A stretch of 64,000 nucleotides of DNA from contig JAJBTU010000007.1 in NCBI GenBank assembly GCA_020860715.1, forward strand, positions 1 through 64,000, read 5' to 3'. Both the position numbers and the translations under genes were made by a program. This document shows, in pieces, positions 1-64,000 of this stretch (the first letter of the stretch is position 1; every line of letters begins with the position of its first letter). The stretch comes from Clostridiales bacterium. GTDB taxonomy: Bacteria; Bacillota; Clostridia; Lachnospirales; Lachnospiraceae. A model generated the notes under the pieces. The model saw only the letters and a list, made by a program, of their open reading frames with translations, had not been told where the DNA came from and did no database searches.

Positions 1-59
1 TTTTTCGGAACGACGAAAAACTCCACAATGGAGAACAGGGCCATGCCCTAACAATTACA

Positions 60-95
60 AACCCCGACATTTGACGTGATACAAATGCCGGGGTT
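60..95 (-). terminator. Hairpin downstream of the PEP/pyruvate-binding gene
   Basis: A 14-bp inverted repeat with one mismatch (arms 60-73 and 82-95, loop of 8) lies just past the stop codon of the minus-strand gene at 127. The tract after it on the minus strand is only moderately T-rich, so it is a plausible rather than textbook intrinsic terminator. Confidence 0.5.
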
Positions 96-126
96 CTCTT
101 ATGCACAGCCCTGCGAAAGGAAAGTA

Positions 127-2745
127 TTATTCCTTCGCGCAGATCACATGATTTTCAATCCCGTCGACCCAAAGCTGCATGCCGTCCGCCTCGTATACGC
201 GGACGATGGACGACAGTTCGGCCATGTCCGGACAGATTTCCGGAAAGATGTTAGGCTGTTTCTCAAAGAAGTCTCTCTGGTAGAGAACAGTGCGGCGGTC
301 CCCGAAGATGGCTCCGTAGAAGATGTCCGCCTCCACGAGATCCTGGAACATGTGGCTGCCGTAGCTGAGTTCGGGCATATACCCGGCGCGGTTGTCCGTC
401 ACCTCGCAGATCGCGTCAACGCCGGAGATGTCGACGAAACGCACCGGCACGCCGAGTTCGGGCGAGCTGGTCCCGATACGGCCCGGCACCGTGAGCAGGA
501 TATGACGGCCTTTTCCTTTATAGTAACGGTTGACAGCCCCGATGGCTTCGGCGATCAGGGGCTTTTTTACGTGCTCGAATTCATAGTATTCTTTCGGTTC
601 AACCTGAATCACAAGGTCAACGGGTCGCACGCAGGAGTGTCCCATGGAGGAGTCCCGGATCTCAAAGAAGATATTCTCCGGCGCGGGCGCGGGCATTTTG
701 ATGCGGCCTCCGTCCTTTCCAACATAAAGAGGCCGACACTGCAGCAGGTTGACGACAAAATCGTTCTCCTTGCTTAAGTTTACTGTGTACTCGATATCCA
801 CCGGATTCCCGTAGGCTTCCTGCAGCGCGTGCAGCGTCTTTTTCATCATCGAGGTGAATTTGCGGTTGGCGAGAAGCTGCTGGCAGCTTACAAAGTAAAC
901 ATCCCGGTAGCGGCCGGCTTCGCGCAGCCGGTCTTCCGCCTCGGTATCGTGTTCCAGCACGGTATTTTTGTACCAGCGCGGCATATAGGGTACGATGGCG
1001 GAAAGAGGCACTTCTTCCAGCTCATTTTTTTCCATGTTGATGACGTCGATCTTGTGCTGGGAAAATCGGTGCTTGTCGGCCACACTGGTCAGCATGGTGA
1101 CTTCCGGCCGGTCGAGGTTGACCAGACGGGGGTAGTCGTTCTCCGTGCGGTCTACGGCCTTGGTCCCGAGTCCCATCACGATGCGCAGCATCCCGGCGGA
1201 CGGATCCATATCCGGCAGCCATTTGTAGGCGCTGTAGCTGTAGCCGACTCCGGCTGTGCAGGGCATATAATACGGCCCGTAATAGGAACCGGATACGCGC
1301 TGCACGAGGATCGCCATCTGCTCATCTCTGCGGTCCAGACCGCGGTTTTTGCGGTACTCCAGAGCAGACGGATCCATTGTACTGGCGTAAACCTTCCGCA
1401 CCGCATCCTCAAGCGCCTCGATGCGTTCCTCGATCTCGCCCCGGTTCGGGCAGAAGACGGACTCGTATTTCCCGGCAAAGGCATTGCCGAAGCCGTCCTC
1501 CAGAAGGCTTGAGGAGCGGACAATGATCGGGTTCTGCCCGTAGTATTCGAGCATGTTGCGGAACTGCTCGCGGGTCGCGGGGGAGAAAGAGCCGTGCAGC
1601 AGCCCTTCCTGCAGTTCTTCCGCTTTTTCCATGTACCCCTCGCTGGTCCGCTGTTCGATGCGCAGATTCCAGCAGCCGTTTGATACGATATAGGTATAAA
1701 AAATATCGGAGCCGATGTAGAAGGAGTCATGCTGTTCGGCATGCTTGTGGTAGCCGTCCAGCTCCTTTTCCACAATCTTGCGGGCCAGCAGCATGCCGCA
1801 GGCTTTTCCGCCGATTGCGCCGCTGCCGATCATCCGGTCACGCAGTGTGAAATAGTCCTCCGCCTCAAAATATTCGTGAATCAGACGCTGCATTTTCGGG
1901 TCGCGGCTCATCATGCTTTCGATGATCATGGATTCCGTATTTTCCGTAAAATAGCCCGCCTGATAGTCCGCCTTTGCCTTGGAGAAGAACCGGTCGTAGC
2001 TGTCATAGGACTGCTCCTGTGAGAAGGCCGAGGAGGACTTGATCAGCGAATAGTAGCGGCTGGCTTCTACCGGGTCAGTCAGCGGCTCGAAATTGTCGTC
2101 GCTGCCGCTGCAGAAATGAGGGAGGAACATGGTGGAGGAATAGCGTTTCCAGACCTTCAGCGGATGTACGTAGATCGCGGTGCCGTCCGAGTGCACGTCG
2201 AGAAGAAGCTGCGTGGTCTCACGGATGCGCGCGACCGCGTCAAAGGAGTGCCGCCCGCGGATCAGCGGGAAAAAGGCCACGGTATCCAGGACAAACAGAT
2301 AAGGGCAGGTCACGCAGAAAAAATTGCCCATCATCAGATCCGTGTACCACGCGGACTGCAGCTCGGAGAGGCTGTCGAATACGTAGAACGCGTCGCGGCC
2401 TTCTCTGGTGATCACATCGTGTATGGCCACTGTGAACGGTTCGAAGCCGACCTCCGGATCAAAGCGGTAGACTTTGATATTTCCATCCGGAAGAATGCAG
2501 GAGGGCTCACAGTTCTGCGAAAGCGGCGGTTCTTCAGAGAGCGGAAGAATCGGCTCATGCTGTGCAAACCGTATATAGACAAGGTTCCGCTGATCCTCAA
2601 TCGCCTGCCGGATATAAGGCCCGACAAAAAAACGATATTCATCAAGGGTGGTCACCTGCCAGACGACATTGTCGCCGAGGCGGATGTTGTCGAGAATCCG
2701 ATCCAGACCGTTCAGCCCGCTTTTTACCCGTTCAAATGCTGCCAT
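127..2745 (-). CDS. PEP/pyruvate-binding domain (PPDK-N, ATP-grasp) protein with KaiC-like N-terminus
   Basis: An 872-residue cytosolic protein. The ATG at 2745 is preceded by AAAGGAGG at good spacing, so the longer open frame upstream is not used. Residues ~9-30 (SGLNGLDRILDNI) and 120-130 (YVFDSLSEL) resemble the KaiC/RecA entry motif and Walker B, but no GKT/GKS P-loop is visible, so that domain looks degenerate. Residues ~305-700 carry the PPDK N-terminal ATP-grasp signatures: GGKACG near 312 and the RSSSLLED...FAGKYES block. I see no phosphohistidine swivelling domain and no PEP-binding barrel, so it should not act as a complete PEP synthase or PPDK. A phosphotransfer or ATP-dependent regulatory role is inference; the substrate is unknown. 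It is divergent from proB. Confidence 0.75.
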   Translation of the reverse strand: MAAFERVKSGLNGLDRILDNIRLGDNVVWQVTTLDEYRFFVGPYIRQAIEDQRNLVYIRFAQHEPILPLSEEPPLSQNCEPSCILPDGNIKVYRFDPEVGFEPFTVAIHDVITREGRDAFYVFDSLSELQSAWYTDLMMGNFFCVTCPYLFVLDTVAFFPLIRGRHSFDAVARIRETTQLLLDVHSDGTAIYVHPLKVWKRYSSTMFLPHFCSGSDDNFEPLTDPVEASRYYSLIKSSSAFSQEQSYDSYDRFFSKAKADYQAGYFTENTESMIIESMMSRDPKMQRLIHEYFEAEDYFTLRDRMIGSGAIGGKACGMLLARKIVEKELDGYHKHAEQHDSFYIGSDIFYTYIVSNGCWNLRIEQRTSEGYMEKAEELQEGLLHGSFSPATREQFRNMLEYYGQNPIIVRSSSLLEDGFGNAFAGKYESVFCPNRGEIEERIEALEDAVRKVYASTMDPSALEYRKNRGLDRRDEQMAILVQRVSGSYYGPYYMPCTAGVGYSYSAYKWLPDMDPSAGMLRIVMGLGTKAVDRTENDYPRLVNLDRPEVTMLTSVADKHRFSQHKIDVINMEKNELEEVPLSAIVPYMPRWYKNTVLEHDTEAEDRLREAGRYRDVYFVSCQQLLANRKFTSMMKKTLHALQEAYGNPVDIEYTVNLSKENDFVVNLLQCRPLYVGKDGGRIKMPAPAPENIFFEIRDSSMGHSCVRPVDLVIQVEPKEYYEFEHVKKPLIAEAIGAVNRYYKGKGRHILLTVPGRIGTSSPELGVPVRFVDISGVDAICEVTDNRAGYMPELSYGSHMFQDLVEADIFYGAIFGDRRTVLYQRDFFEKQPNIFPEICPDMAELSSIVRVYEADGMQLWVDGIENHVICAKE

Positions 2746-2793
2746 AATGAGGCCTCCTTTCTGCCTTCCTGTGATGTTTTTTTCTTTTGCTTC

Positions 2794-2822
2794 ATCATAA
2801 TACATTAGAAAGTCCGGGGCAA
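2794..2822 (-). promoter_or_regulatory. Sigma-A-type promoter for the PPDK-N gene
   Basis: On the minus strand TTGCCC (2822-2817) and TATGAT (2799-2794) are separated by 17 nt, about 50 nt upstream of the start codon. Confidence 0.45.
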
Positions 2823-2836
2823 GAAAAAGTTTTATC

Positions 2837-2865
2837 TTGTAATTTACGGGCAGATGAGATAGGAT
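2837..2865 (+). promoter_or_regulatory. Promoter of the proBAC operon
   Basis: TTGTAA (2837-2842), 17-nt spacer, TAGGAT (2860-2865), about 45 nt before the proB start. It is back to back with the promoter of the minus-strand gene. No T-box or other leader structure fits in the short gap. Confidence 0.45.
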
Positions 2866-2910
2866 AGTCTGCGTATAGACAATACCTTTGAGAGGAAAAC
2901 AAAAAAGAGT

Positions 2911-3681
2911 ATGAGACTGGTAGTAAAGGTAGGCACATCCACTCTGGCGCACAGCACGGGCAATCTGAATATCCGCCGGGTGGAGAAGCTGTGCAAGGTT
3001 CTGAGTGATATTAAAAATGCGGGGAATGAGATTCTTCTCGTATCCTCAGGGGCGACCGGCATGGGCTCCGGCAAGCTGGGTCTTCTGAAAAAGCCGTCGG
3101 ACATTTCTACGAAACAGGCGGCTGCGGCGGTCGGCCAGTGCGAACTGATGTATACATATGACAAATTATTCCAGCAGTACAACCACTGTGTCGCGCAGGT
3201 TTTGCTGACGCGTGCGGACATCGAGGACAAATCGCGCAGAGCGAATCTGTACAGCACGTTTTTCCGGCTGCTGGATTTTCATGTGCTGCCGATCATCAAT
3301 GAGAATGATTCTGTCGCCACAGAGGAATTTTTTATCGGAGAAAATGACAGCCTGGCGGCGCTGGTATCTACGCTGGTGGGCGCGGATCTGCTCGTCCTTC
3401 TTTCTGACATAGACGGACTTTTCACCGCGGACCCGCATCAGGATCCGAACGCGAAGCTGATTTCCCGCGTGGAAGAAATCACGCCGGAACTTCGGGCGCT
3501 CGGCGGCGGCGCGGGGAGTGATTTTGGCACCGGAGGGATGACAGCAAAGCTGAACGCGGCGCAGATCGCCATGGATGCCGGCTGCGATATGATCATCGCG
3601 AACGGAGAACACCCGGAGATCCTCTATGACATTATGGATGGGAAAGACGTGGGGACACGGTTTGCAGCGAAGCAGCTGTGA
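2911..3681 (+). CDS. proB: Glutamate 5-kinase
   Basis: First enzyme of proline synthesis: ATP-dependent phosphorylation of glutamate to gamma-glutamyl phosphate in the cytosol. At 256 residues it contains only the amino-acid-kinase domain; the C-terminal PUA domain of the ~370-residue enterobacterial enzyme is absent, as in many Firmicutes. Visible signatures are VVKVGTSTL at the N-terminus, [25 protein letters not shown] and the GTGGMTAKL substrate loop. It is the first gene of proB-proA-proC; proA begins 55 nt later. The upstream ribosome site (GAGAGG) is modest. Feedback inhibition by proline is known for the family but not visible here. Confidence 0.95.
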
Positions 3682-3736
3682 GAATACCAGACAGCTGCGC
3701 AGCGGGAAGAATTATTTGATCCGGAAAGGAACGGGT

Positions 3737-5140
3737 ATGACGACACAGGAGATTTTAGTAAAGGCGAAAGCAGCGGCTCCGTCGCTTCTTACAGCGGATA
3801 CGGTGCAGAAAGACAATGCGCTGAAAGCCATGGCGGACGCGCTGCTCTGGCATACGGATGAGATTTTGGAAGAGAATAAAAAGGATATGGAACGCGCCAA
3901 AGGGACGATTTCCGAGGTGATGCGTGACCGGCTTCTTCTGACGGACGGCAGGATTCAGGCGATGGCGGAGGGGATCCTTGATGTCGCGGCCCTGCCGGAT
4001 CCGGACGGCAGGGTTCTGAAGAAAATCGAGCGGCCGGACGGACTTGTGATTGAAAAGCGCTCGGTTCCGCTCGGCGTCATCGCGATCATCTATGAGAGCA
4101 GGCCGAATGTCACGAGCGACGCGGCGGCGCTCTGTATCAAGAGCGGGAACGCCTGTGTGCTCCGCGGCGGGAAAGAGGCGTTTCTCTCCGCGAACGCGAT
4201 CACGAATGCGCTGCGGGAGGGACTTGTAAAAGCCGGTCTGTCCGGAGATCTTGTGCAGCTGGTGCAGGATACGACCAGACAGAGCTCGATGGAGCTGATG
4301 ACGGCGAAGGGCTATGTCGACCTTCTGATCCCGCGCGGCGGCGCGGGACTGATCCGTGCCTGCGTGGAGAACGCGACGGTGAACTGTATCGAGACCGGTA
4401 CCGGCATCTGCCATGTTTATGTGGACCGCGATGCAGATCAGGAGATGGCTCTGAAGATTATCGCCAATGCCAAGACCAGCCGTCCCAGCGTGTGCAACGC
4501 AGAGGAGGTCTGCGTCGTACATCAGGATATTGCGAAGGAATTTCTTCCGAAGCTGAAAAAGAGGCTGGTGGATGATCGCCTGGCCAATCTGGAGGCGCCG
4601 GTGGAGCTTCGGCTGGATGAACGGGCAATAGCCGTTCTATCGGGCAAAGACGGACAGGAAGCGGATGTGATTGAAGCGGATTCGAAGGACGACGCGGCGG
4701 CGGTGAATTTGCCTGCTGCGGCAGCGAATCCGACCGTGAGACGGCTGCAGCAGTTTCGCGACGGCCTGGACGGGAAGACGGAGCAGTTCCTTGTTCCGGC
4801 CGGCCCGGACGACTTTGACACGGAATTTCTGGACTATGTTCTCGCTGTAAAAGTAGCAGATTCTTTGTCCGACGCGATCGCGCACATATCAGCGCATTCG
4901 ACCGGACATTCGGAAGCGATTGTGACGAAGGACGACGCGGCGGCGGAGCAGTTTACGCAATCTATTGATTCGTCCGCTGTCTATGTGAACGCTTCCACAC
5001 GGTTTACGGACGGCGGAGAGTTCGGCCTTGGCTGCGAGATGGGGATTTCCACACAGAAACTTCACGCGAGAGGACCGATGGGACTGGAGGAGCTGACCTC
5101 GTATAAATATATCATTCACGGGAACGGGAATATACGATAA
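3737..5140 (+). CDS. proA: Gamma-glutamyl phosphate reductase with an internal insertion
   Basis: NADPH-dependent reduction of gamma-glutamyl phosphate to glutamate semialdehyde, second step of proline synthesis. The ATG at 3737 follows AAAGGA with a 6-nt gap. The predicted product has 467 residues, against ~415 usual. The catalytic cysteine is Cys253 in [12 protein letters not shown], and the conserved ending [20 protein letters not shown] is intact. The extra length sits between the [11 protein letters not shown] and [14 protein letters not shown] segments: about 50 residues rich in Ala, Asp and Gln that ordinary ProA lacks. Reading frame and flanking conserved blocks are undisturbed, so the insertion is probably tolerated. 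Operon partner of proB and proC. Confidence 0.95.
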
Positions 5141-5209
5141 ATACAGTGTTTGGACATAAATACACGGACAGATGCACATGGTATCTGCTCTAAACGGGAG
5201 AAAATGGTC

Positions 5210-6022
5210 ATGGCGATATATAAAGTGGGTTTTATCGGCTGCGGGAATATGGGTTCCGCAATCGCGCGGGCAGTTGTTCATACGGTGGATCCGCCGCAGA
5301 TCCTGCTGGCGAACAGGACGGCGGCAAAAGCAGAAGCGCTTGCGTCTGAGATTGGTGCGGACATCGGCACAAACGAAGAGATTGCGCGGCAGTGTACTAC
5401 GATTTTTCTGGGTGTGAAGCCGCAGATGATGGAGGAGATGCTGGAGCAGCTCTGGGACATCTTTGCGGAGCGCATGCAAAGTGGGGAACGGTTTGTCCTT
5501 GTTACGATGGCTGCGGGGCTTGCCATTGCGGATATCCAGCGGATGGCCGGTGAATCCTGCCCGGTGATCCGGATTATGCCGAATACGCCGGTTTCCATCG
5601 GGAAAGGCATGACTCTGGCCTGCGCTTCACCGGAAGTATCGGAGGAAGAAGTACAGGAGTTCCGGGAGATGATGTCTGCGTCCGGCCGGCTTGATTTTAT
5701 TTCGGAAAATCTGATCGACGCGGCCAGCGCCTTATCCGGCTGCGGACCGGCTTATGTGTATTTGTTTATCGAAGCGCTCGCGGACGGTGCGGTAGAGTGC
5801 GGCCTGCCCAGAGCAAAGGCGGTGGAATATGCCTGCCAGACCCTGATCGGTTCGGCGTCACTGGTGCTGGAGAGCGGCAGTCATCCGGGCGCGCTCAAAG
5901 ACGCGGTGTGTTCTCCGGGAGGAACGACGATCGCGGGCGTACATGCGCTGGAGCGGGGAGGATTTCGCTGTGCGGCGATGGATGCGGTGAAAGCAGCGTA
6001 TGATAAAACCAGAAATATGTGA
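5210..6022 (+). CDS. proC: Pyrroline-5-carboxylate reductase
   Basis: Last step of proline synthesis: NAD(P)H reduction of 1-pyrroline-5-carboxylate to L-proline. The 270-residue product has the N-terminal Rossmann motif GFIGCGNMGSAIA, the RIMPNTPVSIGKGM segment and the family signature SGCGPAYVYLFIEALADGAV followed by SPGGTTIAGVHAL. The start at 5210 (MAIYKVGF) is preferred because GGGAG at 5196-5200 lies 9 nt upstream; ATG 5204 would be too close. The gap to proA is about 70 nt and a terminator follows, closing the operon. Confidence 0.95.
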   Translation: MAIYKVGFIGCGNMGSAIARAVVHTVDPPQILLANRTAAKAEALASEIGADIGTNEEIARQCTTIFLGVKPQMMEEMLEQLWDIFAERMQSGERFVLVTMAAGLAIADIQRMAGESCPVIRIMPNTPVSIGKGMTLACASPEVSEEEVQEFREMMSASGRLDFISENLIDAASALSGCGPAYVYLFIEALADGAVECGLPRAKAVEYACQTLIGSASLVLESGSHPGALKDAVCSPGGTTIAGVHALERGGFRCAAMDAVKAAYDKTRNM

Positions 6023-6068
6023 GAACTGTGTGTGCATGCGACATTTGTCAGATATGGTTTAAAAAAAG

Positions 6069-6097
6069 AAACGGTGATATACCGTTTTGAGTTTTTT
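6069..6097 (+). terminator. Intrinsic terminator of proBAC
   Basis: Stem AAACGGT/ACCGTTT (6069-6075 with 6081-6087), 5-nt loop, followed by a T-rich tail ending in six T residues. It lies 46 nt after the proC stop. Confidence 0.7.
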
Positions 6098-6125
6098 AAA
6101 TAGCCAATGAAAGGGGGATAATTCT

Positions 6126-6611
6126 ATGCCAGGAAGAACAGGTGGAGGACATTCCGGGGGGCGCACAGGCGGCGGCTCCGGAAGAACTGGAGGGGGACAT
6201 TCCGTTTCAGGCGGAGGAAGCCGCGGAACGGGAGGCCCGTCAGGCGGGAGCAGCCGCGGAATGGGAGGCTCATCAGGCACAGGCAGCCATGGCATGACAG
6301 CAGGCCGTCCGGCAGGTGGCCCGGGCGGGGCAGGACATGCTCCGGGACGACAGGCACCGCCGCCGCATGGCGGTATGCGCAGACGCCCGCCGCATCCGCC
6401 GATGATGCCCTTTGGCATGCGTGACGTACCGGGGATGCGGATGGGGTATGACGATTCGTGGAGAGTTTTTACCGCCCTTGAGGCACTGATGAACGGATCA
6501 CGTGATATGAGCCTGATGATGCTCGTAGAGCGATTTTTCGGAAGACGTTTTGCTCCCCATGAATATGCGGATCTGTATTACTGGATGCGGGATTACATGA
6601 GGATGTGGTGA
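6126..6611 (+). CDS. Gly/Arg/His-rich hypothetical protein
   Basis: A 161-residue protein not recognised. Residues 1-80 are low complexity built from GGG, RTGG, GSG and SRG units; residues 80-100 are Pro/Arg/Met-rich; the last ~55 residues (from SWRVFTALEALMNG to the end) look like a folded helical domain ending in YYWMRDYMRMW. No signal peptide or membrane segment. A strong GAAAGGGGG ribosome site precedes the ATG, and codon use does not look like random sequence, so it is likely expressed. It sits between the proC terminator and a DUF4143 ATPase and has no obvious functional partner. Confidence 0.7.
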   Translation: MPGRTGGGHSGGRTGGGSGRTGGGHSVSGGGSRGTGGPSGGSSRGMGGSSGTGSHGMTAGRPAGGPGGAGHAPGRQAPPPHGGMRRRPPHPPMMPFGMRDVPGMRMGYDDSWRVFTALEALMNGSRDMSLMMLVERFFGRRFAPHEYADLYYWMRDYMRMW

Positions 6612-6654
6612 TTATTTTTACACTGATGAAATACAATAATATACGACAAACTGG

Positions 6655-6713
6655 AAGTTTTTGCATTATATATGCAAAAACTTCTTGATAATTTAGAACT
6701 TTTTGCATATAAT
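6655..6713 (+). promoter_or_regulatory. Promoter with overlapping inverted and direct repeats before an AAA/DUF4143 ATPase
   Basis: A near-consensus promoter, TTGATA (6685-6690), 17 nt, TATAAT (6708-6713). Immediately upstream is an inverted repeat with arms GAAGTTTTGCAT (6655-6666) and ATGCAAAAACTTC (6672-6684), one base bulged. A third half-copy, AACTTTTTGCATATA (6697-6711), lies in the spacer and -10 region. The placement is that of an operator. Confidence 0.55.
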
Positions 6714-6747
6714 ATAATCAAAAATTGTCAGGAAAAGGTGGAAAGAT

Positions 6748-7947
6748 ATGCAGATTGTTCGTCAGGAATATTTTCAGAGGGTTGTCAGTTACAGAGATAA
6801 GAAAATAATTAAGGTGATTACCGGTGTAAGACGGTGTGGCAAGTCAACTCTTCTCCAGATGTTCAGGGATTATCTCCTTGCTGATGGAGTCGAAGAAGGG
6901 CAGATCATCAGTGTAAACTTCGAAGATTTTGAATATGAACGGCTTTGTGATCCTGGAGAGTTGTATCAATATATCAAAGAACGAATTCTTCCCGGCAGGA
7001 GAATGTATCTGATTTTGGATGAGATTCAGAATGTAAGGGATTTCCAACGGGTCGTTGACAGTTTTTTTATCAGGGATTATATCGATATCTATATCACTGG
7101 ATCAAATTCGCGCATGCTTTCGGGTGAACTTGCAACATTACTCACCGGCAGGTATGTTCAGATAGAGATGTTTCCTTTTTCGTTTTCGGAATTTGTTCAG
7201 ATTCATCAGATGGAAGATAATCTGGAGCGTGCGTATCAACAATATATTGAGACAAGTTCTTTTCCATTTGTAGCTGTGCTGGGATCAGATCGAAACCAGA
7301 TTTACGATTATCTGAAGAGCATTTATAATACAATCATTCTGAAAGATATTGTAGCGCGGAAAAAATTTCCGGATGTCATGATGCTGGAAAGTGTCATTCG
7401 ATTTTTAGCTGACAATATTGGAAATCCTCTATCCGTAAAGAAAATCAGTGATACGATGACTTCAGGCGGAAGAAAAATAAATGTTCGAACTGTGGAATCC
7501 TATATTACTGCTTTTATGGAATCGTATATTATTTACCAGGCAAAACGATATGATATTAAGGGAAAACAATATTTAAAAACACTGGAAAAGTATTATATGG
7601 TAGATATCGGCCTGCGCAATGCGATGCTTGGAAGCAGCGGACAGGCTGATACCGGGCATATTCTGGAAAATGTGGTTTATCTGGAGCTGCTTCGGCGTGG
7701 ATATGAGGTTTACGTTGGTAAAGCCGATAATCTAGAAATTGACTTTGTGGCGATAAATGCGGATGGCAGGATCTATATTCAGGTTTCAGCTACGGTCAGG
7801 GATGCAGATACATTGGAACGTGAATTAAAACCGCTGCAAATGCTGCGGGATCATTATCCAAAATATATTTTGACATTGGATGTAGATCCTCCGGCAGATT
7901 ATGAGGGGATTCGCAGAGAAAATGTTCTGGATTACCTGATGAGATGA
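6748..7947 (+). CDS. AAA (AAA_14) ATPase with C-terminal DUF4143 domain
   Basis: A 399-residue cytosolic protein. Walker A is GVRRCGKST near residues 27-35 and Walker B is YLILDEIQN near 90-98, followed by the arginine-containing TGSNSRML segment and the LLTGRYVQIEMFPFSFSEF block typical of AAA_14. The C-terminal half matches DUF4143, including a winged-helix-like stretch and a PD-(D/E)xK-like ending (EIDFVAI...YIQVS) in which the usual final Lys is Ser. Family members are widespread, often multicopy, and of unknown cellular role. The gene is richer in A+T than its neighbours, which suggests acquisition by transfer. Converges with the MATE gene, 11 nt apart. The start is supported by AAAAGGTGGAAAG upstream. 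Confidence 0.85.
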   Translation: MQIVRQEYFQRVVSYRDKKIIKVITGVRRCGKSTLLQMFRDYLLADGVEEGQIISVNFEDFEYERLCDPGELYQYIKERILPGRRMYLILDEIQNVRDFQRVVDSFFIRDYIDIYITGSNSRMLSGELATLLTGRYVQIEMFPFSFSEFVQIHQMEDNLERAYQQYIETSSFPFVAVLGSDRNQIYDYLKSIYNTIILKDIVARKKFPDVMMLESVIRFLADNIGNPLSVKKISDTMTSGGRKINVRTVESYITAFMESYIIYQAKRYDIKGKQYLKTLEKYYMVDIGLRNAMLGSSGQADTGHILENVVYLELLRRGYEVYVGKADNLEIDFVAINADGRIYIQVSATVRDADTLERELKPLQMLRDHYPKYILTLDVDPPADYEGIRRENVLDYLMR

Positions 7948-7958
7948 CAGGAATTGCT

Positions 7959-9329
7959 TCACTGCCGCATCGGCTTAATCTGCTTTTTGTTAACACGGTT
8001 CAGGAAGTAGAGTCCGCACAGCAGAGATACCACCTCCGCGATCGGCCAGGCCAGCCATACCCTGGCGATGTCGCCGGTCTGAGCAAACAGATATGCCAGC
8101 GGGAGCAGGCAGATAAGCTGACGCATGATCGAGATCACCATGCTGTAGACGCTGTTGCCCATCGCCTGGAAGAACGAGGAGCAGATGACAGAGACTCCAG
8201 CCAGCAGGAAACTGAAGCTGATGGTGCGAAGGGCAGGTATGCCGATTGCAAGCATGTCGTCAGACGCGCTGAAAAGTCCGAGAAGCTGACCGGGCAGCGT
8301 CTGAAAAATGGTGAACGCGATCAACATGATACAGGTCGCATAGAACATCGAAAGTTTCAGTGTTTTCATGATCCGATCCGGCTTCTGCGCACCGTAATTG
8401 TAGGCAATGATCGGGATCATACCGTTGTTCATGCCGAATACCGGCATAAAAGCGAAACTCTGCAGCTTGAAGTAGACGCCGAACACAGCGACCGCGGTTG
8501 AGGAAAACACGACCAGAATCTTATTGACACAGAAGGTCATCACCGATCCGATCGCCACCATAACGACAGACGGGATACCAATGAAAAGGATATTGCCGAC
8601 CGCCTTCAATTCCGGTCTGAATTTGCGGAAATCCAGATGGAGCTCATCATTTGCCTTCGCGTTAAAGATGACTGCGAGAATGGCCGCGACAATCTGCCCG
8701 ATCACGGTAGCAGCCGCGGCGCCTTTAATTCCCATTTTCGGGAAAATACCGATACCGAAGATCAGCACCGGGTCCAGGATGATATTGATGATCGCTCCGG
8801 TGCCCTGTGTGAACATGGTATAAATGGTCTTGCCGGTCGACTGAAGAAGCCGCTCATAGATGACTTCAATGTAAACGCCGAAGCTGACACACATAATAAT
8901 AGAAAGATAATCATGGCCGTACTGTGTGATCTCTTCCGAGGCTCCCTGCGCAACAAAAAAGACTCTTGTGATCGAAAGACCCAGTATCAGAAACAGCAGG
9001 TAGCCGCAGATGGCCAGAAATACGCCGTGCATGGCCATAGAATTGGCAGTGTCTGTTTTTTTCTCTCCAAGTGCCTTGGAAACCAGAGCGTTCATACCGA
9101 CGGCGATACCGGTCGCCAGTCCGATCAGAAGGTTCTGCATTGGAAACGCCATCGAAACAGCTGTGAGCGCGTCCTCACTGATCCTTGACACGAAGATACT
9201 GTCTACCACGTTATAGAGCGCCTGCACGAGCATGGAGATCATCATCGGCAGCGCCATCGTCACCAGAAGGCGGTTTACCGGCATGACGCCCATCTTGTTT
9301 TCCTGTGTGATTGTCTGTTCTTTACTCAA
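7959..9329 (-). CDS. MATE family multidrug efflux transporter, TTG start
   Basis: A 456-residue inner-membrane protein with the 12-helix MATE pattern. The N-terminal RLLVTMALPMMISMLVQALYNVVDSIFVSRIS and the later GMNNGMIPIIAYNYGAQ and SSFFQAMG motifs are typical of this cation/drug antiporter family (polysaccharide-flippase superfamily). The start is the TTG at 9329: GGAGGG lies 7 nt upstream, and the first ATG is 12 codons inside, close to the first helix. Substrate cannot be read from sequence. It lies between two DUF4143 ATPases and has its own promoter, so it need not be linked to them. Confidence 0.9.
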   Translation of the reverse strand: MSKEQTITQENKMGVMPVNRLLVTMALPMMISMLVQALYNVVDSIFVSRISEDALTAVSMAFPMQNLLIGLATGIAVGMNALVSKALGEKKTDTANSMAMHGVFLAICGYLLFLILGLSITRVFFVAQGASEEITQYGHDYLSIIMCVSFGVYIEVIYERLLQSTGKTIYTMFTQGTGAIINIILDPVLIFGIGIFPKMGIKGAAAATVIGQIVAAILAVIFNAKANDELHLDFRKFRPELKAVGNILFIGIPSVVMVAIGSVMTFCVNKILVVFSSTAVAVFGVYFKLQSFAFMPVFGMNNGMIPIIAYNYGAQKPDRIMKTLKLSMFYATCIMLIAFTIFQTLPGQLLGLFSASDDMLAIGIPALRTISFSFLLAGVSVICSSFFQAMGNSVYSMVISIMRQLICLLPLAYLFAQTGDIARVWLAWPIAEVVSLLCGLYFLNRVNKKQIKPMRQ

Positions 9330-9375
9330 ATCTTATCCCTCCGTAATCCATTATCCAGGTAAGCGTACGGGGGAA

Positions 9376-9404
9376 ATTATATAGCATGATTTTTAAATCG
9401 TCAA
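9376..9404 (-). promoter_or_regulatory. Promoter of the MATE gene
   Basis: On the minus strand TTGACG (9404-9399), 17 nt, TATAAT (9381-9376), about 47 nt upstream of the TTG start. Confidence 0.65.
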
Positions 9405-9474
9405 CAGTCTTATTTTTTTCAAATTAGTAAAAAATAACAGAGGTGTCTACTTTTCTTGACTGGTACATTGGCTG

Positions 9475-9560
9475 AAATTTATCGGAACAAAATCTCAAAA
9501 TCTATCCGAATGAAAATTCTAAATCTGTCCGAATGAGTTTGACAAATCTGCCTGAATAGA
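9475..9560 (+). repeat. Four 16-bp direct repeats at exact 23-bp period
   Basis: Repeats start at 9475, 9498, 9521 and 9544. The consensus is AAATCTATCCGAATGA with 7-bp spacers; the two central copies differ at one base and the outer two are degenerate. The third copy ends just before the -35 box and the fourth fills the -35/-10 spacer of the promoter of the next gene, so they look like operator or iteron sites on one face of the helix. Confidence 0.75.
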
Positions 9561-9568
9561 GGTATAAT
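9539..9568 (+). promoter_or_regulatory. Promoter of the second DUF4143 ATPase gene
   Basis: TTGACA (9539-9544), 18-nt spacer, TATAAT (9563-9568). Both boxes are full consensus and embedded in the 23-bp-periodic repeats. Confidence 0.7.
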
Positions 9569-9600
9569 GCAGGAAATAAACAGTTTCGGGAGTGCCTGCT

Positions 9601-10875
9601 ATGAAGAATGAAGCATATAAACACCGAATTATTGATGAGACAGCAGAACAGTATTTGAGTGCTTTTGGCGCGGTTTGCATCGAAGGCCCCAAGTGGTGCG
9701 GTAAAACCTGGACGTCCCGTTTTCATTGTAACAGCGAATATCTTGTTGGGAACCCTGACAACAATTTTCAAAACAGACAGCTTGCTGAAATGTCTCCTTC
9801 TATTATTCTCCCGGGAGATGTCCCGAGAATGATAGATGAATGGCAGGAGGTGCCTCCAATATGGGATGCTGTAAGATATGAGGTGGATAAACGTGGAACA
9901 AAGGGTCAGTTTATCCTGACCGGTTCCTCTACGCCGAAGGTGAAAGGCATACTTCATAGCGGAGCCGGAAGAATTGGCAGACTTCGTATGCATACAATGT
10001 CCTTATATGAAGCCGGCCGTTCTTCCGGTAAGGTGTCGCTGAAAGATCTTTGTGACGGGAAATTAGAAGCGGCCATCACCGGCGAGGTCGATTTATATAG
10101 CCTTGTTGACAATATCATTCGTGGCGGCTGGCCTGGGAATCAGGACTTGCCGCTGAAAGAGGCTGCTCTGCTTCCTGTCGAATATATGAACGCTGTAGTC
10201 GAGGATGAGGTTCACCGTATTGATGGAATACAAAGGGACAAGCACAAGGTAATGCTTCTGCTTCGTTCACTTGCGAGAAATGAGACGACTACAGCCACCA
10301 ATAAATTACTGAAGAATGATGTAAAAAGTGTAGATGATGAAGATATTGACATCAATACAATTGCGACCTACCTTGATATTTTCGACCGTTTGTTTTTAAC
10401 AGAGAATCAGGAGCCTTTTTCTTCCAATATTCGTTCGTCTGTACGGGTAAAACAGGCGGAAAAGAGACATTTTACAGATCCATCCCTTGCCTGTGCCCTG
10501 CTAAGAGCAACGCCTGAAAAGCTGATTGGGGATTTAAACACCCTTGGTTTCCTGTTTGAAGCATTGTGTGAAAGAGATCTGCGTATTTATGCGGAATCTT
10601 TTGGAGCCAGATTATATCATTTTCAAGACTATGCGAACCGTGAGATGGATGCGGTTGTTGAGCTTGATAATGGTGATTGGTGTGCATTTGAGATTAAACT
10701 TGGCGTGAACAAAATTGACGAAGGCGCAGAGAACCTGAATAAAATTAAAACAAAACTCAGGAACGATGGCGGAAGGCCCCCAAAAGTCTGCTGTGTTATT
10801 TGTGGTCTCTCAAATGCTGCGTATCAAAGAGAAGATGGCGTTTTTGTTGTACCAATCACGGCGCTTAAAAATTAG
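9601..10875 (+). CDS. AAA (AAA_14) ATPase with DUF4143 and PD-(D/E)xK-like C-terminus
   Basis: A 424-residue relative of the gene at 6748 but from a distinct subgroup. Walker A is GPKWCGKT, Walker B is RMIDEWQEVP, then ILTGSSTP and GRIGRLRMHTMSLYE. The C-terminal DUF4143 region includes the helical stretch around LARNETTTATNKLLKNDV and ends with REMDAVVELDNGDWCAFEIKLG, a complete D...ExK nuclease-like core. ATG 9601 is chosen over GTG 9592 because CGGGAG lies 8 nt upstream. Function unknown for the family; an autoregulated or defence-like role is only inference from the promoter repeats. Confidence 0.85.
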   Translation: MKNEAYKHRIIDETAEQYLSAFGAVCIEGPKWCGKTWTSRFHCNSEYLVGNPDNNFQNRQLAEMSPSIILPGDVPRMIDEWQEVPPIWDAVRYEVDKRGTKGQFILTGSSTPKVKGILHSGAGRIGRLRMHTMSLYEAGRSSGKVSLKDLCDGKLEAAITGEVDLYSLVDNIIRGGWPGNQDLPLKEAALLPVEYMNAVVEDEVHRIDGIQRDKHKVMLLLRSLARNETTTATNKLLKNDVKSVDDEDIDINTIATYLDIFDRLFLTENQEPFSSNIRSSVRVKQAEKRHFTDPSLACALLRATPEKLIGDLNTLGFLFEALCERDLRIYAESFGARLYHFQDYANREMDAVVELDNGDWCAFEIKLGVNKIDEGAENLNKIKTKLRNDGGRPPKVCCVICGLSNAAYQREDGVFVVPITALKN

Positions 10876-10931
10876 ATATACGTAAAACGGTGGAGGTATG
10901 AGCGTCATCGTAAATTTTCGTAAAAAATTGA

Positions 10932-10960
10932 TTGAAACTTGTAGATAATAATGCTATTAT
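10932..10960 (+). promoter_or_regulatory. Promoter of the surface-protein locus
   Basis: TTGAAA (10932-10937), 17-nt spacer, TATTAT (10955-10960). Transcription from it would give a leader of about 120 nt before the ATG at 11087. Confidence 0.6.
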
Positions 10961-10966
10961 AAAAAA

Positions 10967-11086
10967 ACACAGAAAAATAGTTGTGAAAAATGGAGAAAAA
11001 CATATGATAAAAGCCCGCAAAATGCGGGAGAATAATTAAGATTTCGGGGGGGTATAGGGTAATGGACAACATTACCTTATATTAAA
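10967..11086 (+). promoter_or_regulatory. Structured 5' leader with two mini-ORFs and a G7 run
   Basis: The leader holds an 11-codon ORF (ATG 11004, stop 11037-11039, peptide MIKARKMRENN) with GGAG 8 nt upstream, overlapping a 6-bp hairpin CCCGCA/TGCGGG (11014-11028). Next come a run of seven G (11046-11052) and a 7-codon ORF (ATG 11062, peptide MDNITLY) whose TAA ends 1 nt before ATG 11087. A second hairpin, GGTAAT/ATTACC (11058-11076), covers that mini-ORF start. No ribosome site stands directly before 11087, so translational coupling to the mini-ORF is plausible. Confidence 0.4.
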
Positions 11087-11239
11087 ATGAAAAAGAATTT
11101 GCATCGAATAAGAAAAGGCCTGGCAATGCTCCTGGCGGCCGTGCTGTTATTTTCAGCCACGGATTTCCAGAACGATACAGTGGTTGCCGGGGGGGGTGAC
11201 AGAGACCGCAGCGGATGCGGACGGATCCGGCGATTCTGA
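11087..11239 (+). CDS. Signal-peptide fragment of the sortase-adhesin, frame 1 of a frameshifted gene
   Basis: The ATG at 11087 begins a classic export signal: MKKNLHRIRKGLAMLLAAVL followed by LFSATDFQNDTVVAGG. The frame then reads through the 8-G run and stops at 11237-11239 after 50 codons. Removing one G would continue it as VVAGGVTETAADADG, directly into the 1488-codon frame that follows. The fragment is therefore the 5' end of the next gene rather than an independent peptide. Confidence 0.75.
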   Translation: MKKNLHRIRKGLAMLLAAVLLFSATDFQNDTVVAGGGDRDRSGCGRIRRF

Positions 11240-14200
11240 ATCTGCCGTAAGCGTGGTTGAAACCGGCGATACGGGCGGCACGGCAGGAGCATCCGATGAG
11301 GCCGGCGATACAGGCGGCACGGACGGAACATCTGATGTGACCGGGGATGCGACATCGGATGAGGGTGAAACATTGCCATCTTCCGCTTCTGCGGAAGATA
11401 CGCCTGACGGCTCGGAGACAGAGAAGACAACCAGTTCTGAAACAAATACCGAAGACAAATCAGAGACAAATCCTGAGGAAGAATCTGAACAGACAGCAGA
11501 AAAATCGACAGAAGAACAGGTAAATAAGGACGGCGAAACGGGAGACGGGACGGAAGAGGATTCTAAGAGCGAATCTGAAAGCGAATCCGAATTGGCGACA
11601 GCATCGGAGGATGTGAACGAATCGGAGTCGGAAGCTGAATCAGAGACCGGGACGGAACCGGAAACAGAAAACGTAACAGAATCGGAATCTGAGCAGGAAT
11701 TTGAGACGGAGTCAGAGGAGAGTTTTTATGAAGCAGAGGTCGTGACAGATGAGGGGATCCGCGTGTCAGTCAGCGCGGCCGCCGGTGTGCTGCCCGCAAA
11801 CGCGAGACTGGTCGCGGAACTGATCGGGACAACCGACGATGATACCACGGATACAAGCGACCTTGAACAGACGCTTGACATTCACGAAGTAGAATACGAT
11901 GGCTTTATTGCGATCGATGTACATTTTGAAGACGAAGACGGAAACGAGCTGGAGCCGGATGGCGCGGTCGCGGTCTTTTTTGTGTTGCCCGAAGATCTGC
12001 TGCCGGAGGACGCGGACACGGAGAGCCTGTCCGTGCAGCATCTTGCCGAGGACGCGAATGGAAATGTAACGGACGTGGAGACCGTGGCGGCGGCAGATCC
12101 GGAGAACGTGGCAGCTGCAGATGCGGGAAAGGGAACGGATGGGACGTCTTCGAATGATTTGACTAGAGCAGAGAACGAAGAGACAGAGATCGGGACGGTA
12201 GGCGAAAGCGGGACGGAGATCGTGGCAGAGTTTGTCGTGGATGGATTTTCAACATTTACGGTTACCTATAAAACTTATTCATTCACAGCGATTTGTATTG
12301 ACACAGATGGAAATGTGATTGAAAAAGATATGGAAGCTACCACTACATCTCAATATTGGCGCTTGAGTGCTACAAATTCATCATATCTTTATACAAAGGA
12401 AGGAAATGCGGATCCATCAATTGAAGGCTATACTTATTTAAGAGCATCTTGCGCTTTAAGAGGTAAAGCCACTACTGCTCCTTGGAATGCTTCAATTAAT
12501 TATGTGATTTGTACGAGTGGAATATGGCGAGCTAATGCAATTAAAGTGGTGACATCCGCAGATGATGATTCTGTGGATTACACAGATGAGGATTCATCAG
12601 ATTCAAATTATTATGTTTATTTAATATATGAAAAAACGGATGAAGAGGAAACTGAAACAGAAACCGAGCCCGAGACGGAAGCTCTTACTGTTAATTATGT
12701 GAATTATGGCGAATCCGACTTGATAAGTACTGGTACAGTTACCCGCACCGTGGAAGAATGGGAAACAGAAACTCAATTGTTCGGCACGGGCGTTTCAAAC
12801 GATATTATTGTATCGCAGGAGGGATTGACCTATTTATGCACTGTGCTGACATCCTCTCTGGAGAATGCACTGAAAATTGATGAGTACTTAGGGACAGATA
12901 GTAATGGCTATTTGATTTCTAACACGACCTATGTTACGGCGAACTATATTCGATATAAAGATGGGAAGTGGCAATATTGCTCGAATACAAATACGCTGAA
13001 TGAAAACTACTGGAACCTTTTCCCGGAGGGCTATCAGGTCTATGTTATCTATACCTCTCCGGCAACTGTAACGTATGCGGACGGGTTTGGCTCAACTGGG
13101 AATCAGCCTTATTCTATGGATGTATCAACCACCAACAGCGGCGGTACGAACAGAACGGATATTGTAAATAAACTGAGCAGTTCTTCTATGATTCGGTACT
13201 ATTATGACAGTGATCCTGTTGCAACGGTGAATGGAACAGCCTATACGTTTGCCGGGTGGTGCCTGAAAACGGATGCGAACGGAAATGGTACGGGAGAATG
13301 CTACACCGCGAAAGAATTGCAAGGAGCGAGTGTGGCTCCAACTTACAAGATCACAAATGATGATGGGTCTATAACCTACAAGAACAAAGATGCCGAAGTT
13401 GAATATATTTTGACAATTACAAAAGATGGAAAAGAATATACCTATTCTTTATCTTCTCCGGATCTGATCTTCTATGCCCGCTGGGAAGCGACAGTGACCC
13501 TGACTGTGCAGGTGGTGTTTTCTGGCGCGTCTGCGGACATTGTGGCGGAATTAATTACTTCCGCGACCCGGTACGATTCGGTGGCGAGCTGGCCGACGGA
13601 TCTTTTTGGAATTGTGATCAGGAGTTATCGTTCAGATGCCGATTCGTCCGCAACAGCATTGAATAATTACAGTTTTTATCCAACAGAGGCGAACAGGGCA
13701 TTTTCTGTGTCTGACCTGACAGTGGATAATAGTGGCGATGTCATTTATACATATGATGTGGAGGTGGCATCAGGGGACTACTATTATGTCGGGGAAATCA
13801 ATTATGAGATGCGGCAGTATTCCGCAGTTTCGCAGGGCTATGTGGTTTATAAGACGGCGGATACAGATAAAACAGCCGTGGCTTCTTCAGGCGATTCGAC
13901 ATCGGCATCGAGTACGGAACTTTTCCTTGTAAATGTAGATACGACCATACAATTTGTGAATACCTATCAGGTGGATCATGATTTGATCCTGACTGCGGAT
14001 GCGAAACTGATCGATGATGCGGATAGGGAAACGCTGACAGAAGAGGAAGTGGGCGATTATACCTATCTTATTACAGCCACTTGCTCCTACCCGGACGGCG
14101 AGGACAGTACTTATCTGTCCACCGCGCAGCAGCTGCCCAAAGGCATTTATTCGGTTGTCAGTCTTGATGAGGATGGAGAGGAATCCCAGGCTGGTACGGA

Positions 14201-15650
14201 TGAGAACGGAGATTTGCGATCGGTGACATTTTATCGGACCTGGACTTCGTGTGGCGGATATACGGTATATACGACTACGGCGACGGTTACGGTAAAAGCA
14301 GGGGAAACGATCGCCATCAAACGTTTGCCGGGGTTTACCTATACGGTCAGCGAAGTGACAGACGATATTGAAGAGTTGTCCGGCGGATATGAATTCCAGT
14401 ACTATATTGCGGAACTCAGTGAAAGCACGAACAACTCGAAAAGCGCAGCTGAAACAAAAAATAACAGTGTGGAGGCGTCTCTTGTAAATGGCGACGCCGG
14501 GGTTACGATCACAAATTACTATTCTCATTCTGCGTATACACTGACGGTTACAAAGCTTGTCTGCAACCCGACGGGAACGACATATGGTGATGTGGATTCA
14601 TTTGCGTTTTCACTGACCGTGAAGGACAGTAATGGTACAGCTTATACAGAGAGTTTATCCGCGTCAAAAATCACATTAGAGACGGATGAGACAGCGAAGA
14701 AAATAGAGTCTCTTTCCCTTGTTTATGATGCGGAAAGTAAAGGGTATGGTTTTGAACTGGCAGACGGACAGAGTGTGGAGATAGCGATTCCATACGGTTA
14801 TACAGCGGAGGTCTCGGAGGCGGCATATTCTAATTACCTTACTACGTCAGAGATTGTGATGGCGACGGCCTCGACGGTTTACGATGACAACTCGGGAACA
14901 GAGGAACAGGCTTCATTAACGGAAGATCAGGATTCTTCTGCGGAGAGCCGCAATCAGCTTACCGTAAGTGATATTACAACAGATACGTCCATTGTTTATA
15001 CAAATACAAAGATGCTGACTGTGCCGACAGGTATAAACAGGGAGCGGCTTTCTGATGCGAGTGAAAGTGCCATAAAAGATAGTGACTCTGTAGTTGGCCT
15101 TATATCGTCAGACGAAGAACCGTATGTTGATTCGGTTGCGTGGATTACCATTGACGGTACGAATATCAGTTATCCGGTGGCGCAGGGCGAGGACAATATG
15201 GAATATGTAGATAAGGATATCGAAGGAAACTTTTCTTTATCTGGTTCAATTTTCCTGGACTGCCGGAATGCTTCGGATTTTTCGGACAGCTATAATATCG
15301 TCTATGGACACAACCTGGGAAATGGTCAGATGTTCAGTGACCTTTTAAAATACACAGATCAGGAATATTTTGAAACTCATACTTCAGGGAGTATTTGCAT
15401 GGCAGGTGAAACCTGTGCGCTGGAAATCTTCGCGTGCGCAGAGGTAAGCGCATATGATTCGGTGATCTATAATCCCCTTGCCTGGACTGCTGAAAACAGG
15501 GAAGAATTGTTAAATTACATAAGCGAAAATGCGGTACAGTTCGATGAAACGAAAAGCACAAACGAGGGTTCTGTGATTGCATTTTCCACATGTGTTTCTG
15601 AGGATACAGAGGAAAGAATTGTAGTATTTGGGTGTCTGTGCCGGCAGTAA
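11184..15650 (+). CDS. Large surface protein with C-terminal class B sortase domain, body frame
   Basis: 1488 codons open from TTG 11184; the natural N-terminus is probably the signal peptide at 11087 in the other frame. Residues 1-170 are an acidic Ser/Glu/Thr-rich stalk. About 175-360 is a beta domain ending VDGFSTFTVTY. About 690-780 is an InlB B-repeat-like unit (FAGWCLKTDANG...FYARWEA). About 1115-1240 is a Cna-B/FctA-like domain (YTLTVTKLVCN). Residues ~1330-1488 are a complete class B sortase: His1376 in VYGHNLGNG, Cys1470 in AFSTC and Arg1478 in EERIVVFG. There is no C-terminal anchor, so the N-terminal signal probably stays as a membrane anchor, as in ordinary sortases, which would hold the enzyme on a long stalk. 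The next gene encodes a giant protein with a sorting signal and is the obvious candidate substrate. Confidence 0.85.
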   Translation: MPGGVTETAADADGSGDSESAVSVVETGDTGGTAGASDEAGDTGGTDGTSDVTGDATSDEGETLPSSASAEDTPDGSETEKTTSSETNTEDKSETNPEEESEQTAEKSTEEQVNKDGETGDGTEEDSKSESESESELATASEDVNESESEAESETGTEPETENVTESESEQEFETESEESFYEAEVVTDEGIRVSVSAAAGVLPANARLVAELIGTTDDDTTDTSDLEQTLDIHEVEYDGFIAIDVHFEDEDGNELEPDGAVAVFFVLPEDLLPEDADTESLSVQHLAEDANGNVTDVETVAAADPENVAAADAGKGTDGTSSNDLTRAENEETEIGTVGESGTEIVAEFVVDGFSTFTVTYKTYSFTAICIDTDGNVIEKDMEATTTSQYWRLSATNSSYLYTKEGNADPSIEGYTYLRASCALRGKATTAPWNASINYVICTSGIWRANAIKVVTSADDDSVDYTDEDSSDSNYYVYLIYEKTDEEETETETEPETEALTVNYVNYGESDLISTGTVTRTVEEWETETQLFGTGVSNDIIVSQEGLTYLCTVLTSSLENALKIDEYLGTDSNGYLISNTTYVTANYIRYKDGKWQYCSNTNTLNENYWNLFPEGYQVYVIYTSPATVTYADGFGSTGNQPYSMDVSTTNSGGTNRTDIVNKLSSSSMIRYYYDSDPVATVNGTAYTFAGWCLKTDANGNGTGECYTAKELQGASVAPTYKITNDDGSITYKNKDAEVEYILTITKDGKEYTYSLSSPDLIFYARWEATVTLTVQVVFSGASADIVAELITSATRYDSVASWPTDLFGIVIRSYRSDADSSATALNNYSFYPTEANRAFSVSDLTVDNSGDVIYTYDVEVASGDYYYVGEINYEMRQYSAVSQGYVVYKTADTDKTAVASSGDSTSASSTELFLVNVDTTIQFVNTYQVDHDLILTADAKLIDDADRETLTEEEVGDYTYLITATCSYPDGEDSTYLSTAQQLPKGIYSVVSLDEDGEESQAGTDENGDLRSVTFYRTWTSCGGYTVYTTTATVTVKAGETIAIKRLPGFTYTVSEVTDDIEELSGGYEFQYYIAELSESTNNSKSAAETKNNSVEASLVNGDAGVTITNYYSHSAYTLTVTKLVCNPTGTTYGDVDSFAFSLTVKDSNGTAYTESLSASKITLETDETAKKIESLSLVYDAESKGYGFELADGQSVEIAIPYGYTAEVSEAAYSNYLTTSEIVMATASTVYDDNSGTEEQASLTEDQDSSAESRNQLTVSDITTDTSIVYTNTKMLTVPTGINRERLSDASESAIKDSDSVVGLISSDEEPYVDSVAWITIDGTNISYPVAQGEDNMEYVDKDIEGNFSLSGSIFLDCRNASDFSDSYNIVYGHNLGNGQMFSDLLKYTDQEYFETHTSGSICMAGETCALEIFACAEVSAYDSVIYNPLAWTAENREELLNYISENAVQFDETKSTNEGSVIAFSTCVSEDTEERIVVFGCLCRQ
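11189..11196 (+). repeat. Homopolymeric G8 tract at the signal peptide/body junction
   Basis: Eight consecutive G residues lie exactly where the signal-peptide frame and the adhesin body frame must be joined. Seven (or ten) G residues would give one continuous gene; eight gives a 50-residue truncated product. This is the geometry of slipped-strand phase variation, though a sequencing indel in a homopolymer would look the same. Confidence 0.75.
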
Positions 15651-15699
15651 AAACTGCTGGCGGCTTGAAACAGGATAGTTCAAAGAAAGGGACTCTCAG

Positions 15700-18600
15700 A
15701 TGAAAGATGGTTACAGGTTTCTTTTAAACCGGAAAAAATGGATTTGCTTTATTTCCCTGCTGTTTACGTTTATCATGTCATACATGACAGTGTTTTCAGT
15801 GGCAGCGGAGGAAGAACCGTCGGAATCGACACAGACAACTACAACCAGCGAAATTACATGGTCGGTAGAACGGGGGAATTCCGGTAATGAGATTATTTTG
15901 ACAGTGACGATACCGGAAGGATATTCTGCGAATACGGTAACTTTTACTGCAGATGAAGCGCATGCAGCAATAGAGAAGGCCGTAACCGATTTATCCTGGG
16001 ATTATCCGACTTCTCCGGGATATTCGGGAATCATTGAGGTCAGGATACAGAATGAGTCCGCGTATTCTTATTCTTATGAAGACGAGAGTTTTAAAATTAC
16101 CAGCACCGATGACCCGGAGTTTCAGCTGATCTATACAAATGATGTGGGCCATGTGAATGACACAAATATCGACCGCAGCGCGGATAATGCGATTTTGTAT
16201 CTTTTCGACACTTATACAGAGATCGACCTTTCCAGTATGACAAGTGAGGAAGACCGGGAAACAGCGAGCTATTACATCAGTGATGATTATTTGAATGGTT
16301 CGGAGGGCTTGTTAAGCCTGGGAGAATATTCGTCGCTTGATGATTTATATGTAAGCTATTATAACAGCGTCTCAGGCGGAACTGCGACAGGCCTGTCTGA
16401 TATTTCCTATAAGGATTTTTTCAGATATATTTTATTGCTCGATTTTACGAATTACGCGAATATTGCGACCGCCGAAACAAATGAGACGGTCTATAACTAT
16501 CTGGAAGACTATTTTAATAACCAATGCTTTCTGTTCAGAAAAAAGGGTAACTCCAGCTACTACACCAGCTTTGCTGACTGCGCGGGTAAATACAATTCTT
16601 CCGTGGATACTTTTGCCGGGACTTTTGCCGCGGCTTCATCGGCATCCGTGAAAGCCGGGACAATTGAGTTTAACATTGAATATACATACACATCCAATAA
16701 TTTTCAGGTATATCCATATGGATTCGATTTTACTTTTTTATTGACAAGAGACAGTGAGACGACTGTTTCCTCGATGCCTGCTGTGTCGGTGGCGGGAGAT
16801 TTTTCTTTCACAAAAATATTAGATATGTCAGAAGCGGCGGGGGCAAGCGTGCCGAATATCAGCTTTGAATATACGATTGAAGCGAGCGAGGCGGTTGAAG
16901 CTGAGACGGATACGGATGGAAATATAACAGCACAGGCTATTTATGCTGGTGTGTTCACAGATGTTTCTTCCACGGAATCTGAAACCGATGCGAATGGAGC
17001 CTCTGTCGTTAAGACGACTCAATATCCGCAGATCGGTACCGCCAACTTTACAACGGCCAGTACGGTTACTAAAGATCATGATACGGGCAGTTCTTATGCA
17101 ACCGCAAAGGTTGGAATTGATTTCTCAGGCGTAGATTTTTCTGAAAAAGGAGCGGGGATTTATCGATATGTTATTAAGGAAACAGACACGGCATATTCAG
17201 GTATTACCTATGACAGCAACCTCGTGCGGTACCTGGATGTATTTGTGGTAGAGGACTTAGAATCTTCCGCTTCAGCGGGAAAACCGGTCTACGTGATCCA
17301 GGCTTACCAGCTGTATTCCGCTTTGTCTGGAACGTCCAATGATGGGACACAGGAGACCGAAACTGAAAGCGGCACGGCAGACAGTCCGGAAGAAACGGAA
17401 GCAGACTCGTCTTCTTCTAAAAGCACCGGTTATACGAATCAGTACACGACCTATGATCTGACCGTGGCCAAGAGCTGCGCCACTGATACGGATACAGGCT
17501 TTGCTTTTACAATCAGCTTTTCCGGCGGACTGGAAGGGTCGGTTTTGTATTATTCCGTTTATGACAGTGAGAATGCAACGCAGAGTACAATGCAGAGTGT
17601 TACTCTGACAAAAATGGGAGATGTGTCGTCTTCTCCCGAGGCGAGGATTGCCATTACGCTGGCGGATTCGGATATCGTGACGATTACCGGCCTGACCTCG
17701 GATATCACGTACACAATCAGCGAGAGCGCGACCGGTTATACGGCGACCGCGGAAAAAACGGCTGCGACAACAGGCACGGTGGCTGTGACAGGAGACAATG
17801 GCGTCCTGACGCTTGCCGCGCAGACCATGGGCGAGTCAGACAATACGGTCACAGTGACGAATACTCGGAAGACTGGAACGATTACGGTTACAAAGGTGGA
17901 TGCTGACGATAACACAAAGGTGCTTTCCGGCGCAACGTTTACGCTGACAGACAGAAGCGGATCATTTGTGGCTGCGAAAACGACAGGTACTGACGGTACG
18001 GCGACGTTCAGCGGGCTGACGTGGGATACGTACACAATCACGGAGACGGCTGCGCCTACTGGATATAAACTGGATAGCGGCAATAGCTGTCCAGTAACGA
18101 TTAATGCGTCGACGGTATCCACGACGCAAACGGTTACTTTCAAAGATACGCAGACCAGCTTTACTCTGGATAAAGTGGATGCGGATGATACGGCAATTTC
18201 ACTGAATGATGTATCGCTGACCTTTAAAGGGACGACGGGTACAGTAACGGAAGGCTGGACGTTAGTCTGGAGCAGGAATTCGGAAGGGATTGAAAGCTAT
18301 ACGATTTCAGAAGGCGATACGGTTATATCTACTGTCAGTGGGACGAGTGCCAGTCCTTCCGTCGTGATTAAGGGATTGCCTGCCGGCACCTATACGATTT
18401 CGGAGACCACTGTGCCGGACGGCTATACAAAGGCAGATGACTTTACTCTGAAAGTAGAAGAAAATGGCAGTGTATCGGTTACATCTACGGCAGCTTCTGC
18501 CTCATCTTCAACAGGAGATGAGAATGTTTCATGCAGGTTAAATGAGCAGACGGGCGTGTATGAAGTTAAGGTAGTGGATGATACGTTCGATGTTACGGTA

Positions 18601-21600
18601 AAGAAGCAATCCTCACAGACAAGCAGTGTGCTTGGCGGGGCAGAATTTGTTTTATATCAGAAGACCGCGGATGATACATGGGAAGCGGTGACTGTAAAGA
18701 AATCGTCAGACGAAAATGTTTCGGTGACCATTTCGACCGGTTCGAATGATGGCCTTGCAGTCCTGAACAGCTTCTATGAAGAAACTGCGGTAATGAAGAT
18801 CAATGGCACTTACCGTCTTGTAGAGACGAAAGCGGCGGATGGCTATATCCTTCCGACAGATGCGGATGGAAATAAGCTGTATGTGGAATTTACGGTTGAA
18901 GCAGATGGAAGCATTCAGGCGTCATCAAATAGCACTAATTTCAAGGATCTGGTGACGGTTGACAGTGATAAAAATGTGATTACCGTTAAGAATGATCCTA
19001 TCAGCATTACCCTGACAAAGGTGGATGGCGGTTACGCGGATGGAACTGGTTTAACAGATTCCGATACCGTCTATTTGCAGGGGGTATCCTTCACCCTGTC
19101 GGATCAGACGGAAGGGTATTCGGAAAATAGTGTAACAGCGACAACAAATGAAGATGGACAGATCACGTTCGCAACAGATGTTTCCGATGAAAATGGCTTT
19201 AAGCTGATAGCGGGCCATATCTACACGCTTTTGGAGACGGCACCGACCGGTTACTATGGCATCGGCTCCGTAGCTGTTTCCGTTGATTCTGACGGCACCG
19301 TTTCGCTTGTAGGAACTTACATCGATTCTGACTATCTCACGAGCGTAACCGCTGCCGGAACATCAATTACTGTTGTCAATACGCGGGAAATAGGAACAAT
19401 TACGGTTACGAAAACAGATGAGACCGGAGAAACCGTGCTTTCCGGTGCTGAGTTTATGCTGTACAGGGTGACTGAGAACAGTGGGTCTGGTGAGACGGAA
19501 CAGACCATGATCGGTTCTCTGACAACCGGTAATAGCGGTACCGTGACGTGGAGTAATTTGGAGTGGGGTACGTATACGATTTCTGAGACGGCTGCTCCTG
19601 CTGGGTACACGCTGAACAGTAAAGAAAAAACGGTGACAATTGACGCAGACTCCGTTTTCTCAGGATATACTGTCACGTTTGAGGACGAACCAATTTTGTT
19701 TGTTTTGGTAAACTTTGATGGCCTCTATGATGGGACTGGAACCGGCATTATGTCGGCTGGAACATCCGGAACGGACGAGAGTGAGACATCGACAGGCGGT
19801 GTGACATTTACGCTGACTGAACTGAGTGCGGACGGGAAAGAAATAAGTGATAGTGTTCAGACCGCTGTGACGGATGAGAACGGAAAACTTACCTTCGGCG
19901 TAAGCGGTGGTACGAATGGATTTTCGGTTGCAGGCGGAACTGCCTATGTTCTGAAAGAGACGACCGTAACTGGTTATTATGAAATTGCTGAGATTATAAT
20001 AACCGTAAATACGGACGGTACGGTCACCATTGTATCCTCAGAGGATTCCGAAAATGGAGAGGAGGCCGGAGAGGAAACGAATCCATGGCCTGGATCGGAT
20101 TCAAATAAGAGCAGTGTAATCGTCACAAAAAATGATTCGGCTGTGGACGGTGGTGGAAATACCGTGACAGCGGGTGACACGATTGTCGTGACCAACATCC
20201 GTATCCCGGGTTCTGTCACACTCACGAAACTTGGCCTGTACAATGAGTCCTGTATCGATGTTACAGGGGAAGAGGCGGACGCGACACTGCCGCTTGCGGG
20301 CGTGACATTTACGGCGTACAGCAAACTGGAATATACAGATACGGATGAGACCTCGTCCGGCAGTGCGACGCTGTCCGGGGTGATCGGGACGGCGACCAGC
20401 GACGATAACGGACAGGTGTCCTTTACAAACCTGCCCTGGGGAACCTGCTACATTCAGGAGAGCGCAACGGCAGACGGCTATGCTCTTGATGATACGGTAT
20501 ATAAAGCGGAGATCGCGCTGGAAGGCGATACGGTAGTTACTACTGTGTCAGTGAAGGATGAGGATGGAGTATGGATGAAACTGACGGATACTACCATCAT
20601 CAACGATGTCTATCGTTCGGATTTCTCTTTCACAAAAGTGAGCGAGGAGGATTCGACGCAGGTGATCGCAGGCTCTACATACGGCCTGTACCGGCGCTAC
20701 AGCTCTGGAAGTTCGGGCTCTGCGGACAGTGAACTGACCCTGATCGCGACCTGCGTGTCGGATGAGAATGGCCTGGTGAGCTTCGAGGGTCTTTTGATGG
20801 ACGTGGAATACACCGTGGTTGAACTGGAAGCTCCTTCAGGCAGCTATGTCTCTGAGAATTCGATCAGTTTCAACTTTACGATTAACAGCCCGGATGGGAC
20901 AGTGACGACGAACTGGGTATCTACCGGCGAGGGGACGATTGAGCAGACGGAAGACGGACAGCTGGTCTGGAATGAGCCGCAGACTATCGTTTCCATCCTG
21001 AAGCTGGATGAGGATGGAAATGCCCTGGCGGGCGCAACGCTGCAGATACTTGCTGTGGATGCGGACGAAAACACAGATGACAGTGCAGATGAAACTGATG
21101 ATGGAAGTACAGATGGCAGCGCAGACGAAAATACGACTGAAACTGCAAACACAAACGCTGTAGTGATCGGTCTGGATGACGACGGCGACCCGGTTACGAG
21201 TTGGACGACTACCGGGGAAACGCTGGTGCTGACCGGAATTCTGAGCGCCGGGAAGACGTATAAGCTTGTAGAGCTGGATGCGCCGGAAGGCTATGCGGTT
21301 GCGGATCCGGTGACATTTACGGTTCCGGATGACGCACTTGAGCCGGGTGAAAATGAAACGCTGGAAGTTACGATGACGGATGAGCCGATGGCGATCGTGC
21401 TTACGAATTATGATGGAATGTACGATGGAAATCTGACCGGGGACAGTGATGTCCTGGAGAATGTGACATTTACGCTGACCGACCTGACAGACGGAACTAT
21501 CCAGACGGTCACGGCAAAGACGGATGAGAGTGGACAGATTTATTTTGTCAGTACGAACGGAGAGGACAGCTTCCGCGTGATCGCAGGGCATAACTATCTG

Positions 21601-24600
21601 CTGACAGAGGAAACTCTTGCGGGCTACTATGGTATCGGCGAGGTATACCTCACAGTCAATGCGGACCGGACGCTGTCCTTTACGAAAGGCAGCCATGACA
21701 GCGGGACGAAAAGCTATGTGACGATTGGTGCGGACGGACGAACGATCACGGTGGTCAATGTACGCATGACCGGCACGGTGATTCTGGCCAAAAAAGAGCT
21801 TTATCTGGAATCCTGCGCGCAGAAAACGGATAGCGCTGAAGACAACAGCGGGACAGCGAACAACAGCGGAACGGCGGACAACAACGGCACAGCCGATGCC
21901 CTGCGGGCACTCGCGGGCGTGGAGTTTACCCTTTATGCGGATGAGAAACTGGCTTCGGAAGTGGGTACCGCAGTCAGTGACGGATCCGGTCTTGTGATAT
22001 TTGAAGCTGTGCCGCTCGGGACTTATTATTTGCGGGAGACCGTGGCGGCGGGGAAGAACTATATTCTGGATGATACCGTGTATAAAGTCGCAGTCACGGA
22101 GGGCGGCACTACAATCTCGACGCTCTCGGGCGATGCGGTCACGGCGGCGGTGAATGACCAGGTGCGCTCAGATTTCTCTTTTACGAAGGTGAGTGAGGAG
22201 GATCCGACCCAGGTGCTTGCCGGGTCGACGTACGGACTTTACAAAAAAGACAGCTCCGGGGAACTGACGCTGCTCGCGACCTGTGTGTCCGACGAAAATG
22301 GTCTTGTGAGCTTCGCAGGGCTGTTCATGGACGTGGAGTATACGGTGATCGAGCTGGAGGAGCCGTCGGGCAGCTATCTGTCACAGAATTCGATCAGCTT
22401 TAACTTTACGCTCAACAGCTTAGATGGCACGATTACGACGACCCTGGTTTCCACCGGAGAAGGAACAATAAAACAGACGGAGAGCGGGCAATTGATCTGG
22501 CTTGAGCCGCAGACGATCGTTTCCATATTAAAGACAGATGGAGATGGAAAGGCTCTGGCCGGTGCGACGCTTCAGATTCAGGATGCGGACGGTGATCCGG
22601 TGCAGATTGGTATTGACGAGAGCGGCAGCGCGGTCACGAGCTGGGTGAGCACGGAAGAAGCGACTGTTCTTACTGGGATTCTGACGGCCGGAGAGACCTA
22701 TACGCTGGTCGAGCTGGCTGCCCCGGCGGGCTATATAATTGCGGAGCCGGTTGAATTTACGGTGTCGGATGAGAAGGTGGCTCCGAACGTGAATATTGCT
22801 GTGGAAGTCCGGATGGCGGATAAGCCTGTATCCATTATCATGAAAATCATTGACGGCCTGTACGACGGATCCGGGTCAGATGCGATGGGCGGTATTTCTT
22901 TCACACTGGTTCAGCTGGACGAAAGTGGGAAGGCTGTAGATGGAACCGAACAGAGTGCGTCTACAGATTCGTCCGGAAAGATCTGCCTGGGTGCTGCCGC
23001 CGATGACAACAGCTTTGCGGTAGTGGGAGGCCGGACCTACCTGTTGACGGAGCAGAGCATGGATGGTTATTATGAAGTATATTCTTTCATAATAACTATT
23101 GGGGAGGATGGCACGGTCAGCGTGCTGACCTTAGAGGACGGTTCTGTGTATTTGGATGAAGCGCATGGCACAAGCGTAAAGGTCAGCGGGGCAGGGACAG
23201 AGATCACAGTGAAAAATATCCGTATCCCGGGTTCTGTCACACTCACGAAACTGGGCCTGTACAATGAGACCTGTATCAATGTTACCGGGGAAGCTGCGGA
23301 CGCGGCAGTGGCGCTTGCGGGCGTGACATTTACGGCGTACAGCGAACTGGAATATACAGATATGGATGAGACCTCGTCCGGCAGTGCAACGCTGTCCGGG
23401 GTGATCGGGACGGCGACCAGCGACGATAACGGACAGGTGTCCTTTACAAACCTGCCCTGGGGAACCTGCTACATTCAGGAGAGCGCAACGGCAGACGGCT
23501 ATGCTCTTGATGATACGGTATATAAAGCGGAGATCGCGCTGGAAGGCGATACGGTAGTTACTACTGTGTCAGTGAAGGATGAGGATGGAGTATGGATGAA
23601 ACTGACGGATACTACCATCATCAACGATGTCTATCGTTCGGATTTCTCTTTCACAAAAGTGAGCGAGGAGGATTCGACGCAGGTGATCGCAGGCTCTACA
23701 TACGGCCTGTACCGGCGCTACAGCTCTGGAAGTTCGGGCTCTGCGGACGGTGAACTGACCCTGATCGCGACCTGCGTGTCGGATGAGAATGGCCTGGTGC
23801 GCTTTGCGGGTCTTCTGATGGACGTGGAGTATACGGTGATCGAGCTGGAGGAGCCGTCGGGCAGCTATCGGTCCGCGAACGCGGTCAGCTTTAATTTCAC
23901 GCTCAAAAGTCCGAACGGTACAGTGACGACAAACTGGGTATCTACCGGCGAGGGGACGGTCGTGCAGACGGATGAGGGAGATCTGATCTGGAATGAGCCG
24001 CAGACCATTGTCTCCATAGAAAAAGTGGATGAGGACGGCAATGCGCTTGCCGGCGCGACGCTGCAGATACAGGATGAGGATGGAAATGCGGCGGTGATTG
24101 GTCTGGATGGCAATGGCGATCCGCTCACAAGCTGGATCAGTACCGGGGAAACACTGGTGCTGACCGGAATTTTGAGTGCCGGGAAGACATACACTCTGGT
24201 GGAACTGGACGCTCCGGAAGGCTATGAAACAGCTGAACCAATGGAATTTACAGTGCCTGACGATGCTGTTTCGCCCGGAAAAGACACTACGATCACGGTA
24301 ACAATGGTTGACCGGCTTTCCCCATCCGATCCGACAACAACGGACGACCAGACGGAGCCATCCACTGGAAAGACAACGGAACCGGCGACTGAAAAGCTCA
24401 CGGAAGAAGTGACCGAAACGGCAGGTGAAGCGCAGACGGAAGCGCTGACAGAAACGATCACTGAGAACGAGACTTTATCTGAAACGGCAGTCTCTGGTGA
24501 GACAGAAGAAGAGACTGAGCCGCAGACCCTGACGCAGACAGAGACAGCGGCGGAATCCGGGACAGAGTCTGAGACGGAATCCGATACGGAGGACAGCGTG

Positions 24601-24702
24601 ACTACCGGAGATGAAATGCGGCCGTATTTCTGGATGAGCGTGATGCTGCTGTGTGCGCTGGCATTGTTGAAAGCAGGGAGCCGCCGCAGACAGAACAGGT
24701 AG
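15700..24702 (+). CDS. Giant SpaA/Cna-B repeat surface protein with C-terminal sorting signal
   Basis: 3000 residues. The signal peptide is residues ~1-36, cleaved near SVAA/EEE. About 365-545 is an FctA-type pilin isopeptide-linkage domain (YRYVIKETDTAYSGI). From ~720 to 2860 there are about a dozen SpaA/Cna-B units; many show the VTK lysine and ITETAAP-type glutamate used for intramolecular isopeptide bonds. They fall into families: GTITVTK (~725, 1229), GSVTLTKLGLYN (~1500, 2507), FSFTKVSEED (~1637, 2155, 2645) and QTIVSI(L/E)K (~1760, 2270, 2766). About 2870-2965 is a Thr/Glu-rich wall-spanning stretch. The C-terminus has VTTGDEM, a hydrophobic helix (FWMSVMLLCALALL) and the basic tail SRRRQNR, a non-LPXTG sorting signal. 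It starts 49 nt after the sortase fusion and is probably co-transcribed. Likely cell-wall anchored; the ligand is unknown. Confidence 0.9.
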   Translation: MKDGYRFLLNRKKWICFISLLFTFIMSYMTVFSVAAEEEPSESTQTTTTSEITWSVERGNSGNEIILTVTIPEGYSANTVTFTADEAHAAIEKAVTDLSWDYPTSPGYSGIIEVRIQNESAYSYSYEDESFKITSTDDPEFQLIYTNDVGHVNDTNIDRSADNAILYLFDTYTEIDLSSMTSEEDRETASYYISDDYLNGSEGLLSLGEYSSLDDLYVSYYNSVSGGTATGLSDISYKDFFRYILLLDFTNYANIATAETNETVYNYLEDYFNNQCFLFRKKGNSSYYTSFADCAGKYNSSVDTFAGTFAAASSASVKAGTIEFNIEYTYTSNNFQVYPYGFDFTFLLTRDSETTVSSMPAVSVAGDFSFTKILDMSEAAGASVPNISFEYTIEASEAVEAETDTDGNITAQAIYAGVFTDVSSTESETDANGASVVKTTQYPQIGTANFTTASTVTKDHDTGSSYATAKVGIDFSGVDFSEKGAGIYRYVIKETDTAYSGITYDSNLVRYLDVFVVEDLESSASAGKPVYVIQAYQLYSALSGTSNDGTQETETESGTADSPEETEADSSSSKSTGYTNQYTTYDLTVAKSCATDTDTGFAFTISFSGGLEGSVLYYSVYDSENATQSTMQSVTLTKMGDVSSSPEARIAITLADSDIVTITGLTSDITYTISESATGYTATAEKTAATTGTVAVTGDNGVLTLAAQTMGESDNTVTVTNTRKTGTITVTKVDADDNTKVLSGATFTLTDRSGSFVAAKTTGTDGTATFSGLTWDTYTITETAAPTGYKLDSGNSCPVTINASTVSTTQTVTFKDTQTSFTLDKVDADDTAISLNDVSLTFKGTTGTVTEGWTLVWSRNSEGIESYTISEGDTVISTVSGTSASPSVVIKGLPAGTYTISETTVPDGYTKADDFTLKVEENGSVSVTSTAASASSSTGDENVSCRLNEQTGVYEVKVVDDTFDVTVKKQSSQTSSVLGGAEFVLYQKTADDTWEAVTVKKSSDENVSVTISTGSNDGLAVLNSFYEETAVMKINGTYRLVETKAADGYILPTDADGNKLYVEFTVEADGSIQASSNSTNFKDLVTVDSDKNVITVKNDPISITLTKVDGGYADGTGLTDSDTVYLQGVSFTLSDQTEGYSENSVTATTNEDGQITFATDVSDENGFKLIAGHIYTLLETAPTGYYGIGSVAVSVDSDGTVSLVGTYIDSDYLTSVTAAGTSITVVNTREIGTITVTKTDETGETVLSGAEFMLYRVTENSGSGETEQTMIGSLTTGNSGTVTWSNLEWGTYTISETAAPAGYTLNSKEKTVTIDADSVFSGYTVTFEDEPILFVLVNFDGLYDGTGTGIMSAGTSGTDESETSTGGVTFTLTELSADGKEISDSVQTAVTDENGKLTFGVSGGTNGFSVAGGTAYVLKETTVTGYYEIAEIIITVNTDGTVTIVSSEDSENGEEAGEETNPWPGSDSNKSSVIVTKNDSAVDGGGNTVTAGDTIVVTNIRIPGSVTLTKLGLYNESCIDVTGEEADATLPLAGVTFTAYSKLEYTDTDETSSGSATLSGVIGTATSDDNGQVSFTNLPWGTCYIQESATADGYALDDTVYKAEIALEGDTVVTTVSVKDEDGVWMKLTDTTIINDVYRSDFSFTKVSEEDSTQVIAGSTYGLYRRYSSGSSGSADSELTLIATCVSDENGLVSFEGLLMDVEYTVVELEAPSGSYVSENSISFNFTINSPDGTVTTNWVSTGEGTIEQTEDGQLVWNEPQTIVSILKLDEDGNALAGATLQILAVDADENTDDSADETDDGSTDGSADENTTETANTNAVVIGLDDDGDPVTSWTTTGETLVLTGILSAGKTYKLVELDAPEGYAVADPVTFTVPDDALEPGENETLEVTMTDEPMAIVLTNYDGMYDGNLTGDSDVLENVTFTLTDLTDGTIQTVTAKTDESGQIYFVSTNGEDSFRVIAGHNYLLTEETLAGYYGIGEVYLTVNADRTLSFTKGSHDSGTKSYVTIGADGRTITVVNVRMTGTVILAKKELYLESCAQKTDSAEDNSGTANNSGTADNNGTADALRALAGVEFTLYADEKLASEVGTAVSDGSGLVIFEAVPLGTYYLRETVAAGKNYILDDTVYKVAVTEGGTTISTLSGDAVTAAVNDQVRSDFSFTKVSEEDPTQVLAGSTYGLYKKDSSGELTLLATCVSDENGLVSFAGLFMDVEYTVIELEEPSGSYLSQNSISFNFTLNSLDGTITTTLVSTGEGTIKQTESGQLIWLEPQTIVSILKTDGDGKALAGATLQIQDADGDPVQIGIDESGSAVTSWVSTEEATVLTGILTAGETYTLVELAAPAGYIIAEPVEFTVSDEKVAPNVNIAVEVRMADKPVSIIMKIIDGLYDGSGSDAMGGISFTLVQLDESGKAVDGTEQSASTDSSGKICLGAAADDNSFAVVGGRTYLLTEQSMDGYYEVYSFIITIGEDGTVSVLTLEDGSVYLDEAHGTSVKVSGAGTEITVKNIRIPGSVTLTKLGLYNETCINVTGEAADAAVALAGVTFTAYSELEYTDMDETSSGSATLSGVIGTATSDDNGQVSFTNLPWGTCYIQESATADGYALDDTVYKAEIALEGDTVVTTVSVKDEDGVWMKLTDTTIINDVYRSDFSFTKVSEEDSTQVIAGSTYGLYRRYSSGSSGSADGELTLIATCVSDENGLVRFAGLLMDVEYTVIELEEPSGSYRSANAVSFNFTLKSPNGTVTTNWVSTGEGTVVQTDEGDLIWNEPQTIVSIEKVDEDGNALAGATLQIQDEDGNAAVIGLDGNGDPLTSWISTGETLVLTGILSAGKTYTLVELDAPEGYETAEPMEFTVPDDAVSPGKDTTITVTMVDRLSPSDPTTTDDQTEPSTGKTTEPATEKLTEEVTETAGEAQTEALTETITENETLSETAVSGETEEETEPQTLTQTETAAESGTESETESDTEDSVTTGDEMRPYFWMSVMLLCALALLKAGSRRRQNR
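20200..20780 (+). repeat. Long intragenic direct repeat, copy 1
   Basis: This ~580-bp block inside the giant surface gene recurs at 23221-23801 with a constant offset of 3021 bp (1007 codons, in frame) and no indels. About 355 bp (near 20371-20727) are identical; differences cluster at the 5' end. It encodes the GSVTLTKLGLYN and FSFTKVSEED units. Confidence 0.9.
23221..23801 (+). repeat. Long intragenic direct repeat, copy 2
   Basis: Second copy of the block at 20200-20780, offset 3021 bp. The near-identity points to recent duplication or gene conversion. Recombination between copies would remove 1007 residues without breaking the frame. Confidence 0.9.
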
Positions 24703-24736
24703 AGTAGGAAGATTCATGTATGAATTAGAAGGGCAA

Positions 24737-24765
24737 AAAAGGGGAGACATTGCGTCTCCCCTTTT
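24737..24765. terminator. Bidirectional terminator between the surface gene and DAHP synthase
   Basis: A perfect 12-bp stem AAAAGGGGAGAC/GTCTCCCCTTTT with a 5-nt loop lies between two convergent genes. The T-run serves the plus strand and the A-run, read as T, the minus strand. Confidence 0.85.
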
Positions 24766-24775
24766 AGTCTATTTT

Positions 24776-25810
24776 TCAGCACTTCTTATAAATCTCATAG
24801 ATCAGCTTCTCGGACTTTTCCCAGCCGAGGCACGGATCCGTGATGGACTTGCCGTAAACGTGTGGTTCGCAGCCGATCTTCTGCGCACCGTCCTCAATAT
24901 AGCTTTCAATCATAAAGCCCTTGACCAGTTTTTTCAGTTCCGGTGAATAGCTGCGGCTGTGCAGGACTTCCTGAACGATGCGGATCTGCTCCAGATATTG
25001 TTTGCCGGAGTTGGAGTGGTTCGTGTCCACGATGACTGCCGGATTGGCGAGATCGCGCTTCTCGTACAGCTCGTGCAGCAGGATCAGGTCCTCATAGTGG
25101 TAGTTCGGGATGGCGTTTCCGTGCTTGTTGGTCGCGCCGCGCAGGACGACGTGTGCCAACGGATTGCCGGTCGTATTGACCTCCCAGCCGCGATAGATGA
25201 ATGTGTGCTGTGCATGCGCCGCTACAACCGAATTTAACAGGACAGAGAGGTCGCCGCTGGTCGGATTCTTCATGCCGGCCGGCACATCCATGCCGCTGAC
25301 GGTCATGCGGTGATGCTGATCCTCGACGGAACGGGCGCCGATAGCCACGTAGGAGAGCAGGTCGTCCAGATAGCGGTAGTTCTCCGGATAAAGCATCTCA
25401 TCGGCCGACGTCAGGCCGGTTTCCTCGATGACTCTCGTATGGAGAGAACGCACGGCTACCAGACCGGTAAACACATCCGGCTGTTTTTCCGGGTCGGGCT
25501 GATGTATCATGCCTTTATAGCCTTCGCCGGTCGTGCGCGGCTTATTTGTGTAAATGCGCGGGATCAGGATCAGGCGGTCGCCAACTTTATCCTGCACTTT
25601 GGCGAGCCGATGCACGTAATCCATCACCGGCTCCGGGTTGTCCGCGGAGCATGGTCCGATGATAACAAGAAACTTATCGGATCTTCCGGTGATGACGTCG
25701 CTGATTTCCGCATCGCGCCGCTTCTTGGCTTCTACGACTTTCTGCGGGAGCGGATATTCTTTTTTTACCTCCGCCGGAATCAGAAGTTTTTTCACAAAAT
25801 TCATGGACAT
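24776..25810 (-). CDS. aroF: 3-deoxy-7-phosphoheptulonate (DAHP) synthase, class I AroF/AroG type
   Basis: First step of the shikimate pathway: PEP + erythrose 4-phosphate to DAHP, cytosolic, metal dependent. The 344-residue length is typical of the type Ialpha enzymes. Visible signatures are LVIIGPCSADNPEP, RIYTNKPRTTGEGYKG, GARSVEDQHHR, GMKNPTSGD and VDTNHSNSGK. The start at 25810 is supported by GAGGT 8 nt upstream; ATG 25804 is the alternative. Which aromatic amino acid inhibits it cannot be told from sequence here, so the aroF symbol is a family-level label. aroC and trpS lie further along the window in a separate unit. Confidence 0.93.
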   Translation of the reverse strand: MSMNFVKKLLIPAEVKKEYPLPQKVVEAKKRRDAEISDVITGRSDKFLVIIGPCSADNPEPVMDYVHRLAKVQDKVGDRLILIPRIYTNKPRTTGEGYKGMIHQPDPEKQPDVFTGLVAVRSLHTRVIEETGLTSADEMLYPENYRYLDDLLSYVAIGARSVEDQHHRMTVSGMDVPAGMKNPTSGDLSVLLNSVVAAHAQHTFIYRGWEVNTTGNPLAHVVLRGATNKHGNAIPNYHYEDLILLHELYEKRDLANPAVIVDTNHSNSGKQYLEQIRIVQEVLHSRSYSPELKKLVKGFMIESYIEDGAQKIGCEPHVYGKSITDPCLGWEKSEKLIYEIYKKC

Positions 25811-25905
25811 ATCGGTGTACCTCGTCTTAATTAAGTATAGTCAGGTTCAGGCTTTATCAGTTAAAAACAATGCTGCCTTTATGAATTCAAAAGCCTTTAT
25901 AGTAT

Positions 25906-25934
25906 AGTATAATCAGAAAAAAATGTCGACACAA
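25906..25934 (-). promoter_or_regulatory. Promoter of the DAHP synthase gene
   Basis: On the minus strand TTGTGT (25934-25929), 17 nt, TATACT (25911-25906). A second TATACT overlaps it (25906-25901). Confidence 0.45.
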
Positions 25935-25947
25935 ATTTTTGATTTGA

Positions 25948-25976
25948 TTGTGTTTCCGCAAAAAGTCTGGTATACT
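25948..25976 (+). promoter_or_regulatory. Promoter of the SirC-RNase HI fusion gene
   Basis: TTGTGT (25948-25953), 17 nt, TATACT (25971-25976), about 40 nt before the start codon. It has the same box sequences as the divergent promoter 14 nt away. Confidence 0.5.
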
Positions 25977-26016
25977 CATTTCCAAATGGAATCTGGTGCA
26001 GGGAAACGGTGAACTC

Positions 26017-27042
26017 ATGGAAAAGAAGAACAAAAAATACTTTCCGGTCTTTGTGGATCTTAGCGATAAAAAAATCGTAGTGGTAGGTGCCGGTACGATT
26101 GCCAAGCGGCGGATTCGCGCACTGGTCGATTTTACGGATCATCTTTTTGTGATCGCGCCGGAAGTGAATCCGGAGCTGCGCGATCTGGAAGCGGCCGGCC
26201 GACTGACAATTGTTCGCAGGAAATATGCGAAAGAAGATATTCGTGGCGCATCGCTTGTGATTGCCGCGACGAATGACAACCGGCTCAATCAGGACATCTA
26301 TTCGGACTGTAAGGAGGCCGGGATTCTGGTGAATGTCTGTAATGACAAGACCCGCTGTGATTTTTATTTTCCGGTGCTTGCCTATGACGATACCATTGTC
26401 GCAGGCGTCAGCTCGGCGGGACGTGACGCTGCCGGGTCAAAACGTGTGGCAAATCAGATCCGGGAGATGCTGCGGGAGAAAGAGAAGCCGACAGGTACGG
26501 CAGAATATGATGAACCGATGGAAACGGCAGGCTCTGCGGAACCGGCGGAATCGGCAGAATCAAAAGTCCGCATCTATACCGATGGCGCAGCACGCGGCAA
26601 TCCGGACGGACCGGGCGGATACGGGACGATTTTACAGTACACAGATGCTTCCGGAAAGCTGCATGAGAGGGAGTTTTCGCAGGGCTATATGAAGACGACC
26701 AACAACCGCATGGAGCTGATGGCGGCGATCGTCGGACTGGAAGCTCTGAACCGGCCCTGCGAGGTCGAGCTGTACTCGGATTCCCAATATCTGATCAAAG
26801 CATTCAATGAGCGCTGGCTGGATGGCTGGATCAAGAAAAACTGGATGCGAAATAAAACGGATCCGGTCAAAAATGTGGATCTCTGGAAGCGCCTGCTGGC
26901 TGCGGCCCAGCCTCATCAGATCACCTGGAACTGGGTGAAGGGACATGACGGGCATCCGGAAAACGAGCGGTGCGATCGTCTGGCGACCGGCGCGGCGGAC
27001 GGGGAGGATCTGATCGAGGATATTGTACAGGCACCTTGCTGA
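26017..27042 (+). CDS. Fusion of precorrin-2 dehydrogenase (SirC/CysG-N type) and ribonuclease HI
   Basis: 341 residues. Residues 1-~150 match the NAD-dependent precorrin-2 dehydrogenase domain (siroheme synthesis): the thiamine-repeat-like [28 protein letters not shown], then [14 protein letters not shown] and [14 protein letters not shown]. Residues ~152-184 are an Ala/Glu/Ser linker. Residues 185-330 are a complete RNase HI: Asp189 ([10 protein letters not shown]), Glu233 (NRMELMAA), Asp255 (YSDSQY) and Asp320 (ERCDRLA), with spacing like the E. coli enzyme. The reading frame is continuous, so it is one polypeptide. No ferrochelatase or uroporphyrinogen methyltransferase part is present. 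ATG 26017 (MEKKNKKYF) is the likely start. Stands alone between aroF and alaS. Confidence 0.88.
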
Positions 27043-27098
27043 TGTGGAAACAGATGCTGCGTTATCCAGGAAACTGCCGGAGTTTGCCTGTTTTCATA

Positions 27099-27127
27099 TT
27101 GAAATCAAAATTGCATTGTGCTATCAT
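27099..27127 (+). promoter_or_regulatory. Promoter of alaS
   Basis: TTGAAA (27099-27104), 17-nt spacer, TATCAT (27122-27127). The ~95-nt leader contains a small hairpin, TATAGC/GCTATA (27150-27167), but is too short for a T-box. Confidence 0.5.
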
Positions 27128-27226
27128 GATTCACGATGTTCTACGGCGATATAGCTTTAAGGCTATAAGCGAAAAATATAGATAACACTGGAAATAGAAA
27201 AAGGAAATATAAACGGAGGCGTAGTC

Positions 27227-29866
27227 GTGAAGAAATATGGAGTAAATGAGTTAAGAAAAATGTATCTGGACTTTTTCAAAAGCAAGGGGCATCTGGTGAT
27301 GAACAGCTTTTCCCTGGTGCCGCACAATGACAACAGTCTGCTTTTGATCAACGCGGGCATGGCTCCTTTGAAGCCGTATTTTACGGGTGCGGAGATTCCG
27401 CCGTGCAAAAGAGTGGCGACCTGCCAGAAATGCATCCGTACGGGCGATATTGAGAATGTCGGCAAGACCGCGCGGCACGGTACCTTTTTTGAAATGCTTG
27501 GCAACTTTTCCTTCGGCGATTATTTCAAAAAAGAGGCGATCGGCTGGTCGTGGGAATTTTTGACCGAGGTGGTAGGGCTTAACCCGGACCGCCTATATCC
27601 GTCCGTTTATCAGGATGACGATGAGGCCTGGGATATCTGGCATGAACAGATCGGCATCGCGCCGGAGCGGATTTTCCGTTTTGGCAAGGAGGATAACTTC
27701 TGGGAGCACGGCGCGGGTCCGTGCGGCCCCTGTTCGGAGATTTATTATGACCGCGGGGAAAAATACGGCTGCGGAAAGCCGGACTGTACGGTCGGCTGCG
27801 ACTGCGACCGCTATATTGAGATCTGGAACAATGTCTTTACCCAGTTCGAGAACGACGGCAACGGCAATTATGAGACGTTAAAGCAGAAAAACATCGATAC
27901 CGGCATGGGGTTGGAGCGTCTGGCTGTGGTGGTGCAGGATGTAGACTCCATCTTTGATGTGGACACAATTCAGGCGCTGCGGGACAGGGTGTGCGAGGTG
28001 GCAAAGACCACATACAGGACGGATGAAAAGAAAGATATTTCCATCCGTCTGATCGTCGATCACATTCGCTCCGCGACATTTATGATATCGGACGGCATCA
28101 TGCCGTCGAACGAGGGCAGGGGCTATGTGCTCCGCCGTCTGATCCGCCGCGCGGCGAGACATGGGCGCATGCTCGGCATCGAGGGAAGTTTCCTTTCGAA
28201 ACTGTCTGAGACGGTGATCGAGGGCTCGAAGGCCGGCTATCCGGAGCTGGAGGAGAAGAAAGAATTTATCTTCAAGGTGCTCTCTCAGGAGGAGGAGAAA
28301 TTCAGCCGCACGATTGATCAGGGCCTTTCTATCTTAAATGATCTGGAGACAAAGCTGTCTTCGGAGGGAAAGAATACTCTGGAAGGAAAGGATGCGTTTG
28401 TCCTCTATGACACTTACGGATTCCCGCTCGATCTGACAAAAGAGATTCTGGAAGAGAAGGGCTACACGATCGACGAGGAAGGTTTTACGGCCTGCATGGA
28501 GGAACAGCGAAAGATGGCCCGTGCGGCGCGCGCGACGACGAATTACATGGGAGCGGACGCGACGGTCTACGACCAGATTCCTGCCACGGTTACCACGGAG
28601 TTTGTCGGATATGACACCTTAAGCTGCGACTCGAAGATTACCGTGCTCACGACCGATACGGAGATCACGGAAGCGCTCACCGAGGGTGTGCGCGGCACTG
28701 TGATTACGGAAAAGACCCCATTCTACGGCACCATGGGCGGCCAGGAAGGCGACAGGGGCGAGATTGCCTGTGCGGACGGACGTTTTGTAGTGGAGGATAC
28801 GATCCATCTGCTTGGCGGCAAATACGGACATGTCGGCTATATGGCGGAGGGCATGATCAAGACCGGAGATACCGTGACGCTTACTGTGGACGAGGCGGGA
28901 CGTACCAGTACCTGCCGGAATCACAGCGCGACGCATCTGCTCCAGAAAGCGTTAAAAACGGTGCTCGGCTCCCATGTGGAACAGAAGGGCTCCCTTGTGA
29001 CGCCGGACCGCCTGCGCTTTGACTTCGCGCATTTTCAGGCGATGACGGCAGAGGAGATCGCGCAGACGGAAGAACTGGTGAACCGCGAGATCGCGGCGGC
29101 GCTTCCGGTTGTCACCGAAGTTATGAGTATCGAAGACGCAAAGAAGACCGGCGCGATGGCGCTGTTCGGAGAGAAGTACGGCGATGAGGTGCGCGTTGTG
29201 TCGATGGGCGACTTTTCAAAAGAGCTCTGTGGCGGCACGCATGTGTCGAACACCTCTGTGATCACAAGATTCAAGATCGTCTCCGAGGCGGGTGTTGCTG
29301 CAGGCGTGCGGCGTATTGAGGCGCTGACCGGCGAAGGCGTATTCAATTATTATAAGAAGGTAGAGCAGCAGCTTGCCGATGCAGCAAGACTCTTAAAGAC
29401 GACTCCGGCCGGCGTTCATGAGAAGATTGCGGCGCTGCAGGCGGAGCTGAAAGCGGCAAACAGCGAGAATGAGTCTTTAAAGAGCAAACTGGCGAAGGAT
29501 GCGCTCGGAGACGCCATGGATCATGTCTGCGAGGTAAACGGTGTGAAACTGCTCGCAACAAAACTGTCCGGTGTCGACATGAACGGTCTGCGTGAGCTGG
29601 GAGATCAGCTGCGCGAAAAGATCGGAGAGGGCGTGGTGCTGCTGGCGTCTGTGACAGACGGGAAGGTCAGCCTGATGGCGGCTGCGACCGACGGCGCAAT
29701 GAAGAAGGGCGCGCACGCGGGCAATCTGATCAAAGGTATTGCCGCTCTGGTCGGCGGCGGCGGCGGCGGCCGTCCGAATATGGCGCAGGCCGGCGGTAAG
29801 AACCCGGACGGCGTGGACGCGGCGCTTGAGAAGGCTAAAGAGGTGCTTGGCGCGCAGATTAAATAA
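27227..29866 (+). CDS. alaS: Alanyl-tRNA synthetase
   Basis: Charges tRNA-Ala and edits mischarged Ser/Gly. At 879 residues it is full length for the bacterial class II enzyme. The N-terminal catalytic core has FFKSKGH, LLLINAGMAPLKPYF, RTGDIENVGKTARHGTFFEMLGNF and GPCGPCSEI; the editing domain has HSATHLLQKAL and CGGTHV (zinc ligands); the C-terminal DHHA1 domain ends with the Gly-rich GGGGGGRPNMAQAGG. The start is GTG 27227 with GGAGG 7 nt upstream. Single-gene unit followed closely by the rpsU promoter. Confidence 0.97.
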   Translation: MKKYGVNELRKMYLDFFKSKGHLVMNSFSLVPHNDNSLLLINAGMAPLKPYFTGAEIPPCKRVATCQKCIRTGDIENVGKTARHGTFFEMLGNFSFGDYFKKEAIGWSWEFLTEVVGLNPDRLYPSVYQDDDEAWDIWHEQIGIAPERIFRFGKEDNFWEHGAGPCGPCSEIYYDRGEKYGCGKPDCTVGCDCDRYIEIWNNVFTQFENDGNGNYETLKQKNIDTGMGLERLAVVVQDVDSIFDVDTIQALRDRVCEVAKTTYRTDEKKDISIRLIVDHIRSATFMISDGIMPSNEGRGYVLRRLIRRAARHGRMLGIEGSFLSKLSETVIEGSKAGYPELEEKKEFIFKVLSQEEEKFSRTIDQGLSILNDLETKLSSEGKNTLEGKDAFVLYDTYGFPLDLTKEILEEKGYTIDEEGFTACMEEQRKMARAARATTNYMGADATVYDQIPATVTTEFVGYDTLSCDSKITVLTTDTEITEALTEGVRGTVITEKTPFYGTMGGQEGDRGEIACADGRFVVEDTIHLLGGKYGHVGYMAEGMIKTGDTVTLTVDEAGRTSTCRNHSATHLLQKALKTVLGSHVEQKGSLVTPDRLRFDFAHFQAMTAEEIAQTEELVNREIAAALPVVTEVMSIEDAKKTGAMALFGEKYGDEVRVVSMGDFSKELCGGTHVSNTSVITRFKIVSEAGVAAGVRRIEALTGEGVFNYYKKVEQQLADAARLLKTTPAGVHEKIAALQAELKAANSENESLKSKLAKDALGDAMDHVCEVNGVKLLATKLSGVDMNGLRELGDQLREKIGEGVVLLASVTDGKVSLMAAATDGAMKKGAHAGNLIKGIAALVGGGGGGRPNMAQAGGKNPDGVDAALEKAKEVLGAQIK

Positions 29867-29874
29867 TTTTGTGG

Positions 29875-29902
29875 TTGACGAAAAACGAAAATATGGTATA
29901 CT
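29875..29902 (+). promoter_or_regulatory. Promoter of rpsU
   Basis: TTGACG (29875-29880), 16-nt spacer, TATACT (29897-29902), starting 8 nt after the alaS stop. Confidence 0.6.
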
Positions 29903-30013
29903 GTTTGCAGTGCAATAACATTCCCGCGCAGTTTTTATCTGAATCTGCAGAGGGAGAGGCCAGGTACGATGTCTTGCACAATCTGCAACTGGAGGGAGGT
30001 TAGGTGTGAGACA

Positions 30014-30190
30014 ATGTCAAATGTGATTGTAAAAGAGAACGAGAGTCTGGACAGCGCTCTGCGTCGTTTCAAGAGGAACTGCGCGAAGGCAGGTATCCAG
30101 CAGGAGATTCGTAAGAGAGAGCATTATGAGAAGCCGAGCGTACGCCGGAAGAAAAAGTCTGAAGCAGCTCGCAAGAGGAAATACAATTAA
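30014..30190 (+). CDS. rpsU: 30S ribosomal protein S21
   Basis: A 58-residue basic protein, [19 protein letters not shown] onward, ending in KRKYN: the standard S21 sequence of Firmicutes. It binds the 30S platform near the anti-Shine-Dalgarno region. An upstream in-frame extension to 29969 is rejected because the conserved family start is MSN. An intrinsic terminator follows 40 nt later. Confidence 0.96.
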
Positions 30191-30232
30191 ATGATATTCC
30201 CTGTTCCGATTCGCGAAGAAATCGAGGACAAC

Positions 30233-30266
30233 AATCCCTGATCGCCCTGTGGTCAGGGATTTTCTT
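30233..30266 (+). terminator. Intrinsic terminator of rpsU
   Basis: Stem AATCCCTGA/TCAGGGATT (30233-30241 with 30253-30261), 11-nt loop, then TTCTTT. Confidence 0.75.
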
Positions 30267-30297
30267 TAAGAAGAAAAAGGAAGAGATTATTGGACGA

Positions 30298-31863
30298 ATG
30301 AGTTTGACAGAAAAGCATGAAAAATTAATGAAGAAAACGACGGCGAATACGATAGGACGTATTGTCTTTTTTGTGCTTGCCATAGCGATACAGGTGATAT
30401 GGATCCTGTTTGCTGTGTTCGTACTGAACTCGAAATACAGCTTTGTCAACGTGATTATCAATGTTTTGAGCCTTATTGCGGTTTTGATGCTGGTCAGAAA
30501 GGATATGAACCCCGCTTACAAGCTGGCCTGGACAATCCTGATCCTGGCCGTGCCGATCGCCGGGGCGGTGATCTATCTGCTGTTCGGTAAATCCTGGCTC
30601 GGCGTAAAGTTGGAAAAACGTCTGGATCAGGCGGAAGAACAGGCAAAAGGCTGCTTAAAGGAAGATTCCGGCGTCCGGGAGACGCTGGGAGAGATCAGCA
30701 GTTCTGCTCTTTGCCAGTCCGATTATATCTGGGAAAATGCCGGATATCCGGTTTATGATCATACACAGACGCGCTATTTCCGCTGCGGAGAAGATTTTTT
30801 TCCGGTTTTTCTGGAAGAACTGGAAAAAGCGGAGCATTTCATTTTTATGGAATATTTCATCATTGACGACGGCGAGATGTGGCAGAGCGTCCTGAAAGTT
30901 CTGGAGAAAAAGGTAAAGCTGGGGCTAGATGTCCGGCTCATTTACGACGACTGGGGATGCGCAAGCAAAATGCCGCAGACCTTTGAGTGGCAGCTGAAAA
31001 GCCTGGGGATCCGCTGTGAAGTGTTCAATCCGCTGATTCCGGTAGCCTCTATCGTTCTGAACAACCGGGATCACCGCAAAATTACGGTGATTGACGGACA
31101 TACCGCCTTTACCGGCGGAATCAATCTCGCCGATGAGTATATCAACCGCATTGAACGCTTCGGTTACTGGAAGGATACCGCGGTAATGCTGCATGGAGAG
31201 GGCGTCTGGAGCTTTACGATGATGTTTTTGAAAATGTGGAGCGTTCTGGCCCGTGAAAACGTGGCATACGGCAGATACACTCCGCATCGCTGGCATGAGG
31301 AGCCGTTTGAAGGCGCCGGATATGTGCAGCCCTATTGCGATACGCCTCTGGATCATGAGACAGTCGGGGAGAATGTGTATCTGAATATCATCAGCCGCGC
31401 TGAGAAATACGTCTATATTTTTACGCCGTATCTGATCATCGACAATGAGACGCAGACGGCGCTGATTCTGGCGGCCAAGAGCGGGATCGACATCCGTATT
31501 GTCACGCCGGGCATCCCGGATAAAAAGGCGGTGTTTCTGCTCACGCAGTCCTATTATGAGGCACTGATCCGGGGAGGCGTCCGTATTTATGAATACACGC
31601 CCGGCTTCATCCACGCCAAAAGTTTTGTCTGTGACGACAGGATCGCGACAGTCGGTTCGATCAACCTGGATTACCGCAGTCTGTATCTGCACTTTGAGTG
31701 CGGCGTCTGGATGTATGACACGGATGCGGTCATGGAAGTAAAAAAGGATGCGGAAGCTGTCTTTCAGGAGAGCCGCGAGATTACGGTTGAGGACTGCGAA
31801 AAAAGAAATCTGGCGCAGCGCTTCGGGCAGAGCATCCTGCGCCTGTTCGCACCGCTTTTGTAG
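30298..31863 (+). CDS. cls: Cardiolipin synthase
   Basis: A 521-residue membrane enzyme that joins two phosphatidylglycerol molecules into cardiolipin. Two N-terminal transmembrane helices (residues ~17-43 and ~48-95) are followed by two phospholipase-D active sites: HRKITVIDGHTAFTGGINLA and HAKSFVCDDRIATVGSINLD, each with the HxK(x)4D signature. Length is that of the ClsA-like Firmicute enzymes. The ribosome site is weak (GGA about 6 nt upstream, AAGGAAG further off). Its own promoter is not evident; it begins about 30 nt after the rpsU terminator. Confidence 0.92.
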   Translation: MSLTEKHEKLMKKTTANTIGRIVFFVLAIAIQVIWILFAVFVLNSKYSFVNVIINVLSLIAVLMLVRKDMNPAYKLAWTILILAVPIAGAVIYLLFGKSWLGVKLEKRLDQAEEQAKGCLKEDSGVRETLGEISSSALCQSDYIWENAGYPVYDHTQTRYFRCGEDFFPVFLEELEKAEHFIFMEYFIIDDGEMWQSVLKVLEKKVKLGLDVRLIYDDWGCASKMPQTFEWQLKSLGIRCEVFNPLIPVASIVLNNRDHRKITVIDGHTAFTGGINLADEYINRIERFGYWKDTAVMLHGEGVWSFTMMFLKMWSVLARENVAYGRYTPHRWHEEPFEGAGYVQPYCDTPLDHETVGENVYLNIISRAEKYVYIFTPYLIIDNETQTALILAAKSGIDIRIVTPGIPDKKAVFLLTQSYYEALIRGGVRIYEYTPGFIHAKSFVCDDRIATVGSINLDYRSLYLHFECGVWMYDTDAVMEVKKDAEAVFQESREITVEDCEKRNLAQRFGQSILRLFAPLL

Positions 31864-31932
31864 CGCAGAGGGTATAAGTCAGGAATGGAACGCATATAGT
31901 AGGAAGAAAGAGGAAGCCCCGGAGCGTGTGTT

Positions 31933-33096
31933 ATGCGAAATCAATTCCTGCGGATGTTTTCATTCATCCTGTTAGTATCCTGCTGTTTTTCCCGGACTCT
32001 GAGCGCGGCGGCCGAGCCGGAGATTGAAACGCCGCACGCGGCGGTGATGGAAGTGTCGACCGGAACGCTTCTTTATGAAAAAGATGCGGACACTTCGGTT
32101 CATCCGGCCAGCGTGACCAAGGTAATGACCATTCTCCTTATTTTTGAGGCGATCGAAAAGGGGGAGATCCGTCTGACGGACGAGGTGACGACCAGCGCCT
32201 ATGCCAAATCCATGGGCGGCTCACAGGTCTTTCTGGAGACCGGTGAAGTGCAGACTGTGGAAACTCTGCTCAAATGCATCATTATCGCTTCGGGCAATGA
32301 TGCCGCTGTCACAATGGCGGAGGCCATCTCCGGCACAGAGGAAGCGTTTGTGGAACGCATGAATGCAAAGGCCGCTGAGCTTGGGATGGAGAATACGCAT
32401 TTTGTGGATTGCTGCGGGCTGACGGAGTCGGCGGACCATTATACCTCGGCGCGCGATGTCGCGATTATGTCGCGGGAGCTGTTATACCGCTATCCCGAAG
32501 TGACGGAGTATTCCGATATCTGGATGGAGGACATCACGCATGTGACGGCGCAGGGCAGCAGTGTGTTCACCCTGTCCAATACAAATAAACTGCTTCGTTC
32601 CTACGACGGCTGCGACGGTCTGAAGACCGGCAGCACGAGCTACGCGAAATACTGCCTCTCGGCGACCGCAAGACGCGACGGTATTCGCCTGATCAGCGTG
32701 GTGCTGACGGCCCCGGATACGAAAACCCGCTTTGCGGAGGCGGCAGAGCTCTTAAGCTACGGCTTTTCCATGTGCTCCATGTACTACGATGAAGAGACGC
32801 CGCAGCTTTCAAAAATAGCGGTGAAGGGGACGATTCAGGGGGAATTTGCCGTCACGGTAGACGGGGAATTTTCTTATCTGAGCACGACCGGCGAGGATTT
32901 TTCCCTGATTGAAAAAAGTACGGAGTATAATGACAATCTGCAGGCTCCTCTGGAAAAAGGCGATACGGTGGGCGCCTATGTCTACACGCTTGACGGAAAA
33001 GAGATCGGACGGATGCCGATCGTGCTGGCCGAATCCGCCGAAAAAGCCGGATATTCGGATTATCTGAGTCTGGCGTGGAAAAAATGGATGATATAG
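31933..33096 (+). CDS. dacF: D-alanyl-D-alanine carboxypeptidase (DacF/PBP5 family)
   Basis: A 387-residue exported penicillin-binding protein that trims the terminal D-Ala of peptidoglycan stem peptides. Signal peptide ~1-26 (FSFILLVSCCFSRTLSAAA). All serine-peptidase motifs are present: Ser60-x-x-Lys63 (SVTK), Ser120-Gly-Asn122 (SGN) and Lys231-Thr-Gly (KTGS). The C-terminal PBP5-C beta domain (~275-360) is followed by a weakly amphipathic end that may anchor the protein to the membrane. GGAG lies 9 nt upstream of the ATG. A vegetative or sporulation-specific role cannot be separated; the dacF symbol reflects the family. Confidence 0.9.
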   Translation: MRNQFLRMFSFILLVSCCFSRTLSAAAEPEIETPHAAVMEVSTGTLLYEKDADTSVHPASVTKVMTILLIFEAIEKGEIRLTDEVTTSAYAKSMGGSQVFLETGEVQTVETLLKCIIIASGNDAAVTMAEAISGTEEAFVERMNAKAAELGMENTHFVDCCGLTESADHYTSARDVAIMSRELLYRYPEVTEYSDIWMEDITHVTAQGSSVFTLSNTNKLLRSYDGCDGLKTGSTSYAKYCLSATARRDGIRLISVVLTAPDTKTRFAEAAELLSYGFSMCSMYYDEETPQLSKIAVKGTIQGEFAVTVDGEFSYLSTTGEDFSLIEKSTEYNDNLQAPLEKGDTVGAYVYTLDGKEIGRMPIVLAESAEKAGYSDYLSLAWKKWMI

Positions 33097-33103
33097 AAAA
33101 CTG

Positions 33104-33132
33104 TTTTCATGTCAGCTGATTTATGGTATAAT
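33104..33132 (+). promoter_or_regulatory. Promoter before the metallophosphoesterase-scpAB genes
   Basis: TTTTCA (33104-33109), 17-nt spacer, TATAAT (33127-33132), 44 nt before the start codon. Confidence 0.5.
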
Positions 33133-33175
33133 CCCAGTGATCGTTTTACAGAAAAAGTGAAGGAGCCAAAGACAG

Positions 33176-33973
33176 ATGCCTGATTTTAAGGTCACAAGAT
33201 ACCGGATACGGACAGCGAAAGAGCAGCCGGGATCACTCCCGGCGTTTTCAGCTGTGCTTCTGGCGGACCTTCATAATCTCTCCTATGGCGAGGGGAACAG
33301 ACGTCTGCTCCAGGAGATCCGTAACGCAAATCCGGAGCTTGTTTTTGTCGCCGGGGATATGGTGACCTCGACAAAGGAACCGCAGATGGAAGTGGCAGTG
33401 TCGCTGATGAACGAGCTGACCAGGCAGTATCCGGTTTACTATGTGAACGGCAATCATGAGAGCCGTCTGAAACAGTATCCGGACAAATACGGCGAACAGT
33501 ACGAACAGTATCTTTCCGCTATCCGCAGCTTTGGCGTACACTTTCTGGAAAATACGGCGGAACATCTGGTGATTCACAGAATGCCGGTCAACGTCTGGGG
33601 GCTGGAGCTCCCGCTTGAGTATTACAGGCGGTTCCATAAGGAGGAACTGACAGTTTCACAGATGGAAGCCCTGCTTGGGAAACCGGACATGCCCGGGTAT
33701 CAGATTCTGCTGGCGCACCATCCGATCTATTTTGACACCTATGCGGCCTGGGGCGCGGATCTGACGCTGTCCGGCCATCTGCACGGCGGTATGGTGCGGC
33801 TTCCGCTGCTTGGCGGAGTGGTCAGCCCGCAGTTTACTCTCTTCCCCAGATATGACAGGGGACTGTATACACAGGGGGAGAGCAAAATGATCGTGAGCGC
33901 CGGACTGGGCAGCCACTCGATTCCTCTGCGCGTGAACAATCCGCCGGAACTGGTGGTCATTGATTTTTCATAA
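33176..33973 (+). CDS. Calcineurin-like metallophosphoesterase (YkuE-like)
   Basis: A 265-residue predicted phosphohydrolase. The two-metal motifs are all present: DLH (LADLHNLSYGEG), GD (FVAGDMV), GNHE (VNGNHESR), the HH pair (LLAHHP) and GHxH (SGHLHGGMVRLP). Unlike many YkuE relatives it lacks an N-terminal membrane helix. AAGGAG lies 10 nt upstream. The substrate is unknown; relatives include enzymes of lipid and nucleotide phosphates. Its end is 22 nt before the scpA start, which suggests one transcript. Confidence 0.85.
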   Translation: MPDFKVTRYRIRTAKEQPGSLPAFSAVLLADLHNLSYGEGNRRLLQEIRNANPELVFVAGDMVTSTKEPQMEVAVSLMNELTRQYPVYYVNGNHESRLKQYPDKYGEQYEQYLSAIRSFGVHFLENTAEHLVIHRMPVNVWGLELPLEYYRRFHKEELTVSQMEALLGKPDMPGYQILLAHHPIYFDTYAAWGADLTLSGHLHGGMVRLPLLGGVVSPQFTLFPRYDRGLYTQGESKMIVSAGLGSHSIPLRVNNPPELVVIDFS

Positions 33974-33995
33974 CATCTGCAATGAAGGAGCACAT

Positions 33996-34784
33996 ATGGG
34001 TATTCCCGTAAAGCTGGAGCAGTTCGAAGGACCTCTGGACCTGCTTCTGCATCTGATAGAAAAAAATAAAGTCAGCATTTATGATATCCCGATCGCGCTG
34101 ATCACCGATCAGTATATGGAGTACATGGCGCAGCTGCCGGACGGGACACTGGATGTGATGAGTGAGTTCCTGGTGATGGCGGCTACGCTGCTGGACATCA
34201 AATCCCGGATGCTCCTGCCTCCGGAAGAGACAGAGGAGGGGGAGGAGGAAGACCCCCGCGAAGAACTCGTCCAGAAGCTGCTGGAATATAAAATGTATAA
34301 ATACATGTCTTATGAGCTGCGGGACCGCATGGAAGATGCAAAAGGGCATTACTACAGGGAACCGGATATCCCGGAGGAAGTGGAGGCATACCGTGAACCG
34401 GTGGATGTGGACCAGCTTCTCTCCGATGTCACACTTCGAAGCCTGTACAGTGTATTTCTGGACACTATGAAGCGGCAGGAGAACCGGACAGACCCGATTC
34501 GGAGCCATTTTGGCAGCCTGAAGCGGGAGACGGTCAACTTAAGTGAGACGATGCGTTTTGCCGGCCGGTATATTTTTGAAAAAAAGAACTGCATGTTTTA
34601 TGATATTTTAAGCCTGCGGCCCGGGAAACAGTATAAGGTGGTCACGTTTCTGACCCTGCTTGAGCTGATGAAAGAAGGCAGGGTGGAGGTGGAACAGCCG
34701 GAGACGTTTTCCGACATTCACCTTACCTGGACCGGAGGAGATACGGAAAGCGGGCTGGATCAGCTTGCGGCGGATTATGAGTAA
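33996..34784 (+). CDS. scpA: Segregation and condensation protein A (kleisin)
   Basis: 262 residues. Kleisin subunit of the SMC-ScpAB condensin that compacts and segregates the chromosome. The N-terminal VKLEQFEGPLDLLLHLIEKNKVSIYDIPI is the conserved SMC-binding helix region, followed by MSEFLVMAATLLDIKSRMLLP; the C-terminal winged helix includes LLELMKEGRVEVEQPETFSDI. The start at 33996 has AAGGAG 5 nt upstream. scpB starts 16 nt after the stop. Confidence 0.95.
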   Translation: MGIPVKLEQFEGPLDLLLHLIEKNKVSIYDIPIALITDQYMEYMAQLPDGTLDVMSEFLVMAATLLDIKSRMLLPPEETEEGEEEDPREELVQKLLEYKMYKYMSYELRDRMEDAKGHYYREPDIPEEVEAYREPVDVDQLLSDVTLRSLYSVFLDTMKRQENRTDPIRSHFGSLKRETVNLSETMRFAGRYIFEKKNCMFYDILSLRPGKQYKVVTFLTLLELMKEGRVEVEQPETFSDIHLTWTGGDTESGLDQLAADYE

Positions 34785-34800
34785 GTATGAGGACAGGAAC

Positions 34801-35370
34801 ATGGACAGAAGGAAAGCGGAGGCCGCGCTCGAAGCGATTCTTTTCGCAATGGGAGATTCCGTGGAGCTCCCGAAGCTGGCGGCGGCTATAGAACAGGATA
34901 CGGAGACAACAGAAAAACTTTTGCAGCATATGGCGGACTGTTACCGGGAGGAGGAGCGGGGCATTGAGCTGACCGAACTGGACGGCGCCTGGCAGCTCTG
35001 TACGAAGAAAGAGTATTATGAATATCTGATCCGTCTTGCAAAGCAGCCGAAAAAGATCGTTCTTACGGATGTCGTCATGGAGACGCTTTCCATTGTCGCA
35101 TACAAGCAGCCGGTCACACGGATTGAGATTGAGAAAATCCGCGGCGTCAAAAGCGATCATGCCGTCAATCGTCTCCTTGAGTACGGCCTGATTCAGGAGG
35201 TGGGTCGCCTGGATGCGCCCGGCCGCCCGATCCTGTTTGGAACGACGGAGGATTTCTTAAGGCATTTCGGCCTGCATTCTCTGGAAGAACTGCCGGAGAT
35301 CGACACGGTGCAGATGGAAGATTTTAAAGCCGAGGCGGAAGAAGAGGTCGAGACACAGGTCGAAGTATAG
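34801..35370 (+). CDS. scpB: Segregation and condensation protein B
   Basis: 189 residues. A dimeric winged-helix partner that bridges ScpA in the condensin complex. Conserved blocks: EAILFAMGDSVELPKLA, VVMETLSIVAYKQPVTRIEIEKIRGV and GRLDAPGRPILFGTTEDFLRHFGL. The start at 34801 is chosen because GAGGA lies 7 nt upstream; ATG 34777 has no ribosome site. The acidic tail (EAEEEVETQVEV) is normal for the family. Confidence 0.94.
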   Translation: MDRRKAEAALEAILFAMGDSVELPKLAAAIEQDTETTEKLLQHMADCYREEERGIELTELDGAWQLCTKKEYYEYLIRLAKQPKKIVLTDVVMETLSIVAYKQPVTRIEIEKIRGVKSDHAVNRLLEYGLIQEVGRLDAPGRPILFGTTEDFLRHFGLHSLEELPEIDTVQMEDFKAEAEEEVETQVEV

Positions 35371-35449
35371 GCAAAGAAAAGGTATGACGGATGCGCCAGC
35401 CGCATAGGATATCTGTAACAGTCTGGATGATGATCCGGGGGTATCTGGT

Positions 35450-36061
35450 ATGAACGGATTTGGCTCTGCGCCGGGATTCCGCATGCATCCGCCGCGCCGA
35501 ACGCTTCTTCCCTCGCTTTTGTTTCTCTCTCTTGGCATTCTGTCCGGATGTGCGATGCCGAAACTGCTTTCCATGGACAGCGGAGCCTATGCGTCTTTGA
35601 CGAGCCGATACGGCTTCCGCGTCTATGAGAGCATTTCACGGGACAGCAGAGAACTTTTCTTTTATGTGGTATCCGTGCGGATGCCGGTGCTGCTTTTTTT
35701 GTGGATGAGCAGCTTTACGAGCGTGGGCCGGCTTTTTCATCTGGGCTATGCTTGGTGGCTTGCCGCGTCAGGGGCGATGCTGCTTTCTCTTTTCGGACTG
35801 CGCAGCGGAGCGCGGGGACTTCTGCTTTTCGGCTGCTGTATTTTTCCGCAGTGGATTCTTTACGGGGCCATGTGGAAACAGGAGATGGCCGCGTGGCTGA
35901 AGCGGGAGCGGGAGTTCGGCGAACCGGCGGGGGTTTCCGTAAAAGTGATCCGACGGCAGGATATCGCGCAGCTTTTGCGTTTTGCGGCACTCTGCCTTCT
36001 GGGCTGTGCCTGTGAGGCGTTTCTTGGCACATGGACGCTGGAACTGTATCTGTGCCTGTGA
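35450..36061 (+). CDS. SpoIIM-like integral membrane protein
   Basis: A 203-residue protein with about five hydrophobic segments (near 19-36, 70-88, 100-118, 122-140 and 178-197), the topology of stage II sporulation protein M, part of the SpoIID-M-P peptidoglycan-degrading complex that drives engulfment. The FFYVVSVRMPVLLFLWMSSF and LLLFGCCIFPQWILYGAMW segments resemble the corresponding SpoIIM helices. Synteny supports this: in Bacillus and Clostridia spoIIM lies near xerD, and an xerD relic is 1.8 kb downstream. Similarity is modest, so the gene symbol is left empty. GGGGG lies 8 nt upstream of the ATG. Confidence 0.6.
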   Translation: MNGFGSAPGFRMHPPRRTLLPSLLFLSLGILSGCAMPKLLSMDSGAYASLTSRYGFRVYESISRDSRELFFYVVSVRMPVLLFLWMSSFTSVGRLFHLGYAWWLAASGAMLLSLFGLRSGARGLLLFGCCIFPQWILYGAMWKQEMAAWLKREREFGEPAGVSVKVIRRQDIAQLLRFAALCLLGCACEAFLGTWTLELYLCL

Positions 36062-36140
36062 GGCGTGAGAAAGGATATCGGGCGTTTTCTGATGCTGCGG
36101 ATGACAGGAAAAGCCATGACCGGTTAAGGGAGGACTGGAC

Positions 36141-36368
36141 ATGTTCGGAAGAAAGAAAAACCGGAAAACAAATCCGGAGAAAAAAATATACGATCCCTCC
36201 GTATACAAACCGGTGCTTCACTGCAGTATCTGTAATGGCGAGCAGGTAGCCGGATTCAAAAACCGGAAGACCGGGAAATTTGAGGAGGTCATGTTTATCC
36301 GGAATGAAGCGGAACTGGCTGAATTTTTAAAGCGGTATGGACTGGACGGCATAGAGAAAGAATACTGA
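36141..36368 (+). CDS. Small conserved protein with CxxC motif
   Basis: 75 residues, not assigned a function. A Lys-rich N-terminus (MFGRKKNRKTNPEKK) is followed by LHCSICNGEQVAGFKNRKTGKF, a CxxC pair that could bind metal, and an acidic helical end. Proteins of this pattern are common in Lachnospiraceae genomes. It lies between the SpoIIM-like and DUF362 genes in the same direction and is probably co-transcribed. GGGAGGACTGGAC precedes the ATG. Confidence 0.75.
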   Translation: MFGRKKNRKTNPEKKIYDPSVYKPVLHCSICNGEQVAGFKNRKTGKFEEVMFIRNEAELAEFLKRYGLDGIEKEY

Positions 36369-36418
36369 CCGGCAGCTTCCGGCTGCTGATAAATGGGGAA
36401 CGAAAGGATATACAGAAC

Positions 36419-37567
36419 ATGGATCGCAATGAAATTCTCAAAATCTATGGCACCGACTACAGGGAAATGACGCTTGAACTTCTGAAGCGGGCGGCTCTGT
36501 GCGAGATGCTTCCAGAGGATAAGGAGAGCCGGATCGGCATCAAACCCAATCTGGTGTCGGCCTCGGAAGCCTCCTGCGGTGCGACCACGCATCCGGAGAT
36601 CATTGCCGGAATCATCGAATATCTGCAGCAGCATGGCTACCGCAATCTTGTGATCGCGGAAAGCTCCTGGGTGGGCGCCAGGACTTCCGAAGCGGTACAG
36701 GTGTGCGGCTATGACCGCCTGGTGCAGAAATACGGGGTGGAATTCCTTGATGCGCAGAAGGACCGTTCCTTTGAGAAGGACTGCGCCGGGATGAAGCTGA
36801 ACCTCTGTGAATGCGTCAAAGGGTTTGATTATCTGATCAATGTTCCGGTGCTGAAGGGGCACTGCCAGACAAAGATCACCTGCGCGCTTAAGAATATGAA
36901 AGGCCTGATCCCGAACAAAGAGAAGCGCCGTTTTCACTCGATGGGACTTCATAAGCCGATCGCGCATCTGAACGCGGGGATTCACCAGGACTTTATCGTG
37001 GTCGACCACATCTGCGGCGATCTCGATTTTGAGGACGGCGGGAATCCGGTTGTCCGCAACTGCATTATGGCCGCCGCGGATCCGGTTCTGGTCGACGCGT
37101 ACGTCTGTCAGCTTCTGCATTACACGGTCGATGAGGTTCCGTACGTGCGCATGGCGGAAGCGCTCGGCATTGGCTGCGCGGACCTTTCGAAAGCGCGGAT
37201 CACGACCTGCGGTACCCGGCCGGAGATGGAGGAACTTCCCAGAGAGCATAAGATTGTTGAGCTGCAGGATGCAGTGAGCGAGGTCGATTCCTGCAGCGCC
37301 TGCTATGGCTATCTGATCCCGGCGCTGGAAATGCTTCGTCAGGATGGACTGCTGGATAAGCTGGATGAGAAAATCTGCATCGGGCAGGGATATCAGGGTA
37401 AGACCGGCAGGCTTGGCGTCGGAAGATGCACCGCTGGATTTACATACAGCGCTAAGGGCTGCCCTCCGACGGAGAATCAGATTTATGAGTTTTTGAAGGA
37501 ATATCTTTGTTCACAACATCTGGTAGAATCCGAAATTTCTCCGGCGAAATCTGGTAAAAAGTCCTGA
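36419..37567 (+). CDS. DUF362 domain protein
   Basis: A 382-residue cytosolic protein. The DUF362 core includes IGIKPNLVSASEASCGATTHPEII, VPVLKGHCQTKITCALKNMKGLIPNKEK and DHICGDLDFEDGGNPV. The C-terminal part has several cysteines (DSCSACYGYL, GVGRCTAGFTYSAKGCPP) that could bind a metal or cluster but do not form a classical CxxCxxCxxxC ferredoxin motif. Family function is unresolved. AAAGGA lies about 10 nt upstream. The last ~20 residues are Ser/Lys-rich and look unstructured. Confidence 0.85.
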   Translation: MDRNEILKIYGTDYREMTLELLKRAALCEMLPEDKESRIGIKPNLVSASEASCGATTHPEIIAGIIEYLQQHGYRNLVIAESSWVGARTSEAVQVCGYDRLVQKYGVEFLDAQKDRSFEKDCAGMKLNLCECVKGFDYLINVPVLKGHCQTKITCALKNMKGLIPNKEKRRFHSMGLHKPIAHLNAGIHQDFIVVDHICGDLDFEDGGNPVVRNCIMAAADPVLVDAYVCQLLHYTVDEVPYVRMAEALGIGCADLSKARITTCGTRPEMEELPREHKIVELQDAVSEVDSCSACYGYLIPALEMLRQDGLLDKLDEKICIGQGYQGKTGRLGVGRCTAGFTYSAKGCPPTENQIYEFLKEYLCSQHLVESEISPAKSGKKS

Positions 37568-37606
37568 AAACGGCCATTTTCGGGGCTTTTGCATGGAAAA
37601 ACGCGA

Positions 37607-37635
37607 TTGATTTTAAGAAAAAGATTGAGTATAAT
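37607..37635 (+). promoter_or_regulatory. Promoter before the xerD relic
   Basis: TTGATT (37607-37612), 17-nt spacer, TATAAT (37630-37635). It is intact although the gene it serves is decayed. Confidence 0.6.
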
Positions 37636-37641
37636 CGTTTC

Positions 37642-37817
37642 ATCCGCTGATTTTTACAATTCCTTTTGGGCCTTACGGGGGTAGGCCGGGATTGCTTTTC
37701 GTAACAGTTTCCTATCTGTATGGTTACGTTTTCTCTACAATTCGGAATGGGGTATCCGGTGATTGAGTTTTGATACGCGGACAGGGGAGAATTTATCGAA
37801 GGTTGAGGAACTGATAA
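37642..37817 (+). promoter_or_regulatory. Hairpin-rich 175-nt leader before the xerD relic
   Basis: The leader contains a stem GGCC(T)TAC/GTAGGCC near 37669-37688, a stem CGTAAC/GTTACG near 37700-37728 and a short CGGA/TCCG pair near 37744-37759. It fits no riboswitch class I recognise; it may simply be a folded untranslated region. Confidence 0.3.
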
Positions 37818-38600
37818 ATGAGCCTGGAACTGCCATTATTTATTGATTATTTAAAGGAGCAGAAGAACGCGTCGGACAACACCGTTGATTCCTATCAAAG
37901 AGATTTGCGCAGGCTGGAGACATACCTGATCGATCATGGAATTCATGAAGTCGGGAATGTGACGGCCACGAATCTGAATTCCTACATATTATATCTTGAA
38001 AGACAGGGGCTTTCGACCGCTACCGTATCGCGGAACGTAGCCTCTATGAAAGCATTCTTTCATTATATCTGCCGAAAGAACGAGATTGCGGACGATCCGA
38101 CGGAGACGATCAAGGCTCCGCATATTGAGAAAAAGCTGCCCGGCACCTTAAATGAGGACGAGGTCGCACGTCTTCTTAAAGCACCTTCCGGGGATACGCC
38201 GAAGGAGCTGAGGGATCGGGCGATGCTTGAGCTTCTGTATGCGACCGGTCTGCATGTGTCGGAGCTGATTTCTCTTTCCGTGGATGCGCTTCACCTGAAC
38301 CTGAATTACGTGATCTGTACCGAAGGCGGAAAAGAGCGGGTGCTTCCGTTTGGGGATAACGCGAAGCGTGCGCTTTGCCGCTATCTGAAAAACGGGCGGA
38401 ATGTCCTGCTGAAAGGCAACAGCAGTGACTGCCTGTTTGTGAACTGTTCCGGGCATCCGATGAGCCGCCAGGGTTTCTGGAAGCTGGTCAAATCCTATGC
38501 TTCCAGGGCCGGGATTTCTTCGGATATCACGCCTCAGACACTCCGTCACTCTTTTGCGGCGCATCCGCTGCAAAACGGAGCGCCGCGCCAGATTTCCTAA
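37818..38600 (+). pseudogene. xerD: Truncated, catalytically dead XerD-type tyrosine recombinase
   Basis: 260 codons against ~295-300 for XerC/D. The N-terminal SAM-like domain (FIDYLKEQKNASDNTVDSYQRDL) and most of the catalytic domain are clear, but the first catalytic Arg is His146 (ATGLHVSEL for the usual ATGLRVSEL, a CGT-to-CAT type change) and the box II His is Gln240 (TPQTLRHSF for TPHTLRHSF). The frame stops at GAPRQIS, removing the second His and the nucleophilic Tyr. The missing ~35 codons are replaced directly by the end of the convergent cotJC gene, so a deletion joined the two. DNA cleavage is impossible; a working Xer protein must be encoded elsewhere. Confidence 0.85.
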
Positions 38601-38605
38601 GGGAA

Positions 38606-39232
38606 CTACTGTTTATCCGGTGCAAAGCACGCGGTCGGCGCGTCGTAGCCCGGATTGAACGCGTAAAAGTTTTTCGCATCCAGCTGATCCTGCACACTGC
38701 GAAGCGCTTCGCCAAAGCGCTGGTAGTGCACAACCTCACGAGCTCTGAGGAAGCGGATCGCATCGGTCACATCCGGATCCTTGCAGAGCCGGAGAATATT
38801 GTCATAGGTGGTGCGGGCTTTCATCTCAGCCGCGAGATCTTCGTTCAGATCGGTGATCGGATCTCCGGTGGACTGAAACATATCCGCGCAAAACGGTGCG
38901 CCGCCCGCCGCCTGCGGCCAGATGCCGATCGTGTGATCTGCGTAGTACGGCGCGAATCCGCACTTCTCGATCTCTTCGGGCGATAGGCCGCGCGTCAGCT
39001 GATGGATGATGGTCGCCACGATCTCCAGATGAGCGAGTTCCTCCGTGCCGACATCCGTGAGCACGGCGGAGACTGTACCGTTCGGAGACGTATAGCGCTG
39101 TGAGAGATAGCGCATGGAAGCACCCATCTCGCCGTCGGGTCCTCCGTACTGACTTAAGATTACCTGCGCTAGCTTCGCGTTCGGCGTTTTTATTTTTACC
39201 GGATATTCCAGTCGTTTTTCATAATACCACAT
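38606..39232 (-). CDS. cotJC: Spore coat protein CotJC (manganese-catalase fold)
   Basis: A 208-residue ferritin-like protein of the Mn-catalase family. MWYYEKRLEYPVKI, LAQVILSQYGGPDGEMGASMRYLSQRY and GTEELAHLEIVATIIHQL carry the metal-ligand Glu/His residues, with AAEMKARTTYDNIL and REVVHYQRFGEAL supplying the second half. In Bacillus the cotJ operon is expressed in the mother cell and its products enter the spore coat. The ATG follows the cotJB stop directly (TAAATG), and the ribosome site AAGGAGG lies within cotJB. Confidence 0.93.
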   Translation of the reverse strand: MWYYEKRLEYPVKIKTPNAKLAQVILSQYGGPDGEMGASMRYLSQRYTSPNGTVSAVLTDVGTEELAHLEIVATIIHQLTRGLSPEEIEKCGFAPYYADHTIGIWPQAAGGAPFCADMFQSTGDPITDLNEDLAAEMKARTTYDNILRLCKDPDVTDAIRFLRAREVVHYQRFGEALRSVQDQLDAKNFYAFNPGYDAPTACFAPDKQ

Positions 39233-39751
39233 TTAGCAGTCGCCTCCTTCCCATGGCCAGGGTTCCGTCACCCATTTTACACTTTCCATATTGTTCCCGC
39301 AGCTTTGCCCATACTGCAGAGGCCCGTATTTTTCTTCATAAATGTCTGCCGCACGCTTACGCGCTTCGCTGTATTTTCCGAAATACTCCATCGCGCACGC
39401 ATCCTCCGGATGGGTGTCCAGATACAGCATCAGATCATAGGCGCAGAAGCTGACCTCATCGATATAGGTGAGGAGCTGCATCCGACTGCCGGCCGGGATT
39501 TTTGGAATATATCCCGGTTCGTCAGGCAAATCGGGGCCGCAGGCGCAGCTTTCGGTGCTCCTGGACGCCGTACATTCGCATTCCATATCCTGTCTGTAAC
39601 CGTCCGCCATGCCGCGGCCATCCTGCGTTCTGCGGCCCTGCGGGGCACCTGAGCGCATACCGCGCCCGTCCTGCGTCATCCGGCCCTGCGGAACATTGCC
39701 CCGCATGCCTCTGCCGTTCCCATACATGGTTCCTTCTCTGTTCAACGACAT
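39233..39751 (-). CDS. cotJB: Spore coat protein CotJB with repeat-expanded N-terminus
   Basis: 172 residues. The C-terminal ~85 residues are CotJB: LLTYIDEVSFCAYDLMLYLD, THPEDACAMEYFGKYSEARK and the ending WVTEPWPWEGGDC. The first ~80 residues are an additional Gly/Arg/Gln/Met-rich region with two ~16-residue tandem units (RGMRGNVPQGRMTQDG, then RGMRSGAPQGRRTQDG), followed by a Cys-rich patch. ATG 39751 is preceded by AAAGGAGG; spacing is short. It overlaps the end of cotJA by 10 nt, so translation is coupled. Confidence 0.88.
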   Translation of the reverse strand: MSLNREGTMYGNGRGMRGNVPQGRMTQDGRGMRSGAPQGRRTQDGRGMADGYRQDMECECTASRSTESCACGPDLPDEPGYIPKIPAGSRMQLLTYIDEVSFCAYDLMLYLDTHPEDACAMEYFGKYSEARKRAADIYEEKYGPLQYGQSCGNNMESVKWVTEPWPWEGGDC

Positions 39752-39966
39752 GTTCCTCCTTTCCCGCAGAACGGTTTGCAAAGATCCTGAAACACGGTTC
39801 CGACCTTAAGCGCCCTGCATGGATCGTAAGGCGTTTCCCACTGCTGATATGGCACATAGCACATCGCCAGCGGCGCATCCGCTTCTGTCAAATGATGATA
39901 AATGTTGTCTGTCCGGAGGTTTTTCGTCTCCCGGCAGCCACAGCCCGGATTTTTCATGTCTGACAT
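39742..39966 (-). CDS. cotJA: Spore coat associated protein CotJA
   Basis: 74 residues. The core APLAMCYVPYQQWETPYDPCRALKVGTVFQDLCKPF is the CotJA signature; the N-terminus adds a Cys-containing GCGCRETKN stretch. AAAGGAG lies 5 nt upstream of the ATG at 39966. First gene of cotJA-cotJB-cotJC. Upstream, ACATTTT and CATATTCT at ~14-nt spacing vaguely resemble a sigma-E promoter, as expected for mother-cell expression, but this is weak evidence. Confidence 0.9.
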   Translation of the reverse strand: MSDMKNPGCGCRETKNLRTDNIYHHLTEADAPLAMCYVPYQQWETPYDPCRALKVGTVFQDLCKPFCGKGGTCR

Positions 39967-40203
39967 AATGTCTCCTTTCTGAAAACAGGGTAACTGTTTC
40001 TCTATAGAATATGAGGTTGCCCTCTAAAATGTTTTTGTCCAAATACAGGGATTTAATTCTGTTAAACTACTGGAAAATGCGCAGCGGATATGTTATGATA
40101 CCGTGGTTGAAGGGTTGTGATCCAGGCAGGAACGCTGCCAGATAATGACCCTGGGAGAAAACACACAGGAAACAGCCGTTCAAATGAAATTGAGGGGATG
40201 CAA

Positions 40204-41409
40204 ATGGCGGTAAGATCAAACAGCTTACGGCCCGTTCAAAAGAAAAAATCCGCCGGCAAAAAGAAAAAGGGGCTTTTAGCAGGCAGGACATCAGCTGTGG
40301 AACGGGATTATTTTGACTACAATCTGCTTGCGGTCGTGATACTGCTGACCTGCTTTGGACTGATCATGCTGTACAGTTCCAGCGCCTATGAGGCCATTGT
40401 GGAAAACAATGATGACATGGTTTACTTCCGCAAGCAGGCGATTATCAGTGCGGTGGCGCTGGTGTGCGCTCTGATCGGGTCGCAGATCGATTATCACAGG
40501 CTCGCGGAGTTCTCGTTTCCGATTTACGGGATTTCCACGATCCTTCTGATCATCACAAAGTATGTCGGCCGGGAGGTAAACGGCGCGAGGCGCTGGCTGG
40601 GGACAAACTCATTTTCTTTTCAGCCGGCTGAGCTGGCAAAGATCGCGGTCATTCTGCTTTTGCCCACGCTGATCGTGAAGATGGGCTATAAGATGAAAGG
40701 CCTTAAGCCGGTGCTCATTGTCGGCTTTTTTGGTTTTGTCTCCGCTTTCTGCACGTATTATTTTACGGATAACTTAAGTACGGCTATCATTATTCTGGGC
40801 ATCACCGTGGTACTGCTGTTTATCGCGCATCCGAAGACGGCTCCGTTCGTGGTGGTGGGAGTTGTCGGCGTAGTTCTCATTGTGGCCCTGGTCGCCTGGA
40901 TTATCACAAGCGACGTCAACGGCGGTTTCCGTATCGCTCGTATTCAGGTGTGGCTGCATCCGGAGGACTATTCCAGTTCCGGCGGCTATCAGATCCTGCA
41001 GGCACTTTACGCGATCGGCAACGGCGGCTTTTTCGGCAAGGGACTGGGAAACAGCACTCAGAAACTCGGTTCGCTTCCGGAAGCGCAGAATGATATGATT
41101 TTTTCCATTATCTGTGAGGAACTTGGCATCTTTGGCGCGATGCTGGTCATGCTGCTGTTTGTGTTTTTGCTGTATCGGCTGTTTTTTATCGCACAGAATG
41201 CGCCGGATCTGCTGGGCTCTCTGATCGTGAGCGGGATTTTTGTTCACATCGCGCTGCAGGTCGTTCTGAATATTGCGGTAGTCACGAATCTGATCCCGAC
41301 GACGGGCATTACGCTTCCGTTTATCAGCTACGGCGGTACTTCCATCCTGTTTCTGATGGCGGAGATGGGGCTTGCGCTGGGCGTATCGCGGCAGATTCGG
41401 ATTAAGTAA
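40204..41409 (+). CDS. ftsW: FtsW-type SEDS peptidoglycan glycosyltransferase
   Basis: A 401-residue polytopic membrane protein that polymerises lipid II at the septum with a partner PBP. A basic N-terminal tail ([11 protein letters not shown]) precedes ~10 helices. Signatures: [18 protein letters not shown], the extracytoplasmic PEAQNDMIF with the catalytic-type Asp, and [17 protein letters not shown] near the C-terminus. ATG 40204 is chosen because GAGGGG (40192-40197) lies 6 nt upstream; ATG 40198 abuts it. RodA is the alternative, but the motif set and size fit FtsW. gltX follows 19 nt later. Confidence 0.85.
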
Positions 41410-41428
41410 CCAAAAAGAGGAGAATTGT

Positions 41429-42886
41429 ATGGAACAGGTAAAAACAAGATTTGCACCGAGCCCGACCGGCCGGATGCATGTGGGAAATCTTCGAACCGCT
41501 CTTTATGCGTATCTGATTGCGAAGCATGCGGGCGGCACGTTTATGCTGCGTATTGAGGATACGGATCAGGAACGCTACGTAGAGGGCGCTGTAGATATTA
41601 TTTACCGGACGCTGGAAAAGACCGGCCTGAAGCATGACGAGGGACCGGATAAGGACGGCGGCTGCGGCCCGTATGTGCAGAGTGAACGGCAGAAGGCCGG
41701 CATCTATATGAAATACGCGAAAGAACTGGTGGAAAAGGGCGAGGCTTATTACTGCTTCTGCACCAAAGAGCGCCTGGATTCCCTGAAGCAGGAGGTAGCC
41801 GGAAAAGAGATTTCTGTCTACGACAAGCACTGTCTCCATCTTACGAAGGAGGAAGTGGAGGAAAAACTCGCTTCCGGTATTCCGTGGGTCATCCGTCAGA
41901 ATGTGCCCAGGGAAGGCACGACGAAGTTCGAGGATGAGATTTACGGCACGATCGAGGTGCCGAATGAAGAGCTTGACGATATGATCCTGATCAAATCGGA
42001 CGGCTTCCCTACCTACAATTTTGCGAATGTGGTGGATGATCATCTGATGGGGATCACGCATGTGGTGCGCGGCAACGAGTATCTCTCCTCCGCTCCGAAG
42101 TACAACCGTCTCTACGAGGCATTTGGCTGGGAAGTGCCGGTGTACGTGCACTGCCCGCTGATCACGGATGCGGAGCACAAAAAGCTGAGCAAACGTTCCG
42201 GACATTCCTCCTTTGAAGATCTGCTGGATCAGGGCTTCCTCTCTGAGGCGATCATCAATTATGTGGCGCTGCTTGGCTGGTGCCCGGAGGACAACCGCGA
42301 GATTTTCTCCCTGCCTGAACTGGTGGAGGCGTTCGACTATCGTCATATGAGCAAATCCCCCGCCGTATTTGACATGCAGAAGCTGCGCTGGATGAACGGG
42401 GAATACTTAAAGGCGATGGACGACGAGACGTTTTACCGGGCGGCGCTGCCGTATCTGGAGAAATCCCTGACAAAGGGTCAGGATCTGCGCAGGATCGCAT
42501 CAATGGTCAGGACCCGCATCGAGGTTTTTCCGGACATCGCAGATATGGTGGATTTTTTTGAGACGATGCCGGAATATGACGTCTCGCTCTACGCCAATAA
42601 AAAGTCCAAATCTACGGAGAACACAAGCCTTGAGGTGCTTAAAGATCTGCTTCCGCAGCTGGAAGCGCAGGAGGATTTCACGAACGATGCGCTGTTTGCG
42701 CTTTTGAAGGCTTATGTGGATGAAAAGGGCTGCAAGGTGAATTTTGTCATGTGGCCGGTGCGCATCGCCGTCTCCGGGAAGGCCATGACGCCTGCCGGTG
42801 CGACGGAAATCATGGATGTGCTGGGAAAAGAAGAATCTCTTATGAGGATCCGGGCGGCTGTTGCGAAACTGGAAGCTGCTCAGTAA
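41429..42886 (+). CDS. gltX: Glutamyl-tRNA synthetase
   Basis: 485 residues, class I synthetase. The HIGH-type motif is in [21 protein letters not shown], the KMSKS equivalent is KKLSKRSGH, and a GluRS zinc-like region (CFCTKERL) is seen near 110. GAGGAG lies 6 nt upstream of ATG 41429. In bacteria without GlnRS the enzyme is non-discriminating and feeds Glu-tRNA-Gln to GatCAB, but that cannot be decided here. Confidence 0.95.
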
Positions 42887-42961
42887 CTGCATTGTGATCT
42901 GCTGTTTCCTTTTTATGCAGCGGTGCATCCGCATGGTTATTCGTTTCAATTTGGGAGAAGC

Positions 42962-44878
42962 ATGGGATTCAGTAAAGCTCAGGACAGGGCAATCGCCCAC
43001 AGGGACGGTCCGGCCATGGTACTGGCCGGGCCGGGTTCCGGTAAAACCCTTGTTATTACACAGAGGACCAGATATCTGATCGAGGAATATGGGATAAACC
43101 CGCGGGAGATTCTGGTCATTACGTTTACAAAAGCCGCCGCGCAGGAAATGCAGGCCCGCTTTTCGGCAGTCTGTCCGAAAGGGGGAGTGACCTTTGGTAC
43201 ATTTCACGCGGTGTTTTTTGGTATCCTGAAAAATGCGTATCATTTTACCTCTGCCAACATCATGAGCGAGGATGCAAAGACCAAAATGCTCCGGAGCCTG
43301 CTTCTTAAGTACGGCAGTGTCTCCGCACAGGGATATGGCGTCCGCGCAGACGCGGAGCAGGAGAGCGTCATGGAGCTTGCCGCGGAGATCAGTATGGTAA
43401 AAAACGAGCGGATCCCTCTGGAGCACTATTATTCCCGTTCCTGCCCGGAGGAGGTGTTCCGGCTGATCTGCCGGGACTATGAGCAGATGCATCGGCAGGA
43501 AGGGCTGCTGGATTTTGACGATATGCTCACCTGTACCTGGGAACTGCTGACGCAGAGGGCGGATATTCTGCATGCCTGGCAGGAACGCTGGCACTATATT
43601 CTGGTCGATGAGTTTCAGGACATCAATCTGCTGCAGTATGAGATCATTAAGCTGCTGGCCGCACCGCGGGACAATCTGTTTATTGTGGGAGACGATGATC
43701 AGTCCATCTATCGCTTCCGCGGCGCGAAGCCGGAGATCATGCTGAATTTTCCAAAGGATTACCCAAAAGCAGAAACGATCCTTCTTGATCAGAATTTCCG
43801 TTCCACGAAGGCGGTGGTGGAAGGCGCGTCGCGCGTGATCAGAAAGAATACGCATCGTTTTTCCAAGAACATCCGCCCTTTCCGGGAAGACGGGGTACCG
43901 ATCGAAATCAGAGAATTTCAGGATCAGGATCATGAGAGCCTGTATCTGGTGAAAACCATCCGGGAACGAATGGAAGCGGGCGTTCCGTACCGCGATTTCG
44001 CGATTCTTGTGCGCACCAACCAGGGAGCCGGCCCGTTTGCTGAGCGCTTTCTGGAATTTGATATCCCGTTTGTGATGCGTGAATCCATGCCGGGCGTTTA
44101 TGACCACTGGATTGCGAAGGATATCTTCGCCTACCTTCATCTTGCATATGAAGGACCGGACCGCACGGAGTTTCTGCAGATCATGAACCGCCCGAAAAGG
44201 TATATCAGCAGAGACGCGGTGGCGGCTGCTTCCCGGCATATCTCTCTGCCGCCGGACGTTTCACGCCCGGATTTTGCTTCTGCTCAAAGGGACGCCTATC
44301 AGATCTCTTTTGATGCGCTCAAGGCCTTTTATCAGGATAAAGACTGGATGCAGGACCGGCTGATCCGGCTTGAGGCGGATTTAAAGCTGCTGCCTTCCCT
44401 GAAACCGTTTGCGGCGATCAATTACATCCGTTATGGGATGCAGTACGGGGAATTTCTGCGGGAGTATGCGGCGGCAAGACGGATAAAGCCGGAAGAACTG
44501 ATGGATGTGCTGGATGAACTGCAGCAGAGCGCGAAGCCCTATTCAACTCTGACAGAATGGTATACTCATATCGAAGAATACCGGGCGGCTCTGGAGGAGA
44601 ACCGGAAAAATACAAAACAAAAAGACGCGGAAGCGGTCACCATCGCCACGTTCCACGCCTCTAAGGGGCTGGAATACCCGGAAGTCTTTCTTCCGGATAT
44701 CAATGAAGGCATTCTCCCTCATCACCGCGCCGCGCTGGAGGCGGATCTGGAGGAAGAACGCCGTCTGCTTTATGTCGGAATGACACGTGCAAAAGACAGG
44801 CTTCACCTGTTTTACATAAAAGAGCGCTACGGCAAGGTCATGGAGCCGTCCGGATTTCTGGATGATCTTTTGCCGTAA
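42962..44878 (+). CDS. UvrD/PcrA-type superfamily 1 DNA helicase
   Basis: 638 residues, shorter than classical PcrA/UvrD (~720). All SF1A motifs are visible: I (LAGPGSGKT), Ia (TFTKAAAQEM), II (ILVDEFQDIN), III (GDDDQSIYRFRGA), IV (LDQNFRST), V (FHASKGLEYPEVFLP) and VI (RRLLYVGMTRAKDRLHL). The C-terminal Tudor-like domain of PcrA is absent and the 2B region is compact. Acts as a 3'-5' ATP-dependent helicase in repair or recombination. ATG 42962 follows GGGAG; the gap to gltX is about 75 nt. It converges with the DUF1292 gene, 4 nt apart, with no terminator between. Confidence 0.9.
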   Translation: MGFSKAQDRAIAHRDGPAMVLAGPGSGKTLVITQRTRYLIEEYGINPREILVITFTKAAAQEMQARFSAVCPKGGVTFGTFHAVFFGILKNAYHFTSANIMSEDAKTKMLRSLLLKYGSVSAQGYGVRADAEQESVMELAAEISMVKNERIPLEHYYSRSCPEEVFRLICRDYEQMHRQEGLLDFDDMLTCTWELLTQRADILHAWQERWHYILVDEFQDINLLQYEIIKLLAAPRDNLFIVGDDDQSIYRFRGAKPEIMLNFPKDYPKAETILLDQNFRSTKAVVEGASRVIRKNTHRFSKNIRPFREDGVPIEIREFQDQDHESLYLVKTIRERMEAGVPYRDFAILVRTNQGAGPFAERFLEFDIPFVMRESMPGVYDHWIAKDIFAYLHLAYEGPDRTEFLQIMNRPKRYISRDAVAAASRHISLPPDVSRPDFASAQRDAYQISFDALKAFYQDKDWMQDRLIRLEADLKLLPSLKPFAAINYIRYGMQYGEFLREYAAARRIKPEELMDVLDELQQSAKPYSTLTEWYTHIEEYRAALEENRKNTKQKDAEAVTIATFHASKGLEYPEVFLPDINEGILPHHRAALEADLEEERRLLYVGMTRAKDRLHLFYIKERYGKVMEPSGFLDDLLP

Positions 44879-44882
44879 CTGT

Positions 44883-45230
44883 CTACTGAATATCCTCCTC
44901 GGATACGAGCTCATCGTATTCCAGGCTGTCCAGCCACTCATCGAAACCGTCGGACGCCGCTTCGTACTCTTCGTCACTGTCGATATTTTCCAGTACGGGC
45001 GTGCCGTTCTCCTCATGGTAGCGGTAAATATATACCTCTCCGTCGGTGTTGATGCCCTGATCGTTCAAAGGCAGAAGCGCAATATAGTCCTTCCCGGCGG
45101 CCGCGTATGTCGTCAGCACCTGACATTCAATCACTTCGTCGTTGTCCAGCGTCAGCGTGATCGTAGCGCCGCCGTCGCAGTCCTCTGCACATCCGTCGCA
45201 GTTTCCGCTGCAGTTTTCAAAATCACTCAT
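44883..45230 (-). CDS. DUF1292 family protein with Cys-rich N-terminus
   Basis: A 115-residue acidic protein. Residues 5-20 carry four cysteines (NCSGNCDGCAEDC) that could bind metal. The rest, from ITLTLDNDEVIECQVLTTY through IALLPLNDQ to GEVYIYRYHEE, is the DUF1292 fold, with an acidic C-terminus (DSLEYDELVSEEDIQ). Function unknown for the family. Start 45230 is chosen for AAAGGA upstream. Confidence 0.82.
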   Translation of the reverse strand: MSDFENCSGNCDGCAEDCDGGATITLTLDNDEVIECQVLTTYAAAGKDYIALLPLNDQGINTDGEVYIYRYHEENGTPVLENIDSDEEYEAASDGFDEWLDSLEYDELVSEEDIQ

Positions 45231-45300
45231 GTTGAATTCCTTTCCTGATTCCTGATGGGTATGGTTTCGCAGCCATCTTTTTTTGTCTGCTGCCATGCCC

Positions 45301-45329
45301 ACTTTAACAGAAACCAGTGCAAATAGCAA
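45301..45329 (-). promoter_or_regulatory. Promoter of the DUF1292 gene
   Basis: On the minus strand TTGCTA (45329-45324), 17 nt, TAAAGT (45306-45301). Confidence 0.45.
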
Positions 45330-45418
45330 GCGCAGATTTAAAAACCGCTAAAACTGTATCAAATCGCAGAATATCGCTTATTTTTCAGAAAATTCCCGAT
45401 GAAATACGAAATTTCAAC

Positions 45419-45447
45419 TTGTTTTATAGAAGTAGCCATGTTAAGAT
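45419..45447 (+). promoter_or_regulatory. Promoter of the exonuclease III gene
   Basis: TTGTTT (45419-45424), 17 nt, TAAGAT (45442-45447), 25 nt before the start codon. Confidence 0.45.
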
Positions 45448-45472
45448 AAACAAAAACAGGAGATATATACTT

Positions 45473-46231
45473 ATGAAGCTGATTTCCTGGAATGTGAACG
45501 GCCTGCGGGCCTGTGTACAGAAAGGGTTTACGGAGTATTTTGAGGAAGCGGACGCGGATTTTTTCTGTCTGCAGGAGACAAAGCTGCAGGAAGGGCAGAT
45601 TGATCTGTCCCTGCGCCCGTACCAGTACTGGAATTATGCGGAGAAAAAGGGGTATTCCGGAACGGCGGTTTTTGCGAAAAAAGAACCGCTTTCTGTCTCT
45701 TACGGAATTGGCATAAAGGAGCATGACCAGGAAGGACGCGTGATCACGCTTGAGTATGATGCATTTTATCTGGTGACAGTCTATACGCCCAATTCAAAAG
45801 ACGGACTAGCCCGGCTTCCCTACCGGATGGAATGGGAGGACGCATTCCTTGCTTATCTGAAGGGCCTGGAGAAGAAAAAACCGGTCATTTTCTGTGGGGA
45901 TCTGAATGTTGCGCACGAGGAGATCGATCTGAAAAATCCGAAGACAAATCATAAAAACGCCGGCTTTACAGATGAGGAGCGCGGTAAATTTTCGGCTCTG
46001 CTCGATGCCGGCTTCACGGATACCTATCGCTATTTTTATCCGGAGCAGGAGGGGATTTACAGCTGGTGGTCCTATCGTTTTCATGCAAGAGAGAAGAACG
46101 CGGGGTGGCGGATCGACTATTTCTGTGTATCGGACTGCCTCAGGGACAGGCTTTTGGACGCGGCGATCCACACGGAGGTCTTCGGGTCTGACCACTGCCC
46201 GGTAGAGCTGAGGATTGACCTGCAGCCCTGA
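45473..46231 (+). CDS. xth: Exodeoxyribonuclease III / AP endonuclease
   Basis: 252 residues. Mg-dependent 3'-5' exonuclease and abasic-site endonuclease of base excision repair. Motifs: [23 protein letters not shown] (catalytic Glu), [22 protein letters not shown] (Asp/Asn), RIDYFCVS and the terminal GSDHCPVEL (catalytic Asp-His). AGGAGA lies 9 nt upstream of ATG 45473. Confidence 0.95.
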
Positions 46232-46337
46232 TTTTTGTCAAAGCACGGGAGAAGGAAAGAGCGGCAGGGAGTATGTATCATCACAGGAGATAAGATTAGC
46301 ACGGATAGAACGAGCCGAACAGAATGGAGGAACTTTG

Positions 46338-48296
46338 ATGGGGGATAACGGGTTTCAGGTTTTCAAGGATGACATCAGCACCCCTGGCGCTTTCGTTTGC
46401 AGAGACGGGGTACATTTTGGATATTACGCATCGGGCACAATTTGTCCGGCAGTGCTGCTGTATAAAAAGGGCACGGAAGAAATCGCGGCGGAGATTCCAT
46501 TTCCGGAACAGTCTGTTTCGGGGAATTTTTATGCAATGAAAGTAAAATTTCCCGCAGAGGATTATGAATACAATTTCCGGGACGGCAACAGGGTAGTGAC
46601 CGATCCATATGCGGGAAGGATTGCCGGGCGAGAGGTGTACGGGCAGGTCCCATCCCTTTCCCCGCACGGGATTCGCGGGGCATTTTTGACGGAAACGTAT
46701 CGCTGGGGAGACGACCGGCTGCCGGAGATCCCTTTTTGTGATGCGGTCATGTACCATCTGCATGTGCGCGGATTTACGATGCACAAAAATTCCGGCGTCG
46801 GGCGCGGCCAAAAGGGGACGTTTGCGGGACTGAAAAAAAAGATTCCGTATCTTTTATCTCTCGGCATCAATCAGGTGAAGCTGATGCCGGTCTATGAATT
46901 TTCGGAGCTGGAGATACCGGAATATCTGTATACGCATACCATTTCCGGTCAGAGGCAGTCTGCGGCTGCCGCTTCTTATGAGCAGTCCCGGAATGCGCAG
47001 GAATTTCGCAAAAATTACTGGGGCTACGGCCCGGGCTTTTATTTCGCACCGAAAGCGTCCTACGCCTCTTCAGAACGGGCGGATGTCGAATTTAAGGACA
47101 TGGTCCGTGCATTTCACGCAAATGGCATAGAAGTCCTTCTGGAGTTTTCTTTTGCCCGGGAGACGGATATCGGGCTGATCTGTGCCTGCCTGACTTACTG
47201 GGCCAGAGAATATCATGTGGACGGCTTTTCGATTGTCGGACGGGAAGATCTTTCCGCTGTGCTGGCGCGTCTGCCGCTGTTTGCCGGCCGGAAGCTGATC
47301 TGCAGCTGGTATCCGGACGATTTTACCGCGGAGAATGCTGCCGGAATGAATCATCAGATCGCGCAGTCCAACGATGGCTTTCTGAATGACTGCCGCCGGC
47401 TTTTAAAGGGGGACGCGGGGACTCTGGAAGCATTTGCCTGGCGGACGCGCCGCAATCCGGCAGGATGCGCGCAGATCAATTATATGACAAATCATGACGG
47501 CTTTACCCTGATGGATCTCGTCTCCTACAATATGAAATACAATGACGGGAACGGGGAGATGGGGCGCGACGGCTCTGATGCCAATTACAGCTGGAACTGC
47601 GGCGAGGAAGGTCCGAGCGCGAAACGCAGGATTGCCGCACTTCGTATGCGTCAGCGCAAGAACGCGTATGCCATGATGCTTCTCTCACAGGGAACGCCGA
47701 TGCTGCTGGCAGGAGACGAGTTTGGCAATTCACAGAAAGGAAACAATAACCCCTGGTGCCAGGACGGCGAGCTGACCTGGCTGGATTTTAGCCGCACGAA
47801 AGCGAACCGGGAACTGACGGCGTTTGTCAGTCAGCTGATCGCATATCGAAAAGCGCACCGGATTCTGCATCTTGATGCGGAGCCTCAGTGCACGGATTAT
47901 CTCTCCAGCGGGTTCCCGGATCTGTCTTATCACGGCGAACGGGCCTGGTACGGCGATACACGCAGTTCCAGTCTGCATATGGGATGCATGTACTCCGGAC
48001 ACTATGCCGGGGAAGAAGATTTCCTTTATATTGCCTGGAATTTTCACTGGGAGGCACAGCAGTTTGCCCTGCCTCTTTTGCCGGACGGGTATTCATGGGT
48101 GCGTGTGATGGATACAAATCTTCCGGAAAGTTTTCTTCCCGCAGAGGAACAGGAACACTTAGGGGACCTTCGTATGCTTTCGGTTACGCCGAGAACGGTT
48201 GTGCTTCTGGAAGGGAGAGCGTCCGTGCAAAAAGACGGATCCAGAAAAAAACGCAGGAAAACGGCTGCAGTCAGATTGGATGAACAGGATGAGTAA
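46338..48296 (+). CDS. GH13/GlgX-like protein lacking the catalytic residues
   Basis: 652 residues with the debranching-enzyme layout: N-terminal CBM48-like beta domain (~1-130), TIM barrel (~140-520) and C-terminal beta domain. Scaffold motifs are good (YHLHVRGFTMHKNSGV, GINQVKLMPVYEF, NYWGYGPGFYFAPKASYAS, NYMTNHDGFTLMDLVSYN, GTPMLLAGDEFGNSQKGNNN). The active site is not: region I, normally DVVYNH, reads LEFSFARE (~266-273); region II, normally GFRFDL with the nucleophile, reads GFSIVGRED (~296-304); region III, normally with the acid/base Glu, reads LICSWYPDD. Only region IV His-Asp remains. It is therefore probably a pseudoenzyme that binds rather than cuts glycogen-like glucans. ATG 46338 has TGGAGG 7 nt upstream. 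Confidence 0.82.
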   Translation: MGDNGFQVFKDDISTPGAFVCRDGVHFGYYASGTICPAVLLYKKGTEEIAAEIPFPEQSVSGNFYAMKVKFPAEDYEYNFRDGNRVVTDPYAGRIAGREVYGQVPSLSPHGIRGAFLTETYRWGDDRLPEIPFCDAVMYHLHVRGFTMHKNSGVGRGQKGTFAGLKKKIPYLLSLGINQVKLMPVYEFSELEIPEYLYTHTISGQRQSAAAASYEQSRNAQEFRKNYWGYGPGFYFAPKASYASSERADVEFKDMVRAFHANGIEVLLEFSFARETDIGLICACLTYWAREYHVDGFSIVGREDLSAVLARLPLFAGRKLICSWYPDDFTAENAAGMNHQIAQSNDGFLNDCRRLLKGDAGTLEAFAWRTRRNPAGCAQINYMTNHDGFTLMDLVSYNMKYNDGNGEMGRDGSDANYSWNCGEEGPSAKRRIAALRMRQRKNAYAMMLLSQGTPMLLAGDEFGNSQKGNNNPWCQDGELTWLDFSRTKANRELTAFVSQLIAYRKAHRILHLDAEPQCTDYLSSGFPDLSYHGERAWYGDTRSSSLHMGCMYSGHYAGEEDFLYIAWNFHWEAQQFALPLLPDGYSWVRVMDTNLPESFLPAEEQEHLGDLRMLSVTPRTVVLLEGRASVQKDGSRKKRRKTAAVRLDEQDE

Positions 48297-48930
48297 AGAC
48301 AGATCAAATGCAATTACATGGGAAAAAGTCAAAGGACATTTCAGGACGATCACGGAGCACAAAATTTATGTGATGAGAGAGTGCTTTAAGGTCGGACTTT
48401 ACCGGCAGGGACTGACGCATGACCTGTCCAAGTATATGCCGGCAGAGCTTCTTGAAGGATTTCGTTATTATGACGATGGGAAGAGCAGCCCGAACAACGG
48501 CGAACGCCGCGACAAGGGCTATTCGGAGGCCTGGATGCATCACAAGGGCCGCAACCGTCATCATTTCGAGTATTGGCTGGATTACCGGGAACCGGCGAAA
48601 AAAAGCCCGGATGGGAAGCACAGTTCCCCGCAGCCGGTATCGGAAACCGATGCCCGTTTCGGAACGTTTCCGCTGCAGGCTGTTCAAATGCCGCGAAAAT
48701 ACGTCGCCGAGATGCTGATGGACCGCATTGCGGCGTCTAAAAATTATAACAAAGAGAACTATACGCAGCATGACCCACTGGCATATTTTGAGCGGGGCAA
48801 GGGGCGTTATCTGATGCATCCGCAGACGAAGAAGGAACTGCACGGGATGCTCCGCATCCTCGATGAGAGGGGAGAGGAAGAACTGATGCGGTTCGTGCGG
48901 GATTATTATTTAAAGGGCTGGCCGATCTGA
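48289..48930 (+). CDS. DUF5662 family protein
   Basis: 213 residues, His-rich and helical: AITWEKVKGHFRTITEHKIYVM, GLTHDLSKYMPAEL and AWMHHKGRNRHHFEYWLDY, with HDLSKY and HHKGRNRHH suggesting a metal-dependent phosphohydrolase-like (HD-like) site; that is inference. The ATG at 48289 overlaps the stop of the preceding GH13-like gene (TAA 48294-48296), so translation is coupled. ATG 48280 is an alternative start. Confidence 0.8.
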   Translation: MSKDRSNAITWEKVKGHFRTITEHKIYVMRECFKVGLYRQGLTHDLSKYMPAELLEGFRYYDDGKSSPNNGERRDKGYSEAWMHHKGRNRHHFEYWLDYREPAKKSPDGKHSSPQPVSETDARFGTFPLQAVQMPRKYVAEMLMDRIAASKNYNKENYTQHDPLAYFERGKGRYLMHPQTKKELHGMLRILDERGEEELMRFVRDYYLKGWPI

Positions 48931-48950
48931 GGACCAAATATTCCACAAAA

Positions 48951-48985
48951 AAGAGACAGGGCGACGGAAACAGGCTCTGTCTCTT
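48951..48985 (-). terminator. Terminator of the AI-2E transporter-luxS unit
   Basis: 9-bp stem AAGAGACAG/CTGTCTCTT (48951-48959 with 48977-48985). On the minus strand the stem is followed by a run of T; on the plus strand the T-run is poor, so it mainly serves luxS. Confidence 0.7.
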
Positions 48986-49005
48986 ATCATGTCATAAGAA
49001 AAAAA

Positions 49006-49485
49006 TTACGCCGGATAGTGCAGGTTCTCTTCCCCGATCTGCTCCAGCACCTCCCGCAGATAGCGGTCGGCGAGATAATTTGCCATGGGCAGGTTCATGT
49101 CCAGATAGTTGCCGCAGTCCTGTGCGCGGGCGCCGGGCACTTCATCATGAAAATCACGTATGAACACAAACATTTCTTTGATCAGAGGTACGATGTCCTT
49201 TGACTCGCAGTCGCCGGCAAGCAGCAGATAGAAGCCGGTGCGGCAGCCCATTGGCCCGAAATAAATAACGCGGGAGCCATATTCTGCGTGGTTGCGCAGA
49301 AATGTCGCGCCGAGATGTTCGATGGTGTGTATTTCAGCGGTGTTCATGACCGGCTCGCGGTTTGGCTTTATCATGCGGATATCAAAGGTCGTGATGACTT
49401 CTTCCCCGACATAATCCTTTCTGGAAACATAGATGCCTGGCAGAAGCCGGATGTGGTCGACGGTGAAACTTGCTATTTTTTTCAT
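49006..49485 (-). CDS. luxS: S-ribosylhomocysteine lyase
   Basis: 159 residues. Cleaves S-ribosylhomocysteine to homocysteine and DPD, the precursor of autoinducer 2. Metal ligands His53, His57 (HTIEH) and Cys124 (AQDCGNYLDMN) are present, with catalytic Glu56 and Cys81 (PMGCRTGFYLLL). The ATG overlaps the stop of the upstream AI-2E-family gene by 4 nt (ATGA). Confidence 0.97.
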   Translation of the reverse strand: MKKIASFTVDHIRLLPGIYVSRKDYVGEEVITTFDIRMIKPNREPVMNTAEIHTIEHLGATFLRNHAEYGSRVIYFGPMGCRTGFYLLLAGDCESKDIVPLIKEMFVFIRDFHDEVPGARAQDCGNYLDMNLPMANYLADRYLREVLEQIGEENLHYPA

Positions 49486-50816
49486 TTATCCTGTCCTTCC
49501 TTTCGATTTTTCCAGTCCCTGTATTTTTTCACACAGAAAGATCCAAATGCGGCGGCGGTCGTCTTTGTATCCAGCCAGAATTCTCTGGGGGATCTCCTCT
49601 GCGCGATCGTTTTTTTCCTGGAAGTCTCTTCTGACAAATAGACCAGCCGGTTGTTTTCGTCAATATGATCAACTGCCACGTATTCCATGGAATCCGTCGG
49701 CAGATTCTGACTGGCGAGCTCCGCCTCCGCGATCCGTTTGATGATGTAATAGATTGTGGCAAAGATCGGAACGCCGATGATCATGCCGACGATACCGAAC
49801 AGCCTGCTGAAAATCAGGATCGAGACGATGACCCAGAACGCGGACAAACCGGTCGAATTGCCAAGGATCCTCGGCCCGATGATATTGCCGTCTATCTGCT
49901 GCAGGATCAGGATGAAGATCACGAACACCAGACATTCCCACGGCTGTACGAACAGCAGCAGGAGTGCGCAGGGAATTGCCCCGATGAACGGTCCGAATAC
50001 CGGGATGATGTTGGTGACGCCAATGACGACACTGATCAGCAGCGCATACGGGATGTTCAGAATCGACAGGCAGATAAAGCAGACCACGCCTACGATCGCG
50101 GAATCGATGATCTTGCCGGTGATGAATCCGCTGAAGATCAGGTTTGCGTGTCTGGCGACATCCAGAATCCAGGAGGCTGCCCTGCGGTGATGAAAGACCG
50201 CGTAGAGCAGCTTTTTCGACTGCCCGATAAAACGCTCCTTTGACATCTGCGCATAGACCAGTACGATCAGAGCGACAAACAGATTCACGATTCCGGAGAT
50301 CAGATTGATGAAACTCTGTGTGATGGTATTAAAGGTTTTGTCCAGATTCGTATTTATCCAGTCTGTTGCGAAATCAATCGCATTGATGATGTAATCATAT
50401 ACCTGCGGATTCCAGTCATAGACCCTGTCCAGATAACTGTTGAATGTTCTCTGCATGCCTGGAAGATCGCCAAGCAGACCGTTGATGGTCTCAAAAAGAC
50501 GCGGGATCAGGCGGCTGAAGATCAGAAACAAAAGCAGCCCGATCAGAGCCAGAGTCGCGGCAAGTGTCAGAATGCGCGCGGCAATTTTCCCTATATTGTG
50601 TTTTCGCAGAAATGTTTCCCCGGCCACGATGATCGGATCGAGCACATAGGCAAAGCCAAGGCCCAGCCAGATGGGAGCCAGGGCGCCCATCATTGAGTTG
50701 ATCCCGCCCATGATGGCGGAGCCGTTCTGCAGTATGAAATAAAAAGCGATCACTGCTGCCAGAGTCAGGAATACGGTGCTGCACCAGACGATCGCGCTTT
50801 TCCAGGTGTTTTTCAT
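49482..50816 (-). CDS. AI-2E family transporter
   Basis: A 444-residue polytopic membrane protein. N-terminal helices (AIVWCSTVFLTLAAVIAFYFI), a long soluble segment (~120-210) and the family motif region IIGVTNIIPVFGPFIGAIPCALLLL, then ILQQIDGNIIGPRILGNSTGLSAFWVI. The family includes E. coli TqsA, reported to export AI-2, but other members are Na+/H+ antiporters or of unknown role. Translational overlap with luxS gives unusually direct context for AI-2 handling. ATG 50816 is preferred over an upstream extension. The tail after ~380 is hydrophilic and cytoplasmic. Confidence 0.9.
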   Translation of the reverse strand: MKNTWKSAIVWCSTVFLTLAAVIAFYFILQNGSAIMGGINSMMGALAPIWLGLGFAYVLDPIIVAGETFLRKHNIGKIAARILTLAATLALIGLLLFLIFSRLIPRLFETINGLLGDLPGMQRTFNSYLDRVYDWNPQVYDYIINAIDFATDWINTNLDKTFNTITQSFINLISGIVNLFVALIVLVYAQMSKERFIGQSKKLLYAVFHHRRAASWILDVARHANLIFSGFITGKIIDSAIVGVVCFICLSILNIPYALLISVVIGVTNIIPVFGPFIGAIPCALLLLFVQPWECLVFVIFILILQQIDGNIIGPRILGNSTGLSAFWVIVSILIFSRLFGIVGMIIGVPIFATIYYIIKRIAEAELASQNLPTDSMEYVAVDHIDENNRLVYLSEETSRKKTIAQRRSPREFWLDTKTTAAAFGSFCVKKYRDWKNRKEGQDK

Positions 50817-50844
50817 AGAAATGATTCCTGTCCTTTCCGAAGTG

Positions 50845-50873
50845 ATTATAACACAGGCATTTTGGGATTGCAA
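50845..50873 (-). promoter_or_regulatory. Promoter of the AI-2E transporter-luxS unit
   Basis: On the minus strand TTGCAA (50873-50868), 17-nt spacer, TATAAT (50850-50845). Confidence 0.65.
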
Positions 50874-50964
50874 TGAATATTCCCGATTCGTTTGAGAAAA
50901 AATGCTTTGAACTTTACGGTAAACCGGTAATTTTGGGCAAAGCAGAGACAGGCTGCGATCTTTA

Positions 50965-50991
50965 TTAGCACTCAGCACTTGACATGGCTAA
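50965..50991 (+). promoter_or_regulatory. CIRCE-like inverted repeat overlapping the -35 box
   Basis: TTAGCACTC, 9 nt, CATGGCTAA. The left arm is identical to the HrcA operator half-site and the right arm matches 6 of 9 positions of GAGTGCTAA, at the correct 9-nt spacing. It overlaps the TTGACA of the next promoter. The remaining 337-bp intergenic region shows only the two divergent promoters. Confidence 0.4.
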
Positions 50992-51007
50992 TAGTAAGTG
51001 TTATAAA
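50979..51007 (+). promoter_or_regulatory. Promoter of the GT8-acyltransferase pair
   Basis: TTGACA (50979-50984), 17-nt spacer, TATAAA (51002-51007). The leader to 51154 is about 140 nt. Confidence 0.65.
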
Positions 51008-51153
51008 GTGAACGACAGGTATGAATGGGTGCAAAAACAAAAAAGATATGAATATGTCGTCATGCTTCAGGAATAAAGTATTCTATATGGCCGGAATAAA
51101 AAGATGATACCGGTTATTAACCTGCTGCGCAACACGGAAAGGATGAGAATGTA

Positions 51154-52122
51154 ATGGCACAAAACAGAATACCCATTTTTTTTACTGCTGATGAGAGTTA
51201 CGCGCCGTGGCTGGACTGCGCGATTCGCTCGATGGAGGAAAACGCTTCCGGAGACTATATATACAGGATCATTGTCCTGCATGAGGATTTGTCAGAAGAG
51301 AGCCGGGAAAAGATCTCCTCGGGAGTGCGTGCACCATTTTCCATACAGTTTGTTCCTATGGAAAAAGAGCTGGCCGGCATTACCGACCGGACAGAGAACC
51401 GGCTTCGCTGTGATTATTTTACACTGACCATTTATTTCCGGCTTTTTATTGCGGACCGCTTTCCGGAATACGACAGGGGTATCTATCTGGACAGTGATAT
51501 TGTAGTGCCGGGAGACATTTCTGAACTGTATCAGGTGGATTTAGGGGACAATATCATCGGAGCCTGCGCTGACCGCTCCATCACAGCTGTCCCTGAACTG
51601 GTGGAGTATGTGGAGGACGCGGTGGGAATCCCGATTGACCGCTATGTCAATTCCGGCATTCTGCTGATGGACCTGAAAAAAATGCGGGAGGTGGGATTCT
51701 GCGACCATTTCCTCCGCCTGCTGCATCAATTCCATTTTGACTGCCTTGCTCCCGACCAGGATTATATCAATGCGATGTGCGGCGGCAGGATTGCCATTCT
51801 GGATGAGGCCTGGGACGCCATGCCGCCGACGGGCGGTAAGGAGTCAGATGTTCTGCAGGATCCGAAGCTGATCCATTATAATCTGTTCCAGAAACCATGG
51901 TGTTATGACAAGATTCCCTATGAGGAATATTTCTGGTATTATGCTCAAAAATCGCCCTTTTATCCGGACATTGTGCGGTATAAGGAGAATTATACGGAGG
52001 AACAGAAAAAGTCAGATCAGACCTGTCTGGAAAATATGGTTGCAAAAGGCCCTGCGGTCTGCCGCCAGCCGGTCACTTTTCGAAAACTGTTTGAAAAAGG
52101 GGAGAAAATTCGCGTATGTTAA
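51154..52122 (+). CDS. Family 8 glycosyltransferase
   Basis: 322 residues, GT-A fold retaining transferase using a nucleotide sugar. IPIFFTADESYAPWLDCAIRSM opens the Rossmann region, YLDSDIVV holds the metal-binding DxD (Asp113, Asp115), and YVNSGILLMDLKKMRE, LAPDQDYINAMCGGRI and LIHYNLFQKPW are GT8 signatures. Acceptor unknown; candidates are lipid or wall glycans, given the acyltransferase gene that overlaps its end by 7 nt. Confidence 0.9.
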   Translation: MAQNRIPIFFTADESYAPWLDCAIRSMEENASGDYIYRIIVLHEDLSEESREKISSGVRAPFSIQFVPMEKELAGITDRTENRLRCDYFTLTIYFRLFIADRFPEYDRGIYLDSDIVVPGDISELYQVDLGDNIIGACADRSITAVPELVEYVEDAVGIPIDRYVNSGILLMDLKKMREVGFCDHFLRLLHQFHFDCLAPDQDYINAMCGGRIAILDEAWDAMPPTGGKESDVLQDPKLIHYNLFQKPWCYDKIPYEEYFWYYAQKSPFYPDIVRYKENYTEEQKKSDQTCLENMVAKGPAVCRQPVTFRKLFEKGEKIRVC

Positions 52123-52991
52123 TCGGCGGCAACAAAGAACAGGTGATTGCGAATATGAAAGCGGCCTCGGAACGGGGCGACTTAAACTGCAAGGTGGAGA
52201 TGGATGATCCTCTTTTGTCTGATGAGGATCGGGAGAGGATCGCCCGGCGCTATCTGGACAATTATAATACCCTGGGCTATCGGTTCTGCAACATCTGCGC
52301 GCGGGCTTTGACGGATACGGCCACCCGCATCCTGAACCGGAATACAAAGATTGAGGGACTGGAGAATATCAGAGATATTCACGGCGGCGCGATAGTCACC
52401 AGCAACCATTTCAGTCCTTTGGACAATACTGCGGTGCGCAAAGCGATGAACCGTGCGGGCTATCGGCGGCTTTTTATAGTGAGTCAGGAGACAAATCTGG
52501 CTATGAAGGGGTGGATTGGATTCCTTATGAACCATGAGGACATCATTCCTCTTGTCAACAATTCCGAGTATCTGCACAAATGCTTTGGTCCCATGATCCG
52601 GAAATGCTTAAGGCAGGGTCAAGCCATTCTGATCTATCCGGAGCAGGAGATGTGGTTTCATTATCGGAAACCGCGCCCTCCAAAGCGGGGAGCCTACTAT
52701 TATGCGGCTTTGAATCATGTCCCTGTCATTTCCTGCTTTGTGGAAATACAGGAGCTGCCGGGACTGGAAAACGAAGAATTTCACCGCACCCGGTATGTGA
52801 TGCACATTCTTCAGCCCATTTATCCGGATCCGGAAAAGAGCACCCGGGAGAACAGCCAGAAAATGATGCGGCTGGATTATCAGCAGAAGGCGGAGGCTTA
52901 TGAGAAAGCCTATGGGAAAAAGCTGACATATGACTTTGAAACGGACGATATTGCGGGGTGGATTCCTTCCGATCCGGGCATTTCCGGATGA
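52116..52991 (+). CDS. PlsC-like 1-acylglycerol-phosphate acyltransferase family protein
   Basis: 291 residues. The acyltransferase motif NHFSPLDN (HxxxxD) is near residue 96, followed by a glycine-poor second motif and ILIYPEQEMWFHYRKPRPPKRGAYYYA, in place of the usual EGTRS. No clear transmembrane helix. An acyl chain could be attached to a glycolipid or surface glycan. Overlaps the GT8 gene (ATG 52116, GT8 stop 52120-52122), so the pair is coupled. Confidence 0.82.
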   Translation: MLIGGNKEQVIANMKAASERGDLNCKVEMDDPLLSDEDRERIARRYLDNYNTLGYRFCNICARALTDTATRILNRNTKIEGLENIRDIHGGAIVTSNHFSPLDNTAVRKAMNRAGYRRLFIVSQETNLAMKGWIGFLMNHEDIIPLVNNSEYLHKCFGPMIRKCLRQGQAILIYPEQEMWFHYRKPRPPKRGAYYYAALNHVPVISCFVEIQELPGLENEEFHRTRYVMHILQPIYPDPEKSTRENSQKMMRLDYQQKAEAYEKAYGKKLTYDFETDDIAGWIPSDPGISG

Positions 52992-53075
52992 TGCCGGATA
53001 TGGCTGATATGCCGGGACTGCAGCGTTGTGGTTAAAGAACTGCGATCAGAATTGGGGGTAAGGAGAACCGACAGG

Positions 53076-53903
53076 ATGGACAGGGAACCTGAACAGAAAT
53101 ATCAGAACCTGAAACAGATTTTAAGAGACTGCGGCAGTGTTGCCGTGGCTTTTTCCGGAGGCGTAGATTCCACATTTTTGCTGAAAACCGCTCAGAATGT
53201 GCTGGGAGAGAAAGCAATTGCCGTTACGGTAACGTCCGGCTCTTTTCCGGAACGGGAACGGAAGGAAGCGGTTTCGTTCTGCAGGGAAAACGGAATCCGG
53301 CAGGTGATCTGCGAGATGGACGAACTGAATATCAAAGGCTTTCGGGAAAATCCGAAGAACCGCTGCTATCTTTGCAAACACGAGCTGTTTGAGAGGATTT
53401 TAAGGATTGCGAAGGAGAATGACATCCGGGAAGTTGCGGAAGGCTCGAACCTGGACGACCTTGGAGATTACCGGCCGGGACTGGAAGCCATCCGGGAACT
53501 TGGGATAAAAAGCCCGCTTCGGCTGGCAAATCTGACAAAATCGGATATCCGCTTTCTTTCAAAAGAACAGGGGCTGCCGACGTGGGACAAGCCGTCGTTT
53601 GCCTGCCTTGCCAGCCGTTTCCCGTACGGGGAGCAGATCACCGGGGAGAAACTTTCCATGGTAGACCAGGCAGAGCAGCTGCTGATAGATCTCGGATTCC
53701 GGCAGGTGCGTGTGCGGATTCACGGATCCATAGCCAGAATTGAGATCCTGCCGCACGAATTTGAACGGCTGGCGGATGAAGCGCTGCGCGAGACGATCTA
53801 CACGAAGCTGCAGTCGTTTGGTTTTACCTATGTGACGCTTGATCTGCGCGGATACCGGACCGGGAGCATGAATGAGACGATAAAAAACACGCATCGCTTA
53901 TGA
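53076..53903 (+). CDS. larE: LarE, ATP-dependent sacrificial sulfur transferase
   Basis: 275 residues. In nickel-pincer cofactor synthesis LarE adenylates the nicotinate-derived dicarboxylate and donates sulfur, in the cysteine type from its own Cys. The PP-loop is SGGVDS (27-32); a CxxC pair sits at 97-100 (RCYLCK); Cys177 in FACLASRFPYG corresponds to the sacrificial Cys176 of Lactobacillus plantarum LarE. larB, larC and larA are not in this window. ATG 53076 has AGGAGA 9 nt upstream; GTG 53028 has no ribosome site. Confidence 0.92.
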   Translation: MDREPEQKYQNLKQILRDCGSVAVAFSGGVDSTFLLKTAQNVLGEKAIAVTVTSGSFPERERKEAVSFCRENGIRQVICEMDELNIKGFRENPKNRCYLCKHELFERILRIAKENDIREVAEGSNLDDLGDYRPGLEAIRELGIKSPLRLANLTKSDIRFLSKEQGLPTWDKPSFACLASRFPYGEQITGEKLSMVDQAEQLLIDLGFRQVRVRIHGSIARIEILPHEFERLADEALRETIYTKLQSFGFTYVTLDLRGYRTGSMNETIKNTHRL

Positions 53904-53918
53904 CAGGGTGCGTGTTTT
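53884..53918 (+). terminator. Intrinsic terminator overlapping the larE stop
   Basis: 10-bp stem AAAACACGCA/TGCGTGTTTT (53884-53893 with 53909-53918); the stop codon lies in the loop. It also faces the end of the lactonase gene and can work in both directions. Confidence 0.7.
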
Positions 53919-53937
53919 CGTGATTTCCTCATAGTCT

Positions 53938-54999
53938 TTATTCCACTTTGGATATGAGAATACAGTTCGGTGTGTCAATCTGCAGCGGACGTCCTTTCAT
54001 GACGAGCAGCTTTTTCTCATAGTCGATGGTGAAGAACCGAATCTCATTGGTCTCGTGGTTCAGCACGACAAGGGTGCGTTCTCCCGGAAACACATCCAGA
54101 TCCTTGGGGTACTCGCCGCTGATGGGCAGGCAGCAGAGCATGGTGAGCAGTCCGGTTTCCTGATCAATTTCGAATACGGCAGCTGTGTTCTCACCGGCAT
54201 TGGATGAATAGAGATATTTGCCGCTCGGAGAGATCTTCATGCCGCAGGAGGCACTGCCGCGCGAGATAATGTCGCGGAGACAGGAAACCGTCTGGAGCAG
54301 TTCAAACTCCGGAGATTTGCCGGAACCGTCATAGCGGTATACACAGATTTCGTTGGTCAGGTCGCAGTTGATATACGCATAGCGGCCGTCCTGGCTAAAT
54401 GCCAGCAGACGCGGCCCGGAATCCAGCTTGCAGCGAAGAATGTCAAACAGTTTCAGCTTGCCGGTCTTTGGATTGACGTCATAGATCTTGACCTGATCAA
54501 TGCCGTTGTCCACCGCGCACAGATATTTGTCATCGGGCGTCGGGATCACACAGGTGACATGCGGAAGGAAGTTGCGTCCCGCGACGCTGCCGAGCCCGAT
54601 TCCCTTGTGAAACACGCCGTCCATGACGGAGCCGAGACGCCCGGTCTTATGGGTGTGTACGACCGTGACCTTCGCGTCGTGATAACCGCCGACAAACAGG
54701 AATTTCCCTGTCCGGTCTGTGGAAAGATAGCATCCGCGCATTCCGTCAATACCGACTTCATTGATCGGGGAAAGGCCGCCGTCCGGCATAATTTTCAATA
54801 CTTCCACGCCCTCATCAGCGATGGAATAGAGGTATCTCCCGTTGTAGGATTTGGTGATATGCGATGCGTTGTTGACCGGAACGACTTCCCGTTCTGTCAT
54901 ATAACCGGCTTCCACGTCCAGATCATAGATATGGATGCCGATGCTGCTTCCATGTGTGTAAGTACCAACGTATGCCACATATTTTTCTTGCTCAGCCAT
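53938..54999 (-). CDS. Lactonase family beta-propeller protein (6-phosphogluconolactonase-like)
   Basis: 353 residues, a seven-bladed propeller of the Pgl/YbhE class. AYVGTYTHGSSIGIHIYDLD opens blade 1; FVGGYHDAKVTVV, FLPHVTCVIPTPDDKYL and ISPSGKYLYSSNAG are conserved blade segments; VLNHETNEIRFF lies near the end. Family members hydrolyse 6-phosphogluconolactone or other sugar lactones, but many are uncharacterised. It follows eda on the same strand (74 nt gap), which fits sugar-acid catabolism. AAGGAGG lies 9 nt before ATG 54999. Confidence 0.85.
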   Translation of the reverse strand: MAEQEKYVAYVGTYTHGSSIGIHIYDLDVEAGYMTEREVVPVNNASHITKSYNGRYLYSIADEGVEVLKIMPDGGLSPINEVGIDGMRGCYLSTDRTGKFLFVGGYHDAKVTVVHTHKTGRLGSVMDGVFHKGIGLGSVAGRNFLPHVTCVIPTPDDKYLCAVDNGIDQVKIYDVNPKTGKLKLFDILRCKLDSGPRLLAFSQDGRYAYINCDLTNEICVYRYDGSGKSPEFELLQTVSCLRDIISRGSASCGMKISPSGKYLYSSNAGENTAAVFEIDQETGLLTMLCCLPISGEYPKDLDVFPGERTLVVLNHETNEIRFFTIDYEKKLLVMKGRPLQIDTPNCILISKVE

Positions 55000-55072
55000 G
55001 GCGGCGCTCCTCCTTTTTATGCCCTGCGGCCTTGATGCCTGCCGGATGATGAACCGTAAAGGAAATGAACCG

Positions 55073-55714
55073 TTACGCACGAATCTCTTTTACAAGCGCG
55101 ACAGCCTCTTCAGTCATACGGCGGATCTCATCAAATTTGCCCTCTTTGACCAGAGAACCCTTTACCATCCAGCTGCCGCCGCAGGCGATGATTGCCGGAC
55201 AGGTAAGGTAGCTCTTTAAATTGCCCGCGTTTACGCCGCCGGTCGGCATAAACTTCAGACCTACATAGGGGGCGGACAGCGCTTTGACCGTATTTACACC
55301 GCCGAACTGTTCAGCCGGGAAAAATTTCACGACCTTCAGTCCGCGTTTTACAGCCTGCGCTACTTCTGAGGGGGTCACGCAGCCGGGAAATACCGGAATC
55401 TGCTTTGCAAGACAATAATCGACGATCTCCGGGTCGAAACCGGGGCTTACGATAAATTTTGCGCCTGCGGCCATCGCACGGTCCACCTGCTCTGTTGTCA
55501 GTACGGTGCCTGCGCCGACCAGCATGTCCGGATACGTCTGAGCCATGATGCGGATACTATCCTCGGCCGCCGCTGTACGGAATGTCACTTCCGCACAGGG
55601 AAGTCCGCCTTCACAGAGTGCTTCGGCAAGCGGCTTCGCGTCCGCCGCATCCTCCAGCACTACCACGGGGACAACGCCCATTTCCTGAATTTTGTTGCTC
55701 ATTTCATCAGCCAT
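55073..55714 (-). CDS. eda: KDPG/KHG aldolase
   Basis: 213 residues. Cleaves 2-keto-3-deoxy-6-phosphogluconate to pyruvate and glyceraldehyde 3-phosphate. Class I aldolase motifs: PCAEVTFRTAAAEDSIRIM (Glu), VGAGTVLT, FIVSPGFDPEIVDYC, FPGCVTPSEV and the Schiff-base lysine in LKVVKFFPAEQFGG, then FMPTGGVN. No edd, uxaC or kdgK is in the window, so either the Entner-Doudoroff or the hexuronate route could supply substrate. ATG 55714 gives GGAG at 9 nt; ATG 55720 is 3 nt from it. Confidence 0.93.
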   Translation of the reverse strand: MADEMSNKIQEMGVVPVVVLEDAADAKPLAEALCEGGLPCAEVTFRTAAAEDSIRIMAQTYPDMLVGAGTVLTTEQVDRAMAAGAKFIVSPGFDPEIVDYCLAKQIPVFPGCVTPSEVAQAVKRGLKVVKFFPAEQFGGVNTVKALSAPYVGLKFMPTGGVNAGNLKSYLTCPAIIACGGSWMVKGSLVKEGKFDEIRRMTEEAVALVKEIRA

Positions 55715-55772
55715 TTTCATGATCTCCTTTTCTTTTTTTATACGGGAATGTGCCGGAACACATTTTTATTTT

Positions 55773-55800
55773 ATTCTAACACATCTCAATCGGATTGCAA
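55773..55800 (-). promoter_or_regulatory. Promoter of the eda-lactonase unit
   Basis: On the minus strand TTGCAA (55800-55795), 16 nt, TAGAAT (55778-55773). The rest of the 323-bp gap to 56038 shows no convincing gene: only ~20-codon frames, one of them (ATG at 55831) with a ribosome-like GAAGGAG placed too close. Confidence 0.45.
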
Positions 55801-56037
55801 GCAAATTTCGCCCCGGATATGGGAAGGAGCATGGCGGTAAGAAAGAAGAACGGGCAAAAACCGGTTGCAACGGGGAAACGGATGAGATAGAATGAAAACC
55901 AGTCGGCCGGAAGCCCCCGTTTTACCGGCGGTACGCCCATTGAGAAAGTACCCGTGAAAGAGCATTGACACCTGAGAGGGCGGAAGCAGCACCGGCAGCC
56001 GGCGCGAAAAAAGCAGGGAGATGAAACAGGATCATCG

Positions 56038-57084
56038 ATGAAGACCATGGCAAGAACCGTATCATGGACCGTGCAGGAGGAGGATCTGCACAACGATCGT
56101 TTTACCGGGACAGACCGCGGACGTTCTGGCGGGAGCGCGAATAAAGTCCGGGTGGTGACAATAGAACAGTTTCTTCGGAATAAGAGCTGTTCCCATCATG
56201 TTCTCACACATCTGAAACGCACAGATCACGGAATCCTGAAAAACGGCGGGTGGGCATATGCGAATCAGCCGGTGACAGCAGGGGATGTGATTACGGTTCG
56301 CGTGGAAGAGACGGAGACTTCGGAACAGATCACACCTGTGCCGCTTCTGCTGTCAGTCGTCTATGAGGATGAGGACGTACTGGTTGTGGACAAACCCTGC
56401 GACATGCCGGTGCATCCCTCGATGGGAAATCATGAAAACACGCTGGCGAATGCGGTGATGTATTACTATGCCGCAAAGGATCAGCGGTTTGTATTTCGCT
56501 GCATTACCCGTCTCGACCGCGATACGACCGGGCTGGTGCTGATCGCGAAAAACGCGCTGAGCGGTGCAATCCTATCACAGAAGTCGGCTTTGAGACAGAT
56601 ACACCGGGAATATCTGGCAGTTACGGAAGGAATTTTGCCCGGAAGGGGCACGATTGACGCGCCGATCGCCAGACGGCAGGGTTCCCCTCTGATGCGGTGC
56701 GTGGATTTTGAGCATGGGGAACGTGCAGTGACGCATTATCAGAGACTCGGCGTATATCGGAAGACATCGAAAAAGGCGCTGCCTGAAGCAATCGGTGCGG
56801 CGGAAGACATGCATACATGCAGCTCCGGCGAGGCGGTTTCTCTGGCGGCCGTACGCCTGGAAACGGGCAGGACACATCAGATCCGCGTTCACATGAACTT
56901 TATCGGGCATCCGCTGCCGGGAGATTTTCTTTATAATCCGGATTCGGTCTGCGATCTGGCGCCGCGGCAGATGCTGCATGCGTACAGGCTTATGTTTGCG
57001 CATCCGATCTCGGGGGAAACACTTTCGTTTGAAAGTGAAATGCCGCCGGACATGCGGCGGCTGCTGAGACAATATCGGGAATAA
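56038..57084 (+). CDS. RluA family pseudouridine synthase
   Basis: 348 residues. Isomerises uridine in rRNA or tRNA. The N-terminal S4-like part is VTIEQFLRNKSCSHHVLTHLKR; the catalytic domain has VVDKPCDMPVHPSMGN and CITRLDRDTTGLVLIAKNA with the catalytic Asp, then HREYLAVTEG and LETGRTHQIRVHM. An insertion of ~25 residues (SKKALPEAIGAAEDMHTCSS) lies before LAAVRLETG. The target RNA is not deducible. ATG 56038 has AGGA upstream; the first ~35 residues are weakly conserved in character. Confidence 0.9.
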   Translation: MKTMARTVSWTVQEEDLHNDRFTGTDRGRSGGSANKVRVVTIEQFLRNKSCSHHVLTHLKRTDHGILKNGGWAYANQPVTAGDVITVRVEETETSEQITPVPLLLSVVYEDEDVLVVDKPCDMPVHPSMGNHENTLANAVMYYYAAKDQRFVFRCITRLDRDTTGLVLIAKNALSGAILSQKSALRQIHREYLAVTEGILPGRGTIDAPIARRQGSPLMRCVDFEHGERAVTHYQRLGVYRKTSKKALPEAIGAAEDMHTCSSGEAVSLAAVRLETGRTHQIRVHMNFIGHPLPGDFLYNPDSVCDLAPRQMLHAYRLMFAHPISGETLSFESEMPPDMRRLLRQYRE

Positions 57085-57085
57085 A

Positions 57086-57126
57086 AACGCCGTCTGTGCG
57101 AATGCGATTCGCAGCATGACGGCGTT
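57086..57126. terminator. Bidirectional terminator between the pseudouridine synthase and trpS
   Basis: Long two-part hairpin: outer stem AACGCCGTC/GACGGCGTT (57086-57094 with 57118-57126), inner stem TGCGAAT/ATTCGCA (57097-57113). A T-run follows on the minus strand. Confidence 0.75.
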
Positions 57127-57148
57127 GCTGTTAAATATAGAATACGGT

Positions 57149-58153
57149 TTAGCGGATCTTCTCCGGGAAGCCGACCTTCTTCTGCACCTTGCGGAGAGTC
57201 TTCTGCGCATAATAGTTCGCCTTCTCCGCATTATTTTTAATCACGCTGTCAATGTAGGATTTGTCTTTTTCCAGCTCAGCCACACGCTTCTGAAGCGGTT
57301 CGAGGACACTGACTACCGCCTCACCGACGGCCTCCTTGAACTCTCCGTAACCGCAGCCGGAGAACTCGGCTACGACATCATCGGGAGTCCGGTTCGTGCA
57401 GGCACAGAAAATATCGATCAGGTTATGCAGACCGGGCTGCTCGTCGCTGTAACGGAATTCCCCGAGGGAATCCGTGACCGCGCGCTTGCATTTGCGCCGG
57501 ATGGTGTCAGGGTCGTCCATCAGATAGATGCTGCCGTTTGGATTCTCATCGGACTTGCTCATCTTCTTGGAAGGATCCTGAAGGCTCATGATCTTTGCTC
57601 CGACCTTGCCGATGTAGGCTTCCGGGATGGTGAAAACGTCCCCGTAGAGTCCGTTGAAGCGCTGCGCGAGATCCCTTGTGAGCTCCAGATGCTGCATCTG
57701 GTCAATCCCGACCGGCACCACATCCGCCTGATAGAGCAGGATATCCGCCGCCATCAGCACCGGGTAGGTGAAAAGACCGGCATTGATGTTGTCCGCGTGC
57801 TTTGCCGCCTTGTCCTTAAACTGGGTCATGCGGTTTAACTCCCCCATGTAGGTAAAACAGTTCAGTATCCAGGCAAGCTCCGCGTGTCCGGACACATGAG
57901 ACTGATAATAAATGCAGTTCTTTTCCGGGTCAAGCCCTGCCGCAATGTACAGGGTCAGAAGTGCACGGGCGCGCTTGCGCAGTGTGGCCGGGTCCTGCCG
58001 GATTGTGATCGAATGCATATCCACTACAGAGTAAAAGCATTCGTATTCGTCGCTTAAGCTGACCCAGTTCTTCAAAGCCCCGAGATAATTGCCGAGCGTC
58101 AGATTGCCGGTCGCCTGCATACCGCTGAACAGTACTTTCTTGTTGTCAATCAT
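57149..58153 (-). CDS. trpS: Tryptophanyl-tRNA synthetase
   Basis: 334 residues, class I enzyme. LFSGMQATGNLTLGNYLGAL holds the HIGH-like motif and KKMSKSDENPNGSIYL the KMSKS loop; PVLMAADILLYQADVVPVGIDQ is the tryptophan-site segment. GAGGAGG lies 8 nt before ATG 58153. It is downstream of aroC but has its own promoter. No T-box fits in the short leader. Confidence 0.96.
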   Translation of the reverse strand: MIDNKKVLFSGMQATGNLTLGNYLGALKNWVSLSDEYECFYSVVDMHSITIRQDPATLRKRARALLTLYIAAGLDPEKNCIYYQSHVSGHAELAWILNCFTYMGELNRMTQFKDKAAKHADNINAGLFTYPVLMAADILLYQADVVPVGIDQMQHLELTRDLAQRFNGLYGDVFTIPEAYIGKVGAKIMSLQDPSKKMSKSDENPNGSIYLMDDPDTIRRKCKRAVTDSLGEFRYSDEQPGLHNLIDIFCACTNRTPDDVVAEFSGCGYGEFKEAVGEAVVSVLEPLQKRVAELEKDKSYIDSVIKNNAEKANYYAQKTLRKVQKKVGFPEKIR

Positions 58154-58218
58154 AGTCAGATCCTCCTCAAATATGTCCGGATCCGCCTCACGAATCGGGG
58201 ACATTCAACACTTTTGCA

Positions 58219-58247
58219 ATTCTATCATTTCATATTTTATAAGTCAA
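58219..58247 (-). promoter_or_regulatory. Promoter of trpS
   Basis: On the minus strand TTGACT (58247-58242), 17 nt, TAGAAT (58224-58219). Confidence 0.6.
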
Positions 58248-58278
58248 GAAGCCGAAAGGCGTTTGCGCTCATCCGAGA

Positions 58279-59385
58279 TTAATTGTCTCCCCAGATTTTT
58301 TTTACATAGGCCATCTGCGAGGTCATGGAGAGCAGCAGATGGTCTGCCAGGGTAATTGCTGTCATCGCTTCTACGACAGGGACGGCTCTGGCGACGATGA
58401 TCGGATCATGCCGTCCGTGTATGGTCTCCACATGACATTTTCCATCTTTGCCAAGCATGCTCTGCGGCTGCGCAATCGAGGGCGTCGGCTTAAAAGAGCA
58501 GCGGAGAAAGAGAGGAGAGCCGTCGCTGATTCCTCCGAGGATGCCGCCGCTGTGGTTGCTGGCCTTGCAGGGAATCCCGTCCTCATCCTCAACATAGGTG
58601 TCGTTGTTTTCGGAACCCTTTGCGAAGCGAACCGCTATGCCGTCGCCAATCTCCACGGCTTTGACCGCACCGACGGACATCAGCGCCTTTGCAAGGTCTG
58701 CGTCCAGCTTGTCAAAACAGGGCTCGCCGAGGCCGGCCGGCAGCTGTTTTACGATACATTCCACCGCGCCGCCGCTGGAATCCTGCGACTGGATACAGTC
58801 CTCCAGCCATGCAAGCGCTTCTTTGGCCGCTTTGGCATCCGGCATGCGCACAGGGGTACTTTCTATATAGGAGAAGTCCATGGCATTCCTGTCGATGGAC
58901 ACGGGACCGATGGAACTCACATAAGCCGTGACCGAAATACCGAGCTCGCCAAGCAGCTTCTGCGCGACTGCACCCGCAGCGACGCGGCCGATGGTCTCCC
59001 GGCCGGAGGAACGTCCGCCTCCGCGGTAATCCCGAATCCCGTATTTTTGATCATACCCGTAATCCGCGTGACCGGGCCGGTACAACTCCGCAATGGAACC
59101 GTAATCGCGGGAACGCTGATCCTGATTGCGCACGAGCATGGAGATCGGCGTGCCGGTGGTCCGGCCTTCAAAGATACCGGAAAGAATTTCGACCTGATCG
59201 CTTTCTGCGCGCGCTGTTGTGTAGCGGCTTTGTCCGGGGCGTCTGCGGTCAAGCTGTTTCTGAACATCTTCCTCCGCAAGAGTAATGCCGGCCGGACAGC
59301 CGTCAATCACGACACCGATGCCTTTCCCGTGTGATTCCCCCCATGTGCTGATCCGAAAGATCGTACCAAATGTGGATCCTGCCAT
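58279..59385 (-). CDS. aroC: Chorismate synthase
   Basis: 368 residues. FMN-dependent conversion of EPSP to chorismate, last step of the shikimate pathway. AGSTFGTIFRISTWGESHGKGIGVVIDGCPAG, RRRPGQSRYTTAR, YRPGHADYGYDQKYGIRDYRGGGRSSGRET and the C-terminal GRHDPIIVARAVPVVEAM are diagnostic. ATG 59385 matches the common family start and has GGAG 6 nt upstream; ATG 59397 also has a ribosome site (AAGGA, 7 nt) and may be used. Confidence 0.96.
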   Translation of the reverse strand: MAGSTFGTIFRISTWGESHGKGIGVVIDGCPAGITLAEEDVQKQLDRRRPGQSRYTTARAESDQVEILSGIFEGRTTGTPISMLVRNQDQRSRDYGSIAELYRPGHADYGYDQKYGIRDYRGGGRSSGRETIGRVAAGAVAQKLLGELGISVTAYVSSIGPVSIDRNAMDFSYIESTPVRMPDAKAAKEALAWLEDCIQSQDSSGGAVECIVKQLPAGLGEPCFDKLDADLAKALMSVGAVKAVEIGDGIAVRFAKGSENNDTYVEDEDGIPCKASNHSGGILGGISDGSPLFLRCSFKPTPSIAQPQSMLGKDGKCHVETIHGRHDPIIVARAVPVVEAMTAITLADHLLLSMTSQMAYVKKIWGDN

Positions 59386-59575
59386 TTTATTCTCCATTCT
59401 GCCGTCCTTATCCGACGGCCTTTATTCCTGAATCCTGCAGCTCTGTTGTCTGCTGTGCTCCGCGTTCTGCCCGACAGGATCGGAAACCGTTTTGCCTGTG
59501 GAAAGAAACCGGCCCGGTTTTGCGAAAGGAAAGCATACGATCGAGCCGACAGAACAATTCCCACGGAACATATGC

Positions 59576-59605
59576 AGTATAGTATAAGAAAGCCGGGCTT
59601 GGCAA
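59576..59605 (-). promoter_or_regulatory. Promoter of aroC
   Basis: On the minus strand TTGCCA (59605-59600), 18 nt, TATACT (59581-59576), giving a leader of ~190 nt with no recognised riboswitch. The 327-bp gap to 59713 otherwise holds only the LysM gene's leader. Confidence 0.45.
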
Positions 59606-59712
59606 GAAAAAATTTTCACCGGGCCTTTCTCTTCTGCATACAATAGAACAGGAACAGCATGCGGAATGCCGCGGAAGGAAAAACCGCAGGCCTTTCCGAA
59701 AGGAGCGTGTTT

Positions 59713-59901
59713 ATGCAGACAGCCTGCAGCCGATATGGCATCATTTATACGGTGGAAGAGGGAGATACGCTGTACCGGATCGGCAAAGAATACCATGTCA
59801 GAGTGTCGTCCCTGATTTACGCGAATCCATGTGCGGATATCTACGACCTGCGTCCGGGAGATCAGATTTGTATTCCCAGGACCTGCAGGGATTTTTCTTA
59901 A
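59713..59901 (+). CDS. Small single-LysM-domain protein
   Basis: 62 residues. IIYTVEEGDTLYRIGKEYHVRVSSLIYANPCADIYDLRPGDQICIP is one complete LysM domain, which binds peptidoglycan or chitin-like glycans. There is no signal peptide or membrane segment, so it either acts in the cytosol or in the mother cell (several spore-coat LysM proteins lack signals) or is exported another way. AAAGGAG lies 8 nt before ATG 59713. Extension to 59659 is not needed. Confidence 0.85.
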   Translation: MQTACSRYGIIYTVEEGDTLYRIGKEYHVRVSSLIYANPCADIYDLRPGDQICIPRTCRDFS

Positions 59902-59939
59902 AAAATTTTAAAAAATCACAAACACGTACCCTGCTCTGA

Positions 59940-59968
59940 TTGACAAACGGAAACCGTACTTTTATAAT
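59940..59968 (+). promoter_or_regulatory. Full-consensus promoter of the structured-leader/rhomboid-like unit
   Basis: TTGACA (59940-59945), exactly 17 nt, TATAAT (59963-59968). The expected transcription start, ~59975, coincides with the first base of the direct repeat at 59976. Confidence 0.8.
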
Positions 59969-59975
59969 GTGACCC

Positions 59976-60147
59976 GAAGAGATTTGCGATGCTTGCAGCA
60001 GGAAAGGAATCGGCACGCGCAGCTAAAGCTGCACCTGCCAGGTTGCGTGCCGCATGAGAGATCGCTAAGCGATGGCGGCACGCGGCTCGAGGGTCAACGA
60101 GCAGCAATGCTGCGAGTAGAAGAGATTTGCGATGCTTGCAGCAGGAA
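59976..60147 (+). ncRNA. Structured leader RNA element with alternative stems, flanked by 29-bp direct repeats
   Basis: Identical 29-bp repeats (59976-60004 and 60119-60147, containing GAGATTTGCGATGCTTGC) flank 114 bp of inverted repeats. Fold A: CGGCACGC (60011-60018) pairs with GCGTGCCG (60045-60052), enclosing GCAGCT/AGCTGC and ACCT/AGGT hairpins as a three-way junction. Fold B: GCGTGCCGC (60045-60053) pairs with GCGGCACGC (60075-60083), enclosing ATCGCT/AGCGAT. The folds share 60045-60052 and exclude each other. Further CTCG/CGAG and GCAGC/GCTGC hairpins follow. It ends 16 nt before the next start codon. It matches no RNA class I know; a repetitive extragenic element is the alternative. 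Confidence 0.5.
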
Positions 60148-60163
60148 GAGAAGAGGATGATTT

Positions 60164-60994
60164 ATGAACTTTTTGAATAAGATGGAACGGAAGTACGGCC
60201 GGTACGCGATCCGGAATCTTCCGGCGATTATCATTGCGCTTTACGTAGCCGGATATCTGATTGAACTGATGGCTCCTTCTCTGATGTACTATCTTTATCT
60301 GTCGCCCACGATGATCCTGCGGGGACAGATCTGGAGGCTGGTATCGTGGGTTGTCATACCGCCTTTCAGCCTCAACATTTGGGTGATTATTTCATTATAT
60401 TTTTATTTTTCAATCGGTAAGACGCTGGAGCGTACCTGGGGTGCGTTTCAGTTCAATGTCTATATTTTTTCCGGCATGATTTTCACTGTTCTGGGAGCAT
60501 TTCTGCTCTACTTTGTCGGCGGTATTGACGGAGCATATTATTTCAGCACGTATTACGTGTGCATGTCCATGTTCCTCGCTTTTGCGGTGACCTATCCGGA
60601 CATGGAGTTTTTGCTGATGTTTATTATCCCGATTAAGATGAAATGGCTCGGGATTCTTTACGGCGCGCTTCTTGTGTATGATATGCTCGCAGGTGGAATG
60701 GCGACACGTATTGTAATACTGGCATCGCTGTTGAACTTCGTAATCTATTTTATGATGACGCGCAATCTGAACCGTTACAATCCGCATGAGGTGCATCGGC
60801 GCAATGAATTCAAACGCAAGGTGAAAAAAGTGCAGCCGGGCAAAGGCGACGCACGTCACAGATGCGCGGTGTGCGGCCGCACGGAGAAGGACGGGGATCA
60901 TCTGGAATTCCGCTATTGCTCGAAGTGTGAGGGCAATTACGAATACTGTCAGGATCATCTTTTCACACATCAGCACAGGAAAAGCGGGCAGTAA
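60164..60994 (+). CDS. Rhomboid-like membrane protein with C-terminal zinc-ribbon-like domain
   Basis: 276 residues. About six hydrophobic helices (near 19-37, 50-66, 68-85, 98-118, 125-145 and 160-205) arranged as in rhomboid-family proteins: early LRGQIWRLVSWVVIPP and FSIGKTLERTWGAFQFNVYIF resemble the rhomboid W-R and L1 regions. The catalytic GxSG serine and the helix-6 histidine are not visible, so it is probably a non-proteolytic pseudo-rhomboid. After a basic linker, residues ~225-268 have CAVCGRTEKDG and CSKCEGNYEYCQDH, a likely zinc-binding end facing the cytosol. GAGGA lies 6 nt before the ATG. Behind the structured leader RNA. Confidence 0.75.
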   Translation: MNFLNKMERKYGRYAIRNLPAIIIALYVAGYLIELMAPSLMYYLYLSPTMILRGQIWRLVSWVVIPPFSLNIWVIISLYFYFSIGKTLERTWGAFQFNVYIFSGMIFTVLGAFLLYFVGGIDGAYYFSTYYVCMSMFLAFAVTYPDMEFLLMFIIPIKMKWLGILYGALLVYDMLAGGMATRIVILASLLNFVIYFMMTRNLNRYNPHEVHRRNEFKRKVKKVQPGKGDARHRCAVCGRTEKDGDHLEFRYCSKCEGNYEYCQDHLFTHQHRKSGQ

Positions 60995-61061
60995 CATGAC
61001 ATTCGGACGTCATGGGAATCGGAACGTATCTTTTGAACAGACATGAAGGATGAAAAGGCTG

Positions 61062-63152
61062 ATGAACAAAAAAGCAAATACAGATAAAAATTCTCTTTTT
61101 GACCTGCGCCCGCAGCGGATTGCGGCGGCGGTATTTTCCGCGCTTGTACTGTTTATCGCGATGATCCTGGCCATACAGGAATCGGGCGCGCAGGCGGGGT
61201 ATGTGGTTCTTTCAATTGCAATCTGCGTCCTGACGGCAGCGTTTGTGCTGATGAACATCAGCTACGGACGGGCGGTCAGCGCTGTTCTGGCTGTGCTTCT
61301 TCCAATCGGCACTCTGGTCGCGCTGGAGAATTACACGCATGTAATTTCTGACCTCACGGTTATGATTTTCATTTTGAACCTGTTGTTTTTTTATGTGCTG
61401 TACGGTCTTATGACCTTTCTTTTCGGCAGCGTGAAGCGGGGCTTTCTCGTGGCTACGCTCATTCCGATGATTTTTGGTCTTGCAAATTATTTCGTTGTCA
61501 GCTTTCGCGGTACTCCGATCGTGCCGTGGGATTTTCTCTCCATTGGTACGGCGGCCTCTGTGGCGGGCAACTTTTCTTTTACCCTGACATGGAAAAGCTA
61601 TTTTTCCGTGATTGCGTTTGTCTGGATCATTCTGCTTGCATCCAAATCAAGTGTGAGCTTCCGGAAGAAAAAGGTGCGCATTCCGCTGGCAGCGGCGTTC
61701 CTTGCCTGTATGATCCTGTATGTCTCCGGCATCCAGAACACCAGCTTCCAGAGCTTTTTCGGCATGGATACGACCCTGTTTACCATCAATGTCTTCTATC
61801 GGAACAACGGCATTGCGGCGGCGTTCCTGGGCAACCTGCGCTTCCTGAATGTGGAGGAGCCGGACGGATATTCGGTGAGCGCGGTGGAAGAGATCGCGGC
61901 GGAGTATTCCGGGAACGATGACTCGCAGGAGGACAACAGCACGGATGCCACGGATACTTCAGATACCGCAGCAGAATCAGATGCTGCAGACAACACGGAC
62001 TCCACGGAAGATACGGGGACAGGGACCGCTGCGGACGATGTGACGCAGTATCCCAACATCATTATTGTCCTTGATGAGGCTTTTTCGGATCTTTCTGTCT
62101 ATGGGGATTTTGCAACGAGTGAGGAAGTGATGCCGTTCTTCAAATCCCTGCAGGAGGAGGCGATCGGCGGAGAAGTCTACGTCTCGGTGAAGGGCGGCAA
62201 TACCGCGAACACCGAGTATGAGATCCTGACCGGCGATACGATGGGCTTTTTGCCGGCGGGCAGCGTGCCCTATCAGCAGTATATCAAAAGTGATATGCCT
62301 TCTCTGGCTTCTTACTTAAGTTCGCTCGGCTACGGGACGCTGGCGATTCATCCTTACAATGCGTCCGGCTGGGATCGGGATGATGTTTATGAATATTTTG
62401 GCTTTGATGAGTTCCTGGATAAGACGGATTTTGTGAATCCGACGTACCTGCGAAGCTACATCAGCGACCAGTCCGCTTTTGACAAGATCATCGAGCAGTA
62501 TGAGGAAAAGGACGAAGACGAGCGGCTGTTTACCTTTGAGATCACGATGCAGAATCACAGCGGCTACAGTAAGGATTCGCCGGGATTTGACGCTTACATA
62601 GAACTCACCGATGTGACGAATAAGACGACACAGGTGCTGGCGACCGAGAAATACCTGACGCTGATGAACGAGACGGATAAGGCGCTGCAGTCCCTGGTAG
62701 AATACTTTGAGGAGCAGGAGGAGCCGACGATCATACTGTTTCTCGGCGATCATCAGCCTTCCGACTATATCACAAACCAGATCCGCCGGATCTGCGGCGT
62801 GGACGATCCGGAGACGGTAGAGGAGATCCAGCAGGGCTATCGTGTTCCGTTTGTGATCTGGGCGAACTATGATCTGGAATCGGAATATTACGAGGGGATC
62901 AGCGCAAATTATCTTGGCGGTATTCTCCTGGAGGCGGCCGGTGTTCCGCTGACGGAGTATCAGACGTATTTAAGCGGGCTGATGGAGACTCTGCCGATCA
63001 TCAACGCGAACGCTTATTGCGACGCGGACGGCACGTTCTATGCCTGGAATACGGACGATACCTATGACAGTATTCTGAATACCTATCAGATTTTGCAGTA
63101 CAACCATCTGGTGGATGTAAAGCACACGCTGACATCGTTCTTTGGCGGATGA
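61062..63152 (+). CDS. LTA synthase-like sulfatase-fold membrane enzyme
   Basis: 696 residues. Five to six N-terminal helices (to ~230), an acidic Asp/Ser/Thr linker (~285-330) and an extracellular alkaline-phosphatase/sulfatase domain. Active-site motifs: IIIVLDEAFSDLS (metal-binding Glu), VKGGNTANTEYEILTG (nucleophilic Thr), the LAIHPYNASGWDRDDVYEYFGFDEF segment, MQNHSGY and LFLGDHQPSDY. The family transfers glycerophosphate from phosphatidylglycerol to lipoteichoic acid or related polymers. ATG 61062 is preferred; ATG 61050 is possible. Confidence 0.87.
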   Translation: MNKKANTDKNSLFDLRPQRIAAAVFSALVLFIAMILAIQESGAQAGYVVLSIAICVLTAAFVLMNISYGRAVSAVLAVLLPIGTLVALENYTHVISDLTVMIFILNLLFFYVLYGLMTFLFGSVKRGFLVATLIPMIFGLANYFVVSFRGTPIVPWDFLSIGTAASVAGNFSFTLTWKSYFSVIAFVWIILLASKSSVSFRKKKVRIPLAAAFLACMILYVSGIQNTSFQSFFGMDTTLFTINVFYRNNGIAAAFLGNLRFLNVEEPDGYSVSAVEEIAAEYSGNDDSQEDNSTDATDTSDTAAESDAADNTDSTEDTGTGTAADDVTQYPNIIIVLDEAFSDLSVYGDFATSEEVMPFFKSLQEEAIGGEVYVSVKGGNTANTEYEILTGDTMGFLPAGSVPYQQYIKSDMPSLASYLSSLGYGTLAIHPYNASGWDRDDVYEYFGFDEFLDKTDFVNPTYLRSYISDQSAFDKIIEQYEEKDEDERLFTFEITMQNHSGYSKDSPGFDAYIELTDVTNKTTQVLATEKYLTLMNETDKALQSLVEYFEEQEEPTIILFLGDHQPSDYITNQIRRICGVDDPETVEEIQQGYRVPFVIWANYDLESEYYEGISANYLGGILLEAAGVPLTEYQTYLSGLMETLPIINANAYCDADGTFYAWNTDDTYDSILNTYQILQYNHLVDVKHTLTSFFGG

Positions 63153-63217
63153 TTTTTACGGCAGTGGACATGTCCATGCGCCGCATTTGATGATAATACA
63201 AAAGGAGCAGAGCAGTT

Positions 63218-64000
63218 ATGAAAAAAACATTTGTGACAAAAGAACAGCTGGAAGCAATCACACAGCAGTATCCGACTCCGTTTCATCTCTATGATGAGGC
63301 CGGTATACGGGAGAATGTGAAAGAACTGTATGATGCCTTTTCCTGGAATAAGGGGTATAAGGAGTTTTTTGCGGTCAAGGCGACGCCGAATCCTTATCTG
63401 ATCAATATCCTGCATGAATATGGCTGCGGGACGGACTGCTCCTCCATGACGGAGCTGATGCTCTCGGAGGCGATCGGCATCAAAGGCCGCGATATTATGT
63501 TTTCCTCCAACGATACGCCGACGGAGGAATTCAAAAAGGCCGCAGATCTCGGCGGTATCATCAATCTTGATGATATTACCCATATTGAAAAAGTGGAACA
63601 GACCCTTGGACAGCTCCCGAAAACCATGTCCTGCCGTTATAATCCGGGCGGACTTTTCAAAATCAGCAATGACATCATGGACAATCCGGGCGACGCCAAA
63701 TACGGGATGACGACGGAGCAGATCGAGGAAGCCTTCCGGATCATGAAGAGCAGGGGAGTGGAAGAGTTTGGCATCCATGCGTTTCTTGCAAGCAATACCG
63801 TGACAAACGACTATTATCCGCTGCTCGCGAAGGTTCTTTTTGAACTTGCCGTAAAGCTGCATGAGTCGACCGGGGCAAAGATTACGTTTATCAACCTGTC
63901 CGGCGGCATCGGGATTCCCTATCGTCCGGATCAGGAAAAGAATGATATTTATAAGATCGCGCGCGGCGTGAAAAAAGTCTATGAGGAAATACTGGTGCCT
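63218..64000 (+). CDS. lysA: Diaminopimelate decarboxylase, partial (3' end beyond the window)
   Basis: 261 codons are open to the window edge without a stop. PLP-dependent conversion of meso-diaminopimelate to lysine. TPFHLYDEAGIRENVKELYDAF and FFAVKATPNPYLINIL carry the PLP-binding lysine; CGTDCSSMTELMLSEAIG, IMFSSNDTP and NLDDITHIEKV follow the alanine-racemase-like barrel, with INLSGGIGIPYRPDQ the Gly-rich phosphate-binding loop. Related carboxynorspermidine or arginine decarboxylases are possible but fit less well. AAAGGAG lies about 10 nt upstream. Confidence 0.88.
   Translation, partial: MKKTFVTKEQLEAITQQYPTPFHLYDEAGIRENVKELYDAFSWNKGYKEFFAVKATPNPYLINILHEYGCGTDCSSMTELMLSEAIGIKGRDIMFSSNDTPTEEFKKAADLGGIINLDDITHIEKVEQTLGQLPKTMSCRYNPGGLFKISNDIMDNPGDAKYGMTTEQIEEAFRIMKSRGVEEFGIHAFLASNTVTNDYYPLLAKVLFELAVKLHESTGAKITFINLSGGIGIPYRPDQEKNDIYKIARGVKKVYEEILVP

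What the first reader, a model, noticed from the sequence alone, without database searches (positions are those of the whole stretch)
11087..11239. G8 homopolymer places the adhesin signal peptide out of frame: candidate phase-variation switch
Seen: a perfect export signal starts at ATG 11087 and runs into eight G at 11189-11196, stopping at 11239. The 1488-codon sortase-adhesin frame is open across the same tract in the next frame. Seven G would join VVAGG to VTETAADADG seamlessly. Known: homopolymer runs of this length near the 5' end of surface genes switch by slipped-strand mispairing. Inferred: this copy is in the OFF state, or without export signal if TTG 11184 is used. A single-base assembly error is the main alternative.
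Basis: partly seen in the sequence, partly recalled or inferred. Interest (0 to 1): 0.85.

Follow-up and report, generated by a model that had tools for sequence, protein, structure and literature searches.

The report
Poly-G switch on a sortase-bearing adhesin
In a bacterium whose close relatives are labelled Lachnospiraceae, a run of eight Gs splits one predicted surface-adhesin gene, cutting its predicted export signal off from the rest of the protein, and because pilus genes of related species carry such runs both in and out of frame, the run is likely a reversible on/off switch, although switching itself has not been observed.

Summary
A syntenic ortholog in another species (G142, about 80% DNA identity here) reads signal and adhesin in one frame, so the window holds one split gene. 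Its protein ends in a class B sortase domain; the next gene encodes a 3000-aa SpaA-repeat protein with a sorting signal, the likely substrate. The best evidence for a switch is a sister locus: seven pilin copies from six species carry G6, G7 or G8 at the signal/mature junction, four in frame and three out of frame, this genome among the latter. Another adhesin of this genome is split inside its signal, and in-frame G7-8 tracts lie in hsdS and polysaccharide genes. Bifidobacterium breve has the same design with experiments behind it. Against: no reads or sister strains were available; the ortholog lacks a long tract at this position; clpB is also broken at a G8, so a single assembled length is not safe. 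Verdict: probable slipped-strand phase variation; a known mechanism in a new lineage, acting on an unusual adhesin-sortase fusion.

The parts
10932..10960 (+). promoter-like site TTGAAA-17-TATTAT upstream of the gene
   Evidence: 10 of 12 consensus matches; 2 such sites found in the region against 1.0 expected in shuffles, so weak
11046..11052 (+). second G tract (G7) in the untranslated leader
   Evidence: a G6 run stands here in the ortholog leader
11051..11083 (+). leader hairpin of 14 pairs ending just before the start codon
   Evidence: z -6.0 for 10970-11110, folded without G142; a 9-pair hairpin folds in the G142 leader
11087..11239 (+). first frame: predicted export signal, out of register with the adhesin in this assembly
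   Evidence: conserved and in frame with the adhesin in G142
11189..11196 (+). G8 tract at the signal/mature junction
   Evidence: G4 at this place in G142
11184..15650 (+). adhesin-sortase frame (1488 aa)
   Evidence: residues 48-497 match the G142 adhesin at 58%
15129..15626 (+). C-terminal class B sortase domain (residues 1316-1481) with aligned His, Cys and Arg
   Evidence: TIGR03064 155.5 bits against a cut-off of 153.75, Pfam Sortase, 3psq E 2.7e-44, residues located
15700..24702 (+). next gene, 3000 aa: signal-like start, 15 SpaA stretches, C-terminal sorting-signal-like end; likely substrate of the fused sortase
   Evidence: 49 bases after the adhesin-sortase stop; signal and sorting signal judged by eye

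Best explanation
A G8 tract splits one predicted adhesin gene between its predicted export signal and its mature part, and slipped-strand mispairing in the tract during replication would likely switch the protein on and off from cell to cell. Shown by sequence: the two frames are one gene in a syntenic ortholog; they are out of register in this assembly; the mature part ends in a class B sortase domain; tracts of this kind stand at the same junction of pilin genes in related species, in frame in some and out of frame in others. Inferred: with the frames out of register, translation stops after 50 codons, no protein is exported, and the following gene may lose expression by polarity; with the frames in register, the protein is exported and its sortase acts on the neighbouring SpaA-repeat protein, so that one tract governs both an adhesin and the enzyme that assembles or anchors its partner. 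The switch would be one of a set, with a pilin, another adhesin, hsdS and polysaccharide genes of the same genome.
For: One gene: the G142 ortholog, 79.7% DNA identity over 1247 aligned columns, reads signal and adhesin in one 3057-aa frame. Sister locus: at the pilin signal/mature junction 7 of 9 loci read (of 30 returned) carry G6-G8; 4 in frame, 3 out of frame, six species. This genome's pilin aligns to its natural relative P0010 in two frames that meet at its G7. Same design in other surface genes: this genome's C29 adhesin, G008, G001 twice, and in frame in G028. G7 cuts a polysaccharide-locus protein inside PF04432; G7 lies in frame between the two specificity domains of HsdS. Frames broken at 6 of 16 coding G7+ tracts, at 0 of 20 scanned coding A8 tracts. 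Tract length differs between species at one homologous gene start: 7, 8, 9, 10. The G142 ortholog has its own in-frame G7 early in the same gene. Precedent with experiments: PMC9187656.
Against: No reads, colonies or second strain: the protein is a singleton in the database searched. clpB in the same assembly is out of frame at a G8, while 23 of 24 genus relatives searched have a close copy in an unbroken frame, so an assembled tract length may be wrong or slippage may simply damage genes here. The G142 ortholog has only G4 at this place, so the G8 is not conserved as a switch in the one ortholog found. A G8 is expected by chance in a window of this composition. The A8 control was chosen for open frames, and three flagged A8 tracts stayed unresolved; counted as breaks they reduce the contrast to p 0.12. 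mutS is intact, and mismatch repair would lower slippage.
Confidence: 0.7

Rival explanations
1. Assembly or sequencing error: the real tract is in frame and the gene is simply an expressed adhesin-sortase.
For: clpB is out of frame at a G8 in the same assembly; homopolymer counts in databases can be wrong, as PMC9187656 also warns.
Against: At the pilin junction three genomes, assembled separately, are out of frame and three are in frame; no split was demonstrated at the A8 tracts scanned; the tract itself, a slippage-prone run at the junction, would remain whatever its exact count.
Confidence: 0.13
2. Fixed loss: the tract grew once, the gene has been dead since, and the frame has not yet decayed.
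For: The ortholog has only G4 here; clpB seems lost by the same kind of change.
Against: 4.5 kb of frame and a complete sortase domain are still open; the sister pilin junction keeps tracts across species.
Confidence: 0.12
3. No DNA switch: RNA polymerase slippage or ribosomal frameshifting on the G run makes some full protein from the out-of-register gene.
For: Long G runs can make polymerases slip, a general argument also made in PMC9187656 for slippage-prone motifs.
Against: In-frame copies of the tract exist in pilins, which such recoding would not need; no frameshift stimulator was sought beyond Rfam, which gave no match.
Confidence: 0.03
4. The downstream frame is translated from TTG 11184 or GTG 11196 as a protein without signal.
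For: The database gene call starts at GTG 11196.
Against: No ribosome-binding sequence at a usable distance before either codon (by eye); an adhesin with a sortase has no known role in the cytoplasm (general knowledge); the ortholog has the signal in frame.
Confidence: 0.02

Closest known systems
Bifidobacterium breve UCC2003 sortase-dependent pilus loci bbr_0113 and bbr_1889 (Penno et al. 2022, PMC9187656; outline and abstract, sections 15, 21 and 22, and search passages read)
   Same: Sec signal and large surface protein in two frames separated by a G tract early in the first gene of a sortase-dependent locus; other G tracts in the genome, intragenic and in promoter spacers; polarity on downstream genes proposed there.
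   Different: Actinomycetota; LPXTG pilin with a separate dedicated sortase, whereas here the sortase is part of the split protein; slippage measured there, not here.
inlA poly(A) tract of Listeria monocytogenes (Orsi et al. 2010, PMC2831843; abstract read)
   Same: Homopolymer near the 5' end of a surface gene of a Gram-positive causes frequent, reversible frameshift.
   Different: Poly(A), a single gene, no sortase domain.
Poly-G phase variation of surface and restriction genes in Neisseria and Campylobacter (titles and abstract starts; details recalled)
   Same: G tracts in surface, glycan and hsdS genes as a repertoire of switches.
   Different: Gram-negative, outer-membrane targets, longer tracts as a rule (recalled).
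3psq, class B sortase structure (one search names it only Hypothetical exported protein; that it is the Streptococcus pyogenes pilus sortase is recalled)
   Same: Nearest solved relative of the sortase domain, with His, Cys and Arg aligned.
   Different: Stand-alone sortase (recalled); here the domain is the end of an adhesin.

Membership tests
poly-G replication-slippage switch of sortase-dependent surface loci (B. breve type) | export signal and surface protein in two frames that meet at a G tract | tested here: met
   one frame in the G142 ortholog
poly-G replication-slippage switch of sortase-dependent surface loci (B. breve type) | in-frame and out-of-frame lengths both occur at the same site | tested here: inconclusive
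   met for the sister pilin locus between species; for the focal tract only one copy is known, and its ortholog has a short in-frame run
poly-G replication-slippage switch of sortase-dependent surface loci (B. breve type) | length varies within one strain or population | not testable with these tools
   no reads, colonies or sister strains; singleton protein
poly-G replication-slippage switch of sortase-dependent surface loci (B. breve type) | tract length decides surface expression | not testable with these tools
   needs expression data or surface proteomics
class B sortase | family profile above cut-off and catalytic His, Cys, Arg | tested here: met
   TIGR03064 155.5 bits against 153.75, narrowly; residues aligned to 3psq
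class B sortase | stand-alone membrane enzyme with an N-terminal anchor directly before the catalytic domain (definition recalled) | tested here: not met
   about 1300 residues of adhesin precede the domain and no strongly hydrophobic stretch lies in the frame; hence a sortase domain in a fusion, not a typical SrtB
sortase-anchored (LPXTG-type) surface protein | C-terminal sorting signal with hydrophobic stretch and positive tail | tested here: not met
   the focal protein ends in the sortase domain; its neighbour has such an end (by eye)

The most novel reading that the evidence does not exclude
A Lachnospiraceae genus runs a poly-G phasome: independent slippage switches on pilins, giant adhesins, type I restriction specificity and polysaccharide genes give each cell its own surface, and in this species one switch also turns on and off the very sortase, fused to its adhesin, that assembles the neighbouring fibre.
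Probability: 0.45. Interest if true: 0.8.

Novelty: new variant of a known kind. Interest (0 to 1): 0.62.

Why it matters
Slippage switches are classic in Gram-negative mucosal bacteria (recalled) and have been shown in bifidobacteria (PMC9187656). Five searches of an open-licence library (listings seen) showed no paper that describes them in Lachnospiraceae, a major gut family (recalled). If real, surface proteins of these bacteria would be mosaic within a single strain, gene calls would misplace or lose export signals (as with P0003 and P0009), and work on single isolates would read one state of many. The adhesin-sortase fusion adds a new point of control: the assembling enzyme itself. Two searches for such fusions listed five papers and none; going by titles and abstract starts, none of the five describes one.

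Tried and rejected
Rfam match in the leader: none at gathering threshold. Plasmid match of the locus: none. A second strain through the protein database: only the window's own protein and four distant ones. Loss of mutS as a cause: rejected, a frame of 940 aa scores above the family cut-off; mutL was not searched. A poly-G habit special to this genus: rejected, G9 tracts occur in 71 of 97 genomes drawn from the order, some with over 100 matches. Clustering of G7 tracts as evidence: considered, weak, dropped. Automatic frame classes for 46 tracts sampled from relatives (7 intact, 9 broken?, 27 other, 3 beside masked bases) are rough: L132 was classed intact although its gene is split on reading, so no statistic is drawn from them. 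A NusG-like gene after the G8 of L034, suspected by eye, was not confirmed: the frame is only 34 aa. Family search on the three flagged A8 tracts: no match, unresolved. No structure prediction was made.

Full report
WHAT IS THERE. The window is contig C2, bases 1-64000, of a 2.67 Mb genome in 39 contigs. Its genus holds 47 genomes in the collection, this one included. All coordinates of the finding are right. The first frame has the look of an export signal (basic start, hydrophobic core, small residues before GG), but no predictor was run. The downstream frame is open for 1488 codons. Its database entry starts at GTG 11196, so it is annotated without a signal (P0003).

THE PROTEIN. Only its end matches known families: Pfam Sortase and TIGR03064 class B sortase at residues 1316-1481, 155.5 bits against a cut-off of 153.75. 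The nearest solved structure is 3psq, E 2.7e-44, with His, Cys and Arg aligned. The frame holds no strongly hydrophobic stretch, so export would have to come from the split-off signal. The next gene starts 49 bases downstream and encodes 3000 aa with 15 SpaA stretches, a signal-like start and a sorting-signal-like end. That the fused sortase acts on this neighbour is inference. Adhesin-sortase fusions recur: genus member G016 has two proteins of 1670 and 1646 aa with a signal-like start, a thioester domain, 8-9 SpaA stretches and a C-terminal sortase, with no G6+ run near the start.

ONE GENE, NOT TWO. Two searches with the downstream frame covered 60 genomes and 21 genomes, together all 46 other genomes of the genus. 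Most matches are to sortase domains alone; some weaker ones touch the adhesin part. One, G142:C117, matches the adhesin domain at 58%. Its DNA is 79.7% identical over 1247 aligned columns that include leader, signal and adhesin start, and it reads MKKNLHPIRKALAMLLAIALLFTAVDFQNFAVSAGETENTASAD in one frame with a 3057-aa protein. At the place of the window's G8 it has G4. So signal and adhesin belong together and the window copy is split. No sortase family was found in the G142 protein: it has 12 SpaA stretches and ends like the window's next gene. The stretch between the adhesin start and the SpaA repeats, with the sortase, therefore differs by gain or loss of a module. G142 carries its own G7 about 65 codons into the gene, in frame. 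Both orthologs thus have a long G run early in the gene, at different places.

THE SISTER LOCUS. The genome has 26 separate places with G7 or longer (8 with G8 or longer). I read the sequence context of 25; the second tract at C39 was seen only as frame lengths. Sixteen lie inside coding frames. In 10 the frame runs through: a GT4 glycosyltransferase, two proteins without family match that look like membrane proteins, a coenzyme F420 hydrogenase-like protein, HsdS with the tract between its two specificity domains, a repetitive protein without family match, a hexapeptide acetyltransferase, an ABC permease, a RACo protein and an MBOAT protein. In 6 the frame breaks: the focal gene, a SpaA pilin (C38), a SpaA/collagen-binding adhesin (C29), a polysaccharide-locus gene cut inside PF04432 (C18), clpB (C11) and, probably, one unknown gene (C4). 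For the pilin, the natural relative P0010 aligns to this genome in two frames that meet at the tract. That search covered 47 genomes, 29 with a match, and returned 30 loci. I read the junction DNA in 9 of them, the best-matching ones: 7 carry G6-G8 between signal and mature part. Four are in frame (G032, G026, and G140 twice, all G8). Three are out of frame (this genome and G013 with G7, G138 with G6). Two (L228, L232) have no tract. This is the strongest evidence: the same junction, several species, three lengths, both states. Similar tracts split or span surface genes in G008 (G8, out), G001 (two G9, out) and G028 (G9, in frame, 1625-aa open frame).

CONTROLS. A G8 is not rare by itself: 2.41 expected in shuffles of the window. 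A8 tracts of the same genome served as a control: 41 tracts in 40 fetched loci. Thirty-two loci had an open frame of at least 150 aa, and I scanned 20 of those 32 with Pfam: all 20 have one open frame across the tract, 19 with a family, 3 of them glycan- or envelope-related. Five A8 loci were flagged as possible breaks. Two of them, L189 and L216, have family-supported open frames; three stayed unresolved. Frame breaks at 6 of 16 against 0 of 20 give p 0.004; with the unresolved three counted as breaks, 6 of 16 against 3 of 23, p 0.12. The A8 set was chosen for open frames, which favours the contrast. Surface, glycan or restriction genes make up 9 (family-supported) to 11 (two by eye) of the 16 G tracts, against 3 of 20, p 0.014 to 0.0017 (labels by hand, after the fact). 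At one homologous gene start, six of the 16 matching genomes were read: G7, G8, G9 and G10 in G139, G032, G000 and G013; an interrupted or absent run in G026 and G008. The tracts change length quickly on the scale of species.

THE MAIN WARNING. clpB is out of frame at a G8. One search covered 24 other genomes of the genus. In 23 a copy at 93% identity or more over the 105-residue query lies in one unbroken frame of 665-919 aa; for G004 only a 71% match was found. None of the 29 relatives' copies read (23 of this genus, 6 of other families) has a G tract at that place. Either the assembly has a wrong count there, or slippage has hurt this strain. For that reason the OFF state of the focal gene in living cells is not claimed, only that the assembled copy is out of frame.

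MECHANISM. Shown: split gene, slippage-prone tract, in-frame relatives, sortase domain, gene order. Inferred: replication slippage as the agent, a mixed population, absence of export when the frames are out of register, polarity on the next gene, and the sortase-substrate pairing. B. breve UCC2003 provides the precedent: signal and pilin in two frames separated by a G tract, lengths variable in the population and shifted in mice, pilus-like structures seen when the frames were joined (PMC9187656; outline and abstract, sections 15, 21, 22 and passages read). That paper also mentions G tracts in promoter spacers. In the present genus many sampled tracts stand just before genes (by eye), some with similar flanks in different species and different lengths (G021 G9, G031 G11, G018 G9).

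LEADER. A G7 at 11046-11052 is followed by a 14-pair hairpin, including its last two Gs, that ends just before the start codon (z -6.0 for 10970-11110). A 9-pair hairpin folds in the G142 leader too, with a G6 run before it. A plausible but untested role is to bring the G run, acting as ribosome-binding site, close to the start codon; length changes there could tune translation.

JUDGEMENT. A probable phase-variable locus of a known kind (B. breve type) in a new lineage, with an unusual target: an adhesin that carries its own sortase. Searches for earlier reports in Lachnospiraceae or related gut Firmicutes listed none by title and abstract start; the library holds open-licence papers only.

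Noticed in passing
L032 1988-1995 (G000:C11:54387-54394): clpB is split at a G8 in this assembly, while 23 of 24 genus relatives searched have a close copy in an unbroken frame and the copies read have no tract there: wrong count or real damage.
   Followed up: partly
window 11046-11083: Leader with a G7 run and a strong hairpin that ends just before the start codon; a hairpin and a G6 run stand in the ortholog leader too.
   Followed up: partly
L086 1001-1007 (G000:C10:50431-50437): G7 in frame between the two specificity domains of a type I HsdS: a possible switch of DNA specificity.
   Followed up: no
L158 (G000:C18:1-12000): Polysaccharide locus (5 of 8 neighbours scanned are polysaccharide families) with two G7 tracts, one cutting PF04432 between profile positions 84 and 86, one in frame near the start of an acetyltransferase.
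   Followed up: partly
L275 1456-10626 (G142:C117) against window 11087-24702: One 3057-aa protein in G142 corresponds to two genes in the window; the sortase-bearing stretch is gained or lost as a module.
   Followed up: partly
L040 3855-8864 and L041 2258-7195 (minus strand; G016): Two thioester-SpaA-sortase fusion proteins with signal-like starts: adhesins that end in a sortase recur in the genus.
   Followed up: partly
L100, L101, L120; L110, L143: Poly-G runs of 9, 11 and 9 just before a start codon with similar flanks in three species, and a G9 with identical near flanks in G008 and G013: possible regulatory tracts.
   Followed up: no
L108, L123, L138, L148: Frames that break at G9-G10 in sugar dehydrogenase-like, methyltransferase-like, acyltransferase-like and phosphoglycerol-transferase-like genes of relatives (names by eye, no family search).
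   Followed up: no
L033 841-2532 (G000:C15): In-frame G8 joins a GT4 glycosyltransferase to the C-terminal part of a second one: tract-mediated fusion or misjoin.
   Followed up: no
G039, G052, G062, G074, G085, G091: Some other families of the order have about 70 to 400 G9 matches per genome (overlapping matches counted), far more than most genomes of this genus.
   Followed up: no
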